From NCBI GenBank assembly GCA_947473125.1, contig CANJDH010000028.1, forward strand, positions 1-46,094: a stretch of 46,094 nt of DNA, in the 5' to 3' direction. The stretch is from Burkholderiales bacterium (GTDB taxonomy: Bacteria > Pseudomonadota > Gammaproteobacteria > Burkholderiales > JAEUOS01). The notes beneath the pieces were generated by a model, which did not search any database, was not told where the DNA came from, and saw only the letters and a list, made by a program, of their open reading frames with translations. Made by a program: the position numbers and the translations under genes. Positions 1 to 46,094 of this stretch are shown one piece after another (the stretch's first letter is position 1; each line of letters begins with the position of its first letter).

Positions 1-606
1 CATAAGGATTACGCGACGGCGCTGAAATTGTTGAGGCCGTTTGCCATCAAAGGGAACGCAACTGCGCAGTACAACCTCGGAGTGATGTACGACGAGGGGC
101 AAGGAGTCGCACAGAGCGATGCCGAGGCGATGAAGTGGTACAAATTAGCTGCAGCGCAGGGAGGTGCGTCGGCGCAGCACAACCTTGGCGTTATGTACGA
201 CAAGGGGCAAGGAGTCGCGCAGGACTATGTCGAGGCGATGAAGTGGTTCAAATTAGCCGCAGCGCAGGGTGATGCCAAGGCGCAGAGCAACCTCGGCATC
301 ATGTATCGCCGTGGGCAAGGCGTCGCACAAGACGATGCCGAGGCGGTGAAGTGGTACAGGCTAGCAGCAGCGCAGGGTGATGCTGGCGCGCAGACCAACC
401 TTGGCGCGATGTATGCCAGAGGGCTAGGCGTCCCCATGGATAATAGCCGCGCGCTTATGTGGTTCAACCTTGCGGCATCGAAGGGTGACGCCACTGCTCA
501 GGAGAATCGCAGCGTCACTGCCAAGAAAATGACGCAGCAGAAAATAGCCGAAGCTGAAAAGCTGGCGCAAGAGTGTCAGGCGCGCAATTTCAAGAATTGC
601 GACTAG
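1..606 (+). CDS. Sel1-repeat (SLR) protein, 5' end outside window
   Basis: The reading frame is open from base 1, so the gene begins before the window; 201 codons are visible. It holds about four Sel1-like repeats of 36 residues with the pattern A-x-A-Q-x-N-L-G-x-M-Y-x2-G-x-G-V-x3-D-x2-E-A-x-K-W-Y-x-L-A-A-A-Q-G. It ends in a conserved tail (AEKLAQECQARNFKNCD) that is nearly identical to that of the next gene. Sel1 repeats form alpha-solenoids that act as protein-interaction scaffolds, often exported; the specific partner cannot be told from sequence. The start of the visible frame (KDYATALKLLRPF) matches residues just after the signal peptide of the paralogue at 879, so I infer that only the signal peptide and a few residues are missing. 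The two genes look like a local duplication. Confidence 0.9.
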   Translation, partial: HKDYATALKLLRPFAIKGNATAQYNLGVMYDEGQGVAQSDAEAMKWYKLAAAQGGASAQHNLGVMYDKGQGVAQDYVEAMKWFKLAAAQGDAKAQSNLGIMYRRGQGVAQDDAEAVKWYRLAAAQGDAGAQTNLGAMYARGLGVPMDNSRALMWFNLAASKGDATAQENRSVTAKKMTQQKIAEAEKLAQECQARNFKNCD

Positions 607-641
607 CAACGCTGCTATGGCGAGATTGACGGGGCCGATGC

Positions 642-815
642 CTGAAAAAATACAAAAAAAATGTCAAAACTGCCTGGGGAATATTCCAACTGGTGCTGGC
701 GGTGATGTGGCTCATCCTTTTGAATACCGCATTTGCTGCTCTCGATCCTGCGTTTTCTAAGGTGAGGCGCGTGAGCACTTTTGTCACATTTTCACTGAAT
801 CGAACATTGAATTGA
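642..815 (+). other. possible relic or small membrane ORF
   Basis: This 57-codon frame lies between the two Sel1 genes. It encodes a Lys-rich start (KKYKKN) followed by a plausible membrane helix (QLVLAVMWLILLNTAF) and stops with TGA at 813-815. It has no ATG, GTG or TTG near the start, only CTG at 642, and no convincing ribosome binding site. It could be a decayed small membrane protein or chance. Confidence 0.15.
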
Positions 816-878
816 TGTCCATGCTGTGGCCTGCGACAAATGTTGCAGCCCCCTAATGACTACACAACCGGAGCACTT

Positions 879-1820
879 ATGAGACTGCACCTGCCCTTGC
901 TTTTCGCCTTAGCACTCGCGCTTTCGCCGGCAACCGCATTGGCTGGTCCACTTGAAGACGGTATTGCCGCCTACAAGCTTAAGGATTACGCGACGGCACT
1001 GAAATTGTTGAGGCCGCTTGCCATCGGCGGGAACGCAACTGCGCAGTACAACCTCGGATTGATGTACGACAATGGGCAAGGAGTCGCACAGAACGATGCC
1101 GAGGCGATCAAGTGGTACAAATCGGCACTGAAATTGTTGAGGCCGCTTGCCATCGACGGGAACGCAACTGCGCAGTACTACCTCGGATTGATGTACGGCG
1201 ATGGGCAAGGAGTCGCACAGAACGATGCGGAGGCGATGAAGTGGTACAAATTAGCCGCAGCGCAGGGTAACGCTAACGCGCAGTTCAATCTCGGCTCGAC
1301 GTACGCCACTGGGCTAGGAGCCGCTCAGGATTATGCCGAGGCGGTGAAGTGGTACAGACTAGCCGCAGCGCAAGGTTATGCTGACGCGCAGAACTCCCTC
1401 GGCGTGCTGTATCGCATTGGGAAAGGAGTCGCACAGGACTATGCCGAGGCGATGAAGTGGTACAGGCTGGCCGCAGCGCAGGGTTATGCTGAGGCGCAGT
1501 TCAACATCGGCGTGATGTACGACGAGGGGAAAGGAGTCGCACAGGACTATGCCGAGGCGGTAAAGTGGTACAGGCTGGCCGCAGCGCAGGGTGACGCCAG
1601 CTCTCTGCTCAGCGTCGGCCTGAGGTATGCCACAGGGCAAGGCGCCCCCATGGATAATATCCGCGCTCTTATGTGGTTATTCCTCGCGGCATCAGCGGGT
1701 GATGCGACTGCCAAGAAGAGTCTCATCCTCATTGCCGAGAAAATGACATCGCAGCAAATAGCCAAAGCTGAAAAGCTGGCGCAAGAGTGTCAGGCGCGCA
1801 AATTCAAGAATTGCGATTGA
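879..1820 (+). CDS. secreted Sel1-repeat protein
   Basis: A 313-residue protein. ATG 879 is chosen because GGAG lies 5 nt upstream and it gives a clean Sec signal peptide (MRLHLPLLFALALALSPATA, cleavage probably after ALA-G); an upstream ATG at 840 would add 13 residues with no signal. Six Sel1-like repeats follow, then the tail AEKLAQECQARKFKNCD. The first two repeats are a recent tandem duplication of 43 codons (see repeat at 995-1252), in which the second copy begins in the pre-repeat segment SALKLLRPLAI, so helix phasing is odd there. It probably acts in the periplasm as a protein-binding scaffold. The paralogue upstream shares the same repeat and tail sequences. Confidence 0.9.
   Translation: MRLHLPLLFALALALSPATALAGPLEDGIAAYKLKDYATALKLLRPLAIGGNATAQYNLGLMYDNGQGVAQNDAEAIKWYKSALKLLRPLAIDGNATAQYYLGLMYGDGQGVAQNDAEAMKWYKLAAAQGNANAQFNLGSTYATGLGAAQDYAEAVKWYRLAAAQGYADAQNSLGVLYRIGKGVAQDYAEAMKWYRLAAAQGYAEAQFNIGVMYDEGKGVAQDYAEAVKWYRLAAAQGDASSLLSVGLRYATGQGAPMDNIRALMWLFLAASAGDATAKKSLILIAEKMTSQQIAKAEKLAQECQARKFKNCD
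995..1252 (+). repeat. in-frame 129-bp tandem duplication inside Sel1 gene
   Basis: Bases 995-1123 and 1124-1252 are near-identical, with a period of 129 bp (43 codons). Both units encode ALKLLRPLAI-x-GNATAQY followed by a Sel1 repeat ending KWYK. Only a handful of substitutions separate them, so the event looks recent. Confidence 0.85.
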
Positions 1821-1974
1821 CTATTTTCTGCGGTGGCGACCCGGCCAACAAGGCCACTTTCGCAGCATCAATTTAAATCGGCCAGCCACCACGAATCCCA
1901 TGCGGCTCCAGAGACATGGGCATGGCCACCTATTCAGTAGCATCAGCAATCAACATCGGGAATCAGGAAATATG
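1818..1974 (+). repeat. duplicated intergenic leader, copy A
   Basis: The segment from the stop codon of the Sel1 gene to the start codon of the next gene closely resembles 8184-8338, which sits in the same position after another Sel1 gene. Shared blocks include ATTTTCTGCGG, CGCAGCATCAATTT, CAGCCACCACGAATCC and CACCTATTCAGTAGC. The two downstream genes are unrelated (zinc-ribbon protein here, MORN protein there). Confidence 0.8.
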
Positions 1975-3054
1975 AATGGATTCTTGTCCTCCGTCAAACG
2001 TCAAAGCGGGATCGTGGGCGTGATCATCCTGCTCGTCTATCTTTTCAGTGGTGGAATTTCGCTCGAGGGGATAGCGATTCTGGTCGTGGTGGTGATCGCT
2101 GCCTTGGTTTCACTCATTGCTGGCCGCAGAAAAACGGAACATAGGGTTGGCTATGTTGCGGAAGTGTGCCCGCAGTGCGCTGCCCCGCGCACGGTGGAGG
2201 TGAGCCGCGTGGGAATGACGCAGTCCGTATTCGGGATGTCCGTGGGCCAGGGAGAACTGCTCGGGTTTTCCGGCACGTGCCTTACTTGCGCGGCCGAATT
2301 CGACGTTCAGGCCACGGACTACCAGGCGTACGAGGCGAGCGCGCCGGCGCTTCCCCCCATCGCCAGAACCAATCCAAAGCTTGAGCCCGGAAACGACATC
2401 GCTCAGGCCGAGTATGTGCGGCATGGCCTGATTCGCGCGGAATTCCTCAAGGCGAGCCAGTCGATGGCGGAAAGATATGGTGTGGGAACGCAAATCGACC
2501 GATTGGACATCCCGACCTTGCTTGCATTTGCTTTGGCGTGCGGTGGGCCGATCTGGCTGGGGTTTGCCTATCCGGCTACGCCGTTGTGGATGGACGCGGC
2601 GGTGTTTGCAGCGGCATTTCCGGTTGCGGTGTTTGTCCTTTACAGGGAACCGAACCGTTACTTCAGCAACAAGACGCTGCCCGCGCTGGCGCGCGCGCTC
2701 GTGCCGCTCAAGCCGCAGCCACCTGAACTGGACCGGTGCATTCAGGGGCTGTATCTGTATGAGGACCGCCTGGGAAAATTCATGAAGGCACAGAGCTTTC
2801 GTGAGGCTTTGGAACGGGCAACACCGTTGGATCCGGTTGCTGTGGCCTCTGTGCCGATGCCGGAAGCCGAAGAGGCGCCGGCTGCGCCGATGCCGGAAGC
2901 CGAAGAGGCACCGGCTGCGCCGTTGCTGCCAGATGGCCCGGGCGTGTGCCCGAACTGCAGCACCGAAATTCGCCTTCGCTCGCTTGAATGTACCAATCCG
3001 AAATGCGACGCTATATTTGGTCCCGGCAGCGCCTGGAAGGTTAAGCCGCTCTGA
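1972..3054 (+). CDS. membrane protein with N- and C-terminal zinc ribbons
   Basis: A 360-residue protein. ATG 1972 is preceded by AGGAAA at 1965-1970; the upstream in-frame ATG at 1900 lies inside the duplicated leader and is less likely. Visible parts are a membrane segment near residues 18-48, a zinc-ribbon-like segment starting CPQCAAP and closing with a second CxxC (CLTC), two further hydrophobic segments in the middle, a linker with two copies of PMPEAEEAPAA, and a C-terminal CPNC...CTNPKC ribbon. No named family is recognised. It may be a membrane-anchored metal-binding or protein-binding factor. It shares its 5' leader with the MORN gene at 8336, which suggests shared control, but that is inference. 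Confidence 0.75.
   Translation: MNGFLSSVKRQSGIVGVIILLVYLFSGGISLEGIAILVVVVIAALVSLIAGRRKTEHRVGYVAEVCPQCAAPRTVEVSRVGMTQSVFGMSVGQGELLGFSGTCLTCAAEFDVQATDYQAYEASAPALPPIARTNPKLEPGNDIAQAEYVRHGLIRAEFLKASQSMAERYGVGTQIDRLDIPTLLAFALACGGPIWLGFAYPATPLWMDAAVFAAAFPVAVFVLYREPNRYFSNKTLPALARALVPLKPQPPELDRCIQGLYLYEDRLGKFMKAQSFREALERATPLDPVAVASVPMPEAEEAPAAPMPEAEEAPAAPLLPDGPGVCPNCSTEIRLRSLECTNPKCDAIFGPGSAWKVKPL
2854..2919 (+). repeat. 33-bp tandem repeat, two copies
   Basis: Two almost identical 33-bp units (2854-2886 and 2887-2919) encode PMPEAEEAPAA twice in the linker before the C-terminal zinc ribbon. This is a likely slippage-prone, length-variable linker. Confidence 0.85.
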
Positions 3055-3762
3055 GAAAGTCTTTCGTTCGGGAAGAGTTTGCGCAATCGATCGGATTTAT
3101 GAAAATATCGGCCGTGGGGGGATAGCGGCGTCTGCAGACCGTGGCCCACTTTCAAGCCAGAGTCCGGCCAGCGTATGTAAGGAATGGCAGTTTTCGGTGC
3201 CCGCAGCAGCCATTCCTGCGGTAATAGATCAGAGTCAGAGCGAGTCTGCGAGACCATCTAGGCGCGGCCAAGACCGACTTGTCGTGCGCTAGCTGCAGCA
3301 AGGCCGGGTGGTGCAATCTGCGACCTCGAAGACGACTTTAGTATGTTGTTGCCAGATTCGACCCGAATCGGGCAAGTTGGCTGTGGCCGCCGAGCCTCAA
3401 TACCGTATTCGGAGTGGAGCGCTAGCCCAGCAGGTCAAACGCAAGGTTGTTGGACAGATGATCGAGCAGATGGATCGGTCTGAGCGGCGAGCGCGTTCAC
3501 CTGAGGGGCTATCCGGGGAAAGTTACCGGCATCCGCCAGCACCACATCTAACTCGACAGCAAAACCAACAGTTTCGCCGTCGATCGCCTCAACCCGTTCC
3601 TTTAACCCAACATCGGCGCAGCGCACACCCTCGCGGCATTGGATGTTGAGCATGTCGGATCGAGGTCTAGGCGCTACTTGGTGTATTTTGAATGCCCAAG
3701 GCCTGACCGGAATAATCTCTCGCCGCTCAAGTCTCGTTGGCACTTGACTCACCAATAAAATA
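3055..3762. other. 708-bp stretch without a convincing gene
   Basis: Open frames occur on both strands, but none has a ribosome binding site, recognisable family or plausible composition. The stretch 3430-3760 reads like decayed coding DNA with several stops, but I could not assign it to any family. No tRNA, hairpin terminator or transposon end was recognised. Confidence 0.5.
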
Positions 3763-4446
3763 TCACGGCATCGGCAAAACCGTCCTGCACGAAGAAGGAA
3801 CGACCAACAGCATGGATTCGTCCTGCACACCGCAGGTCCAGGTGAGATTATTACCTTCGACCTTAGGGACCATAATCAAGGCCTTGCCGGCCAATTTCGC
3901 ATCCAGTTCAGCGGGCACCGTCGCAACGACCACGCCACCCCGAGCAATTTTAACTTTGACACGCCCTACCGGTTCGCCGGCGGTGTCGGGTGCAAGCTCA
4001 GTCGAGGGCAATTTGTTATTTTTCGAGAAATATTCACTCACCGTGGTTTTCGCACCCTGTGAAGAAACTATGAGCTCTACCATGTTCCCGCGCCTCTGGT
4101 AATCCCCACTAGCCGTTAGGGCAATGGAAGCGAAAATGCCGATGGTAACGATAGGGACAAGCACACTTAGAACGATCATAACAACGCTGGGTACGTGCGC
4201 ACTGTACTTTTCGTTGAGCTTTTCGGTGCTGGCATAAATAATAAATTCAACCAAGGCAATCAGAGATGGAATCCCGGTCCAGCAAAACAGCAGCGATAGA
4301 GTGAATTGGAGCCATTTACCCAAATAAAGCTTATGACCACCCACTGCTCCGAGGCAAAGAGTAGAAACCAATAAAACGGGCTTGCTGACCTGCCTCTTGG
4401 ACTCCGCGACGGTCGTTGGCGTGCCATTGAGATTTGCGTTTTCCAT
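3763..4446 (-). CDS. TM2-domain protein with pilin-like C-terminus
   Basis: A 227-residue protein. Codon 4449 is TTG and 4446 is ATG (TTGATG); the ATG is preferred. Residues ~20-70 carry a TM2-type signature (GGHKLYLGKWLQ, then a helix with WTGIPSLIALVEFI). A third hydrophobic segment near residues 85-112 is followed by a periplasmic-looking domain: MVELIVSSQGAKTTVSEYF, then a Trp/Cys-containing end (TWTCGVQ). That part resembles the C-terminal domain of type IV pilin-like proteins fused after a TM2 module. It is not a classical pilin because there is no prepilin peptidase site at the N-terminus. Base composition is lower in GC than the housekeeping part of the window, consistent with an accessory gene. 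Confidence 0.75.
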   Translation of the reverse strand: MENANLNGTPTTVAESKRQVSKPVLLVSTLCLGAVGGHKLYLGKWLQFTLSLLFCWTGIPSLIALVEFIIYASTEKLNEKYSAHVPSVVMIVLSVLVPIVTIGIFASIALTASGDYQRRGNMVELIVSSQGAKTTVSEYFSKNNKLPSTELAPDTAGEPVGRVKVKIARGGVVVATVPAELDAKLAGKALIMVPKVEGNNLTWTCGVQDESMLLVVPSSCRTVLPMP

Positions 4447-4610
4447 CAATCCACCATTCCAATGAAATTGTTATTTATAAGAATCAAAAAGCCGGAAATT
4501 CCAACTTTTGACCGGTACTGATTCTGGGGTAGGGTCATACTTATTACGCACGAATGCGGAATTGGCAACCGGGAAGGATTGATGCTGACAATCATCGCCC
4601 GAACGCCCAT

Positions 4611-5087
4611 TCACAGGTCGAACAGCGCAGTGAACACAATTGAGAGGATGCCTGACGCTGCTTCAACTGCCGCCACACCTGCCACCGCACCTGCACCTGC
4701 ACCTGCCGCCGCACCTGCGGCAACCCCGCTTGCAGTCATGCCAGCGATGGAAGCCCGGCCGTCGCCGCTTTGCGACCCCGCTCCGTGCAGTCCCGTGCCC
4801 TGCAGCTTTTCAATTTCGCCGTCGTCCAGCCAGATCCCATTGCAGGTCGGGCAGATATCTATGGACACGCCCGCCAACTCCACGAGCGTGAGATCCGTCC
4901 CGTCCTCCGGGCAACAAATGGGAGGATCAAACTCCTCCCGTTCAAGCGGCTTGCAGCGGGACATGACGTCCTGGTCCGCAGGCGGCTTCAGAAATCCACC
5001 ATAGCAGACGCCGCAACTCCACATTGCCCGTTGCGTGTCTTCATGTTGATTCAGGCGGCTGCCATCGCGTGGGCAATTGTGTTGCAT
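4611..5087 (-). CDS. zf-TFIIB-type zinc-ribbon protein with Gly/Ala-rich tail
   Basis: A 158-residue protein. ATG 5087 has AAGGA about 7 nt upstream, better than the longer start at 5156. The N-terminus holds a Cys-rich ribbon (CPRDG ... CGVCYGG). The middle has a zf-TFIIB-like motif, CPEDGTDL then CPTCNGIWLDDGEIEKL. The C-terminal 50 residues are almost only Gly, Ala and Val, ending in a hydrophobic helix, which looks like a membrane-inserting or glycine-zipper segment. Proteins with this ribbon are common and mostly uncharacterised. Nothing nearby fixes a role. Confidence 0.75.
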   Translation of the reverse strand: MQHNCPRDGSRLNQHEDTQRAMWSCGVCYGGFLKPPADQDVMSRCKPLEREEFDPPICCPEDGTDLTLVELAGVSIDICPTCNGIWLDDGEIEKLQGTGLHGAGSQSGDGRASIAGMTASGVAAGAAAGAGAGAVAGVAAVEAASGILSIVFTALFDL

Positions 5088-5681
5088 GCGACTGTCCTTG
5101 ATTATTTTGACTGGCCGCAGGATATTAGCTGAAAACGACTGCTGCGTATATTGCATGAATATGTGAGAGCGACCGTTGCCCGACCGGGAGGCGACACATC
5201 TTGATATCTGTTACAGGGCAACCAAGTAGTGCGCGATTCTTGCTTGAGTATCTTTGTGTCGGCATTTCTTCACGTCTGAGCGCCGTTGAAACTTGAATCG
5301 TCCCACAGCGGACTGAAAGCTGGGCAAATGAACGCTAAATTAATAAATAGTTGAGGTAAGTTAGGATGCGCACGTTATGACCTCCCCCTTTGGGCCGCAT
5401 CAGTGCCGAAGCGAAAGTAGCGGAGGGTGATCCTGCGCACCCCCCCCACTGCCCGCCCATACCGACCGCCGGACTTTCGCTATCGCGGCAGAGCACTTTG
5501 AGCGCGCGGTTTTGATGAGGCCCCGATCAGAAAATTCCATCAGGGGCGGAGGCCGGCCTCATACAAGTCCGGATGCATGGCTACAAGCTTTGCCTTCCCA
5601 CCATCATGGAATGAGGCCTTGCCAAAGCGGGGCGACCATGTATGCTGAGGAATTGTTAGTTGATGAATCCGCCCCCCACCT
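5088..5681. other. 594-bp intergenic stretch
   Basis: There is no gene I can support here. It contains a run of eight or nine C residues near 5440 and a perfect 12-bp palindrome GAGGCCGGCCTC at 5549-5560. It probably holds the promoters of the divergent genes on either side, but no -35/-10 pair stands out. Confidence 0.5.
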
Positions 5682-6701
5682 ATGAATCCGACACTTGCCC
5701 GTATGCGCCAGATCGCATGGTTCCTCGCCGCAGCGACGCTGATCCTTGCGCTCGAGCGCCACCTCCTGCCGGCGCTGCTGGCCGGATTACTGGTGCATGA
5801 GCTGGTCCAATTGATGGCGCCGACCTTGCAGCGGCGGTTTTCGAGCGCGCGCGGCAAGCTGATTGCGGTGGCGCTCCTTGCGACGCTCGTGGTCGCCGTG
5901 ACAGCCGCCGTAGCGTTCGGTGCGCTGGCCTTCTTTCGCAGCGAAGAGGGCAGCCTTGCACGCCTCTTCGGCAGGATGGCGCAGATCATCGAGGGCGCAC
6001 GCTCCTCCCTGCCGCCTTGGATACTCGACCTCCTCCCCGAGTCCGGTGAGAACGCCGCCGGCGAACTGCAGACCGCAACGTCCGAATGGCTGCGCCATCA
6101 TGCGGCCGAGTTGGGCATGGTGGGCAAGGAAGCGGGGCTGGCGCTGGCGCATACCCTCGTCGGCCTGGTGATCGGGGCCATCATCGCGACCCGCGAGGCT
6201 CTTCCGGACAGCCAACTCGGGCCGTTTGCCGCAGCATTGGCCGAGCGCGCGCGGCGGATCGCAGACGCATTCCGCCGCATTGTCTTCGCGCAGGTCAGGA
6301 TCTCGCTCCTGAACACGGGACTGACCGCGCTTTACCTGGCGGTCGTGCTGCCCCTCGCCGGCGTGCACCTGCCGCTCACCAAAACTTTGATCGCGGTCAC
6401 TTTCCTCGCCGGCATGCTTCCCGTGGTCGGCAACCTGATCTCGAATGCGATCATCGTCACCGTCAGCCTCGCTCACACGCCGCAAACGGCTCTCGCCTCG
6501 CTGGCCTTCCTGGTGATAGTGCACAAACTCGAATACTTCCTCAATGCGCGCATCGTCGGCAGCCAGATCAAGGCCTCGGCCTGGGAACTGCTGACGGCGA
6601 TGCTGCTGATGGAGGCGCTGTTCGGGCTGCCCGGTGTGGTCATGGCGCCCATCGTCTACGCCTGGGTCAAGGATGAACTGAAAAACGCGGGGCTGGTCTG
6701 A
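5682..6701 (+). CDS. AI-2E family transporter (PerM/YdiK-like permease)
   Basis: A 339-residue integral membrane protein with about seven to eight hydrophobic helices: two near residues 10-35, one at ~60-85, one at ~155-170, then a cluster at 210-330. The C-terminal part has the family's characteristic segments, such as PVVGNLISN and LEYFLNARIVG, then a glycine/proline-rich re-entrant region (EALFGLPGVVMAPIVYAW). Family members include proposed autoinducer-2 exporters and Na+/H+ antiporters, so the substrate is uncertain. The ribosome binding site is weak. It stands alone between accessory genes. Confidence 0.85.
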   Translation: MNPTLARMRQIAWFLAAATLILALERHLLPALLAGLLVHELVQLMAPTLQRRFSSARGKLIAVALLATLVVAVTAAVAFGALAFFRSEEGSLARLFGRMAQIIEGARSSLPPWILDLLPESGENAAGELQTATSEWLRHHAAELGMVGKEAGLALAHTLVGLVIGAIIATREALPDSQLGPFAAALAERARRIADAFRRIVFAQVRISLLNTGLTALYLAVVLPLAGVHLPLTKTLIAVTFLAGMLPVVGNLISNAIIVTVSLAHTPQTALASLAFLVIVHKLEYFLNARIVGSQIKASAWELLTAMLLMEALFGLPGVVMAPIVYAWVKDELKNAGLV

Positions 6702-6819
6702 CCGGGGCTCGAATTCGCTGAATAGCCCAAAATAAGGTAATGCCTCGACAGCCACAGGCAGTAGAATGCGGCCTGCCGAGCCGGTTCGCTTAGGAACACT
6801 CTAGTCGTAGAGTTGCCAA

Positions 6820-7206
6820 GTGAACCGATTCCTGCTTTCCGCAGTTGCCCCATTTCTCCTGTGCGCGACCTTGTTGCTCGGTGTCGGCACCTCTTGGGCA
6901 GGACCCTATGAAGAGGGCCTCGCCGCCAAGGCGCACGGCGACCACGCGACCGCACTGACAATATTCCGGCCGCTAGCAGCGCAGGGAAATCAGAATGCGC
7001 AGTTCATGATTGGTCGGATGTAGTACGGCGGACACGGCATACCTGAAGACGAACGTGAGGCGATGAAATGGTACCAACTGGCCGCAACACAAGGGGATGG
7101 ATCGGCGCAATCAAGGGTGTATGCGTTGACGACGCCGACCTCCGAGAAGGTGACAAAGAGCGCCTGGGAAATCTTCAAGGGAGTGCTGGTAGCGGTGTGG
7201 GCGTGA
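6820..7206 (+). pseudogene. Sel1-repeat protein interrupted by an amber codon
   Basis: GTG 6820 starts a signal peptide (FLLCATLLLGVGTSWAG) and one Sel1 repeat, which is cut by TAG at 7021-7023 in the middle of the motif (IGRM-stop-YGGHGIPEDEREAMKWYQLAATQG). The same frame stays open after the TAG to TGA at 7204-7206 and completes the repeat, so a single base change inactivated an otherwise ~128-residue gene. A sequencing error or readthrough are the alternatives. Confidence 0.75.
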
Positions 7207-7238
7207 TCACCTTCATTCGTTGGATGAGGTGAGATCAG

Positions 7239-8186
7239 GTGGAATTGAATCGCAAGAAAGCAGTGGGCATGTCGGCAATAAGGTCGTTGTTTTCGCTTCA
7301 AGGGCGGGCTTCACTCTCAATGTTTTGGGTAGTGACAATAGGCGTGTTTGTCGGCCTGGTAGCTAGTGCCAGCGCGATCGGAGCGACGGAGGTAGAGGGG
7401 AGCAGCCCGTACCAATTTATCTGGAATTGGATATGTCTGCCAATCGCCTTTTGGCTGACCATGGCGGTTCAAGTCAAGCGCTGGCATGATCGTGACCGCA
7501 CCGGATGGATGTTTCTAGTGAATGTGGTGCCGCTCTATGGCTGGTTTCACAGCCTAGCTTTTCTGGGCTTCCGGAGGGGAACAGTGGGGCGCAATCAATA
7601 CGGCTTCGATCCGTTGGCTACTTTTGATGCCTCCAACACCAGTGCCATGGGGGCAGAGCCGAGGGATGCCGCTGCTGCTGCCAACAATTGTGGCGACTTC
7701 GCGGCTGAGCTGGCCATTACAAAAAAGCTGGCAAGCAAGGGCGAAGCATGGGCGCAGCATTTTCTTGGGAATAGTTACTTTCGCGGTGATGGCATCGCAA
7801 AGAATTACGCGAAGGCGTTGAAGTGGTACAGGTTGGCAGCTGCGCAAGGGTACGAGCCGGCCCAGTGCTCGGTTGGGGGGATGTATCTAAATGGCGAAGG
7901 CGTTGGGCAGAACTATGCCGAAGCGTTGAAGTGGTACAGGCAATCCGCAGCGCAGGGCAACTTCGGGTCGCAGCACGTCCTTGGCTTAATGTACGCAGAA
8001 GGGATGGGCATTCCCAAGAATGAAGTCAGTGCTTATATGTGGTATTACCTTGCGGCGATGACGGGACATGAAGCCGCTGCGACGGCTCGCGACACGCTCG
8101 CACGAAATATGACGTTCCAACAACTGAACGAAGCGCAGAAACTAGCGCAAGATTGGCAGGCGCGCAATTTCAAGGATGGCGACTGA
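7239..8186 (+). CDS. DUF805-Sel1 fusion membrane protein
   Basis: A 315-residue protein from GTG 7239, with GAGGTGA 7 nt upstream; ATG 7269 (MSAIRSLFSLQGRAS) is a good alternative that starts right at the DUF805 domain. Residues ~11-125 form a DUF805-like membrane domain (SLQGRASLSMFW, two helices, then VKRWHDRDRTGWM and GRNQYGFDP). Residues ~165-290 are three Sel1 repeats, ending in AQKLAQDWQARNFKDGD, clearly homologous to the tails of the Sel1 proteins at 1 and 879. The Sel1 part is predicted to be on the side of the membrane opposite to that of the secreted paralogues or tethered near them; this is inference. Confidence 0.85.
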   Translation: MELNRKKAVGMSAIRSLFSLQGRASLSMFWVVTIGVFVGLVASASAIGATEVEGSSPYQFIWNWICLPIAFWLTMAVQVKRWHDRDRTGWMFLVNVVPLYGWFHSLAFLGFRRGTVGRNQYGFDPLATFDASNTSAMGAEPRDAAAAANNCGDFAAELAITKKLASKGEAWAQHFLGNSYFRGDGIAKNYAKALKWYRLAAAQGYEPAQCSVGGMYLNGEGVGQNYAEALKWYRQSAAQGNFGSQHVLGLMYAEGMGIPKNEVSAYMWYYLAAMTGHEAAATARDTLARNMTFQQLNEAQKLAQDWQARNFKDGD

Positions 8187-8338
8187 TTATTTTCTGCGGC
8201 AGCGAACGGCCTACAAGACCAAACCCGCAGCATCAATTTGGGCCGGACAGCCACCACGAATCCAGTGCCGCTCCACAGGCAGGGCGTGGTCACCTATTCA
8301 GTAGCGTCAGCAACCAACATCGGAAAACAGGGAATATG
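8184..8338 (+). repeat. duplicated intergenic leader, copy B
   Basis: Homologous to 1818-1974 (copy A) over its whole length, with many substitutions. It links the stop of the DUF805-Sel1 gene to the start of the MORN gene. Confidence 0.8.
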
Positions 8339-8986
8339 CGATATCGAAAATTAGCCAGTTTGTTGTTGATTGCCGGCAATGTATTCGCACAGTCCGCGCC
8401 GCCTGAGTTCATCGCGGACTCCAAAACCGGATGCAAAATCGGCAGGCCCGGTGGTGTTGAACCCAACGACCCGGTATCGTGGTCTGGTGGCTGCAAGAAC
8501 GGTCTGGCCGACGGTCGGGGGATCTTGCAAGCAGGCAAGCCAGATTCTGCCGTTCGATTTGAAGGGGTGTGCCGCGCAGGTCTGGCAACCGGCAAAGGCA
8601 TTTTTGTGTACGCGAACGGGGCTCGCTACGAGGGCGAATTCCGCAATGGTGATTTCGACGGCAAGGGCAGCTTGCAGATGGTGGACGGGAGCACCTACGT
8701 GGGTGACTTCAAGAATGACGAAATGAACGGCACGGGCGTGCGCAAGTATGCGAACGGGAGCATCTTCATGGGCCAGTTCAAGGATGGCCAGTTAAACGGC
8801 AAGGGCGGCGCCTTTGTGGGCGGTGACAGCTACGAAGGCGACTTCAAAGCGCATAAGCCGGATGGAATCGGTGTGGCCACCATTGAAGGGAAAACCTACT
8901 CTGGCTCGTGGGTGAAAGGGTGCTTGCGCAAGGGGGAGTTGAAGGTGAATTTTGTGGCCACCCGAAAAGAGTGCGGATTCAATTGA
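8336..8986 (+). CDS. secreted MORN-repeat protein
   Basis: A 216-residue protein. ATG 8336 lies at the end of the duplicated leader, with AGGGAA just upstream. It starts with a Sec signal peptide (MRYRKLASLLLIAGNVFAQS). About five to six MORN-type units follow, with the pattern Y-x-G-x-F-K/R-N/D-G-x-x-x-G-x-G (for example YEGEFRNGDFDGKG and YVGDFKNDEMNGTG). Scattered Cys residues lie at both ends. MORN repeats form elongated beta-sheet surfaces that bind proteins or membranes. Its neighbourhood with Sel1 proteins suggests a set of exported scaffold proteins. Confidence 0.88.
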   Translation: MRYRKLASLLLIAGNVFAQSAPPEFIADSKTGCKIGRPGGVEPNDPVSWSGGCKNGLADGRGILQAGKPDSAVRFEGVCRAGLATGKGIFVYANGARYEGEFRNGDFDGKGSLQMVDGSTYVGDFKNDEMNGTGVRKYANGSIFMGQFKDGQLNGKGGAFVGGDSYEGDFKAHKPDGIGVATIEGKTYSGSWVKGCLRKGELKVNFVATRKECGFN

Positions 8987-9033
8987 TGCGTGGTTATGAG
9001 GTGTTTACTCAATTTCGGGGCAGTGCCGGTTGA

Positions 9034-9336
9034 TTACTTTTTTTCTGGCTTGTTGCACCACACCACAGCGTTGAACGTAGCTGAAACGTACGCCGAGTCG
9101 TGGCCAAAAATGCACTTTGGCGAGCGCTCAACTTCGCGTATACCGCCTTCTCTTTTGCAACTGAGCGCGATATCTTCTTCGGCCCCTTTTATCGCTTTCT
9201 CGCATGCCAATGTGTCGCCATTTTTCTTCTCTATACCGATACGATGAATTTTTCGTCCGTTATCCGAGTATGCAAAGGCATCGACTGACGCAATTGCCAT
9301 AAATAACGCACCTGCCACTACCAGTCTGCTGTTCAC
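9034..9336 (-). CDS. small secreted Cys-containing protein, unknown
   Basis: A 100-residue protein. GTG 9336 is chosen because it opens a clear signal peptide (MNSRLVVAGALFMAIASVDA) and has GGGGA 7 nt upstream; longer starts run into the antisense of methyltransferase debris. The mature part is about 78 residues with four Cys residues (ACEKA, LSCKR, KCIFG, WCNK) that could form two disulfides. No family is recognised. It converges with the MORN gene, 47 bp away. Confidence 0.6.
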   Translation of the reverse strand: MNSRLVVAGALFMAIASVDAFAYSDNGRKIHRIGIEKKNGDTLACEKAIKGAEEDIALSCKREGGIREVERSPKCIFGHDSAYVSATFNAVVWCNKPEKK

Positions 9337-9400
9337 TGCTATGTCCCCGGCTGCGATTGGATTATTTGTCCTGGGTTCAGGGTAGCGCATTCCCAATCCA

Positions 9401-9426
9401 GCCGGGCACATCGGCACACTGCCGAG
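9401..9426 (+). repeat. scrap of the COG2521-like methyltransferase gene
   Basis: These 26 bases match 14405-14430, inside another methyltransferase fragment, with a single mismatch (shared CCGGGCACATCG and CACACTGCCGAG). This tiny piece just upstream of the larger fragment at 9454 points to repeated recombination. Confidence 0.6.
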
Positions 9427-9453
9427 TCGTGGTCGCCCACCGCGGGTCGCGCC

Positions 9454-9750
9454 TTGACGCTCACCCACGGCGACATTGCGAAAGAGATTCTCACGCTGGC
9501 CAATGACTCGGTCGACGCGATATTGCACGACCCGCCGCGCTTCGGCATTGCCGGCGAATTGTATTCACAGGTGTTTTACGACCAGCTCGCCCGCGTGCTC
9601 AAGCGCCGGGGCAAGCTGTTTCACTACACCGGCACGCCCAACAAGCTCACCAGCGGCCGCGATGTGCCCAACGAAGTGGTGAAGCGCCTGCGGCAGGCCG
9701 GCTTTGTGGCGGCGCCCAATGGCGACGGAGTGTTGGCGGCGAAGAAGTGA
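9454..9750 (+). pseudogene. C-terminal fragment A of a COG2521-like methyltransferase
   Basis: A 98-codon frame beginning at TTG with no proper start. It matches by eye the C-terminal half of the predicted class I SAM-dependent methyltransferase family COG2521: LTHGDIA, then the DPPRF motif (HDPPRFGIAGELYS), the LKRRGKLFHYTGTPNKL strand-turn and a final VVKRLRQAGF helix. The N-terminal AdoMet-binding half (glycine-rich loop) is missing, so it cannot be active. Fragments B (12089) and C (14381) derive from the same gene type. Confidence 0.75.
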
Positions 9751-9760
9751 GCCAAAAATG

Positions 9761-9783
9761 GCTCCCACCAAGGGTTTCAGGCC
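9761..9783 (+). repeat. REP-like repeat, copy 1
   Basis: Reads GCTCCCACCAAGGGTTTC followed by AGGCC, the best consensus copy of the dispersed repeat described in the findings. It lies 11 bp after the stop of methyltransferase fragment A. Confidence 0.8.
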
Positions 9784-9833
9784 ATCGCCTTGTGCCGGCC
9801 GCGCGCAGGGCATTGCAGTTCACTCGGCGCAGT

Positions 9834-10802
9834 TCAGTCCAACTTCACGCCCGAGCTTTTGACTGCCTGTGCCCATTGCCTGGTCTCGCGCCCGATCAGG
9901 TCGGCAAACTGCGCCGGCCCGGCCGCCACCGGGTCGATCCCCTGGCCTACCAACAGCGAGCGCATTTCAGGGCTGGCGAACGCACGCTGCACTTCGGTCG
10001 ATAGCCGGTCGATCACTGCCTTGGGCGTACCTGCCGGCGCGTTGAGGCCGAACCACAAGGCCGAGTCAAAGCCGGGGATGCCGGCATCGGCGAAGGTCGG
10101 CACATCAGGCAGCGCCGCCATCCGCTGACGCCCGATCACGGCCAGGGCCTTGAGCTTGGCGGCCTTGATCTGCCCCATCACCGGCGTGGCCGGCGTAAAC
10201 GACAAATCGACCACGCTGGCCATCACGTCGGTCATCGCCTGGGTGCTGCCTTTGTAGGGCACGTGGGTCAGCTTGATGCCGGCAAGCAGGTTGAACAGTT
10301 CGCCATACAGGTGGGTGAAGGTGCCGTTGCCGGACGAAGCAAAGGTCAGTGTGCCGGGTGCCGCCTTGGCCGCCGCGACCAGGCTGGCAACGTTGACCAG
10401 CGGCGAATTTCCCGGCGCGATCAACACCACCGGATTTTCCGCCAGCAGCGCGATCGGGGCCAGGTCACGGCCGAAATCGAATTTCGAATTGGTCGAGAGC
10501 AGGGGGTTGATGACGTTCGCCGTGGTGCTGACCAGCAGCGTGTAGCCGTCGGGCGGCGCTTTGGCGACGGCGTCGGCGGCAATGCTGCTGCCCGCGCCCG
10601 CGCGATTCTCGACTATCACCGGCTGGCCCAACTGGCTGGTGAGCCTGGTGCCAAGCGCGCGTGCGATCAGGTCGGCGGTGCTGCCGGCCGGGAAGCCGAC
10701 CACCAGCTTGATCGCTTGCTCCGGAAAAGCGCCCCAGGCCGCCGGCATGGGCGCCAACATCGTGCAGCAGGCGAGGGCGAGTAATTGTAGGGTTTGTCTC
10801 AT
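9834..10802 (-). CDS. Bug-family tripartite tricarboxylate transporter substrate-binding protein
   Basis: A 322-residue periplasmic receptor with signal peptide (MRQTLQLLALACCTMLAPMP, cleavage near AWG-A). Family motifs are visible: the start of the mature part (FPEQAIKLVVGFPAGS), PVIVENRAGAGSSIAADAVAKA, DGYTLL, and HVPYKGSTQAMTDV. Bug proteins bind small carboxylic acids or related ligands and feed TctAB permeases or signalling systems. No tctA/tctB lies nearby, so this is an orphan receptor. It follows the hydrolase gene on the same strand by 33 bp, so the pair may take up and cleave a related substrate; this is inference. Confidence 0.93.
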   Translation of the reverse strand: MRQTLQLLALACCTMLAPMPAAWGAFPEQAIKLVVGFPAGSTADLIARALGTRLTSQLGQPVIVENRAGAGSSIAADAVAKAPPDGYTLLVSTTANVINPLLSTNSKFDFGRDLAPIALLAENPVVLIAPGNSPLVNVASLVAAAKAAPGTLTFASSGNGTFTHLYGELFNLLAGIKLTHVPYKGSTQAMTDVMASVVDLSFTPATPVMGQIKAAKLKALAVIGRQRMAALPDVPTFADAGIPGFDSALWFGLNAPAGTPKAVIDRLSTEVQRAFASPEMRSLLVGQGIDPVAAGPAQFADLIGRETRQWAQAVKSSGVKLD

Positions 10803-10841
10803 GTGTTTCCTTTCGGTGATCAGGCCAACATCAGGCCAACT

Positions 10842-12008
10842 TCAGGCCAACAAGCGGTCGGACATCCAGTCGCACAGCAAGCTCAAGGCCGGCTCCGGCC
10901 GGTCCAGGTTGACGTGGGCTGCGCCCCCTTCGGCTTCGGTGAAGATCCGCAGTTGCTTGTGCTTTGAGCTTACCGCGGCGAGCAGGCGCTGCGCTTCGGA
11001 AGGCGGCGCGTGGCGATCATTCTCGCCATGCACGATGAACAGGTCGCATTCGATCTGGTGCGCAACCGATTCAAGGCGAAATGCTTCGAGCTTGCGGAAC
11101 GCGCTCTCCCAGTCCGGTGTGCCGAGGATGCGCAAAATCTGTTTGCCGGTGGTGCCCAGCGGCGCATTGCCGCCCAGTTGCGTCGCCCCCTCGCCGGGCC
11201 GATAGCCGACCCGGCGCACCATGCAGGCGTGCGTATCGAACACCGCGCCCATCACCCCGCATGCCTTGATGCGCTTTTCAAAGGCCACCGCACGCGGCGC
11301 GTAATACCCGCCCCAGCTGGCGGCGACCATGCCGATTCGCGCGGGGTCGATTTCCGGGCGTTTGACCATCCAGTCGACCACCGCACTCACCGGCACCTCG
11401 AAGTCATGGCGCGCCACCATCCCATGCACCCGCAATGCCGCGCCCTGCCCAGGGCCGTCGATCGCCACGGTGGTGATGCCGCGCCGCGCCAGGGCGAGCG
11501 CGACGTAATACATCTCCTCCTTGTTGGCATCGAGTCCGTCCGACAAAATGCAGGCCGGGCTCCTGCCGTTGCTGCCCACCGCAGGCACGACGTAAGCCGG
11601 AATCACTTCGCCACCAAACGGAATGTCGACGATCTCGACCACCGGCTCGCGCGCTTCGGCAAAACGGCGAAAGCACTCGAGGTGCTTGCCATACATGGCG
11701 TGGGCACGCGGATCGTCCGGGTCCAGCAGGCCCTCGGCCCATTGGTAATAGACCGAAGCGCGCAGTGAAAAGTCGCTCTCGCTGACACGATGGCCCGCCG
11801 CGCGTGCCGTGTCCGCCGAGATTTCCAACTGATGCCCGAGTTCAAACCATGCCTGGTGCCAGGCCTCCAGGTCGCCGGACGGTGCCACCTTGGCGGCTTC
11901 GCGCAGCCTGGAACAAGCCCAGTCGATCTCGCCAAACAGGCCGCCCGCCGCGATCGAGCGCAGCACCGCCAGCGACCAGCGATAGTTGTCGGGAAAATAA
12001 TGGAACAT
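10842..12008 (-). CDS. alpha/beta hydrolase, FrsA/2,6-dihydroxypseudooxynicotine hydrolase-like
   Basis: A 388-residue protein. It has an N-terminal helical cap (residues ~1-120) and a C-terminal alpha/beta-hydrolase fold. The nucleophile elbow reads VAASWGGYYAPR, the acid is probably the Asp in HGENDRHAP, and the His lies in GGAAHVNLD. The oxyanion region may be LSDGLDANKEE. This layout matches the FrsA-like esterases and C-C bond hydrolases such as 2,6-dihydroxypseudooxynicotine hydrolase. The actual substrate is unknown. It heads a two-gene operon with the Bug receptor downstream. Confidence 0.85.
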   Translation of the reverse strand: MFHYFPDNYRWSLAVLRSIAAGGLFGEIDWACSRLREAAKVAPSGDLEAWHQAWFELGHQLEISADTARAAGHRVSESDFSLRASVYYQWAEGLLDPDDPRAHAMYGKHLECFRRFAEAREPVVEIVDIPFGGEVIPAYVVPAVGSNGRSPACILSDGLDANKEEMYYVALALARRGITTVAIDGPGQGAALRVHGMVARHDFEVPVSAVVDWMVKRPEIDPARIGMVAASWGGYYAPRAVAFEKRIKACGVMGAVFDTHACMVRRVGYRPGEGATQLGGNAPLGTTGKQILRILGTPDWESAFRKLEAFRLESVAHQIECDLFIVHGENDRHAPPSEAQRLLAAVSSKHKQLRIFTEAEGGAAHVNLDRPEPALSLLCDWMSDRLLA

Positions 12009-12088
12009 GTTTTTCAGGCCTGCATGAGGGTGGGGGAAGCAAGGGATGGATGCGCGTTGTGTCCATGTTACTCAACCTTGATGCCGGC

Positions 12089-12238
12089 AAGTGCAGGGGC
12101 AAGCTGTTTCACTACACCTGCACGCCGAACAAACTGACCAGTGGCCGCGATGCGCCAAACGAAGTGGCGAAACGCCTGCGGCAGGCCGGGATTGTTGCGG
12201 CGATAAACGGCGATGGGATTTTGGCGGTGAAGATGTAG
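12089..12238 (+). pseudogene. C-terminal fragment B of a COG2521-like methyltransferase
   Basis: About 50 codons ending at TAG 12236-12238 read GKLFHYTCTPNKLTSGRD and then a NEVAKRLRQAGIVAAINGDG end, colinear with the last 50 residues of fragment A at 9454-9750 and about 80% identical. Everything upstream is missing. It abuts the start of the divergent hydrolase gene on one side and the AbiE promoter region on the other. Confidence 0.72.
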
Positions 12239-12354
12239 GCGACATACCCGACGTTGGGACACCGAGCGGGGCGGTGAGCGGAAATCGAAATGGGCGGGTG
12301 GCTAGAGAGGCGCTGTGGTAGCGGGTCTACGTGGCATGCATGGCTGAGAGGCAC

Positions 12355-12375
12355 ATGCACCAAAGGTTTCAGGCC
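12355..12375 (+). repeat. REP-like repeat, copy 2
   Basis: Reads ATGCACCAAAGGTTTCAGGC, a variant of the repeat core. A related inverted arm (GGTAGCGGGTCTACG, near 12317) lies ~35 bp upstream, as in copy 3. Confidence 0.6.
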
Positions 12376-12426
12376 GATGCGTTGTTGAAAAGTGCGATTT
12401 CCCTTAGATGTTCTCTTTTTTACAAC

Positions 12427-12508
12427 GTTCATATTTCGTGAACATACATATTTATTGAACAAATCACCAGTTTAGTTCATAATTTTAATGCGTTCGCAAT
12501 TTATGAAC
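12427..12508. promoter_or_regulatory. nested palindromic operator of the AbiE operon
   Basis: Six GTTC/GAAC half-sites are arranged symmetrically around position 12467.5: GTTC 12427, GAAC 12440, GAAC 12457, GTTC 12475, GTTC 12492, GAAC 12505. The outer pairs form two 17-bp elements of the type GTTC-N9-GAAC (GTTCATATTTCGTGAAC and GTTCGCAATTTATGAAC). A seventh GAAC at 12522 overlaps the abiEi start codon, 17 bp on. AbiEi antitoxins are known to bind inverted repeats in their own promoter, so this is the likely autoregulation site. Confidence 0.7.
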
Positions 12509-12523
12509 GTAATTGAAAAATGA
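12503..12523 (+). other. possible six-codon leader peptide MNVIEK
   Basis: ATG 12503 opens a frame MNVIEK that ends with TGA overlapping the abiEi start codon in the arrangement ATGA. The abiEi start has no strong Shine-Dalgarno sequence of its own, so translation could be coupled to this leader. It may also be chance. Confidence 0.25.
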
Positions 12524-13569
12524 ACGAAGCCACCATCCTCGACCACACCATCGCCGCCCTCGAACCCTTCGGAATCAAGGTGCGGCAGCAAAACCGCCCC
12601 GCGCGCGATACGGGGGCGGACGCTTGGTTGCGCATAGAAAAAGACAAGCAACAAGTCGACTACGTGGTGGAGGTCAAGCGCACGCTCCCAAACGCAACCT
12701 TGGGTGCGGTGGTGGCGCGTTTGCGTCAAACCGCTGCCCGCACCGGGCGCCAGCCGCTGCTTGTCGCGGGCCACATCACGCCGCCGATGGCGGAGCGTCT
12801 GCGCGCGCTTGATCAGGCCTTTGCCGACACCGCAGGCAACGCCTGGCTCACCGGCCCCGGCCTGCTGGTGATGGTGACCGGGCGCAAACCTGAACAGAAG
12901 CCCAAAGCCCTGCGCGACGAGGGCAAGGCCTTTACCGCGGCGGGGCTGAAGGTGTTGTTTGCACTTATCTGCGATCCGGAATTGGCGGAGGCGCCGCAGC
13001 GCGCTATCGCCACTGCCGCCAACGTGGCCCTCGGCGTGGTACCGGCCGTTCTCGCAGACCTGGAAAAAAAGGGGTATCTGGCGACGGCGGGGCGCCGCCG
13101 CCGCCGTTTCCATCCCAACCGCCGGCTGCTGGACAACTGGGCAATCGCCTATGCGCGCACCTTGCGTCCGAAAACATTGATCCGGTTGGTGTTGCCCGAG
13201 CCATTCGACAACTGGAAGGAATGGAACCCCGGCGAGCACGACATGCAATGGGGCGGCGAGGCGGGCGGTGCCCTGCTGACTGACTACCTGCGTCCAGGCG
13301 AGCTGACGGTTTATGGGGACAAGATTCCGGGCACCTGGATGGCACGGCGCAAAATGCGCACGCCCCAACCGGGCGGCGGAACGCAATTCGTGGAATTGCG
13401 CAGGCGCTTTTGGGGCAAGACCCTGAAGCACCCGGAAGGCGTGCCGGCGGACATCGTGCCGCCCGCACTGGTCTACGCCGATTTGCTGGCGACGGGCGAC
13501 GGGCGCTGCATCGCCACCGCGGAACTCGTATATGAAACCCATCTCGCTGGACTTTTCCCAACGCACTGA
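12520..13569 (+). CDS. abiEi: type IV TA antitoxin/regulator, AbiEi family (long form)
   Basis: A 349-residue protein. The N-terminal ~130 residues look like a restriction-endonuclease-like fold: VDYVVEVKR gives an E51-x-K53 pair, followed by PLLVAGHITPPMAERLR and DTAGNAWL, a pattern typical of the long AbiEi_2-type proteins. A winged-helix segment follows (VALGVVPAVLADLEKKGYLATAG, residues ~170-195), then a C-terminal AbiEi domain (~215-345). It should neutralise and repress the AbiEii toxin whose gene overlaps its 3' end by 38 bp. The upstream half-site array is the probable autoregulatory target. Whether the ExK pair is catalytic cannot be told. Confidence 0.85.
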   Translation: MNEATILDHTIAALEPFGIKVRQQNRPARDTGADAWLRIEKDKQQVDYVVEVKRTLPNATLGAVVARLRQTAARTGRQPLLVAGHITPPMAERLRALDQAFADTAGNAWLTGPGLLVMVTGRKPEQKPKALRDEGKAFTAAGLKVLFALICDPELAEAPQRAIATAANVALGVVPAVLADLEKKGYLATAGRRRRRFHPNRRLLDNWAIAYARTLRPKTLIRLVLPEPFDNWKEWNPGEHDMQWGGEAGGALLTDYLRPGELTVYGDKIPGTWMARRKMRTPQPGGGTQFVELRRRFWGKTLKHPEGVPADIVPPALVYADLLATGDGRCIATAELVYETHLAGLFPTH

Positions 13570-14377
13570 ACTCGCCGTCGAAGCGCAGGCCATCGCCGCG
13601 GTTTCGGCGGTGGCGCTGCCGATGGACGTGCCGTTGTTGATCGTTGGCGCGTTCGCGCGCGACCTGCACGTTCGTTACCGTTTCGGCAAAGACCCGGAGC
13701 GCGTTACCGAAGACATCGATCTTGCGGTGGCCGTGCCGAGCTGGTCCGCGTTTAATACCCTGCGCGAGGGGCTGATTGCTTCGGGGCAATTCAGTGGTCA
13801 GCCTGCGGTCTTGCATTCACTGCGGCATGCCAGCGGGCTGGCGGTCGATCTGGTGCCGTTTTCGGGCGTGGAATCCGCCGAGCGCCGCATTGCCTGGCCA
13901 CCTCGTGGCGAATTCGTGATGGATGTGTTCGGATTTCAGGAGGCGCAAGTCACGGCGCATCCCATCAGCCTGCCTGGCAATGTGCCGGCCAGGCTGATTT
14001 CGCTGCCGGCGCTTGCCATACTCAAGCTGGTGACATGGAAAGACCGCCACTTCAGTGCACCGCTCAAGGATGCGCACGATTTGATGCTGATCGTCGGGGA
14101 GTATCTCGCGTTTGGCAATGTGGATCGCCTGTGGACCGAATTCGCCGATTGGACTGCGGAAGAGAGTTTTGACTACGAAGATGCCGGAGCACGCATGCTC
14201 GGCCGCGACATGCTCGCTGTGCTAGACCGGCGTGGCGTGGAGCGCATCGGCGCCATCCTCGCCGCCGAGACAGATGAGGGGAGCCCCGGCATACTCGCAA
14301 ACGCAATGCGCTCGACCGATCCGGACAAGGCGCGCAAACTGCTTGCAGTTCTCTACCGAGGTCTGTTGGAAATCTGA
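13532..14377 (+). CDS. abiEii: type IV TA toxin, AbiEii/AbiGii-family nucleotidyltransferase
   Basis: A 281-residue protein. Nucleotidyltransferase motifs are intact: VGAFARDLH (residues 38-46), TEDIDLAV with D61 and D63 as the metal ligands, VDLVPF with D106, and the C-terminal pair K165 (LAILKL) and D180-x2-D183 (KDAHDL). AbiEii toxins transfer GTP or other NTPs and are thought to block tRNA or other RNA, causing reversible growth arrest and phage abortive infection. The start ATG 13532 lies inside the abiEi frame, consistent with coupled translation. All motifs expected of an active toxin are present. Confidence 0.88.
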   Translation: MKPISLDFSQRTELAVEAQAIAAVSAVALPMDVPLLIVGAFARDLHVRYRFGKDPERVTEDIDLAVAVPSWSAFNTLREGLIASGQFSGQPAVLHSLRHASGLAVDLVPFSGVESAERRIAWPPRGEFVMDVFGFQEAQVTAHPISLPGNVPARLISLPALAILKLVTWKDRHFSAPLKDAHDLMLIVGEYLAFGNVDRLWTEFADWTAEESFDYEDAGARMLGRDMLAVLDRRGVERIGAILAAETDEGSPGILANAMRSTDPDKARKLLAVLYRGLLEI

Positions 14378-14380
14378 CTA

Positions 14381-14500
14381 TCGACGCTCACGCACGGCGA
14401 CATTGCCGGGCACATCGTCACACTGCCGAGCGACTCGGTCGACGCTTTCCTGCATGACCCGCCGCGCTTCGGCATCGCCGGAGCTTTGCTGGGGCGGTAA
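14381..14500 (+). pseudogene. middle fragment C of a COG2521-like methyltransferase
   Basis: This frame begins 3 bp after the abiEii stop. It reads STLTHGDIAGHIVTLPSD then SVDAFLHDPPRFGIAG and stops at TAA 14498-14500. It matches the first 40 residues of fragment A (9454). Fragments B and C are complementary parts of the gene, but B lies upstream of C, with the AbiE operon between them. Confidence 0.72.
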
Positions 14501-14515
14501 TTCCAAGTAGAATGC

Positions 14516-14546
14516 ACCCATATGTCGCAATATGGGTACCCATATT
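14516..14546. promoter_or_regulatory. VapB-type operator over the antitoxin start codon
   Basis: Three alternating copies of an octamer occur: ACCCATAT (14516-14523), ATATGGGT (14530-14537), ACCCATAT (14538-14545). The last two fuse into a perfect 18-bp palindrome AATATGGGTACCCATATT that contains the ATG at 14532. This is the likely binding site of the ribbon-helix-helix antitoxin. Confidence 0.7.
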
Positions 14547-14780
14547 AAAACCACGATCGAAATCTCCGACACGCTTTTCCTTCAGGCAAAGCGCCAGGCG
14601 GCCAAGAGTGGCACCACGCTGCGTGCCTTGATCGAGCAAGGGCTGAAGCAGGCTCTGAAAGACAGCGCCCAGGCACCGGCACACCAGCCGCGCGATGGCC
14701 GCGTGAAAGGCAAAGGCCTGACGCGCGAGGCCCGCAGCGCCGGCTGGCGGGCAGTGCTGGATGCGGCCAACGAGCGGTGA
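14532..14780 (+). CDS. vapB: VapB-type ribbon-helix-helix antitoxin
   Basis: An 82-residue protein. The N-terminus (HIKTTIEISDTLFLQAKRQA) is a typical DNA-binding ribbon followed by helices (GTTLRALIEQGLKQAL). The basic C-terminal tail (ending GWRAVLDAANER) would wrap the toxin. The start codon sits inside the operator palindrome, so translation and repression sites overlap. It overlaps the toxin gene by 4 bp (GTGA). Confidence 0.88.
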   Translation: MGTHIKTTIEISDTLFLQAKRQAAKSGTTLRALIEQGLKQALKDSAQAPAHQPRDGRVKGKGLTREARSAGWRAVLDAANER

Positions 14781-15214
14781 TCGCGGTCGACACCAACCTT
14801 CTGGTCTACGCCCATCGTGCCGACCATGAGTGGAATGACGCGGCACACGCTTGCCTCAACAACTTGGCAGCCAGCCGCGCCGCATGGGCGATTCCCTGGC
14901 CCTGCGTGCATGAATTCATTGCCATCGTTACGCGCCCCAAAATATTCAACCCGCCTTCCACCCTGAAGCAGGCACAAGCACAGGTGGAGATCTGGATGGA
15001 ATCACCTAGCCTCAGCCTGATCGGCGAAGCGCCCCAGCATTGGGCCACGCTGGCGAAACTGGCCACCCAGGCGAAGGTGCAAGGCGGCGCGATCCACGAT
15101 GCGCGCATTGCGGCGATCTGCCTGGACCACGGCATCAGTGAGCTATGGACTGCCGATCGGGATTTTTCGCGGTTCCCGGGGCTGCGGGTGCGCAACCCGC
15201 TGGTGGAGAGCTAG
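14777..15214 (+). CDS. vapC: PIN-domain toxin, VapC family
   Basis: A 145-residue protein starting with GTG inside the antitoxin stop (GTGA overlap). The PIN acidic residues are visible: D5 in IAVDTNLLVYAH, a Glu in CVHEFIAIV, an Asp in IHDARIAAIC and the Asp pair in TADRDFSRF. PIN toxins are Mg-dependent ribonucleases, usually cutting tRNA or rRNA. The length and motifs are complete, so it is probably functional together with the upstream antitoxin. Confidence 0.92.
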   Translation: MIAVDTNLLVYAHRADHEWNDAAHACLNNLAASRAAWAIPWPCVHEFIAIVTRPKIFNPPSTLKQAQAQVEIWMESPSLSLIGEAPQHWATLAKLATQAKVQGGAIHDARIAAICLDHGISELWTADRDFSRFPGLRVRNPLVES

Positions 15215-15282
15215 CCGCCTGGAAGCGGCCTTGCTGGCGGGCGTCACAACAAAGTGGACGCGGTGGATGGCCGGAGAGCCTC

Positions 15283-15342
15283 TCTGGAAGCGGGTTTCCA
15301 AGGTATGCAGGCCCGGGAAGCCCATGCACCAAGGGTTTCAGC
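15283..15342 (+). repeat. REP-like repeat, copy 3, with inverted arm
   Basis: An inverted arm GGAAGCGGGTTTCC at ~15287-15300 is followed about 24 bp later by ATGCACCAAGGGTTTCAG (15324-15341). The second arm ends exactly where the beta-lactamase-like remnant begins. Confidence 0.65.
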
Positions 15343-15343
15343 G

Positions 15344-15499
15344 GGCAGCTTCTCCTGGCCGGGCGCCTACGGCACCAACTGATTTGCCGACCCCAAAGAG
15401 CAACTGGTGGTGGTGTTCATGGCGCATTCGCCGGGGCCGATTCGCTGGCATTACCGGTATGTGGTGAATGCGATCGTGAATCAGGCGATTGTTGACTGA
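15344..15499 (+). pseudogene. C-terminal remnant of a beta-lactamase-family serine hydrolase
   Basis: The frame reads GSFSWPGAYGTN, then TGA, then FADPKEQLVVVFMAHSPG and a RWHYRYVVNAIV end. This matches the C-terminal end of class C beta-lactamase-like esterases, where GAYGT-x-F-x-x-DP and the VFM(A/T) strand are conserved. The catalytic N-terminal part (SxxK, YxN) is gone and one in-frame stop has arisen. The 5' edge coincides with a REP-like repeat. Confidence 0.7.
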
Positions 15500-15523
15500 A
15501 CTGGGATCGGGCGTGTGCAGATT

Positions 15524-15551
15524 CCATATGCTGTATGCATACAACATATGG
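15524..15551. promoter_or_regulatory. 28-bp palindrome upstream of the promoter
   Basis: CCATATGCTGTATG followed by CATACAACATATGG: the two 14-bp arms are reverse complements with one mismatch. It lies 10 bp upstream of the probable -35 box of the winged-helix/nucleotidyltransferase operon. Confidence 0.65.
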
Positions 15552-15561
15552 AGATAACTAT

Positions 15562-15591
15562 TTGATTGTTAGTGGGATTGTGATGTATATT
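15562..15591 (+). promoter_or_regulatory. probable sigma70-type promoter
   Basis: TTGATT (15562-15567), an 18-bp spacer and TATATT (15586-15591) precede the gene at 15626. The -10 box runs into the downstream palindrome at 15589. Confidence 0.5.
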
Positions 15592-15612
15592 CGCTATTCG
15601 CGAATGGCGAAT
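15589..15612. promoter_or_regulatory. 24-bp palindrome over the -10/start region
   Basis: ATTCGCTATTCG followed by CGAATGGCGAAT: arms match with one mismatch. It overlaps the end of the -10 box and lies just before the GAGGTG ribosome binding site (15615-15620), so binding here should block transcription. Confidence 0.7.
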
Positions 15613-15625
15613 ACGAGGTGCGGCC

Positions 15626-16168
15626 ATGAACCGCTCAAAATCCAATCCACAGATCGTCCTGCGCCCGCAAGACGTGGTCATGCTGTTGCGGCTTTCGCTT
15701 GAATCAGGCGCGCCGCCCACCTATGCCACGCTCGCGCAGGAACTAAGCCTGACGGCCTCCGAAGTGCATGCCGGGCTGGAGCGCGCCACGATGGCGCAGT
15801 TGGCCCGCAAGGATCAAAGCGGCAAAGCCTTCGTGGTGCGCGAGGCGCTCAAGCTCTTTTTACTGCGTGGGGCGCGCTATGCCTTTCCGGCCACGCGCGG
15901 TGAGGCAACGCGCGGCATGCCCACGGGATACGCAGCGGCGCCGCTCAAGGACAAAATTGTCCAGCCCAACGAGCCGGCGCCGGTCTGGCCGCACAAGAAC
16001 GGGCAGGTGAGGGGCATGGCGTTTTATCCCCTCTACCCCACGGTGCCGGAAGCAGCCGCACGCAACCCGGCCCTCTACGAATTGCTCGTGCTGTTCGATG
16101 CGATCCGTGGCGGCAGCATGCGTGAACGCGCGCTTGCCTCGCAGATGCTTGAAGAACGGCTCGCATGA
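15626..16168 (+). CDS. winged-helix regulator, putative antitoxin of a nucleotidyltransferase pair
   Basis: A 180-residue protein. ATG 15626 has GAGGTG 5 nt upstream. Residues ~14-62 form a MarR/IclR-like winged helix (PQDVVMLLRLSLESGAP, then TYATLAQELSLTASEVHAGL). The C-terminal part (~80-178) has no recognised domain but holds a Trp/Pro-rich segment (APVWPHKNGQVRGMAFYPLY) that could contact the partner. It overlaps the nucleotidyltransferase gene by 4 bp (ATGA), and two palindromes bracket its promoter. I infer an autoregulating antitoxin, analogous to AbiEi but of different sequence and half its size. Confidence 0.75.
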   Translation: MNRSKSNPQIVLRPQDVVMLLRLSLESGAPPTYATLAQELSLTASEVHAGLERATMAQLARKDQSGKAFVVREALKLFLLRGARYAFPATRGEATRGMPTGYAAAPLKDKIVQPNEPAPVWPHKNGQVRGMAFYPLYPTVPEAAARNPALYELLVLFDAIRGGSMRERALASQMLEERLA

Positions 16169-16869
16169 ACCCCAACGACCCCAACGTGGTGTTGCTCGAG
16201 TTGGTGGCCAAGCGGCTCGGCGCAAAGCTGCGCGAAGACCTGGTGTTCGTCGGTGGTGCCGTTGCGGGTTTGATGATCACCGATCCGGCTTTGCCAGCGA
16301 TTCGCCCGACCGAAGATGTCGACCTGATCGTTCACGCCTCGGCGCTGGTGGATTACCACCGCATTGAAAAGGCGCTCGTAAAGCAGGGGTTCGCACACGA
16401 CATGAGCGCCGCAGCGCCGGTGTGCCGCTGGCGCGTCGACAACGTCGCGGTGGATGTCATGCCCACGCTCGAAAAAATTCTCGGATTCTCGAACCGCTGG
16501 TATCCGCTGGCGCTACAAACAGCGACGAAAGTTGCACTGCCGAGTGACACAACCATCCGGCTGGTACAGGCGCCAGTTTTTATTGCCACCAAGCTGGAGG
16601 CCTTTGCCGGGCGCGGCAACCATGATCACCTGTTCAGTCATGACCTCGGTGATCTGCTCTCGGTTGTGGATGGCCGCGATTCCCTGGTTGACGAATGTCG
16701 CCAGAGCGATCCCGCGTTGAGAACCTATTTGCGAGACTGGTTCCAGCAATTTCTGGCCACGTCTGCGTTTCTGGACGCCTTGCCGGGCCATTTGCCGGGC
16801 GATCCTGCCAGCCAGGAGCGCCTGCCCGACCTCGAAGAGAAGTTGCGTCGCCTGGCCCAATTGAGCTGA
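16165..16869 (+). CDS. nucleotidyltransferase-fold protein, putative toxin
   Basis: A 234-residue protein. Pol-beta-superfamily motifs are visible: FVGGAVAGL (G30-G31), TEDVDLIV with D51 and D53, VDVMP with D97, K143 in FIATKLEAF and an HDLGDLLSVVDGR segment with D160. This is the AbiEii/MenT-like arrangement, so it could be an NTP-transferring toxin acting on RNA. It differs from the AbiEii protein at 13532 in length and sequence. The ATGA overlap with the winged-helix gene supports a two-gene toxin-antitoxin operon. Function is inferred, not shown. Confidence 0.78.
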   Translation: MNPNDPNVVLLELVAKRLGAKLREDLVFVGGAVAGLMITDPALPAIRPTEDVDLIVHASALVDYHRIEKALVKQGFAHDMSAAAPVCRWRVDNVAVDVMPTLEKILGFSNRWYPLALQTATKVALPSDTTIRLVQAPVFIATKLEAFAGRGNHDHLFSHDLGDLLSVVDGRDSLVDECRQSDPALRTYLRDWFQQFLATSAFLDALPGHLPGDPASQERLPDLEEKLRRLAQLS

Positions 16870-16932
16870 CCTTCATCGCCGCCGTCATGACCGGCACGCG
16901 GTGTCGCAGCCATACCGAGATTCCGGGAATAG

Positions 16933-17511
<579 letters not shown>

Positions 17512-17538
17512 CCGGTTTCTGTGATCGGCCCAAGAGCT

Positions 17539-17561
17539 GCTCCCACCAAGGGTTTCAGGCC
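17539..17561 (+). repeat. REP-like repeat, copy 4
   Basis: GCTCCCACCAAGGGTTTC then AGGCC, 28 bp after the hsdM remnant and 46 bp before the stop of the convergent dehydrogenase gene. Identical to copy 1. Confidence 0.8.
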
Positions 17562-17606
17562 AATACGCCTCTGGAGGTGCTTGCGCAGGGCGGGATAGAG
17601 CGGAGC

Positions 17607-20600
17607 CTACTTCAAGCTCTCGGCCAAAACCCGCGCCACATGCACCGCCTCGCGCTGCGCGCCATCATGAATCTGATGCCGGCAACTCGTGCCATCGGCT
17701 ACCAGCAGCGTGTTCGCATCCGCCTTGCGCACCGCCGGCAATAGCGACAGCTCCGCCATCTTCATCGATACCTCTATGTGGTCCTTTTCGTAGCCGAAGC
17801 TGCCTGCCATGCCGCAGCAGGAGGATTCGATCAGTTCGATCTTGAGGCCGGGGATCAGGCCGAGCACGGTCTGGATCGGGGTGACGGCGTCGAAGGCTTT
17901 CTGGTGGCAGTGGCCGTGCAATAGCGCCTTGGTTTGCGGCAAGGGTTTGAGATTCAGCTTCAGCTTGCCGGCCGCGTGCTCGCGGGCGAGGAATTCTTCG
18001 AAGGTGAAGGCGAGCAGGGCGAGCTTGCCGGCGGCGGCGTCGAGGCCCATCGAGAGGAACTCGTCGCGCAAGGTGAACAGGCACGAGGGTTCGATGCCGA
18101 CTACCGGCACGCCGCGTTCGATGTGTGGCGCCAGGGCCGTGAGCATGCGTTGCGCTTCGGCGCGCGCCTGGTCGACCTGGCCGGTGGCGAGATAGGTGCG
18201 GCCGCAGCAAAGCGGGCGCGGGCCGTCGGCGGCGCGCGGCAGGATCACTGCATAGCCGGCGGCTACAAGCACCTGTTGCGCGGCTTCGAGGTTTTCCGGC
18301 TCGAAGTAGTTGTTGAAGGTGTCGCCGAGCAGTACGACTTCGCCGACGGTGGTGGATGCATTGTGTGGCGGCGTGGCGCGGCGATGGAAGGGGCGGGCGT
18401 TCCACTTTGGCAGGCTGCGTTTGGCAGAGAAGCCGGCAATCATTTCCGAGAGCGCAGCCATGCCGGGCAGGGTGTCGCGCAGGTTCATGAGCCAACTGAA
18501 GCGCGAGGCCAGCGGCGCGTAGCGCGGCAGGCTGGCGATCAGCTTGTCTTTCAGGCTCAGGCCGTGCCTGGCGTTGTAGTGGTGCAGGTGCTCGATCTTG
18601 ATCTTGGCCATGTCGACGCCGGTCGGGCAATCGCGCTTGCAGCCCTTGCACGAGACACACAGTTCGAGTGCGTCGTGGACTTCCTGTGAGGCGATGCCGC
18701 TGTCGCCCAACTGGCCAGACAAGGCCATGCGCAGCGTGTTGGCGCGGCCGCGCGTCAGGTGCTGCTCATCTTTGGTGGCGCGATAGCTTGGGCACATGGT
18801 GCCGGCGTCGAACTTGCGGCAGTGGCCGTTGTTGTTGCACATGTCGACGGCCTTGGCGAGGCCATGCGCGGGGTCGTGGCCTGTGCCGGGCGCGGTTTCC
18901 ACGCCCGTGAGCGGGTCGCGCTGCACGTTGTAGGTGCTCCAGTCGAGCGCGGTTTCCAGCGGCTGCACCGCGTGGCCGGGCTTGAAGCGGAACAGGGTCG
19001 CGTCGTCCATCTTCGGCGTGTCGACGATCTTGCCCGGGTTCATCATGTCGTCCGGGTCGAACAGCGCCTTGACTTCGCGAAATGCGGTGTTGAGGCGTTC
19101 GCCGAATTGCCACTGCACCCATTCGCCGCGGCACAGGCCGTCGCCGTGCTCGCCGGAGTAGGCACCCTTGTACTCGCGCACCATGGCGCTGGCTTCTTCG
19201 GCAATCGCGCGCATCTTGGCGGCGCCGCCTTCGTTGCCGGGGCGGCGCATGTCGAGGATCGGCCGCACATGCAGGGTGCCGACCGAGGCATGCGCATACC
19301 AGGTGCCCTCGGTGCCGTGCTTGTGGAACACCTCGGTGAGGCGGCGCGTGTATTCGGCCAAATGCTCGAGCGGTACGGCGCAGTCTTCGATGAAGGAAAC
19401 CGGCTTGCCGTCGCCCTTCATGCTCATCATGATGTTGAGGCCGGCCTTGCGCACTTCCCACAGGGCTTTTTGCGGGCCTTCGTCTGGCATCTCGACCACG
19501 CTGTGGGCTAAGCCGAGGTCGCCCATCAGCTCGACCAGTTGCGCGAGCTTGGCGAGTTGTTCGTTGCGGTCGGCGCCGGCGAACTCGACCAGGAGGATTG
19601 CCTGCGGTTGACCATTCGCTTCGGTGAGAGCCTTGTCGATCACCGGGCGGAACGCCGGGTTTTCGCGCGCCAGGTCGATCATGGTGCGGTCCACCAGCTC
19701 AACCGCCGTCGGCCCGAGCTTGACGATGTGCTGCGCCGATTCCATCGCCTTGTAAAAGGTCGGGAAGTTGACCACGCCCAAGGTCTTGGCCTTGGGCAAA
19801 GGCGCGAGCGCCAGCGTGATGCGGCGCGTGTAGGCGAGCGTGCCTTCGGAGCCGACCAAGAGGTGCGCGAGGTTGACGCTGTTGTCGGGCGTGTAGGGCC
19901 GCTCGCTCACCGGATGAAACACGTCGAGGTTGTAGCCGCCGACGCGGCGCAGCACCTTGGGCCAGACGCGTTCGATCTCGTCGCGCTCGCGCGAACCGAT
20001 GCTGAACAGGTGCGACACCAGGCGGCTCATGCGCGGGCTCAACTTGTTGGTGCTGTCCGTGCCGAAGGCGCCGAACGATTCTTCGCTGCCGTCAGCCAGA
20101 ATCGCGTCAATGCCCAGCACGTTGTGCACCATGTTGCCGTAGGCAATGGAGCGGCTGCCGCAGGAGTTGTTGCCGGCCATGCCGCCGAGCGTGGCCTGCG
20201 CGCTGGTGGATACATCCACCGGATACCACAGGCCGTGCGGCTTCAAATACGCATTGAGATGGTCGAGCACCATGCCCGGCTGGACCGTGACGGTGCGTTT
20301 GTCTTTGTCGAACTCGGTGACCTGATTCAGGTATTTGGCGTTGTCCAGCACCAGGCATTCGCCGGTGGTCTGGCCGCACTGCGAGGTGCCGGCGCCGCGC
20401 GCCAGCAGCGGCACAGCGAGGTCGCGTGCGATGTGCAGGGCCATGCGCGCATCGTCTTCGGTCTTGGGAATCGCGACGCCGACCGGTTCGATCTGGTAGA
20501 TCGAGGCGTCAGTCGAGTAGCGGCCGCGCGATGCGGCGTCGAACAGCACCTCGCATTGCGTGTGCCGGCGCAGCAGGTCGGCAAGCTTGCTGCGCTTGAG

Positions 20601-20666
20601 CAGCGGCCCGCTCTTTACCGTGCTCGTGGCAGGCGCGACGGCTTCGCGTGGTGCCGGGGCGTTCAT
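17607..20666 (-). CDS. FAD-linked oxidase / Fe-S oxidoreductase fusion (YdiJ-like, 2-hydroxyacid dehydrogenase)
   Basis: A 1019-residue protein, almost the same length as E. coli YdiJ. Residues ~50-280 form the FAD-binding PCMH domain (LARGAGTSQCGQTTGECLVL, then GGMAGNNSCGSRSIAYGNMV). Residues ~300-570 form the FAD-oxidase C-terminal domain (including GEHGDGLCRGEW). Two ferredoxin-like motifs follow: C610-x5-C616-x8-C625-P and C670-x2-C673-x2-C676-x3-C680-P. The C-terminal third is a GlpC-type part with two CCG motifs (RPLCCGRTY and SSCCGMAGSFGYE). Such enzymes oxidise D-2-hydroxyacids such as D-lactate, glycolate or D-2-hydroxyglutarate. It is co-transcribed with the upstream DsbA-family gene (4-bp overlap). 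Confidence 0.93.
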   Translation of the reverse strand: MNAPAPREAVAPATSTVKSGPLLKRSKLADLLRRHTQCEVLFDAASRGRYSTDASIYQIEPVGVAIPKTEDDARMALHIARDLAVPLLARGAGTSQCGQTTGECLVLDNAKYLNQVTEFDKDKRTVTVQPGMVLDHLNAYLKPHGLWYPVDVSTSAQATLGGMAGNNSCGSRSIAYGNMVHNVLGIDAILADGSEESFGAFGTDSTNKLSPRMSRLVSHLFSIGSRERDEIERVWPKVLRRVGGYNLDVFHPVSERPYTPDNSVNLAHLLVGSEGTLAYTRRITLALAPLPKAKTLGVVNFPTFYKAMESAQHIVKLGPTAVELVDRTMIDLARENPAFRPVIDKALTEANGQPQAILLVEFAGADRNEQLAKLAQLVELMGDLGLAHSVVEMPDEGPQKALWEVRKAGLNIMMSMKGDGKPVSFIEDCAVPLEHLAEYTRRLTEVFHKHGTEGTWYAHASVGTLHVRPILDMRRPGNEGGAAKMRAIAEEASAMVREYKGAYSGEHGDGLCRGEWVQWQFGERLNTAFREVKALFDPDDMMNPGKIVDTPKMDDATLFRFKPGHAVQPLETALDWSTYNVQRDPLTGVETAPGTGHDPAHGLAKAVDMCNNNGHCRKFDAGTMCPSYRATKDEQHLTRGRANTLRMALSGQLGDSGIASQEVHDALELCVSCKGCKRDCPTGVDMAKIKIEHLHHYNARHGLSLKDKLIASLPRYAPLASRFSWLMNLRDTLPGMAALSEMIAGFSAKRSLPKWNARPFHRRATPPHNASTTVGEVVLLGDTFNNYFEPENLEAAQQVLVAAGYAVILPRAADGPRPLCCGRTYLATGQVDQARAEAQRMLTALAPHIERGVPVVGIEPSCLFTLRDEFLSMGLDAAAGKLALLAFTFEEFLAREHAAGKLKLNLKPLPQTKALLHGHCHQKAFDAVTPIQTVLGLIPGLKIELIESSCCGMAGSFGYEKDHIEVSMKMAELSLLPAVRKADANTLLVADGTSCRHQIHDGAQREAVHVARVLAESLK

Positions 20667-21313
20667 TCCTCGACGGGCTGCTCGGCCTGGCGGATCGCGT
20701 CGAGCATGGTCGCGGGTTCGTGCGCGCCAGACAACGCCACGCGCTTGTTGAACACGAAAAACGGCACGCCTTCGACGCCCATGCCGCGCGCCTCTTCGTC
20801 GGCGGTGCGCACGTCTTCAATCGCACCCGGGTCGTCAAGACGCGCTTCCACCAAGGTTTGCGGCAGGCCGGCCTCGACGGCGATGTCGATCAGGTTCTTG
20901 CGCTTGGTGAAATCGACGTTGTCGATGAAGTAGGCGTTGAACAGGGCCTCGACGACGCGATCCTGCTCCTCGCCGGGCTCGGCGAGGTCGATCAGGCTGT
21001 GCGCCGCGAGCGAGTTGGGCTGCTGCGTGATGCCGTCGAAATCCATTTCCAGGCCTTCGTCGGCGCCGACCATGGCGACGCGCTTGTAGTTGGCGCCGCC
21101 GTTAGGGCCGAACTTGCGGCGGATGTATTCCTGGCGCGGAATGCCTTCGGGCGGCATGTCCGGGTTCAACTGAAACGGACGCCAGCGGATTTCCGGCGGG
21201 TCGGCGTCGGGGTGTTCTTCGGCGTATTGCGCCAGCGCGGTTTCGAGACGGCGCTTGCCGATGTAGCACCAGGGGCAGACTACGTCGGAGATGATGTCGA
21301 TGGTGAGGGCCAT
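20663..21313 (-). CDS. DsbA-family oxidoreductase (FrnE-like)
   Basis: A 216-residue protein with the thioredoxin-fold active site C13-P-W-C16 right after the first strand (IDIISDVVCPWCYIGKRR) and the cis-Pro region GVEGVPFFVFN. There is no signal peptide, so it is cytoplasmic, like FrnE and 2-hydroxychromene-2-carboxylate isomerase relatives. The helical insert spans residues ~35-150. Its start codon faces the aminotransferase gene across a 77-bp divergent promoter region. Its end overlaps the dehydrogenase start by 4 bp. Confidence 0.92.
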   Translation of the reverse strand: MALTIDIISDVVCPWCYIGKRRLETALAQYAEEHPDADPPEIRWRPFQLNPDMPPEGIPRQEYIRRKFGPNGGANYKRVAMVGADEGLEMDFDGITQQPNSLAAHSLIDLAEPGEEQDRVVEALFNAYFIDNVDFTKRKNLIDIAVEAGLPQTLVEARLDDPGAIEDVRTADEEARGMGVEGVPFFVFNKRVALSGAHEPATMLDAIRQAEQPVEE

Positions 21314-21347
21314 GGCAGTGGTGGCGCGAACGCTTTAGAATGGGAAA

Positions 21348-21359
21348 GTAAAATTTTAC
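21348..21359. promoter_or_regulatory. 12-bp palindrome in divergent promoter region
   Basis: GTAAAATTTTAC is a perfect palindrome in the 77 bp between the DsbA-family gene and the aminotransferase gene. TAAAAT within it could also serve as a -10 box. It may be a shared operator. Confidence 0.35.
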
Positions 21360-21390
21360 GCTTCGCGCAGCCATTTCGAGGGAGACCCCC

Positions 21391-22629
21391 ATGATCCGCT
21401 ACAGCAACGCCAAAGCCGGCCGCCATTTCCTGCAGATTCCCGGCCCCACCAACGTGCCGGACCGCATTCTTCGCGCTATCGACCACCCGACCATCGACCA
21501 TCGCGGCCCCGAGTTCGGGGTGATCGGCAAGAAGTGCCTCGAAGGCATGAAGAAGATTTTCCAGACCAGCTCGCACGTGGTGATCTACCCGGCGTCGGGC
21601 ACAGGTGCATGGGAAGCGGCGCTGGTCAACACGCTCTCGCCGGGCGACGCGGTGCTGATGTATGAATCCGGCCAGTTCGCCACGCTGTGGAAGAACATCG
21701 CCACCAAAATGGGCCTGAAGCCCGAGTTCATCGAAGGCGACTGGCGCCGTGCGGCCGTGCCCGAAGAAATCGAGGCGCGCCTGAAAGCCGACCTTAAGGC
21801 AAACGGCGACCACGCCATCAAGGCGGTGTGCGTGGTGCATAACGAAACCTCGACCGGCTGCACGGCGCGCATCCCCGAGATTCGCAAGGCGATCGACCGT
21901 GCCGGCCACCCGGCGCTGATGCTGGTCGACACCATCTCCGGCCTGGGCTCGGTTGATTACCGGCACGACGAGTGGGGCGCCGATGTCACCATCGGCGGCT
22001 CGCAAAAAGGGCTGATGCTGCCGCCGGGCCTGTCGTTCAATGCCATCTCGGCCAAAGCGCTCGCAGCGTCAAAGCAATCGAAAAGCCTCAAGTCCTTCTG
22101 GGGCTGGGAAGAAATGATCAACAGCAACAAGACCGGCTACTTTCCCTACACGCCGGCCACCAACCTGCTCTACGGCCTGGCCGAAGCGATCGACATGCTG
22201 GTCGATGACGAGGGCCTCGCCAATGTGTTCGCGCGCCACCAGCGCCACGCCGAAGCGACGCGCCGTGCGGTGCGCCACTGGGGCGAGGCGGGTGCGATGG
22301 AAATCCTGTGCCAGGACGAGCGCGAGCATTCGCCGGCGCTCACCACGATCCTGTTGACGCAGGGCCACAACGCCGACGCATTGCGCAAGGTGATCCTCGA
22401 CAACTTCAACATGTCGCTGGGCCAGGGCCTGGGCAAAATATCCGGCAAGGTGTTCCGCATCGGCCACCTCGGCGATTTCAACGACCTCACGCTGATGGGC
22501 ACGCTCTCTGGGGTGGAGATGGGCTTTGAAGTCGCCGGCATTCCGTACAAGAAAGGCGGCGCGCAGGCGGCGATGGACTACCTGGCCAGTTGTGCCAAGG
22601 GCCAGCCGGCGCTCAAAGTCGCGGCCTGA
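21391..22629 (+). CDS. serine-glyoxylate/alanine-glyoxylate-type aminotransferase (class V)
   Basis: A 412-residue PLP enzyme. The start is supported by GGGAGA upstream. The N-terminal motif FLQIPGPTNVPDRIL, the PLP-phosphate region SGTGAWEAAL, the VDTISGLGS strand and the Schiff-base lysine K206 in GGSQKGLMLPPG are all present. SFWGWEEM and TPATNLLYGL follow as in serine-glyoxylate aminotransferases. The likely reaction is L-serine + glyoxylate to hydroxypyruvate + glycine, linking to C2 metabolism. The divergent neighbour oxidises 2-hydroxyacids such as glycolate, so a joint glycolate/glyoxylate role is plausible. Its 3' end converges with the transglutaminase gene 38 bp away. Confidence 0.92.
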   Translation: MIRYSNAKAGRHFLQIPGPTNVPDRILRAIDHPTIDHRGPEFGVIGKKCLEGMKKIFQTSSHVVIYPASGTGAWEAALVNTLSPGDAVLMYESGQFATLWKNIATKMGLKPEFIEGDWRRAAVPEEIEARLKADLKANGDHAIKAVCVVHNETSTGCTARIPEIRKAIDRAGHPALMLVDTISGLGSVDYRHDEWGADVTIGGSQKGLMLPPGLSFNAISAKALAASKQSKSLKSFWGWEEMINSNKTGYFPYTPATNLLYGLAEAIDMLVDDEGLANVFARHQRHAEATRRAVRHWGEAGAMEILCQDEREHSPALTTILLTQGHNADALRKVILDNFNMSLGQGLGKISGKVFRIGHLGDFNDLTLMGTLSGVEMGFEVAGIPYKKGGAQAAMDYLASCAKGQPALKVAA

Positions 22630-22651
22630 CCGGGCTATTGACCGGAGAGCC

Positions 22652-22674
22652 GCTACCACCAAGGGTTTCAGGCT
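22652..22674 (+). repeat. REP-like repeat, copy 5, containing a stop codon
   Basis: GCTACCACCAAGGGTTTC followed by AGGCT. The minus-strand transglutaminase gene ends inside it: its stop TGA is 22670-22668, so the repeat supplies the end of that protein. Confidence 0.75.
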
Positions 22675-24641
22675 AATTGCCGCGCCAACCAGGCGTCCAC
22701 ACCGGCGTTGAGAGCGCGGCGTTCCGCATCCGCCAAACCCTGCGGATCAAAGCGCCAGCGATAGTGCAGCGGCAGCAGTTGCGCGAGTTCGGCGGCGCCT
22801 TGTTCCAGATGCGGGCTGATGCGGGCCACCCACTCCTGCAAGGTTTCGTGCGCACTGCGTTGCCAGCCGCGCGCGCCGAGGGCTTGTTCGATGCGATAGA
22901 ACGGTGAGTCGCGTCCCGGCGCCGTCTGATGCGTTGCAAGCTGCGCGGGTTTGGTCACCGTTTGCGCGGGCTTGCCGAACAATCGCCAGCCGACCCACAA
23001 CATCAGCGCAGCAACCACCACGATCCAGGTCAGCGGTGTTTGCGTTTCTTCCGACTGCATTTCGGCAAAGTGCAGACGCAGCCAGCTCCACCAGTCGGCA
23101 AACCTCGACCACCAGGGTGCTGCTTCGGCCTCCATCACGGCCCAGCTTGGCGGTGTAGTGTCGATCTCGCGCCACGCGCCATCGACCCAGGCACGCACCC
23201 ACGCGTGCGCGTGGCGTTCGCGCACCAGGTAGGCGCCTTCGCGATCGTTCCATTCCTGCGCCGAGTAGCCGGTGGCGTAGCGCGCCGGAATGCCGCCGGC
23301 GCGCAGCAGCAGCACCGCGGCGCTGGCAAAGTATTCACAATGCCCGCTGTGGGTGCGCTCCATGAAATCGACCAGCGGCGGCGCCGAGCTTTTGGCGCCG
23401 CTCTGCACCAGGCTGTAGCCGAAGCCGGTTGCGAAATGCTGTTGCACGGCGGCGAGCGCGTCCTGTGGCGCCAGCGCCTTGAGGTTCAGGTTTTGCGCGA
23501 TGCGCGTGAAGGCTTCCGTTTCACGTTTCGGCACCATGAGGTCGTCGGCGCGCGGCGCGACCGCTTCGGCTGCACCCGCTGCAAACAGGGCGCGGTAGGG
23601 CACGAAGCCCGGGCGGTGCTCCACCTGCACCGCACCCAGCGCGTTGAGGTTGACCTCGCTGGCCGCGAGATTTTCGATGCGTTGCGTGCCGGCCGGCAAC
23701 GCCAGTACCGGGCGGCCGTGGATCGTCTGTTCGATGATGTCCACCCGTTGCGGGGCGGGTGCTGTGGCATTCGGCGAGCTGGGCGTACCCGACAGGTTCC
23801 AGGTGGCCCCGGCGCTCTGAATCACTGGTGCAAACGGCGCATTTTTTGCCAGCCAGCGCAAGCCGGTATAGCTGTCGTAGCTGGCGCGGTGCAGCAGCAG
23901 GGGCCGCGTGAATCTGGCCTCAGAGCGCACCCGCAGCACGATGCGGTCCGACTGCTTGAGGCTGCCGATGTGGCCCAAGTCGGTGTCGGCGCGGTACGGG
24001 TCGGTCTTGCTGCCACCGTCGCCGCCGAGCCAGTCGGCGGCATTGCCTTCGAGCCAGAGCTGCAGGTCGTGCAGGCCGAGGTGGCCGGCATAGCCGGTGC
24101 CGGCGGCGAGCGGCACCAGCAGCAGCCATTGCGCCACGCCGCGCGAGCGCGGCCGCGCCTGCCACAGCGCCCACACCACCAGAGCGACCAGGCCGATCTC
24201 AAAGCTGCCGTCGCGCCGGTTCGCGGCACTGGCGGCGACGATCCACAACCCCCAGTAAGGGTAGGCAAAGTTGACCTGCATCGCCTTGCGCGAGCGGTGC
24301 CGGCGCATGCTCCAGAACAACACGCCAAGGCTGATCTGGCGATGCGTGCCGTAGGCCTGCGACAGCGCCAGCGGCAGGTAGGCGAGCGGCAGCCAGACGA
24401 ATAGCTGCGTGATGGCGCGCGGGTTGCCGAGCGTGACGTAGAACCACACGCCGGCCACCAGGGTGAGTGCGGCGCCGAGGTCGCCGATGCGGTTCAGGCG
24501 TGCGGCATCGAAATCCCAGCGTCGCGGAACGAAGCGCGCCGCTTCGATCAGCAACGCGCAGGGCACGGCGACGGCCCATTGGCCGGTCTGCCAGCCCCAG
24601 AACAGGGTGGTGGCAGCGAGCAGGGCGACGGGCGTGTTCAC
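22668..24641 (-). CDS. TgpA-like transglutaminase-domain membrane protein (DUF3488)
   Basis: A 657-residue protein. The N-terminal ~190 residues contain about five to six membrane helices (DUF3488-like). A periplasmic transglutaminase-like domain has the catalytic triad C435 (GHCEYFASA), H479 (HAHAWVRAW) and D494 (REIDTTPPSW). One helix near residues 545-560 follows, then a cytoplasmic C-terminal domain. TgpA of Pseudomonas is an essential inner-membrane protein of this design. It overlaps the DUF58 gene by 4 bp, and MoxR lies upstream of that. MoxR-DUF58-TgpA is a recurring trio linked to envelope or complex assembly. Confidence 0.92.
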   Translation of the reverse strand: MNTPVALLAATTLFWGWQTGQWAVAVPCALLIEAARFVPRRWDFDAARLNRIGDLGAALTLVAGVWFYVTLGNPRAITQLFVWLPLAYLPLALSQAYGTHRQISLGVLFWSMRRHRSRKAMQVNFAYPYWGLWIVAASAANRRDGSFEIGLVALVVWALWQARPRSRGVAQWLLLVPLAAGTGYAGHLGLHDLQLWLEGNAADWLGGDGGSKTDPYRADTDLGHIGSLKQSDRIVLRVRSEARFTRPLLLHRASYDSYTGLRWLAKNAPFAPVIQSAGATWNLSGTPSSPNATAPAPQRVDIIEQTIHGRPVLALPAGTQRIENLAASEVNLNALGAVQVEHRPGFVPYRALFAAGAAEAVAPRADDLMVPKRETEAFTRIAQNLNLKALAPQDALAAVQQHFATGFGYSLVQSGAKSSAPPLVDFMERTHSGHCEYFASAAVLLLRAGGIPARYATGYSAQEWNDREGAYLVRERHAHAWVRAWVDGAWREIDTTPPSWAVMEAEAAPWWSRFADWWSWLRLHFAEMQSEETQTPLTWIVVVAALMLWVGWRLFGKPAQTVTKPAQLATHQTAPGRDSPFYRIEQALGARGWQRSAHETLQEWVARISPHLEQGAAELAQLLPLHYRWRFDPQGLADAERRALNAGVDAWLARQLA

Positions 24642-25936
24642 AGCGCGGCCAGGTCTTCTGCAATGTGCCCGGGGCGCAGCAGCCGGATGCCGGGCGGCAG
24701 ATCGTCAGGTGCTGCGGCTGCCACCAGCAGCGGTAGCACGGTAGCACCGCTGGCGCGGATCGCATCGAGCAACGCGCGCCGCGATTCGTCCCAATGCAGC
24801 AGGATGCACACGCAGCCCGAGAGCTGCTCGCGCCGTGCGCGCACCGCCTCGACCAGGGTGCGGATCTCGCTGTCGCCGGCGAGCGACACGCCGGCCAGTA
24901 CTTCGAGCAGCCGCGACGGCATCATCTGGCCATGCCCGGCGGTGAAGGTGTGCATGCGCTCGCCGACGAACATTAGGTCGAGCAAACACTCCTGCGTGTC
25001 GATGGTCCACGCGAACGAGGCGGCGACGGCGACCGCTTCTTCGAACGCGGTTTCATCTTCGCGGCTGCCGGTGTTTCCGAACGTATCGAGGATCAGCGCA
25101 TGGCGCGCGACGAACTCGTCCTGGTATTCCTTGACCACCGGCTTGCCGGCGCGCGCAAAGCTGCGCCAGTGGATGCGCTGCAGGGCGTCGCCGGGCCGGT
25201 AGTCGCGCAGGCCGAGAAACTCTTCCGAGTCGCCCACCGAGCTGCCTTGCGGCAGGCCGCCCGGCTGGTGGCGGCGCGCCCCCGGCAGGCTGAGCTGCGG
25301 CAACGGGTAGCGTTTCGGCAGCACACAGATGTCGGCCGCGCCTGACGCCGGCAGCAGGCGGCGCATCAGGCCCAGCGCCTCGGTGCGCGCGCTGGCGATG
25401 CCGGTGATGCGCAGGCGGCCACGGCGCAGCGCCAGGCCTTGCGCTTCGACATCCGCCGTGCCGCGCGCCGGCAGCGCCGGCACCACTGCTTCTTCAAGAT
25501 CGGCGACGCGATTGGTGGCGACCAGATGGATCCAGCCGCGATAGGTCGGAAAGCGCGAGCCTGCCTTGAATTGCGCAAACGCCGGACGCGGGTCGCCCAC
25601 CTCGGCGCGCAGCGCCACGCCGTCGAGCAGCGTGTCGGAGGTATTGCGCACCGTGAAGCGCAGCACAAAGCGCTCGCCGGCGGTGAGGGTGTGCGGCAGG
25701 CGTGCCTGCACCGCCAGCGGCGTGCCGCCGAACCACGCCGACACCAGCGCAATCGCCAGCAGCGCCAGGAGGAAGGTGAAGATCTGGTAGGCCACTGTGA
25801 GCGAAGTATCGACCCCGAACACCGCAGTGAGAATCAGAGCGCACACCGCGAGCAGCCCGGCGCGTGTGAAACGGCGCTGTGCCCACAGACTCACGCCCGA
25901 GATGCTGCGGAACAGCAGGTAGAAGGGCCGCCACAT
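24638..25936 (-). CDS. DUF58 domain protein
   Basis: A 432-residue protein with two N-terminal membrane helices (residues ~27-70). The central DUF58 signature reads SSVGDSEEFLGLRDYRPGD then IHWRSFARAGKPVVKEYQDE. The C-terminal part is VWA-like (ALILDTFGN with a partial MIDAS-type region). DUF58 proteins are paired with MoxR ATPases, which probably remodel them. Gene order and the 4-bp overlap with the transglutaminase gene support one operon. Confidence 0.92.
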   Translation of the reverse strand: MWRPFYLLFRSISGVSLWAQRRFTRAGLLAVCALILTAVFGVDTSLTVAYQIFTFLLALLAIALVSAWFGGTPLAVQARLPHTLTAGERFVLRFTVRNTSDTLLDGVALRAEVGDPRPAFAQFKAGSRFPTYRGWIHLVATNRVADLEEAVVPALPARGTADVEAQGLALRRGRLRITGIASARTEALGLMRRLLPASGAADICVLPKRYPLPQLSLPGARRHQPGGLPQGSSVGDSEEFLGLRDYRPGDALQRIHWRSFARAGKPVVKEYQDEFVARHALILDTFGNTGSREDETAFEEAVAVAASFAWTIDTQECLLDLMFVGERMHTFTAGHGQMMPSRLLEVLAGVSLAGDSEIRTLVEAVRARREQLSGCVCILLHWDESRRALLDAIRASGATVLPLLVAAAAPDDLPPGIRLLRPGHIAEDLAAL

Positions 25937-25970
25937 GGCCGCGCTGCGCTGTGTCGATCAGGCCGGCACT

Positions 25971-26924
25971 TCAGGCCGGCGCGGGAATCGCGCGCAGGAT
26001 GTCGGCGACCACGCCCTCAGCGGTGGCGCCGGCAAACTTGGCCTGCGGGTCGAGCGCCACGCGATGCGCCAGCACCGGCCCGGCGAGGGTGCGCACGTGG
26101 TCCGGCGAGACGAAGTCCATGCCTTCGACCAGCGCCAGGCCTTGCGCCATGTGGGTCAGCGCCAATGAGGCACGCGGGCCGGCGCCGAGCTGCACGCCGG
26201 CAGCACTGCGCGTGGCGCGCGCGATGCCGACGATGTAGCGTTGCATTTCATCGCTGACGCGCACCGCCTTCACCGCCTCTCGAAGCAGACGCACCTCGTC
26301 GGCAGTGACGCAGGCGCTGATGTCATCCAGCGGGTGGTGTTTGCCTTGCGACGCGACGATGGCAATCTCTTCATCGAGGCTTACATAGCCCAACGACAGG
26401 CGCAGCGCGAAGCGGTCCATCTGCGCTTCGGGCAGCGGGTAGGTGCCGCGAAACTCGACCGGGTTTTGCGTGGCGATCACAAAAAACAGGTCGTCGAGTT
26501 TCGAGGTCTTGCCTTCCACAGTGACCTGACCTTCGGCCATCGCTTCGAGCAGCGCCGACTGGGTGCGCGGCGAGGCGCGGTTGACTTCGTCGGCGAGCAG
26601 GATCTGGGTGAAGATCGGCCCGGGGTGGAACGTGAAGTTCTGCTCCTTCGGGTTGAACACCGACACGCCGAGGATGTCGGAGGGCAGCAGGTCGGGCGTG
26701 AACTGCACGCGCCGGAAGGTGGCGCTGACAGTGCGCGCCAGCGCCTTGGCCAGCGTGGTCTTGCCGGTGCCGGGGTTGTCTTCAAGCAGCACGTGGCCGC
26801 CGGCGAGAAACGCCGCGAGGATCTGGCGCAGGTTGGCCGACTGGCCCGACATCACCCGCTCGAGGTTGGCGAGGATGCTGCCGATGGTTGACGCAGTGGA
26901 TGACGAATTTGCAGAAATGGACAT
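25971..26924 (-). CDS. MoxR-family AAA+ ATPase
   Basis: A 317-residue protein. Walker A is DNPGTGKTTLAKAL, Walker B is ILLADEVNRASPRTQSALLEAM, sensor 1 is FVIATQNPVEFRGTYPLPEAQ, and a C-terminal lid domain follows. The MoxR class acts as a chaperone for VWA-type partners, here most likely the DUF58 protein 34 bp downstream. It sits 18 bp after the SDR gene, so it may be transcribed with the catabolic genes or from an internal promoter. Confidence 0.94.
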   Translation of the reverse strand: MSISANSSSTASTIGSILANLERVMSGQSANLRQILAAFLAGGHVLLEDNPGTGKTTLAKALARTVSATFRRVQFTPDLLPSDILGVSVFNPKEQNFTFHPGPIFTQILLADEVNRASPRTQSALLEAMAEGQVTVEGKTSKLDDLFFVIATQNPVEFRGTYPLPEAQMDRFALRLSLGYVSLDEEIAIVASQGKHHPLDDISACVTADEVRLLREAVKAVRVSDEMQRYIVGIARATRSAAGVQLGAGPRASLALTHMAQGLALVEGMDFVSPDHVRTLAGPVLAHRVALDPQAKFAGATAEGVVADILRAIPAPA

Positions 26925-26942
26925 GGGTCCGCTCCTTGTAGA

Positions 26943-27692
26943 TCAAGCGCCGAGGAAGGTGCCGCCGTTCACGTGAATCGTTTGCCCGGTGGTGAAGCGC
27001 GCCCCAGGGCCGGCCAGCCACAGCACCGCGCTGGCGATTTCATCCGGGTGGCCGCGCCGCTCCAGCAGCGGCGTATGGGTCGCCCGGTGGTGTGGGTCGG
27101 CGTTCTGGTGCACCGTGTTGACCATGCCCGGCGCGACGCAATTGACCGTGACGCCATGCGGCGCAAAGTCGTGCGCGAGGGCACGCGTCAGGCCGCCGAG
27201 TGCGGCTTTGGCGGCAACTACGTGGGCACGCCGTGCTGCGCCGGTATTGGCCGTCAGGCCGCCGATGTTGATCACGGCGGCGCTGTCACTCTTGCACAAG
27301 GCCGCAAACGCCGCCTGGGTGCAATGGAAGGCACCGTCGACGCTGACCTCGAAGGCGCGGCGCCAGTCAGCGTAGCTGAGGTCGGGGAAGGCCGCTTCAT
27401 GGCGCACCGCCGCGTTGTTGACCAGGATGTCGAGCGCGCCGAAGCGCTGCAAAATCGTCTCGACCATGGCGTCGACTGCAGGGCGCTGGGTCACGTCGGC
27501 CTGCACCAGCACCGCGTCGCGCCCGAGCGCGATCACTTCATCGACCACTGCCTGGCCTTCGGCGCGTTGGGTATTCACATTGACGGCGATATTGGCGCCG
27601 GCACCGGCCAGGGCCAGCGCAATCGCGCGGCCGATGTTGCGGCCGGCACCGGTGACCAGGGCGACTTTGCCGGAAAGTGGGAGGTGTTCCAT
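26943..27692 (-). CDS. SDR-family protein lacking the canonical Ser/Tyr
   Basis: A 249-residue protein with a Rossmann fold: TGAGRNIG (residues 14-21) binds the dinucleotide and VNNAA (91-95) is conserved. The catalytic region departs from the norm. The usual Ser on strand 5 is replaced by INIGGLTA (G144-G145), and the YxxxK motif reads VVAAK (V158 in the Tyr place, K162 kept, H157 adjacent). The C-terminal PGMVNT and FTTGQTIHVNGG are typical. It overlaps the MmgE/PrpD stop by 1 bp. It may be a non-classical reductase using the His, or a cofactor-binding protein without reductase activity. Confidence 0.9.
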   Translation of the reverse strand: MEHLPLSGKVALVTGAGRNIGRAIALALAGAGANIAVNVNTQRAEGQAVVDEVIALGRDAVLVQADVTQRPAVDAMVETILQRFGALDILVNNAAVRHEAAFPDLSYADWRRAFEVSVDGAFHCTQAAFAALCKSDSAAVINIGGLTANTGAARRAHVVAAKAALGGLTRALAHDFAPHGVTVNCVAPGMVNTVHQNADPHHRATHTPLLERRGHPDEIASAVLWLAGPGARFTTGQTIHVNGGTFLGA

Positions 27693-29059
27693 CAGTTGCG
27701 CAAGCTCGAAAAGTCAGGCCGGTTGGCCGAAGGGGCGGCGCGCAAGGCCGCCAGCGCACGCTCAGCCTGCGCGGCGGGCCAGCCGCCATAGACGCAGTTG
27801 GCGCGAAACTTTGCTTCGAGGTCGGCGCTGGACAAGGGCTGCTCCATGCCGCCGCGAAAGTGACCCTGGCGCGCCTCGCGCGCACTGCCGTCCTTCAACG
27901 TCACTTTCACATGGCCGCTGAACTGCTTCGGGTAGGGATTGTCCGGGTCGATCACGTAATGCACTTTCGCCGCGAGCGCGCGCACGGCAGGGTCGTGCAC
28001 CACATGCTCTTCGTAGTCGATCAGGCCGGCGTCATCGCGCAGCATGCCCACCGCGATTGCATAGGGGATGCTGAACTTGGCGGCATAGCCGTTGAGCGGC
28101 TGCTGCTTGGCGGCGAGCGGCTCCCAAAGCCGATGCACGATGCCTTCGGCGGTTTCGCATTCGATGCGCGCGATCTCTTCGGGCCGCACGCCTTCGGCCA
28201 CCAGCTTGCGCGCGCAGTCGATGAAGGGGTGGGCCATGGTGCCGCAGGCGTAGGGCTTGAAGGCGATGTCGGCGCACAGCCATTGCGTGCCGGCGCCATC
28301 GAGCATCGCGGTGAAGTTGCCGGCATCGGTGTTGGCGAACGCATGGAAAAAACCGTGCTCGCCGTCGAGCACGGTGCGCGGCCCGCTGAATCCTGCCTGC
28401 GCCATGCGCGCCGCGCGGTAGCCGGCTTGCGCCGCCCAGCCCGGATGCATGCGCTTGGTCCAGGTGCCCTCGGCGAGATACTCGATGATGCCCGAGGCCA
28501 TGCTGCCCGCAATGCCGACCGCATCGACCCACTGCTTTGGCGTCAGGCGCAGGGCGCTGGCGACGCCGGCCGCCGCACCGAGGGCGCCGAACACCGCCGT
28601 CGGGTGGAACCCGGCCTTGTGCACCAGCTTTGGTGCGACCAGGCACAGGCGGCACATCACTTCGCAGCCCACAGCAATGCCGCGCACGAAATCCGCGCCC
28701 GACAGCGCGTGCTGTTCGGTGGCGGCGAGCAGCGCGGGCACGATAACCGCGCCCGCATGCACCGGGCCGCCTTCAAAGGTGTCGTCGTAGTCTTCACCGT
28801 GCGCCGCGGTGCCATTGCACAGAGCGGCGGTGGCCGGGTTGAAGGCACCGGCATGGCCGATCAGGGTGCAGGCGCCTGGTTCGTTGGTGGCCTGCAGCGC
28901 CGCCTGCACATAGTTGGTGTTGCGCGCGGCGACGCAGATGCCGGTCAGGTCCATGAGCAGCGCATCGACCATTTGCGTGACGCGCGCCGGCAGCGCCGCC
29001 GGCGCGGCGAAGTCGGCGGCGAGTTGTTCGGTGACGGAAGCGGCGGGCAGGGTTTTCAT
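27692..29059 (-). CDS. MmgE/PrpD family protein
   Basis: A 455-residue protein from ATG 29059; the longer start at 29089 is TTG and overlaps the Bug gene. Typical MmgE/PrpD segments are present: an N-terminal helical bundle with GHAGAFNPATAALCNGTAAH then GEDYDDT, the KAGFHPTAVFGALGAAAGVA region, and the PYACGTMAHPFIDCA region, then the lid domain. Family members are 2-methylcitrate dehydratase and cis-aconitate decarboxylase-like lyases. With the Bug receptor and the SDR it forms a putative uptake and catabolism operon for an organic acid; the substrate is unknown. Confidence 0.92.
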   Translation of the reverse strand: MKTLPAASVTEQLAADFAAPAALPARVTQMVDALLMDLTGICVAARNTNYVQAALQATNEPGACTLIGHAGAFNPATAALCNGTAAHGEDYDDTFEGGPVHAGAVIVPALLAATEQHALSGADFVRGIAVGCEVMCRLCLVAPKLVHKAGFHPTAVFGALGAAAGVASALRLTPKQWVDAVGIAGSMASGIIEYLAEGTWTKRMHPGWAAQAGYRAARMAQAGFSGPRTVLDGEHGFFHAFANTDAGNFTAMLDGAGTQWLCADIAFKPYACGTMAHPFIDCARKLVAEGVRPEEIARIECETAEGIVHRLWEPLAAKQQPLNGYAAKFSIPYAIAVGMLRDDAGLIDYEEHVVHDPAVRALAAKVHYVIDPDNPYPKQFSGHVKVTLKDGSAREARQGHFRGGMEQPLSSADLEAKFRANCVYGGWPAAQAERALAALRAAPSANRPDFSSLRN

Positions 29060-29066
29060 GGCAATG

Positions 29067-30047
29067 TCACTGCGGCGAGTCGTCGGCAATCTTGTTGGCG
29101 CGCGCCACCTTGGTCCAGTGGGCGATTTCGGCGGCGATGTATTTGCCGAACTGCTCCGGTGTCATCGGCATCACGTCGAGCGCTTCGCCCGAGAGCTTGT
29201 CGCGCAGCTCCGGCATGGCCAGCACCTTGTTGATTTCTTCGTTGAGCTTTTTGGTGATGGCCGGCAGCAGGTTTGCCGGGCCGACGATGCCGTACCAGGT
29301 GAGGCCGTCGAAGTCGTCGTAGCCGGCCTCCTTGAAGGTCGGTACATTGGGCAGCAGCGGATGGCGCCTCGCGCCGGTTACCGCGAGCGGCTTGACCGTG
29401 CCGGTACGCACGTGCGGCATCGCCGCCGAGACACCGGGGAAGATCGCCTGTACCTGTCCGCCGCCGAGGTCGGTGAAGGCCTGGCCGATGCTGCGATAGG
29501 GGATAGACAGGCTCTCGAACCTGGCAGCATATTTGAACTGCTCCATCGCCAGGTGGTTGAGCGTGCCCTTGCCCGAGGTGCCGTAATTGATCTTCTCCGG
29601 GTTTTTCTGCGCGTAGGCGACGAATTCGGCGAGCGTGTTGACCGGCACCGACGGCCGCACCACAAACACATTCGGTGTGCCGCCGATCATCGCGATCGGC
29701 GTGAAATCCTTGATCGCGTCGTAGGGCACCTTGCGTACCGCCGGGTTGGTGGCGTGGGTCGCGACATAGCCGATCATCAGGGTGTAGCCGTCGGGCACGG
29801 CGCGCGCCGCGGTCTGGGTGGCGATCGATCCTCCCGCGCCGGCCAGGTTTTCGATCACGAAGCTCTGGCCGACGGCGCGGCTCAGGCGCTCGGCAATGAT
29901 GCGCCCGACCAGGTCGACACCGCCGCCAGGGGCTTGCGGTGCGATGATTTTCACCGGCCGGTTCGGGTAGGGCGCCTGCGCCGCGGCTGGTGCTGCGAGG
30001 CCGATGGCGCTGAACAGAAGACTGAGGGTCCAACCAAATGGGGGCAT
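29067..30047 (-). CDS. Bug-family tripartite tricarboxylate transporter substrate-binding protein
   Basis: A 326-residue receptor. ATG 30047 is preferred (GGAA upstream and a proper signal peptide: MPPFGWTLSLLFSAIGLAAP, AQA-); the longest frame would start at 30179. Motifs include YPNRPVKIIAPQAPGGGVDL, QSFVIENLAGAGGSIA and DGYTLMIGY. It is the first gene of the operon, 7 bp before MmgE/PrpD. There are no TctA/TctB genes in the window, so it either shares a permease encoded elsewhere or acts as a sensor. It is a paralogue of the receptor at 9834 but not closely related. Confidence 0.93.
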   Translation of the reverse strand: MPPFGWTLSLLFSAIGLAAPAAAQAPYPNRPVKIIAPQAPGGGVDLVGRIIAERLSRAVGQSFVIENLAGAGGSIATQTAARAVPDGYTLMIGYVATHATNPAVRKVPYDAIKDFTPIAMIGGTPNVFVVRPSVPVNTLAEFVAYAQKNPEKINYGTSGKGTLNHLAMEQFKYAARFESLSIPYRSIGQAFTDLGGGQVQAIFPGVSAAMPHVRTGTVKPLAVTGARRHPLLPNVPTFKEAGYDDFDGLTWYGIVGPANLLPAITKKLNEEINKVLAMPELRDKLSGEALDVMPMTPEQFGKYIAAEIAHWTKVARANKIADDSPQ

Positions 30048-30154
30048 GGGGATTCCAGTTGCAACGACCGCCGACACTGCTTGCGCCATGTGCATCCGGC
30101 AGTGTAGCGTTTTGCATGTGAGGCATCCGGCGCCGTAGGCTATGATGCATCGCA

Positions 30155-30172
30155 GAACCCGATGCCGGGTTC
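30155..30172. promoter_or_regulatory. hairpin in the divergent intergenic region
   Basis: GAACCCG, a 4-base loop ATGC, then CGGGTTC form a perfect 7-bp stem between the Bug operon and the small Lys-rich gene. It could be an operator or a leader hairpin; there is no T-tract. Confidence 0.4.
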
Positions 30173-30238
30173 GATCCATTCACCCCCGCATTGATATTGG
30201 GCTAGACCCGGGTGCGGTTTCATTCAAGGAGAACGCAC

Positions 30239-30358
30239 GTGGCAAAAGGTCAATTGCGCGGCAACAAGGAAACCAAGAAACCCAAGCAACCCAAGAAGGC
30301 GGCGCCGGTGCCGTTGTCGGGGCGGCCGCTGCCGCCCGCTGCGGGCAAGAAGAAGTAG
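30239..30358 (+). CDS. small Lys/Pro-rich protein (39 aa)
   Basis: GTG 30239 is preceded by AAGGAG with 7-nt spacing, one of the best ribosome binding sites in the window. The product reads MAKGQLRGNKETKKPKQPKK, then an Ala/Pro stretch and a final GKKK. Short basic proteins starting MAKGQ-R-NKE-KKPK occur widely in Betaproteobacteria as unnamed hypotheticals, from memory. Composition suggests a disordered nucleic-acid- or ribosome-associated peptide. Confidence 0.75.
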   Translation: MAKGQLRGNKETKKPKQPKKAAPVPLSGRPLPPAAGKKK

Positions 30359-30396
30359 CCGCTTGCAACCCAGGCCCTCCGCCCGACGGAGAGCTC

Positions 30397-30425
30397 GAAA
30401 CCCGCTCCCACCAACGCTCCTGGCC
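30397..30425 (+). repeat. REP-like repeat, copy 6 (variant)
   Basis: GAAACCCGCTCCCACCAA followed by CGCTCCTGGCC. It shares its 5' part with the copy inside the glycosyltransferase gene at 44668. It lies ~33 bp before the transglutaminase remnant. Confidence 0.6.
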
Positions 30426-30457
30426 ATATTGGTCGGGGCGTACCGGGGCATCCCATC

Positions 30458-30687
30458 GTCTGGCTCAAGCTTTCCCTGGAACTGAGTTATGCGGTCGCCG
30501 ACCCTGGCGCCGATTTCATTTTCAACATCCACGCTGCGCATACGCACAACCAGATGGCGTCGGAAGCGTACTTCGAGCTGAGCCAGCGCGTGGACGCGGT
30601 GGTCAGCACTGACCCGGCCACCGGCAATTGCTACCTGCGCCTCAAGGCCTTCGGCGACCGCTGGTACATGTTCGACCCGTCCGGCAC
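30458..30687 (+). pseudogene. remnant of a transglutaminase-like protein with internal deletion
   Basis: The frame reads WLKLSLELSYAVADPGADFI then HAAHTHNQ, VSTDPATGNCYLRL and finally KAFGDRWYMFDPSGTA. The first part matches the N-terminus of transglutaminase-family proteins and the last part (GDRWY-x-FDPSG) matches their C-terminal half; the catalytic core between is absent. The 3' end runs directly into a GST fragment. Confidence 0.6.
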
Positions 30688-31101
30688 GGCACCCCCGAGC
30701 GCCGCCGCTTCGCCTACTGGCTGCACTATGCGGAAGGCTCGGCGATGACGCCGCTGTTGCTGGCGCTGATCTTCGGCCGCCTGCCCAAGGCGCCGATGCC
30801 GTTTTTCGTGAAACCGGTTGCCAAGGGCGTCGCCGATGGCGCGATGAAGTCCTTCATCCAGCCACAGATCAACAACCGTCTCGACTATATCGAGGGCGAA
30901 CTCGGCAAGAGCGAATGGTTTGCCGGCGACACTTTTTCGGCGGCCGACATCCAGATGAGCTTTCCGCTCGAGGCGGCGGCGTCGCACGGCGGCCTCGACC
31001 AGACCCGCCCGAAGGCAATGGCGTTCCTGGAACGCATCCATGCGCGCCCCGCCTACAAAAAAGCACTTGATGCGGGCGGACCCTACGAACTGATGAAGTG
31101 A
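30688..31101 (+). pseudogene. glutathione S-transferase lacking its N-terminal domain
   Basis: From GTPERRRFAYWLHYAEGSAM onward this matches the C-terminal helical domain of GSTs, including the N-capping region WFAGDTFSAADIQMSFPLEA, and it ends at TGA 31099-31101. The N-terminal thioredoxin-fold domain that binds glutathione is missing. The junction with the transglutaminase remnant lies at about 30687 (GGCACC), in a different frame, so one deletion seems to have removed the end of one gene and the start of the next. Translation of the C-terminal domain alone cannot be excluded. Confidence 0.65.
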
Positions 31102-31199
31102 AAACCGGGGCTGGCCGCAGTGCGTGGGCCGGCGGTGCAGGGCTACAATAGTGGCGTTCCCCCTGCGGCGATGACTTCCACTCCAGTGCGCCACTCTCC

Positions 31200-32996
31200 A
31201 TGAACGCTCCCGCCGAACCCCTGCGCTGGCCCACGCGCGAGCGGCGCATTGCATTGGGCGAAATTCTCGACGCGCTGGTGATCGAGAAGATCGCCGCGCC
31301 GGATGTCGCCGAAAAAATGCGCGTCGAGGCGCGGCTCAAGAAGACCACGCACCATCCGCTCGAACTGGTGGCCGACCAGAAATGGAAATCGCTGGCCGAC
31401 GGCAAGACCATTACGCTCGATTGGCTCACCGAATGGATGGCGCGGCGCTCCGGCCTCGAGTATTTCCATATTGACCCGCTCAAGATTGACTTCACGCGCG
31501 TCGGCGACACCATGTCGATCACCTACGCGCAGCGCTTTTCGATGCTGCCGATCGCGATCAACTCGAAGGAACTGACGGTCGCCACGTCGGAGCCGTTCCT
31601 GGCCGAATGGGTCAAGGAACTCGAGCCGATGTTGCGGCTGTCGATTCGCCGCGTGGTAGCCAACCCGGCCGACATCACCCGCTATACCAACGAATTCTTT
31701 ACGCTGGCCAAGTCGATCAAGGGCGCCAACAAGGACAGCAACTTCGAATCGGGCATCGGCAATTTCGAGCAGCTGGTCGAGCTCGGCAAGGCCGGCAAGG
31801 CGATCGACGCCAACGAGCAGCACGTGGTGCGGGTGGTCGACTGGCTGCTGCAATATGCCTACGCGCAACGCGCCAGCGACATCCACCTCGAGCCGCGGCG
31901 CGACCAGGGCGTGGTGCGCTTCCGTATCGACGGCCTGCTGCACCAGGTGTACCAGGTGCCCAACGCGGTGTTCGCGGCGATGACGTCGCGCATCAAGATC
32001 CTCGGGCGCATGGACGTGGCCGAGAAGCGCCGCCCACAGGACGGCCGCATCAAGACGCGCACCGCCGACGGGCAGGAGGTCGAGTTGCGCCTCTCGACGC
32101 TACCCACCGCCTTCGGCGAAAAGGTGGTGATGCGGATTTTCGATCCGGAAGTGCTGGTGCGCGATTTTGCCGAGCTCGGGTTTACCGATGAGGACAAGGC
32201 CAAGTGGGACGTCATGACCTCGCGCCCGCACGGCATCATCCTGGTCACGGGGCCGACCGGCTCTGGCAAGACCGTGACCCTGTACTCGACCCTCAAGGCG
32301 CTGGCCACCCAGGAAGTCAACGTCTGCACCATCGAAGACCCGATCGAGATGGTCGAATCCGCGTTCAACCAGGTGCAGGTGCAGCCGGGCATCGACTTCT
32401 CGTTTGCCGAGGGCCTGCGCGCCCTGATGCGCCAGGACCCGGACATCATCATGGTCGGCGAGATCCGTGACCTGGAAACCGCCGAGATGGCGATCCAGGC
32501 GGCCCTCACCGGGCACCTGGTGCTCTCCACGCTGCATACCAACGACGCGCCGGCGGCGATCACGCGCCTGCTTGACCTGGGCGTGCCGTCCTACCTGATC
32601 AACTCCACCGTGCTCGGCGTGATGGCGCAGCGCCTGGTGCGCACGCTGTGCCCGGCGTGCAAGGCGCCCTCCGACCTGCGCCACGAAAAACTCTGGAATG
32701 AAATGGTGGCGCCGTTCAAGGCGCCGGCCCCGGCCGTGACCTACAAGCCGGTCGGCTGCCTCGAATGCCGCAACACCGGATACAAAGGGCGCATGGGGAT
32801 TTATGAAGTCCTGATGCTGTCGGGCGAGGTCAAGCGCACCATTACCGAACACACCGACATTGCCAAGGTGCGCGAGCAGGCCTACAAGGAAGGCATGAAG
32901 CCGCTGCGTATTTCCGGTGCGCTCAAGGTTGCCGCCGGGGTCACTACCTTTGATGAAGTGTTGCGCGTGGCGCCGCCGGCCGGCGCCGACTCATAA
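31200..32996 (+). CDS. GspE/PulE/PilB-family secretion or pilus ATPase
   Basis: A 598-residue protein. An N-terminal N1E/MshEN-like domain spans ~1-180. The ATPase core has [13 protein letters not shown], Walker A GPTGSGKT (K357), the Asp box CTIEDPIE, Walker [20 protein letters not shown] and the His box [14 protein letters not shown] tetracysteine zinc site follows: LCPACK and [13 protein letters not shown]. There are no pilus or type II secretion genes beside it, so it is a solitary motor that would energise a machine encoded elsewhere. It is transcribed in the same direction as hemF, 23 bp upstream of it. Confidence 0.92.
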
Positions 32997-33019
32997 GCGC
33001 AAGCCGTCTGCCCCCTTTC

Positions 33020-33946
33020 ATGCAGATCGATAGCGCGCGCGTCAAAAACTACCTGGCCGGATTGCAGGAGTCGATCGTTGCAGGCCTCGAAGCGCTTGAC
33101 GGCAAGCCCTTCATTCGCGATGCCTGGCAAAAGCCGGCGGGTGAGACCCTCGGCGGCAGCGGCATCGGGCGCATGCTCGAAGAAGGCCAGCTGTTCGAGC
33201 GTGCCGGCGTCGGCTTCTCGCATGTGACCGGCGAGCGCATGCCGGGCTCGGCCACCGCGCATCGCCCGGAACTGGCCGGGCGCGGCTTCGAGGCGATGGG
33301 CGTGTCCCTGGTGCTGCATCCGCGCAATCCGTATTGCCCCACCGTGCACATGAACGTGCGCATGTTCGTTGCGCGCAAGGAAGGCGCCGCCGATGTCTGG
33401 TGGTTTGGCGGCGGCATGGATCTGACGCCGTATTACGGCTTCGAGAAAGACGCGGTGCGCTGGCACGGCGCCTGCAAGGATGCGCTCGACGCGCACGGCG
33501 CGGCGTGGTTTCCCAAGTACAAGAAGTGGTGCGACGACTACTTTTATCTCAAGCACCGCAAGGAGCCGCGCGGCATCGGCGGGGTGTTCTTCGACGATCT
33601 GTGCATTGCCGACACGGCCGACGGCTTCGAGCAAAGCTTCGCGATCATGCGCAGCGTTGGCGATGCCTTCCTGCCGGCGTATCGCGACATCATCGAACGG
33701 CGTCGCAGCATGGAATACGGCGAGGCGCAACGCGACTGGCAATGCTATCGGCGCGGCCGCTATGTCGAATTCAACCTGGTGTTCGACCGCGGCACGCTGT
33801 TCGGCCTGCAGTCGGGCGGACGTACCGAGTCGATATTGATGAGCCTGCCGCCGCTGGTGAAGTGGCGCTATGACTACCAGCCTGAAGCCGGTTCTCCGGA
33901 GGCGCAATTGTTGTCGGATTTTCTGATCCACAAGGATTGGGTGTAG
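33020..33946 (+). CDS. hemF: oxygen-dependent coproporphyrinogen III oxidase
   Basis: A 308-residue protein, close to the 299 of E. coli HemF. It converts coproporphyrinogen III to protoporphyrinogen IX using O2 in heme synthesis. Signatures seen are [47 protein letters not shown] and the C-terminal [20 protein letters not shown] then [11 protein letters not shown]. It is followed by nadD; the order gspE-hemF-nadD-rsfS runs without strong terminators and is probably partly co-transcribed. Confidence 0.97.
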
Positions 33947-33954
33947 GCATCCCA

Positions 33955-34626
33955 TTGCGCGCCATCGGATTTCTCGGAGGCAGTTTCGACCCGGTGCACA
34001 ACGGCCATGTGCGTTTGGCGCAGGCTGCGCTGGATGGCCTTGGGCTTGAGGAAGTGCGCTTCGTGCCGGCTGCGCAATCGTGGCAAAAGGGTGCGCCCGG
34101 CGCCAGCGGCGCGCAGCGCGCGGCCATGCTGGGCCTGGCCGTCAAACCCCATGCGCGCATGTGCGTCGACGAGCGCGAGCTCGAACGCGGCGCACCGAGC
34201 TATACCATCGACACGGCGCGCGCCTTGCGCAGCGACTTCGGGCCGGATGCGGCGCTGTTCCTGATCATCGGCGCCGACCAGTTTCTCAACCTGCCGACCT
34301 GGCGCGACTGGCGGGTTTTGCTGGAGCTCGTCAACCTGGCCGTCGCGGGCCGGCCCGGTTACGAGATGAACCAGGAGCACTGGCCCGCCGAAATCGTTGG
34401 TGCATGCGCCTCGCGCCTGGTATTGCCTTCAAAAACCGCTTCCACCAAGGCTTTTGGCGAGGTGCATTTGATTAAAATGGACCCGGCGGACATCTCGGCC
34501 ACCGGGCTGCGCGGCTGGCTGGCGCAACGCGGCGGCGCTACCCAGGACGGCGCGGCCGCGGCAGCCCTGCTGCCCCCTGCGGTTTTGGACTATATTGAAC
34601 GACATCAACTCTATCTGGAGACATGA
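33955..34626 (+). CDS. nadD: nicotinate-nucleotide adenylyltransferase
   Basis: A 223-residue protein from TTG 33955, which places the conserved start right (RAIGFLGGSFDPVHNGHVRL); TTG 33937 would overlap hemF by 10 bp. It adenylates nicotinate mononucleotide to form deamido-NAD. The nucleotidyltransferase motif GGSFDPVHNGH, IIGADQFLNLPTWRDW and the C-terminal ISATGLR are present. Between the substrate-binding part and ISATGLR there is a stretch SKTASTKAFGEV (about residues 158-170) encoded by a REP-like repeat (34431-34465), so the gene seems to have absorbed an insertion in frame. Confidence 0.95.
   Translation: MRAIGFLGGSFDPVHNGHVRLAQAALDGLGLEEVRFVPAAQSWQKGAPGASGAQRAAMLGLAVKPHARMCVDERELERGAPSYTIDTARALRSDFGPDAALFLIIGADQFLNLPTWRDWRVLLELVNLAVAGRPGYEMNQEHWPAEIVGACASRLVLPSKTASTKAFGEVHLIKMDPADISATGLRGWLAQRGGATQDGAAAAALLPPAVLDYIERHQLYLET
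34431..34465 (+). repeat. REP-like repeat, copy 7, inside nadD
   Basis: AAAAACCGCTTCCACCAAGG followed by CTTTTGGCGAGGTGC. It matches the copy at 44668-44700 at most positions and is read in frame through nadD. Confidence 0.6.
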
Positions 34627-34629
34627 AGC

Positions 34630-35457
34630 TTGGACATCAAACAGCTGCAGGAAATCATCGTTGACGCACTCGATGACATCAAGGCGCGCGACATCGCCGT
34701 TTTCGACACCACCAAGGGCACGGCCGAATTCGACCGCGTCATCATCGCTACCGCCGATGTGGCACGCCAGACCAAGGCAATGGCGCTGAACGTGATCGAC
34801 AAGGTCAAGGGCGCCGGCGGCCGCATCGTCAGCATGGAAGGCGGCGACAGCGGGGAATGGGTGCTGGTGGACTGCGGCGATGCGATCGTGCATATCATGC
34901 AGCCGGCGGTGCGCCAGTATTACAACCTCGAAGAGCTGTGGGGCCAGAAAAAAGTCAAGGTGGTCTCCGCTGCGGAGAAAGCGGCCGAGGCCGCCAAACG
35001 CGTCATCGACAAGGCGCGTGCCGCCGAAGCGGTGCTGGCACAGACCGTCAAGGCAGTGGCGAAAAAGGTGATTGCCAAAACGCCGGCTGCCAAGGGGCCG
35101 GCGAAGAAGGCCACGGCGAAGAAGGCTGCGGCGAAAAAGGCGACAAAAGCAGTTGCCGGCAAGGTCGCCACCAAGAAAGTCGCCGCGAAAAAAGTTGCGA
35201 CAAAGAAAATGGCGACCAAGCGGGTTGCGACCAAGAAAGTCGCTACTAACAAGGCGCCGGCCAGGAAAGCGTCTTCCAAAAAGCCGGTAGCCAAGAAGCC
35301 GGTGGCCAGGAAAACGCCAGTCCGGCAAGCCCCCGCAAAGAAGGCTGCCGTCGGGAAAGCCGCGTCGAAGAAAGCCGCTGCCGGCAAGGGCTTGTCGAAA
35401 AAGCCGGCCGCTGCGAAAAAGGTCGCCAGGCCGGCATTGCGCGCGGCCAAGGCGTAG
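34630..35457 (+). CDS. rsfS: ribosomal silencing factor RsfS with long Lys/Ala-rich tail
   Basis: A 275-residue protein from TTG 34630 (GGAG 9 nt upstream); nadD ends 4 bp before. Residues ~1-112 are a complete RsfS domain (IVDALDDIKARDIAVFDT, then FDRVIIATADVARQTKAMA, and SGEWVLVDCGDAIVHIMQPA then RQYYNLEELW). RsfS binds L14 on the large subunit and blocks subunit joining during starvation. Normal RsfS is 105-130 residues. Here ~155 extra residues follow, made of repeats such as AKKATAKK and VATKKVA, like the C-terminal domain of histone H1 or AlgP. The tail would be disordered and bind RNA or DNA; its role is unknown. Confidence 0.95.
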   Translation: MDIKQLQEIIVDALDDIKARDIAVFDTTKGTAEFDRVIIATADVARQTKAMALNVIDKVKGAGGRIVSMEGGDSGEWVLVDCGDAIVHIMQPAVRQYYNLEELWGQKKVKVVSAAEKAAEAAKRVIDKARAAEAVLAQTVKAVAKKVIAKTPAAKGPAKKATAKKAAAKKATKAVAGKVATKKVAAKKVATKKMATKRVATKKVATNKAPARKASSKKPVAKKPVARKTPVRQAPAKKAAVGKAASKKAAAGKGLSKKPAAAKKVARPALRAAKA

Positions 35458-35525
35458 CGCGCGACCTGGCATTGCGCAGGCATTGGTAGCGGCGCAGGCG
35501 CGCTGCAAACGCGTACGGGAGCCCC

Positions 35526-36374
35526 ATGTCGTTGATCGGCAGATTGTGGAAAGGCAAGAAAAAGGGCGCGTCGATCGCGCTCTATTCGCATTTCCACCGC
35601 CCCTTCGCCTACGACGCCACGTCGTCATGGATCCACCCGCGCTCCTTCATTGACGACCTGTCGGCCAGCGGCATTCCGGCATTGCCGCGCGGCCCGGGAT
35701 CGGTCGAGGACTTTCGCCATTACATGCCGGGCATGGACGATGCGCACTTCGCCAAGATGTTCGGGCAGCAGGCGCTCGAGTACTGGCTCTACAAGAAGGC
35801 GCCGAAAACCGAGTTCATCGGCTGCGCCACCTACCGTCGATACCTGATGATCGCCGGCGCCAAAACGGCGCCGCCGCATCGCATGCTGGTCGGGCCGCGC
35901 CCCGAGATCCTGTCCGACCTGGGGTCGGACGAGCATCGCAATGCGGCCTTGTTCTACCTGCAGTCGGCCGACGTGATCACGAACCGGTCGATTGTGCTCG
36001 AGACCACCATCGAGCAGCAGTACCTCGACGGCCAGCCGGCCGCCTACTGGCAGTTGATGATCCGCGCCATCGAGACCCTGTATCCGCAATACAAGCCGCA
36101 CATGCTCTGGTTTCACGATTACAACCGTGTGCACTTCGAAACCACCTACATCATGCGCCATGCGGCTTTCATGAAATACGCCAGCGAGCTGTTTGCGATC
36201 CTCAACTATGTGTTCAAGCACGCCGAGGTGGTGGTGCCCGCCGAAGTGGAGGGGATAGCGCACCAGCATTACCGCTACCCTGGCTTCCTCGGTGAACGCT
36301 TTTTCCCGTTTTTTCTGTACGCTAACGCCTTGCGCGCCATCGAAGTGCCGCTGGTATTCGTCCGGGACGCATGA
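35526..36374 (+). CDS. DUF4422-type protein (glycosyltransferase-like)
   Basis: A 282-residue protein. ATG 35526 is preceded by GGGAG. The sequence opens IALYSHFHRPF, has EYWLYKKAPKTEFIGCATYR then RYL (compare the YW-x-WKN and HYRR motifs of DUF4422), and ends in YPGFLGERFFPFFLYANAL. DUF4422 domains occur in capsule and LPS glycosyltransferases. The following amidohydrolase gene starts inside its stop codon (ATGA). Both genes interrupt the usual rsfS-rlmH neighbourhood. The assignment rests on a few motifs and is moderate. Confidence 0.68.
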   Translation: MSLIGRLWKGKKKGASIALYSHFHRPFAYDATSSWIHPRSFIDDLSASGIPALPRGPGSVEDFRHYMPGMDDAHFAKMFGQQALEYWLYKKAPKTEFIGCATYRRYLMIAGAKTAPPHRMLVGPRPEILSDLGSDEHRNAALFYLQSADVITNRSIVLETTIEQQYLDGQPAAYWQLMIRAIETLYPQYKPHMLWFHDYNRVHFETTYIMRHAAFMKYASELFAILNYVFKHAEVVVPAEVEGIAHQHYRYPGFLGERFFPFFLYANALRAIEVPLVFVRDA

Positions 36375-37246
36375 TGGACCAATCCGGGGCGGGCCGCCGC
36401 CGCTTCCTCGTACGCAGTGCTGCACTGGCCGTCGGTGCGAGCCTCACCGCAGCTCACGGCCAGTCGGTGTCGCGCGGGCGCCTGTTCGATTGCCATTGCC
36501 ACATCATCGACCACCGCTTTCCGATCGTTCCGAACCAGGGCTACACGCCGCCGCACTTCCCGCTCGACGTGTACCGCGCCCGTGCCGCGTTGCTGCGCAT
36601 CGAAAGCGGCGCGATCGTCTCGGGTTCGTTCCACGGCTTTGACCAGACCTACCTCAAGGCGGCACTGGCGCGGCTCGGCAACGGCTGGGTCGGCGTGACG
36701 CAAGTGCCGAACGACGCGCCCGACAAGGAGATCGCCGAGCTCGAAATGATCGGCGTGCGCGCGCTGCGCTTCAACCTGTTTCGCGGCCGCATCGACAGCG
36801 TCGACGACGTCGTCGCATTGGCACGTCGCGCCCATGCCGCCGCAGGCTGGCACGCCGAGCTCTATGCCGATGCCGCGACCCTGGCCCCGCATGTGGCGGC
36901 GCTCTCCAAATTGCCGCGCATCGTGATCGACCACCTCGGCATGACCGAAGCCGGCCTGCCGGTGGTGCTCGACCTGGTGCGTGCCGGCGCCAAAATCAAG
37001 GCGACCGGTTTCGGCCGCGTGAAAATGAATGTATCGAACGCGATCGAGCAGATCGCCAGGATCAATCCGGCGGCCTTGATGTTCGGCACCGACCTCCCCT
37101 CGACACGCGCGGAGCGGCCATTTGCAGTGGATGACATCAACCTGATCGAGCGTGTGCTCGGCGCCGAACTCGCCGCCAAGGTCTATTGGGACAACGCCGT
37201 GGACCTGTATCGCCCGCCGGGGGCGGAGCTGGAAATCTGTCTCTGA
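36371..37246 (+). CDS. Tat-exported amidohydrolase-family (amidohydro-rel) protein
   Basis: A 291-residue protein with a twin-arginine signal (GRRRFLVRSAALAVGA), so it is folded before export. The mature part is a TIM-barrel metal-dependent hydrolase of the amidohydrolase 2 type: FDCHCHIIDHRFPI gives the first metal-binding HxH, then LYADAATLAPH, IVIDHLG and MFGTDLPSTRAERPF with the terminal Asp. Relatives hydrolyse lactones or decarboxylate aromatic acids. An exported member is unusual. It overlaps the DUF4422 gene by 4 bp and precedes rlmH by 9 bp. Confidence 0.85.
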   Translation: MMDQSGAGRRRFLVRSAALAVGASLTAAHGQSVSRGRLFDCHCHIIDHRFPIVPNQGYTPPHFPLDVYRARAALLRIESGAIVSGSFHGFDQTYLKAALARLGNGWVGVTQVPNDAPDKEIAELEMIGVRALRFNLFRGRIDSVDDVVALARRAHAAAGWHAELYADAATLAPHVAALSKLPRIVIDHLGMTEAGLPVVLDLVRAGAKIKATGFGRVKMNVSNAIEQIARINPAALMFGTDLPSTRAERPFAVDDINLIERVLGAELAAKVYWDNAVDLYRPPGAELEICL

Positions 37247-37255
37247 TCACGGCTG

Positions 37256-37726
37256 ATGCGGATTCGCCTGATCACCGTCGCCAACAAGGCACCCGCCTGG
37301 GTCGTCGAGGGCTACAACGAGTACGCCAAGCGCATGCCTCCCGAGGCGCGTCTGGAACTGGTCGAGGTCAAGCCCGAGCCGCGCGAAGGCGGCAAAACGC
37401 CCGAGCAGATGATGGCGGCAGAGGGCAAACGCATCCTTGCTGCCATACCAAAAGGGGCGACGCTCGTCGCGCTCGATGAGCGCGGCCGCGATACCGACAC
37501 CAATGCGTTGGCCAAGCTGCTCGAAGGCTGGCTCGGCGGCGGTGCCGATGTCGCCATCGTGGTCGGCGGGCCGGACGGTCTTGCGCCGGAAATCAAATCG
37601 AAGGCCGCAGGCCTGCTGCGTCTCTCCAGCCTGACCCTGCCGCATGCGCTGGTGCGCGTGCTGCTGGCTGAAGCCCTGTATCGCGCCTGGAGCGTGGTCA
37701 AGGGCCATCCCTACCATCGCGAGTGA
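37256..37726 (+). CDS. rlmH: 23S rRNA (pseudouridine1915-N3)-methyltransferase
   Basis: A 156-residue SPOUT-class enzyme. The knot region is intact: [20 protein letters not shown], then [17 protein letters not shown], then [20 protein letters not shown], and the C-terminal [13 protein letters not shown]. It methylates m3-pseudouridine 1915 in helix 69 of 23S rRNA. It overlaps maf by 4 bp (GTGA), a classic pairing downstream of rsfS. Confidence 0.97.
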
Positions 37727-38310
37727 ACGTGACCTTCCTGAAGATCTATCTTGCCTCTGCCAGCCCGCGTCGCGCCGAGCTGCTCACCCAGATTGGCGTG
37801 ACATTCGACGTGTTGCGCCTGGGGGAATACACCGTGGATGAATCGGTGCATGGCCGCGAAGCGCCGCTGGCCTATGTGAAACGCCTGGCCCGTGCCAAGG
37901 CGGTTGCCGGTCTACAGGCGATGCGTGCCCAGAAGCGGGTCGGCCGGCCCCTGCTGGCTGCCGACACCACCGTGTGCCTCGGCCGTACCATCCTCGGCAA
38001 GCCGCAAGACGCGGCCGATGCGCGACGCATGCTCACGCTGCTTTCGGGCAAGACGCATCGCGTGCTCACGGCGATTGCGGTGGCGCACGGCAAATCTGTC
38101 AAGGTGGCAGTCTCGGATTCGCGTGTCACCTTCGCGAGGCTGTCACGCCGCGACATCGACGCCTACATCGCTACCGGCGAGCCGTTCGACAAGGCCGGCG
38201 CCTACGGCATCCAGGGAAAGGCGGGGGCGCTCATCAGCCATCTCGCCGGCAGCTACACCGGCGTGATGGGCTTGCCGGTGCATGAAACCGCCTTGCTGCT
38301 GCGCGCTTAA
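37723..38310 (+). CDS. maf: Maf-family nucleoside triphosphate pyrophosphatase
   Basis: A 195-residue protein from GTG 37723. It has [19 protein letters not shown] at the N-terminus, [11 protein letters not shown] with the catalytic Asp, [12 protein letters not shown] and [16 protein letters not shown]. Maf proteins hydrolyse dTTP, UTP or modified nucleotides (YhdE/YceF types). In many Betaproteobacteria ribonuclease G (rng) follows maf; here it does not, and maf instead converges with an AhpD-like gene (4-bp overlap of the 3' ends). Confidence 0.95.
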
Positions 38311-38918
38311 GCCTTGCTTTTCGGCACGCGCCCCATCAAATAAAACTCGTCGTTCGGGCGCATTGCCGTGAGGTTGGCCATGCGGTTCGAGAGCCCGAAG
38401 AACGCGGCGATCGCGGCGATGTCCCAGATGTCCTCGTCGTTGAAACCGTGGCCGCGCAGCGCGACAAAGTCGTCGTCGCCAATCTGGTATGAGGCTTCCG
38501 TGACCTTGACGGCGAAATCGCACATGGCGCGCTGGCGCGGCGTGATGTCGGCCTTGAGGTGATTCACTGCGACCTGGTCGGCGACCAGCGGCTTCTTTTC
38601 ATAAATGCGCAGGATCGCGCCGTGCGCCACCACGCAGTAGATGCACTGGTTGCGGCCGGATGTGACGACCACGATCATTTCGCGATCGCCCTTGGTCAGC
38701 CCGGAGTTTTCCTTGAGCATCAGGGCGTCGTGATACGCGAAGAAAGCGCGCCATTCTGCCGGGCGATGCGCGAGGGCGAGAAACACGTTGGGCACGAAGC
38801 CGGCCTTCTCCTGCGTCTCGAGGATGCGCGTGCGGATGTCGTCGGGCAGGTCCTTGATCTCGGGGATCGGATAGCGGCTGATGGGAAGACTGACGGGAAG
38901 ACTGACGGGTAATGTCAT
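38307..38918 (-). CDS. peroxidase-related / carboxymuconolactone decarboxylase-family protein (AhpD-like)
   Basis: A 203-residue protein. The redox motif C92-I-Y-C95 with H99 (NQCIYCVVAHGA) matches AhpD-like alkylhydroperoxidases, and the overall sequence resembles the uncharacterised peroxidase-related enzymes. The N-terminus contains a small repeat (LPVSLPVSLPIS), encoded by a 12-bp DNA repeat, which may be a slippage product. It is the last gene of the LPS operon, overlapping the upstream glycosyltransferase by 4 bp. Confidence 0.88.
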   Translation of the reverse strand: MTLPVSLPVSLPISRYPIPEIKDLPDDIRTRILETQEKAGFVPNVFLALAHRPAEWRAFFAYHDALMLKENSGLTKGDREMIVVVTSGRNQCIYCVVAHGAILRIYEKKPLVADQVAVNHLKADITPRQRAMCDFAVKVTEASYQIGDDDFVALRGHGFNDEDIWDIAAIAAFFGLSNRMANLTAMRPNDEFYLMGRVPKSKA

Positions 38919-40063
38919 GGCGTGGCTCCTCTGGGAATGGTGGCGATGTGTTCGATCAATCGTGCGACGCGCGCGTTGAACGCTGCATGTGAAAATTGCG
39001 CTAAATGCGCCGGCGCATCGAGCGGATTAGGCCGCGGCCCAGCGATGGCGCGATCAAGCACGCGGGCGAAGTCGGCGCCGTTGTCCCCGCGCGGGTCGCG
39101 AAACAGAAAGCCGCTCTTGCCGTCAAGCACGGTCTCGGTAAAAGGCGGTGCGTTGACGGCCAGCACCGGCGTGCCGAGGATCTGGGACTCGATGATATTG
39201 AGGCCCAGGGCCTCTTTTTCCGGGAGGCCTGAGAGCAGGTAGTCGAACTGCGCGTACAGCGGTTTCGGGTCGGCCTGCCGGCCCCAGAAGCGCACCCGGT
39301 CGGCGATTGGCCGCATCGCGATTTTCAGGTCGGCAACCGAGCGGTAGGCGCCGTTGCCGAACACGTCGATGTTCACGCCGGGGCGCATTGCGATGATGGG
39401 GGCGATCTTCTCGAACAGCAGGTCAAACTGCTTGATCGGGCCGATGTTGGAGACGATGCCAAGCGTGAAACCGGGGCGCCGGCTGTATGCCCGCTGTGGC
39501 GCGAGGGCGTGCCACAGCGGCGCGAACCAGGACATGACGCGGTCGCGATATTTGCGCCGATCCCACGAATAGACATTGCCCTGGCGAAACGTGTCGCTGG
39601 CGCCGCCGGCGAAACGCGAAAAATCGGCGATGCCGAGCAAGGCTTCGGGATACACCTGCGCGACGCCGGCCGGCCCGAGCGTGGAAATCACATAGCCGGA
39701 TACGCCGAACACCAGGTCGTAGTCGGCAAGCACGCCGACGCGCCGCCCGGCGAGCGGCATGTGGCAAAAGCCGGTGAGCAGGTGCCGTCCCTTGACCGCT
39801 GCGACAAACGCGGGGCTCACCGGCCCGTGGGTCAGGATCCAGGCGCGGCCGGGCAATATCTGCGGGATCTCCAGGTCGGAGGCGACGGCAACCATGGCCA
39901 GCTGCGCGTGCTGCTCGGCCACCAGGCCGCTCCAGCAGGTGGCCGCGCTGTTGACATACAGCGATACCCTCTGCCCGGCAGCGAGCATGGCACGCGTGAA
40001 AAACATCGTGTAGACCTCGGCGCCGCCGAGGTGCTGCTGCAGGTTGATGATGTGGCAATGCAT
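38915..40063 (-). CDS. glycosyltransferase, GT4-like
   Basis: A 382-residue protein. ATG 40063 places the typical GT-B start (MHCHIINLQQHLGGAEVYT) and overlaps the GT9 stop by 1 bp. The C-terminal nucleotide-sugar domain has LGIVSNIGPIKQFDLLFEKI, then the E-x7-E pair in EKEALGLNIIESQILGTPVL. It probably adds a sugar to the LPS core or O-chain using an NDP-sugar donor. Donor and acceptor are unknown. Confidence 0.85.
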   Translation of the reverse strand: MHCHIINLQQHLGGAEVYTMFFTRAMLAAGQRVSLYVNSAATCWSGLVAEQHAQLAMVAVASDLEIPQILPGRAWILTHGPVSPAFVAAVKGRHLLTGFCHMPLAGRRVGVLADYDLVFGVSGYVISTLGPAGVAQVYPEALLGIADFSRFAGGASDTFRQGNVYSWDRRKYRDRVMSWFAPLWHALAPQRAYSRRPGFTLGIVSNIGPIKQFDLLFEKIAPIIAMRPGVNIDVFGNGAYRSVADLKIAMRPIADRVRFWGRQADPKPLYAQFDYLLSGLPEKEALGLNIIESQILGTPVLAVNAPPFTETVLDGKSGFLFRDPRGDNGADFARVLDRAIAGPRPNPLDAPAHLAQFSHAAFNARVARLIEHIATIPRGATP

Positions 40064-41160
40064 CAGCCCGCGCCCAGCAGTTGCCGGCATGCGGCGAGGA
40101 CGCGTTCCGTGCCTAGCGCATGCATGCAGGCTGGTGCGGCACATTGCGCGGTGCTGCGCTGGCAACGCCGCACCCACTCAATGCGGCGCCCGAACAGGGT
40201 GCGCTGGTCGCGGCACGGGAAATCGGCTTCGATCACGGGAACGAAGCGATGCTTGCGCCAGAAGCGACCGGCACCGAACAACACGTCTGATCCGGGGCCG
40301 AACAGGCACACGGTGGGCGTGCCGGTGAGTTTGGCGAGATGGGCGATGCCGGTATCGGGTACTACCAGCAAGGCAGCGCCCTGCAGCAAGTGCCAGAGCT
40401 GCGCCAGCGACAACTGCCCGGCGCGGGAGGCAAACTGCCCTTGCGGATCGATGGCCGCAATCAATGGTGCTTCCTGCGCGCTGCCTGACCACACCGGTGT
40501 CACCCCCGAGGTCGCCAGGCTTTGCGCAAGCGCCATCCAGCGCTCTGCCGGCCAGTGGCGCAGGGGCGAGCCGGCGCCGACGTGCAGCACGCAATAGGGC
40601 GTGGCCGGGCGATCAAAGGGTTCGCACGCGGGGGCCGGCCATTGGGTGAGGTCGTAGGTCTCATCGCCGTCGGCACTGGCGAGCAATGCAAACATGTCGG
40701 CCAGGGCCGTGGGGGTTGTGGGCCACGCAATGGATTCATCAACGGCGCGATTGCGCAGACGCGTGCCCGCTTCCTCCAGTGCCACCACCCAACCCGCACC
40801 GGCGGCGCGCGCCAGCCAGGTGTAACGGTTGTCGCCGGGTACAAGTGCGAGATCGTAGGGGCCGCTCCTGACGATGCGTCGCGTGGTCGAGGCGCGATGT
40901 GCGTCGTAAGGCATGATGTCCACGCCATAGGGTCTGCCGGCGTAGAGTGCCGCCAGCGCCGGTGCCACGGTCATGCTGATGCTGGCCCGCGGCCATTGCG
41001 TGCGCAGGCGCGCCAGCAGCGCGGTCAACATCAGGGTATCGCCGAGCAGCAGGTTGTGTGCAACCAGGATGCGCCGCACCTCACTCGGGCGGCGTCGCTT
41101 TTTCAGCGCGCTCAGCGCGGCGCGCGGCAGCACGGCAAGGCGCGAGGGCAGGCGGCTCAT
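40063..41160 (-). CDS. heptosyltransferase-like glycosyltransferase (GT9)
   Basis: A 365-residue protein from ATG 41160; the longer frame to 41340 is the antisense of the neighbour and lacks motifs. The N-terminal domain begins RRILVAHNLLLGDTLMLTAL, as in GT9 enzymes, and the C-terminal domain has HVGAGSPLRHWPAERWMALA and VPDTGIAHLAKLTGTPTVCL then FGPGS. GT9 enzymes transfer heptose to inner-core LPS. An ADP-heptose donor is likely but not certain. Confidence 0.9.
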   Translation of the reverse strand: MSRLPSRLAVLPRAALSALKKRRRPSEVRRILVAHNLLLGDTLMLTALLARLRTQWPRASISMTVAPALAALYAGRPYGVDIMPYDAHRASTTRRIVRSGPYDLALVPGDNRYTWLARAAGAGWVVALEEAGTRLRNRAVDESIAWPTTPTALADMFALLASADGDETYDLTQWPAPACEPFDRPATPYCVLHVGAGSPLRHWPAERWMALAQSLATSGVTPVWSGSAQEAPLIAAIDPQGQFASRAGQLSLAQLWHLLQGAALLVVPDTGIAHLAKLTGTPTVCLFGPGSDVLFGAGRFWRKHRFVPVIEADFPCRDQRTLFGRRIEWVRRCQRSTAQCAAPACMHALGTERVLAACRQLLGAG

Positions 41161-41173
41161 TGCGAAGACCGGC

Positions 41174-42280
41174 TCAATTGAGCTTGCCGGCGGCGCGGTG
41201 GAACACCGCTTCCATCTGGTCGAGCATCGCGTCGATGCCGTGCCGCGCCTGCGCCTGTGCCAGCGCGTTGGCGCCGAGGCGCGTGCGCAAGGCGGCATCG
41301 TCGAGCAGGCGCCCGATGCCTGCGGCCAGTGCTGGGGCATCCTGCATCTTGACGATCAGGCCGGTCTCGCCGTCGCGCGCCACTTCGGGAATCGCCCCGG
41401 CTTCGGTGGTGACTACCGGGAGACCGCAGGCGAACGCCTGCAGGATCGCCTGCGGTACGCCTTCATTGGCGTAGGAAGGCAGGGCGAACACATCCATGCT
41501 TTGCAGCCAGGGCACCACATCGGCCTGATTGCCGGCCAGGGTGACCTGACCTTTGAGGTTGAGCTGTGCGACCAGTTGCTCGAGTGCTTCGCGCTGCGGA
41601 CCGTCGCCGACGATCAGCAGATGGGTGTCGGCACGCTTGAGCGCGGCGAACGCTTCGACCAGGATGCGATGGCCTTTCCAGCTGCGCAGCGTCGCGACGA
41701 TGCCGACGATGCGCTTGTCCTGGGGCAGGCGGAGGCGCGCGCGCGTGGCCATTTGTGCCTTGGTGTTTGCAGGCGGCGCATAACGGGTCAGGTCGATGCC
41801 GGTCGGAATCGAGACGATACGCGCGGCCGGAAAGCCGTTGTCGCGCACCAGCTGTTGCTTCAGCGCTTCACCGGTGGTGACGATCGCGCTGGCGGCGGAT
41901 GCATAAAGCCAGCGCGTGGCGGCATTGGTTGATACCGGTGCCGAGACGTGGCGGGTGCGTACGATCGGCGGCGCCTTGCCGAGGCTTGCGCAAGCGAGGG
42001 CGACAAGCCATGAGTCGGTGGAGCTGTGGGTATTGATCACGTCAACCGGATTGGCCTTGAGCCAGCGACGCAGGGCGAACAATCCCGGGAGGCGCTTTTT
42101 GGCGATCGGCAGGGCGGTCACCGGCACGCCGTGTTTCGGCGCTTCGTCAAAAATGCGCGCCTCGCGCGGCGCGATCAACTGCACTTCGTGGCCGCGCTTG
42201 ATCATGCCTGCCGCTTCAGTGAGGATGCGAATTTCCTGTCCCCCCCACCCCTGTGAATTTTCGGTGTGCAGAATTCTCAT
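41174..42280 (-). CDS. glycosyltransferase family 4 protein
   Basis: A 368-residue GT-B enzyme. Visible motifs are the acceptor-side loop QGWGGQEIRILTEA, SIPTGIDLTRY at the interdomain, VATLRSWKGHRILVEAF, and EGVPQAILQAFACGLPVVTT with the conserved acidic region. The ATG 42280 is the last bases before the msbA stop (6-bp gap), so it is co-transcribed with msbA. It probably acts on the LPS core at the cytoplasmic face before MsbA flips the molecule. Confidence 0.92.
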   Translation of the reverse strand: MRILHTENSQGWGGQEIRILTEAAGMIKRGHEVQLIAPREARIFDEAPKHGVPVTALPIAKKRLPGLFALRRWLKANPVDVINTHSSTDSWLVALACASLGKAPPIVRTRHVSAPVSTNAATRWLYASAASAIVTTGEALKQQLVRDNGFPAARIVSIPTGIDLTRYAPPANTKAQMATRARLRLPQDKRIVGIVATLRSWKGHRILVEAFAALKRADTHLLIVGDGPQREALEQLVAQLNLKGQVTLAGNQADVVPWLQSMDVFALPSYANEGVPQAILQAFACGLPVVTTEAGAIPEVARDGETGLIVKMQDAPALAAGIGRLLDDAALRTRLGANALAQAQARHGIDAMLDQMEAVFHRAAGKLN

Positions 42281-42286
42281 GCGCTC

Positions 42287-44083
42287 TTATTCTTCGCTGC
42301 GCTCGGTGGCGTACTGGATGCGGTACAGGTTGGCGTAGATGCCGTCGCGCGCGATGAGTTCGGCGTGGGTACCGGTTTCCATGAGCCGGCCGTGGTCCAT
42401 CACGATGATGCGGTTCGCGTTCTCGATGGTCGAGAGCCGGTGCGCGATCACGATGGTGGTGCGGTTCTTCATCAGCACCTCAAGGGCGGCTTGCACCTGG
42501 CGCTCCGATTCGGAATCGAGCGCCGAGGTCGCCTCGTCGAGGATCAGCACCGGCGCGTCTTTTAGCAGGGCACGTGCGATCGCCAGGCGCTGGCGCTGGC
42601 CGCCCGACAGGCGCACGCCGTTCTCGCCGATCAGGGTATCGAAGCCCTGCGGCATGTCGCGGATGAAGGCAGTGGCGAAGGCGGCCTCGGCGGCGGCTTC
42701 GACCTCGGCACGGCTTGCATGCTGCTGGGTGCCGTAGGCGATGTTGGCGGCCACCGTGTCGTTGAACAGCACCACATCCTGCGACACCAGCGCCAGGTTG
42801 GCGCGCAGTGATTCAAGTTTCAGGTCTTCAAGGCTGATGCCGTCGAGCGCAATGCGGCCGCTGCCCGGGTGGTAGAAGCGCGGGATCAGGTTGGCCAGCG
42901 TGGTCTTGCCGCTGCCCGAGGCGCCAACCAGGGCCACGGTTTCGCCGGGGGCGACATCGAGAGAAATGCCGCGCAGGGCGGGACGCTCGGCGTGCTGGTA
43001 CTGGAAGGTGACGTTGTCGAAGGTGACGCGGCCCTGCGCGCGCGCGATGGTCTGGGTGCCGCGGTCGTCTTCTTCGGTTTCGTCGAGCAGGCTGAAAACC
43101 GATTCGGCCGCGGCAAGGCCGCGCTGCAAGGGGGCGTTGACGTCGGCCAGGTGCTTGAGCGGCGCCAGCAGCATCAGCATGGCGGTGATGAACGAGACGA
43201 AGCCGCCGACCGTGGTTTGCTGGCCCGCCGATTGCACCAGGGCAATCGCCACCACCACGGCCAGCGCCACCGCGGCAAAGAACTGGGTGATCGGCACCGT
43301 CGCCGAGGCCGCGATCGTCTGGCGCATGTTGAAGCCGCGCAGGGCGCTATTGGCCTGGTGGAAGCGCTCCTGCTCGTAGGCATGGCCACCGTGCACCTTC
43401 ACGACCTTGTTGGCGTCGATCGATTCACCGAGCACATGGGTGATGTCGCCCATGGCGCGCTGCGCCTCGCGACTCATGCGCCGCAGGCGCGACGAAAACA
43501 GCTTGATCACCAGCGCCGAGAGCGGGATGATCGCCAGCGCCACCAGGGTCAGGCGCCAGTTCTCATAAAGCAGCCAGCCGAACAGGCCCAGCACCGTGAT
43601 CGAGTCGCGCACCAGCACGGTGAGCACCGACGTGGCAGCGCTGGTGACGTTGTTGACGTCGAAGGCGATGCGTGAAATGAGCGTGCCGGACGACTGGTTG
43701 TTGTAATAGGTGGTCGGCAGGCGCACCAGGCGTGCAAACATCGCGTCGCGCATGTCCATCAGGATCCGGTTCGACACCCAGGCCAGGGTGTAGGAGGTGA
43801 TGAAGGTGATCACCCCACGCAGCAGGAAAATGCCGATCAGCGCCGCCGGAATCCAGGCGAGGCTTTCACGACTCTTGCCGCCAAAGCCTTCGTTGAGCAT
43901 CGGCTTCATCAGCGCCGGGAACAGCGGTTCGGTGAGCGCGGCCAGCATCATGCCGAGAATGCCCAGGCCGAATACCACCCGGTACGGCGCCACATAGGTG
44001 AGCAGGCGCAGGTACAGCATGGTACTGGTGGGCGGCGCCGGCGCTGCTTCTGCTGCTACGGCGCCGTCTGGGGCTGCGGACAT
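42287..44083 (-). CDS. msbA: lipid A export ABC transporter permease/ATP-binding protein
   Basis: A 598-residue half-transporter. Six membrane helices lie in residues ~25-320. The ATPase domain has Walker A VGASGSGKTTLANL, Q-loop LVSQDVVLFNDTVAANIAYG, signature LSGGQRQRLAIARALL, Walker B VLILDEATSALDSE and H-loop VIAHRLSTI. MsbA flips core-lipid A across the inner membrane. Placement within core glycosyltransferase genes supports the msbA assignment over other ABCB-type exporters. Confidence 0.93.
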   Translation of the reverse strand: MSAAPDGAVAAEAAPAPPTSTMLYLRLLTYVAPYRVVFGLGILGMMLAALTEPLFPALMKPMLNEGFGGKSRESLAWIPAALIGIFLLRGVITFITSYTLAWVSNRILMDMRDAMFARLVRLPTTYYNNQSSGTLISRIAFDVNNVTSAATSVLTVLVRDSITVLGLFGWLLYENWRLTLVALAIIPLSALVIKLFSSRLRRMSREAQRAMGDITHVLGESIDANKVVKVHGGHAYEQERFHQANSALRGFNMRQTIAASATVPITQFFAAVALAVVVAIALVQSAGQQTTVGGFVSFITAMLMLLAPLKHLADVNAPLQRGLAAAESVFSLLDETEEDDRGTQTIARAQGRVTFDNVTFQYQHAERPALRGISLDVAPGETVALVGASGSGKTTLANLIPRFYHPGSGRIALDGISLEDLKLESLRANLALVSQDVVLFNDTVAANIAYGTQQHASRAEVEAAAEAAFATAFIRDMPQGFDTLIGENGVRLSGGQRQRLAIARALLKDAPVLILDEATSALDSESERQVQAALEVLMKNRTTIVIAHRLSTIENANRIIVMDHGRLMETGTHAELIARDGIYANLYRIQYATERSEE

Positions 44084-44133
44084 GGGGGGCGTATTGCGCG
44101 CTGTGACGCGCTTTGCCTTGGGAACCTGCGATT

Positions 44134-45273
44134 TTACCCGCGCGGGGCGAGACGCCGGTACAGCGCGAGCAGTTCCCGGGCCATCGCATCGAGCGATAAA
44201 TGCGTGACGGCGGCCCGCGCCGCGGCGCGCATCGGCGCGCTGCGCGCCGGGTCGGCAAGCCAGCTGATGGCCTGCGCCATGCCGTCAAGGTCGAGCGCGT
44301 TGCGGACATATCCATTGACGCCTTCGGTGATGAACTCGGCGGCGCCGCAGGCGCTGCTGGTCAACACCGGCAGGCCGCAGGCGAGGGCTTCAAGCGCCGC
44401 ATTCGGCATCGGATCGTACAGGGTTGGCAGCAGCAGCGCATCGGCGGCGCCGTACCAGGGCGTGACGTCGGGTACCGCGCCGACAAATCGCACCTGTGCG
44501 GCCAGGCCGAGCCGCGCGGCCAGGCGTACATAGCGCGCCGCATGCTTGTCGGCGCCGACGATGGCCAGATTTGCGTGGGGCCTGGCGCGCGCGAATGCCT
44601 GCAGCAATTGCTGCACACCCTTGCGCTCGAACCCCGAGCCGACATACAGTAGCAGGGGAAGATCGGCCGGAAACCCGCTCCCACCAAGGGTTTTGGCGCG
44701 ATGCTCGCGCAGGCGCGGATGGTATTTGTCGAGGTCGACGCCGTTATAGATGACATGCAGCTTCGCATCCGCCACGGCAAAGCGGGCGGCGATATCGTCG
44801 CGCACCATGCGCGAATTGCAGATCACGCCGGAGAGCCCGGGGTGGGTGAACATGTCGCGCTCCAGGGCCACCATGAAGCGGTGGTAGGGGTTGAGCGCAT
44901 TGCGCAGCCTGCCGCTGATGCCCTGGGCGCGCGCGCGTTCCTGCAGCCAGGTGGCATGCACGCCGTCGCCGGCGCGATACACAAACGGCGCGGCGATGCT
45001 GTCGGGCACCATGCGTTCATGCGACTGGACCAGGTCGAAACGCTCGGCCTGCAGCGCCTGGCGCACCGCGGCGATGAAGCCGCGCTCGCGCTGCACGTTG
45101 CCCCGATGCGGCGGATTGCATTCGATAAACCGGTAGCCGGCCGCTTCACCGCGCCATGCGCGTGCGAACACGCTGATGTCGGCGTCCTTGCCGAGTGCCT
45201 GGATGGCACGATCCATGAAGCGCTCGGCGCCGCCGAACGGGGTGTAGCGCTGCCGCACCAGGGCCAGCTTCAC
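44134..45273 (-). CDS. WaaG-like glycosyltransferase (GT4)
   Basis: A 379-residue protein. It starts MKLALVRQRYTPFGGAERFM, as in LPS core glucosyltransferase I (WaaG) relatives, and has IYNGVDLDKYHPRLREHR, LLYVGSGFERKGVQQLLQAF and the donor-site DPMPNAALEALACGLPVLTS. Residues ~192-202 (AKTLGGSGF) are encoded by a REP-like repeat in the hinge between the two domains; relatives usually have a few residues there. The reading frame is intact. It lies 50 bp upstream of msbA and 30 bp downstream of the heptosyltransferase gene. Confidence 0.92.
   Translation of the reverse strand: MKLALVRQRYTPFGGAERFMDRAIQALGKDADISVFARAWRGEAAGYRFIECNPPHRGNVQRERGFIAAVRQALQAERFDLVQSHERMVPDSIAAPFVYRAGDGVHATWLQERARAQGISGRLRNALNPYHRFMVALERDMFTHPGLSGVICNSRMVRDDIAARFAVADAKLHVIYNGVDLDKYHPRLREHRAKTLGGSGFPADLPLLLYVGSGFERKGVQQLLQAFARARPHANLAIVGADKHAARYVRLAARLGLAAQVRFVGAVPDVTPWYGAADALLLPTLYDPMPNAALEALACGLPVLTSSACGAAEFITEGVNGYVRNALDLDGMAQAISWLADPARSAPMRAAARAAVTHLSLDAMARELLALYRRLAPRG
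44668..44700 (+). repeat. REP-like repeat, copy 8, inside a glycosyltransferase gene
   Basis: GGAAACCCGCTCCCACCA followed by AGGGTTTTGGCGCG. It is read in frame on the minus strand as KTLGGSGFP. Closest relatives are the nadD copy (34431) and the variant at 30397. Confidence 0.7.
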
Positions 45274-45303
45274 GGTGTGGCGCTCCGAACCGTCACGCCC
45301 GCC

Positions 45304-46094
45304 TCATGCGGCCAGCAGCGCCCGCGCAGCATCGAGTACGCGCGCCACCGGCAATGTCGTCAGGCATTCGCTGACCTTGCTGCCGCCGCAACCGTCCTGC
45401 CCGCAGGGGCGGCACGGATGCGCATCGGAGGTCACGATGCGATGCACGGTTTTCCACGGGCCCCATTCGACCTCGCCCGACGGCCCGAACAAGGCGACGA
45501 CCGGCGTACCCTGGCTCGCGGCAATGTGCATCGGCGCCGAATCGACGCCGACAAACAGCGCGGCGCGGCGCGCCACGCTGGCGAGCTCCTTCAGGTTGAG
45601 CAAGCCGGCCAGACTCACCGGCGGCGTGGCGCACAGGCCGAGGATGCGTTCGATCACCGCCGTCTCTTTTGCTGCAGGGCCGGCCGTGAGCACCACGCGC
45701 CGGCCGTCGGCTTGCAGTGCGTCGATCAACTGCGCGACCCGCTCCGGCGGCCAGGTCTTGAACAGCCAGCGCGAGGTGGGATGCACATGCACGTAGCCCG
45801 GGCCCACCAGTTGTTTTGCCAGCAGCGCCTCGACCCGGGTGGCGGCTTCGGCGCCGTCAATCAGGAGCAGTGATTTTTCGTCTTCGGCCGGGTGTACGCC
45901 GATGCGGCGCAGCGCGTCGAGGTTGGATTCCACCGTATGCCGGCTGTTGCCGCGCGCCACCAGCTTGTAGAAGTGGGTGAAGCTTTCGTCCCAGAGCGCG
46001 TCGTCGTTGCGAAATTGCGGCGCGACCGAGAAACGCGGCTTGAGCGACTTGGCCAGCCACATGCCGCGCCGGTGTTCGGTGAGGTGGATCAGCA
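45304..46094 (-). CDS. lipopolysaccharide heptosyltransferase (RfaQ-like GT9), 5' end outside window
   Basis: The frame continues to the window edge (LIHLTEHRRG precedes the first internal Met), so the N-terminal domain is largely missing from view. Visible parts are VHVHPTSRWLFKTWPPERVA, FVGVDSAPMHIAASQGTPVV then ALFGPSGEVEWGPW, and a Cys-rich end CRPCGQDGCGGSKVSECL, typical of RfaQ/heptosyltransferase III relatives. It is the most upstream visible gene of the LPS operon. Confidence 0.9.
   Translation of the reverse strand, partial: LIHLTEHRRGMWLAKSLKPRFSVAPQFRNDDALWDESFTHFYKLVARGNSRHTVESNLDALRRIGVHPAEDEKSLLLIDGAEAATRVEALLAKQLVGPGYVHVHPTSRWLFKTWPPERVAQLIDALQADGRRVVLTAGPAAKETAVIERILGLCATPPVSLAGLLNLKELASVARRAALFVGVDSAPMHIAASQGTPVVALFGPSGEVEWGPWKTVHRIVTSDAHPCRPCGQDGCGGSKVSECLTTLPVARVLDAARALLAA

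Follow-up and report, generated by a model that had tools for sequence, protein, structure and literature searches.

What is the array of GTTC and GAAC half-sites that precedes the abiEi gene in this window (the whole stretch of DNA analysed, 46,094 nucleotides), and which protein reads it? The first-pass annotation described six half-sites as one nested dyad, with a seventh over the start codon, and took the whole for an AbiEi operator suited to co-operative looping or oligomer assembly. Our analysis indicates that the array is very probably an AbiEi operator, and that its unit is instead a module of four half-sites, present twice.

A four-hexamer module in front of abiEi

The seven half-sites are all present where the annotation had placed them, and it is also right about the 82-bp span (12427–12508), the mirror axis at 12467.5, the pair of GTTC-N9-GAAC elements and the recurrence of half-sites at 17 bp. 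With an eighth half-site (Table 1), GTTC stands at 12410, 12427, 12475 and 12492 and GAAC at 12440, 12457, 12505 and 12522. Our data demonstrate that the array is two exact copies, 65 bp apart, of GTTC-N13-GTTC-N9-GAAC-N13-GAAC: two tandem 53-bp palindromes, each built of four TGTTCA-like hexamers whose starts are spaced 17-13-17 and which form two direct pairs 17 bp apart, opposed across a 13-bp inner dyad. The mirror symmetry about 12467.5 arises because any duplicated palindrome is symmetric about its midpoint. The last hexamer of the proximal module overlaps the abiEi start codon (12520–12522). Shuffle tests rule out a chance origin: eight GTTC/GAAC words fall in the 141-bp array, where 5,000 dinucleotide shuffles average 1.19 and never exceed 5, and the 400-bp region around the gene start has two exact quads, where the mean over 5,000 shuffles is 0. 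No further exact quad occurs elsewhere in the 46-kb window.

Table 1. Coordinates of the array, the predicted promoter, the genes and the phage modules (positions in the window unless an accession is given)
Feature	Position	Strand	Remarks
Eighth half-site, GTTC	12410..12413	+	mirror partner of GAAC 12522
Distal operator module (predicted)	12409..12461	.	word-free score 22/24; 22/24 against TGTTCA x4
Distal module hexamers	TGTTCT 12409-12414, CGTTCA 12426-12431, TGAACA 12439-12444, TGAACA 12456-12461		
Proximal operator module (predicted)	12474..12526	.	word-free score 22/24; 19/24 against TGTTCA x4
Proximal module hexamers	AGTTCA 12474-12479, CGTTCG 12491-12496, TGAACG 12504-12509, TGAACG 12521-12526		
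Predicted -35, TTGAAC	12455..12460	+	overlaps last half-site of distal module
Predicted -10, CATAAT	12478..12483	+	overlaps first half-site of proximal module; 17-bp spacer
abiEi-type antitoxin/repressor gene	12520..13569	+	349 aa; PF09952 AbiEi_2 at residues 200-342
Codons of helix 160-167, turn and recognition helix 173-183	12997..13068	+	residues 160-183, with R161, L171, G172; computed from the 12520 start
abiEii-type nucleotidyltransferase gene	13532..14377	+	281 aa; PF08843, 33.2 bits, cut-off 22.5
phi17:2 module	KC821609 88100-88152		
Solitary phage module	KC821632 87647-87699		
Solitary phage module	KR136259 47901-47953		

Conservation upstream of orthologues was the point on which the annotation had staked its reading, and the module is found at 58 of 69 PF09952-type loci. 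Homologues were drawn from 150 relatives (12 matching AbiEi, P0001), 369 genomes of the class (22 with PF09952), 398 of the phylum (6), 399 of the order (38), one genome contig and 32 plasmid records, 22 of which were used; six weak order-genome matches (G951, G1026, G121, G1024, G1106:C334 and G941) are not among the loci. The 17-13-17 spacing was first noticed in the initial locus set and then scanned for with no assumed word, scoring four hexamers in the order direct-direct-inverted-inverted over a grid of 399 spacings (19 by 21). In the 48 upstream regions scanned, 17/13 ranks first of the 399, its best score averaging 21.15 against a grid mean of 17.76 (sd 0.38), neighbouring spacings such as 17/11 and 17/15 being the same sites shifted by one base, and it ranks first again in 21 later loci (21.19; grid mean 17.91, sd 0.36). 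Seventeen of these 21, a set that includes L084, a copy of L002, have a module scoring at least 21 at 17 or 18 bp. Scores of 22 or more occur in 28 of the 48 regions against 0.02% of dinucleotide shuffles at one spacing, where 1.2% of shuffles reach 20 and 0.09% reach 21. These results demonstrate that the spacing is conserved.

The 58 loci are those scoring at least 20 out of 24 with an outer spacing of 17 or 18, and 54 of the 69 score at least 21; these counts are inflated because close relatives are included (L002/L084, L019/L020, L059/L105 and L065/L107). The outer spacing is 18 bp, not 17, in nine of the 58, a variant recognised post hoc and seen again in L086 and L087. Eleven loci lack a module scoring at least 20, although L073 carries one farther upstream, before an interrupted frame, and L079 one spaced 17-13-16. 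Ten further plasmid loci comprise seven with modules and three without, and hosts of plasmid loci with a module include Bacteroidota, Gammaproteobacteria and one cyanobacterium. Seven loci were excluded from the 69, five as remote homologues (L011, L012, L013, L014 and L016) and two as fragments (L041 and L058); they reach at most 19 without half-site-like words, apart from L016, which scores 20 on an unrelated AT-rich word, so the rule does not extend to remote homologues. The same genome (G000) carries a second PF09952 gene, 38% identical, at C25:17328-18308 (L015). Its two modules have the same word and lie 79 bp apart; cross-talk between the two operons is possible.

By consensus match, TTGAAC-N17-CATAAT is the only promoter-like pair on the + strand. 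It keeps an identical frame in five of the seven loci with a 65-bp period; its -35 lies at the corresponding place in L004, L077, L095 and L098, and L010 has TTGAAA-N17-TATAAT there. A single module stands at 35 of the 58 module-bearing loci. In the 22 loci with two, 63 to 187 bp apart, the distance is preferred, not fixed: 13 lie at 63–68 bp, which is about six helical turns and would put the modules on one face, as might be expected if the mirror dyad about 12467.5 were the functional unit, held in one looped or oligomeric complex. However, a promoter with a distal -35 and a proximal -10 accounts equally for the preferred spacing, so that the favoured distance may be as much promoter geometry as contact between modules, and the other nine double loci lie at 74 to 187 bp. 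The single modules and the variable distance lead us to reject the six-site dyad as the unit; a complex of that kind seems unlikely to us, and co-operative looping is unsupported here.

Hexamer variation and the AbiEi winged helix

The protein encoded behind the array has an AbiEi_2 domain scoring 93.1 bits (cut-off 21), and abiEii lies directly downstream, overlapping abiEi by 38 bp. Both features agree with the PF09952 branch of AbiE, a type IV toxin-antitoxin system, as does the winged helix of the model described next. An AlphaFold2 model of P0001 built from six sequences (pLDDT 84 overall; a single-sequence model, pLDDT only 35, was unusable) consists of an alpha/beta domain (1–120), a disordered linker (122–133), a winged helix (about 138–203) and a C-terminal domain. 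In the model the winged helix comprises helices 140–151, 160–167 and 173–183 with wing strands 187–197; R161 lies within helix 160–167 and residues 171–172 immediately precede helix 173–183. Its best winged helix-turn-helix matches, FadR (Z 6.9) and CAP (Z 6.8), are middling, as are the resemblances of residues 1–120 to the PD-(D/E)xK nucleases EndoMS and PaqCI (Z up to 8.5). Three residues that would fit the PD-(D/E)xK motif, D34, E51 and K53, are present in 53, 48 and 46 of the 69 sequences, respectively, and the antitoxin may carry a nuclease-like N-terminal domain (window 12520–12879) in which this triad is largely conserved. Residues 228–349 give a weak fold match to the nucleotidyltransferase ANT(2'')-Ia (Z 6.2), the fold class of the partner toxin. 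No related solved structure was found for P0001 among 20 matches up to E 1 (best 0.057, nearly all on the helix-turn-helix), and Foldseek on the model gave no match at E 0.001 or better. PADLOC gave no hit to P0001 and a single weak model to P0002, NCBIfam no match over cut-off, and PHROGs a single match at E 0.083.

Around the pair, two pieces (12060–12240 and 14378–14490) resemble by eye parts of the ORF at 9454–9750, as though a broken copy of this gene enclosed abiE. A small ORF (14532–14780) and a PIN-domain ORF (14777–15214; PF01850, 48.4 bits) adjoin and look like another toxin-antitoxin pair. The overlapping ORFs 15626–16168 and 16165–16869 have no Pfam match at E 0.001; by eye the latter reads like a nucleotidyltransferase.

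The hexamer differs between loci (TGTTCA, TGTCCA, TGTACA, TTTTCA, TGTACG, TGTCTA and TGTTTA) and is consistent within a module, a change of word usually hitting all four hexamers together. TGTTCA or CGTTCA accounts for 37 loci, TGTCCA for eight, TGTACA for six and other words for seven. When 334 alignment columns were compared with word position 4 over 57 loci (L084 was omitted as a copy of L002), residue 171 was the column most tied to it (z 12.5; next 6.6). The runner-up adjoins the start codon and partly reflects translation of the last half-site itself (ATGAAC, Met-Asn; ATGGAC, Met-Asp). In 22 of the 57 loci this half-site shares bases with an in-frame start candidate, and in many loci its overlap with the start codon dictates residue 2 of the repressor (Asn or Asp).

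H171 occurs in six of the eight loci with C at position 4 (the other two have N and V) and in none of the 49 others (Fisher p 8e-7, loci treated as unrelated); among the 40 T loci, 38 have L or I at residue 171, and the A loci are mixed (L 5, N 2, V 2). Residue 171 alone is insufficient to fix the letter, since L171 occurs both with A4 (five loci) and with T4. Wherever word position 2 is G (55 of 55 loci), residue 161 is R; in both T2 loci it is K or N. In the ten plasmid loci fetched after the rule had been drawn, residue 171 (H or L) predicts the letter in 5/5 and residue 161 fits in 7/7, two of these test loci (L105 and L107) being near earlier ones; four AbiEi genes on viral contigs also obey it. 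On the tree the C class requires at least three changes, so the link between residue 171 and the word is not one inherited event, and H171 accompanies TGTCCA in two separate parts (L060/L103; L002, L005, L086, L090 and L092). Histidine reading G and arginine reading G are chemically ordinary. The co-variation itself is demonstrated, and it would provide a first two-residue DNA-recognition rule for PF09952 AbiE antitoxins, one that single substitutions can test.

A conserved module whose words co-vary with residues 171 and 161 of the helix-turn-helix points to AbiEi autoregulation. On this comparison of sequences, we put at about 85% the probability that the array serves as the AbiEi_2 antitoxin's autoregulatory operator, read by one winged helix per hexamer and repressing the operon. 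Each hexamer would be read by one AbiEi winged-helix domain, R161 reading G2 and residue 171 reading word position 4. From four equal words that change together we infer that one kind of domain reads each, hence about four protomers per module, and about eight may occupy the whole promoter; in the form of these four reading domains per module, the oligomer assembly suggested by the annotation would stand. The distal module would cover the -35, and the proximal module the -10, the start site and the start codon, and because of this coverage plentiful AbiEi would exclude RNA polymerase and shut the operon, which would reopen when AbiEi is lost. The two modules may also co-operate.

Copies of the module in bacterial genomes and viral contigs

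Is the module confined to abiE operons? The exact GTTC quad has 13 occurrences in the 369 class genomes, spread over 10 of them; 11 precede PF09952 genes and two fall within long open frames. The reversed control pattern occurs once. With up to three mismatches, 120 phylum genomes contain only three sites, all at the two PF09952 genes of G000. Viral contigs carry the GTTC quad in at least 120 stretches; among the matches listed, an AbiEi gene is present in 2 of 120, and 109 of 120 carry the expected T/A at no fewer than six of the eight free flanking positions. The full TGTTCA quad likewise occurs in at least 120 viral stretches, which form 61 flank clusters among the matches listed. Viral controls gave 3 (16-13-16), 6 (18-13-18, two at AbiEi genes), 3 (TGTACA) and 3 (TGTCCA), and the scrambled word gave 0 in viral contigs. 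Among the perfect viral modules listed, 119 of 120 have no detected AbiEi gene in the stretch (L200 has one), and since at least 119 of the 120 sites lack an adjacent AbiEi gene, the module is not exclusive to abiE operons.

These viral copies, together with the predicted status of the operator, are what would favour a host regulator other than AbiEi as the protein bound to the array. Against that reading, changes of word follow residues of the AbiEi helix-turn-helix, and the bacterial quads lie mostly at PF09952 genes (the 11 of 13 places and the three phylum sites above); we hold another regulator to be quite improbable and retain AbiEi as the probable reader of the abiE array.

Where do the viral modules lie? 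A tRNA or tmRNA gene stands within 15 bp of 28 of the 120 listed (10 of the 61 clusters), and the rest are found before an ORF (28), in other intergenic positions (59) or inside ORFs (5). The modules of viral loci L113–L328 almost always lack an AbiEi gene in the stretch, and some occupy exactly the space between two tRNA genes. The cultured Cellulophaga phages phi17:2 and phi4:1 match at 24 of 24 letters, their module sitting 3 bp away from each of tRNA-His and tRNA-Leu within an array of more than 15 tRNAs, and Polaribacter phage P12002L matches at 23 of 24. No module was seen in the tailed-phage stretches near RcXuper, RpAliso and the uncultured record LR745206, nor in the stretches of MT835486 and phage phi19:1. 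Positions between tRNA genes, and palindromes able to pair in RNA, might suggest that the array is an RNA structure or another kind of repeat, such as a terminator or a mobile repeat, and no protein site at all. The words, however, co-vary with a DNA-binding helix, the N11 spacers show an AT-rich pattern, and half of the module would be untranscribed because the array straddles the predicted promoter, so that we find this reading scarcely credible. Viral spacers share the AT-rich stretch (positions 7–11) with bacterial operators and differ at other positions, phage DNA being AT-rich.

A phage-encoded reader near the viral sites is weakened as a candidate: with one locus taken from each of the 61 flank clusters, in stretches of up to 15 kb that hold 930 ORFs, no protein family occurs in more than three clusters. 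A search of viral contigs by peptide pattern found no relatives of P0001, and an AbiEi homologue occurs in one of 40 whole viral records. Since many records are fragments, a reader could be encoded elsewhere in those genomes. Because the neighbours of the viral modules are so varied, we lean towards a role in trans, the modules perhaps binding a host protein for which AbiEi is the candidate. We tentatively propose, as a possibility we rate somewhat below even, that unrelated phages use their perfect, solitary operators to engage host AbiEi, either as a decoy drawing it off the abiE promoter or as a gate for phage genes. Such a gate would let phage genes, spare tRNAs included, respond to AbiEi levels, and in either case this would be a DNA-encoded counter-defence that needs no protein; if host AbiEi does bind, phages would manipulate or sense an antiphage toxin-antitoxin system with 53 bp of DNA. 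In the accessible parts of the literature, tRNA is a substrate of related nucleotidyltransferase toxins (MenT/AbiEii, MenT1), and nothing relevant on phage copies of such sites was found there.

Comparison with described AbiE operators

AbiEi autoregulation through inverted repeats is reportedly covered by Hampton et al. 2018, and in S. agalactiae it is established. We take PF09952 to be the Pfam counterpart of COG4861, and the abiEi-abiEii pair described here most likely belongs to the COG4861-COG4849 branch. In that branch a COG4861 gene, a predicted regulator, precedes the nucleotidyltransferase gene COG4849, according to the available portions of four sources (PMC3985639, PMC7319586, PMC3968373, PMC11375011). 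In the accessible text of papers naming COG4861, we found no operator for the COG4861/PF09952 branch, nor did we find a solved structure for it. The PF09952 AbiE branch would gain a defined, predicted operator, through which AbiEi-controlled sites can be found from sequence alone, and this is also the route to the phage copies.

The annotation held that described AbiEi operators are two inverted repeats. This is true of Streptococcus agalactiae, where, in the accessible text, two inverted repeats lie over the -35, -10 and +1 and the antitoxin represses (Dy et al., 2014, PMC3985639); the same text mentions similar repeats upstream of other abiE loci. It is not true of Rv2827c-Rv2826c of M. tuberculosis, an autoregulated AbiEi-type antitoxin system whose operator, in the portion of the paper available, spans the promoter with two inverted pairs of 23-bp repeats, four repeats in all, lying between -1 and -131 relative to the start and bound by Rv2827c with negative co-operativity (Beck et al., 2020, PMC7319586). 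A multi-repeat AbiEi operator had therefore already been described.

As far as these partial texts go, the S. agalactiae operator is organised as 23-3-23, whereas here 23-bp arms stand 7 bp apart in two such pairs. In the S. agalactiae arm TGTTGCTTTTATACCACAAATAT the first hexamer has no second copy 17 bp on, unlike those of the modules here. The S. agalactiae AbiEi belongs to COG5340 and has an N-terminal winged helix-turn-helix, whereas in the protein studied here the modelled winged helix is central (about 138–203), behind a 120-residue PD-(D/E)xK-like domain. The likeness to Rv2827c, again judged from part of its description, is that the arm TGTTCA-N11-TGTTCA is also 23 bp long and that there are also two pairs. 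The gaps differ, being 13 bp within and 4 bp between pairs for Rv2827c and 7 and 12 here, as do the families, COG5340 for Rv2827c and PF09952 for our AbiEi. Finally, in this comparison by description, the Rv2827c operator is presented as 23-bp repeats, whereas the arms here resolve into pairs of equal hexamers.
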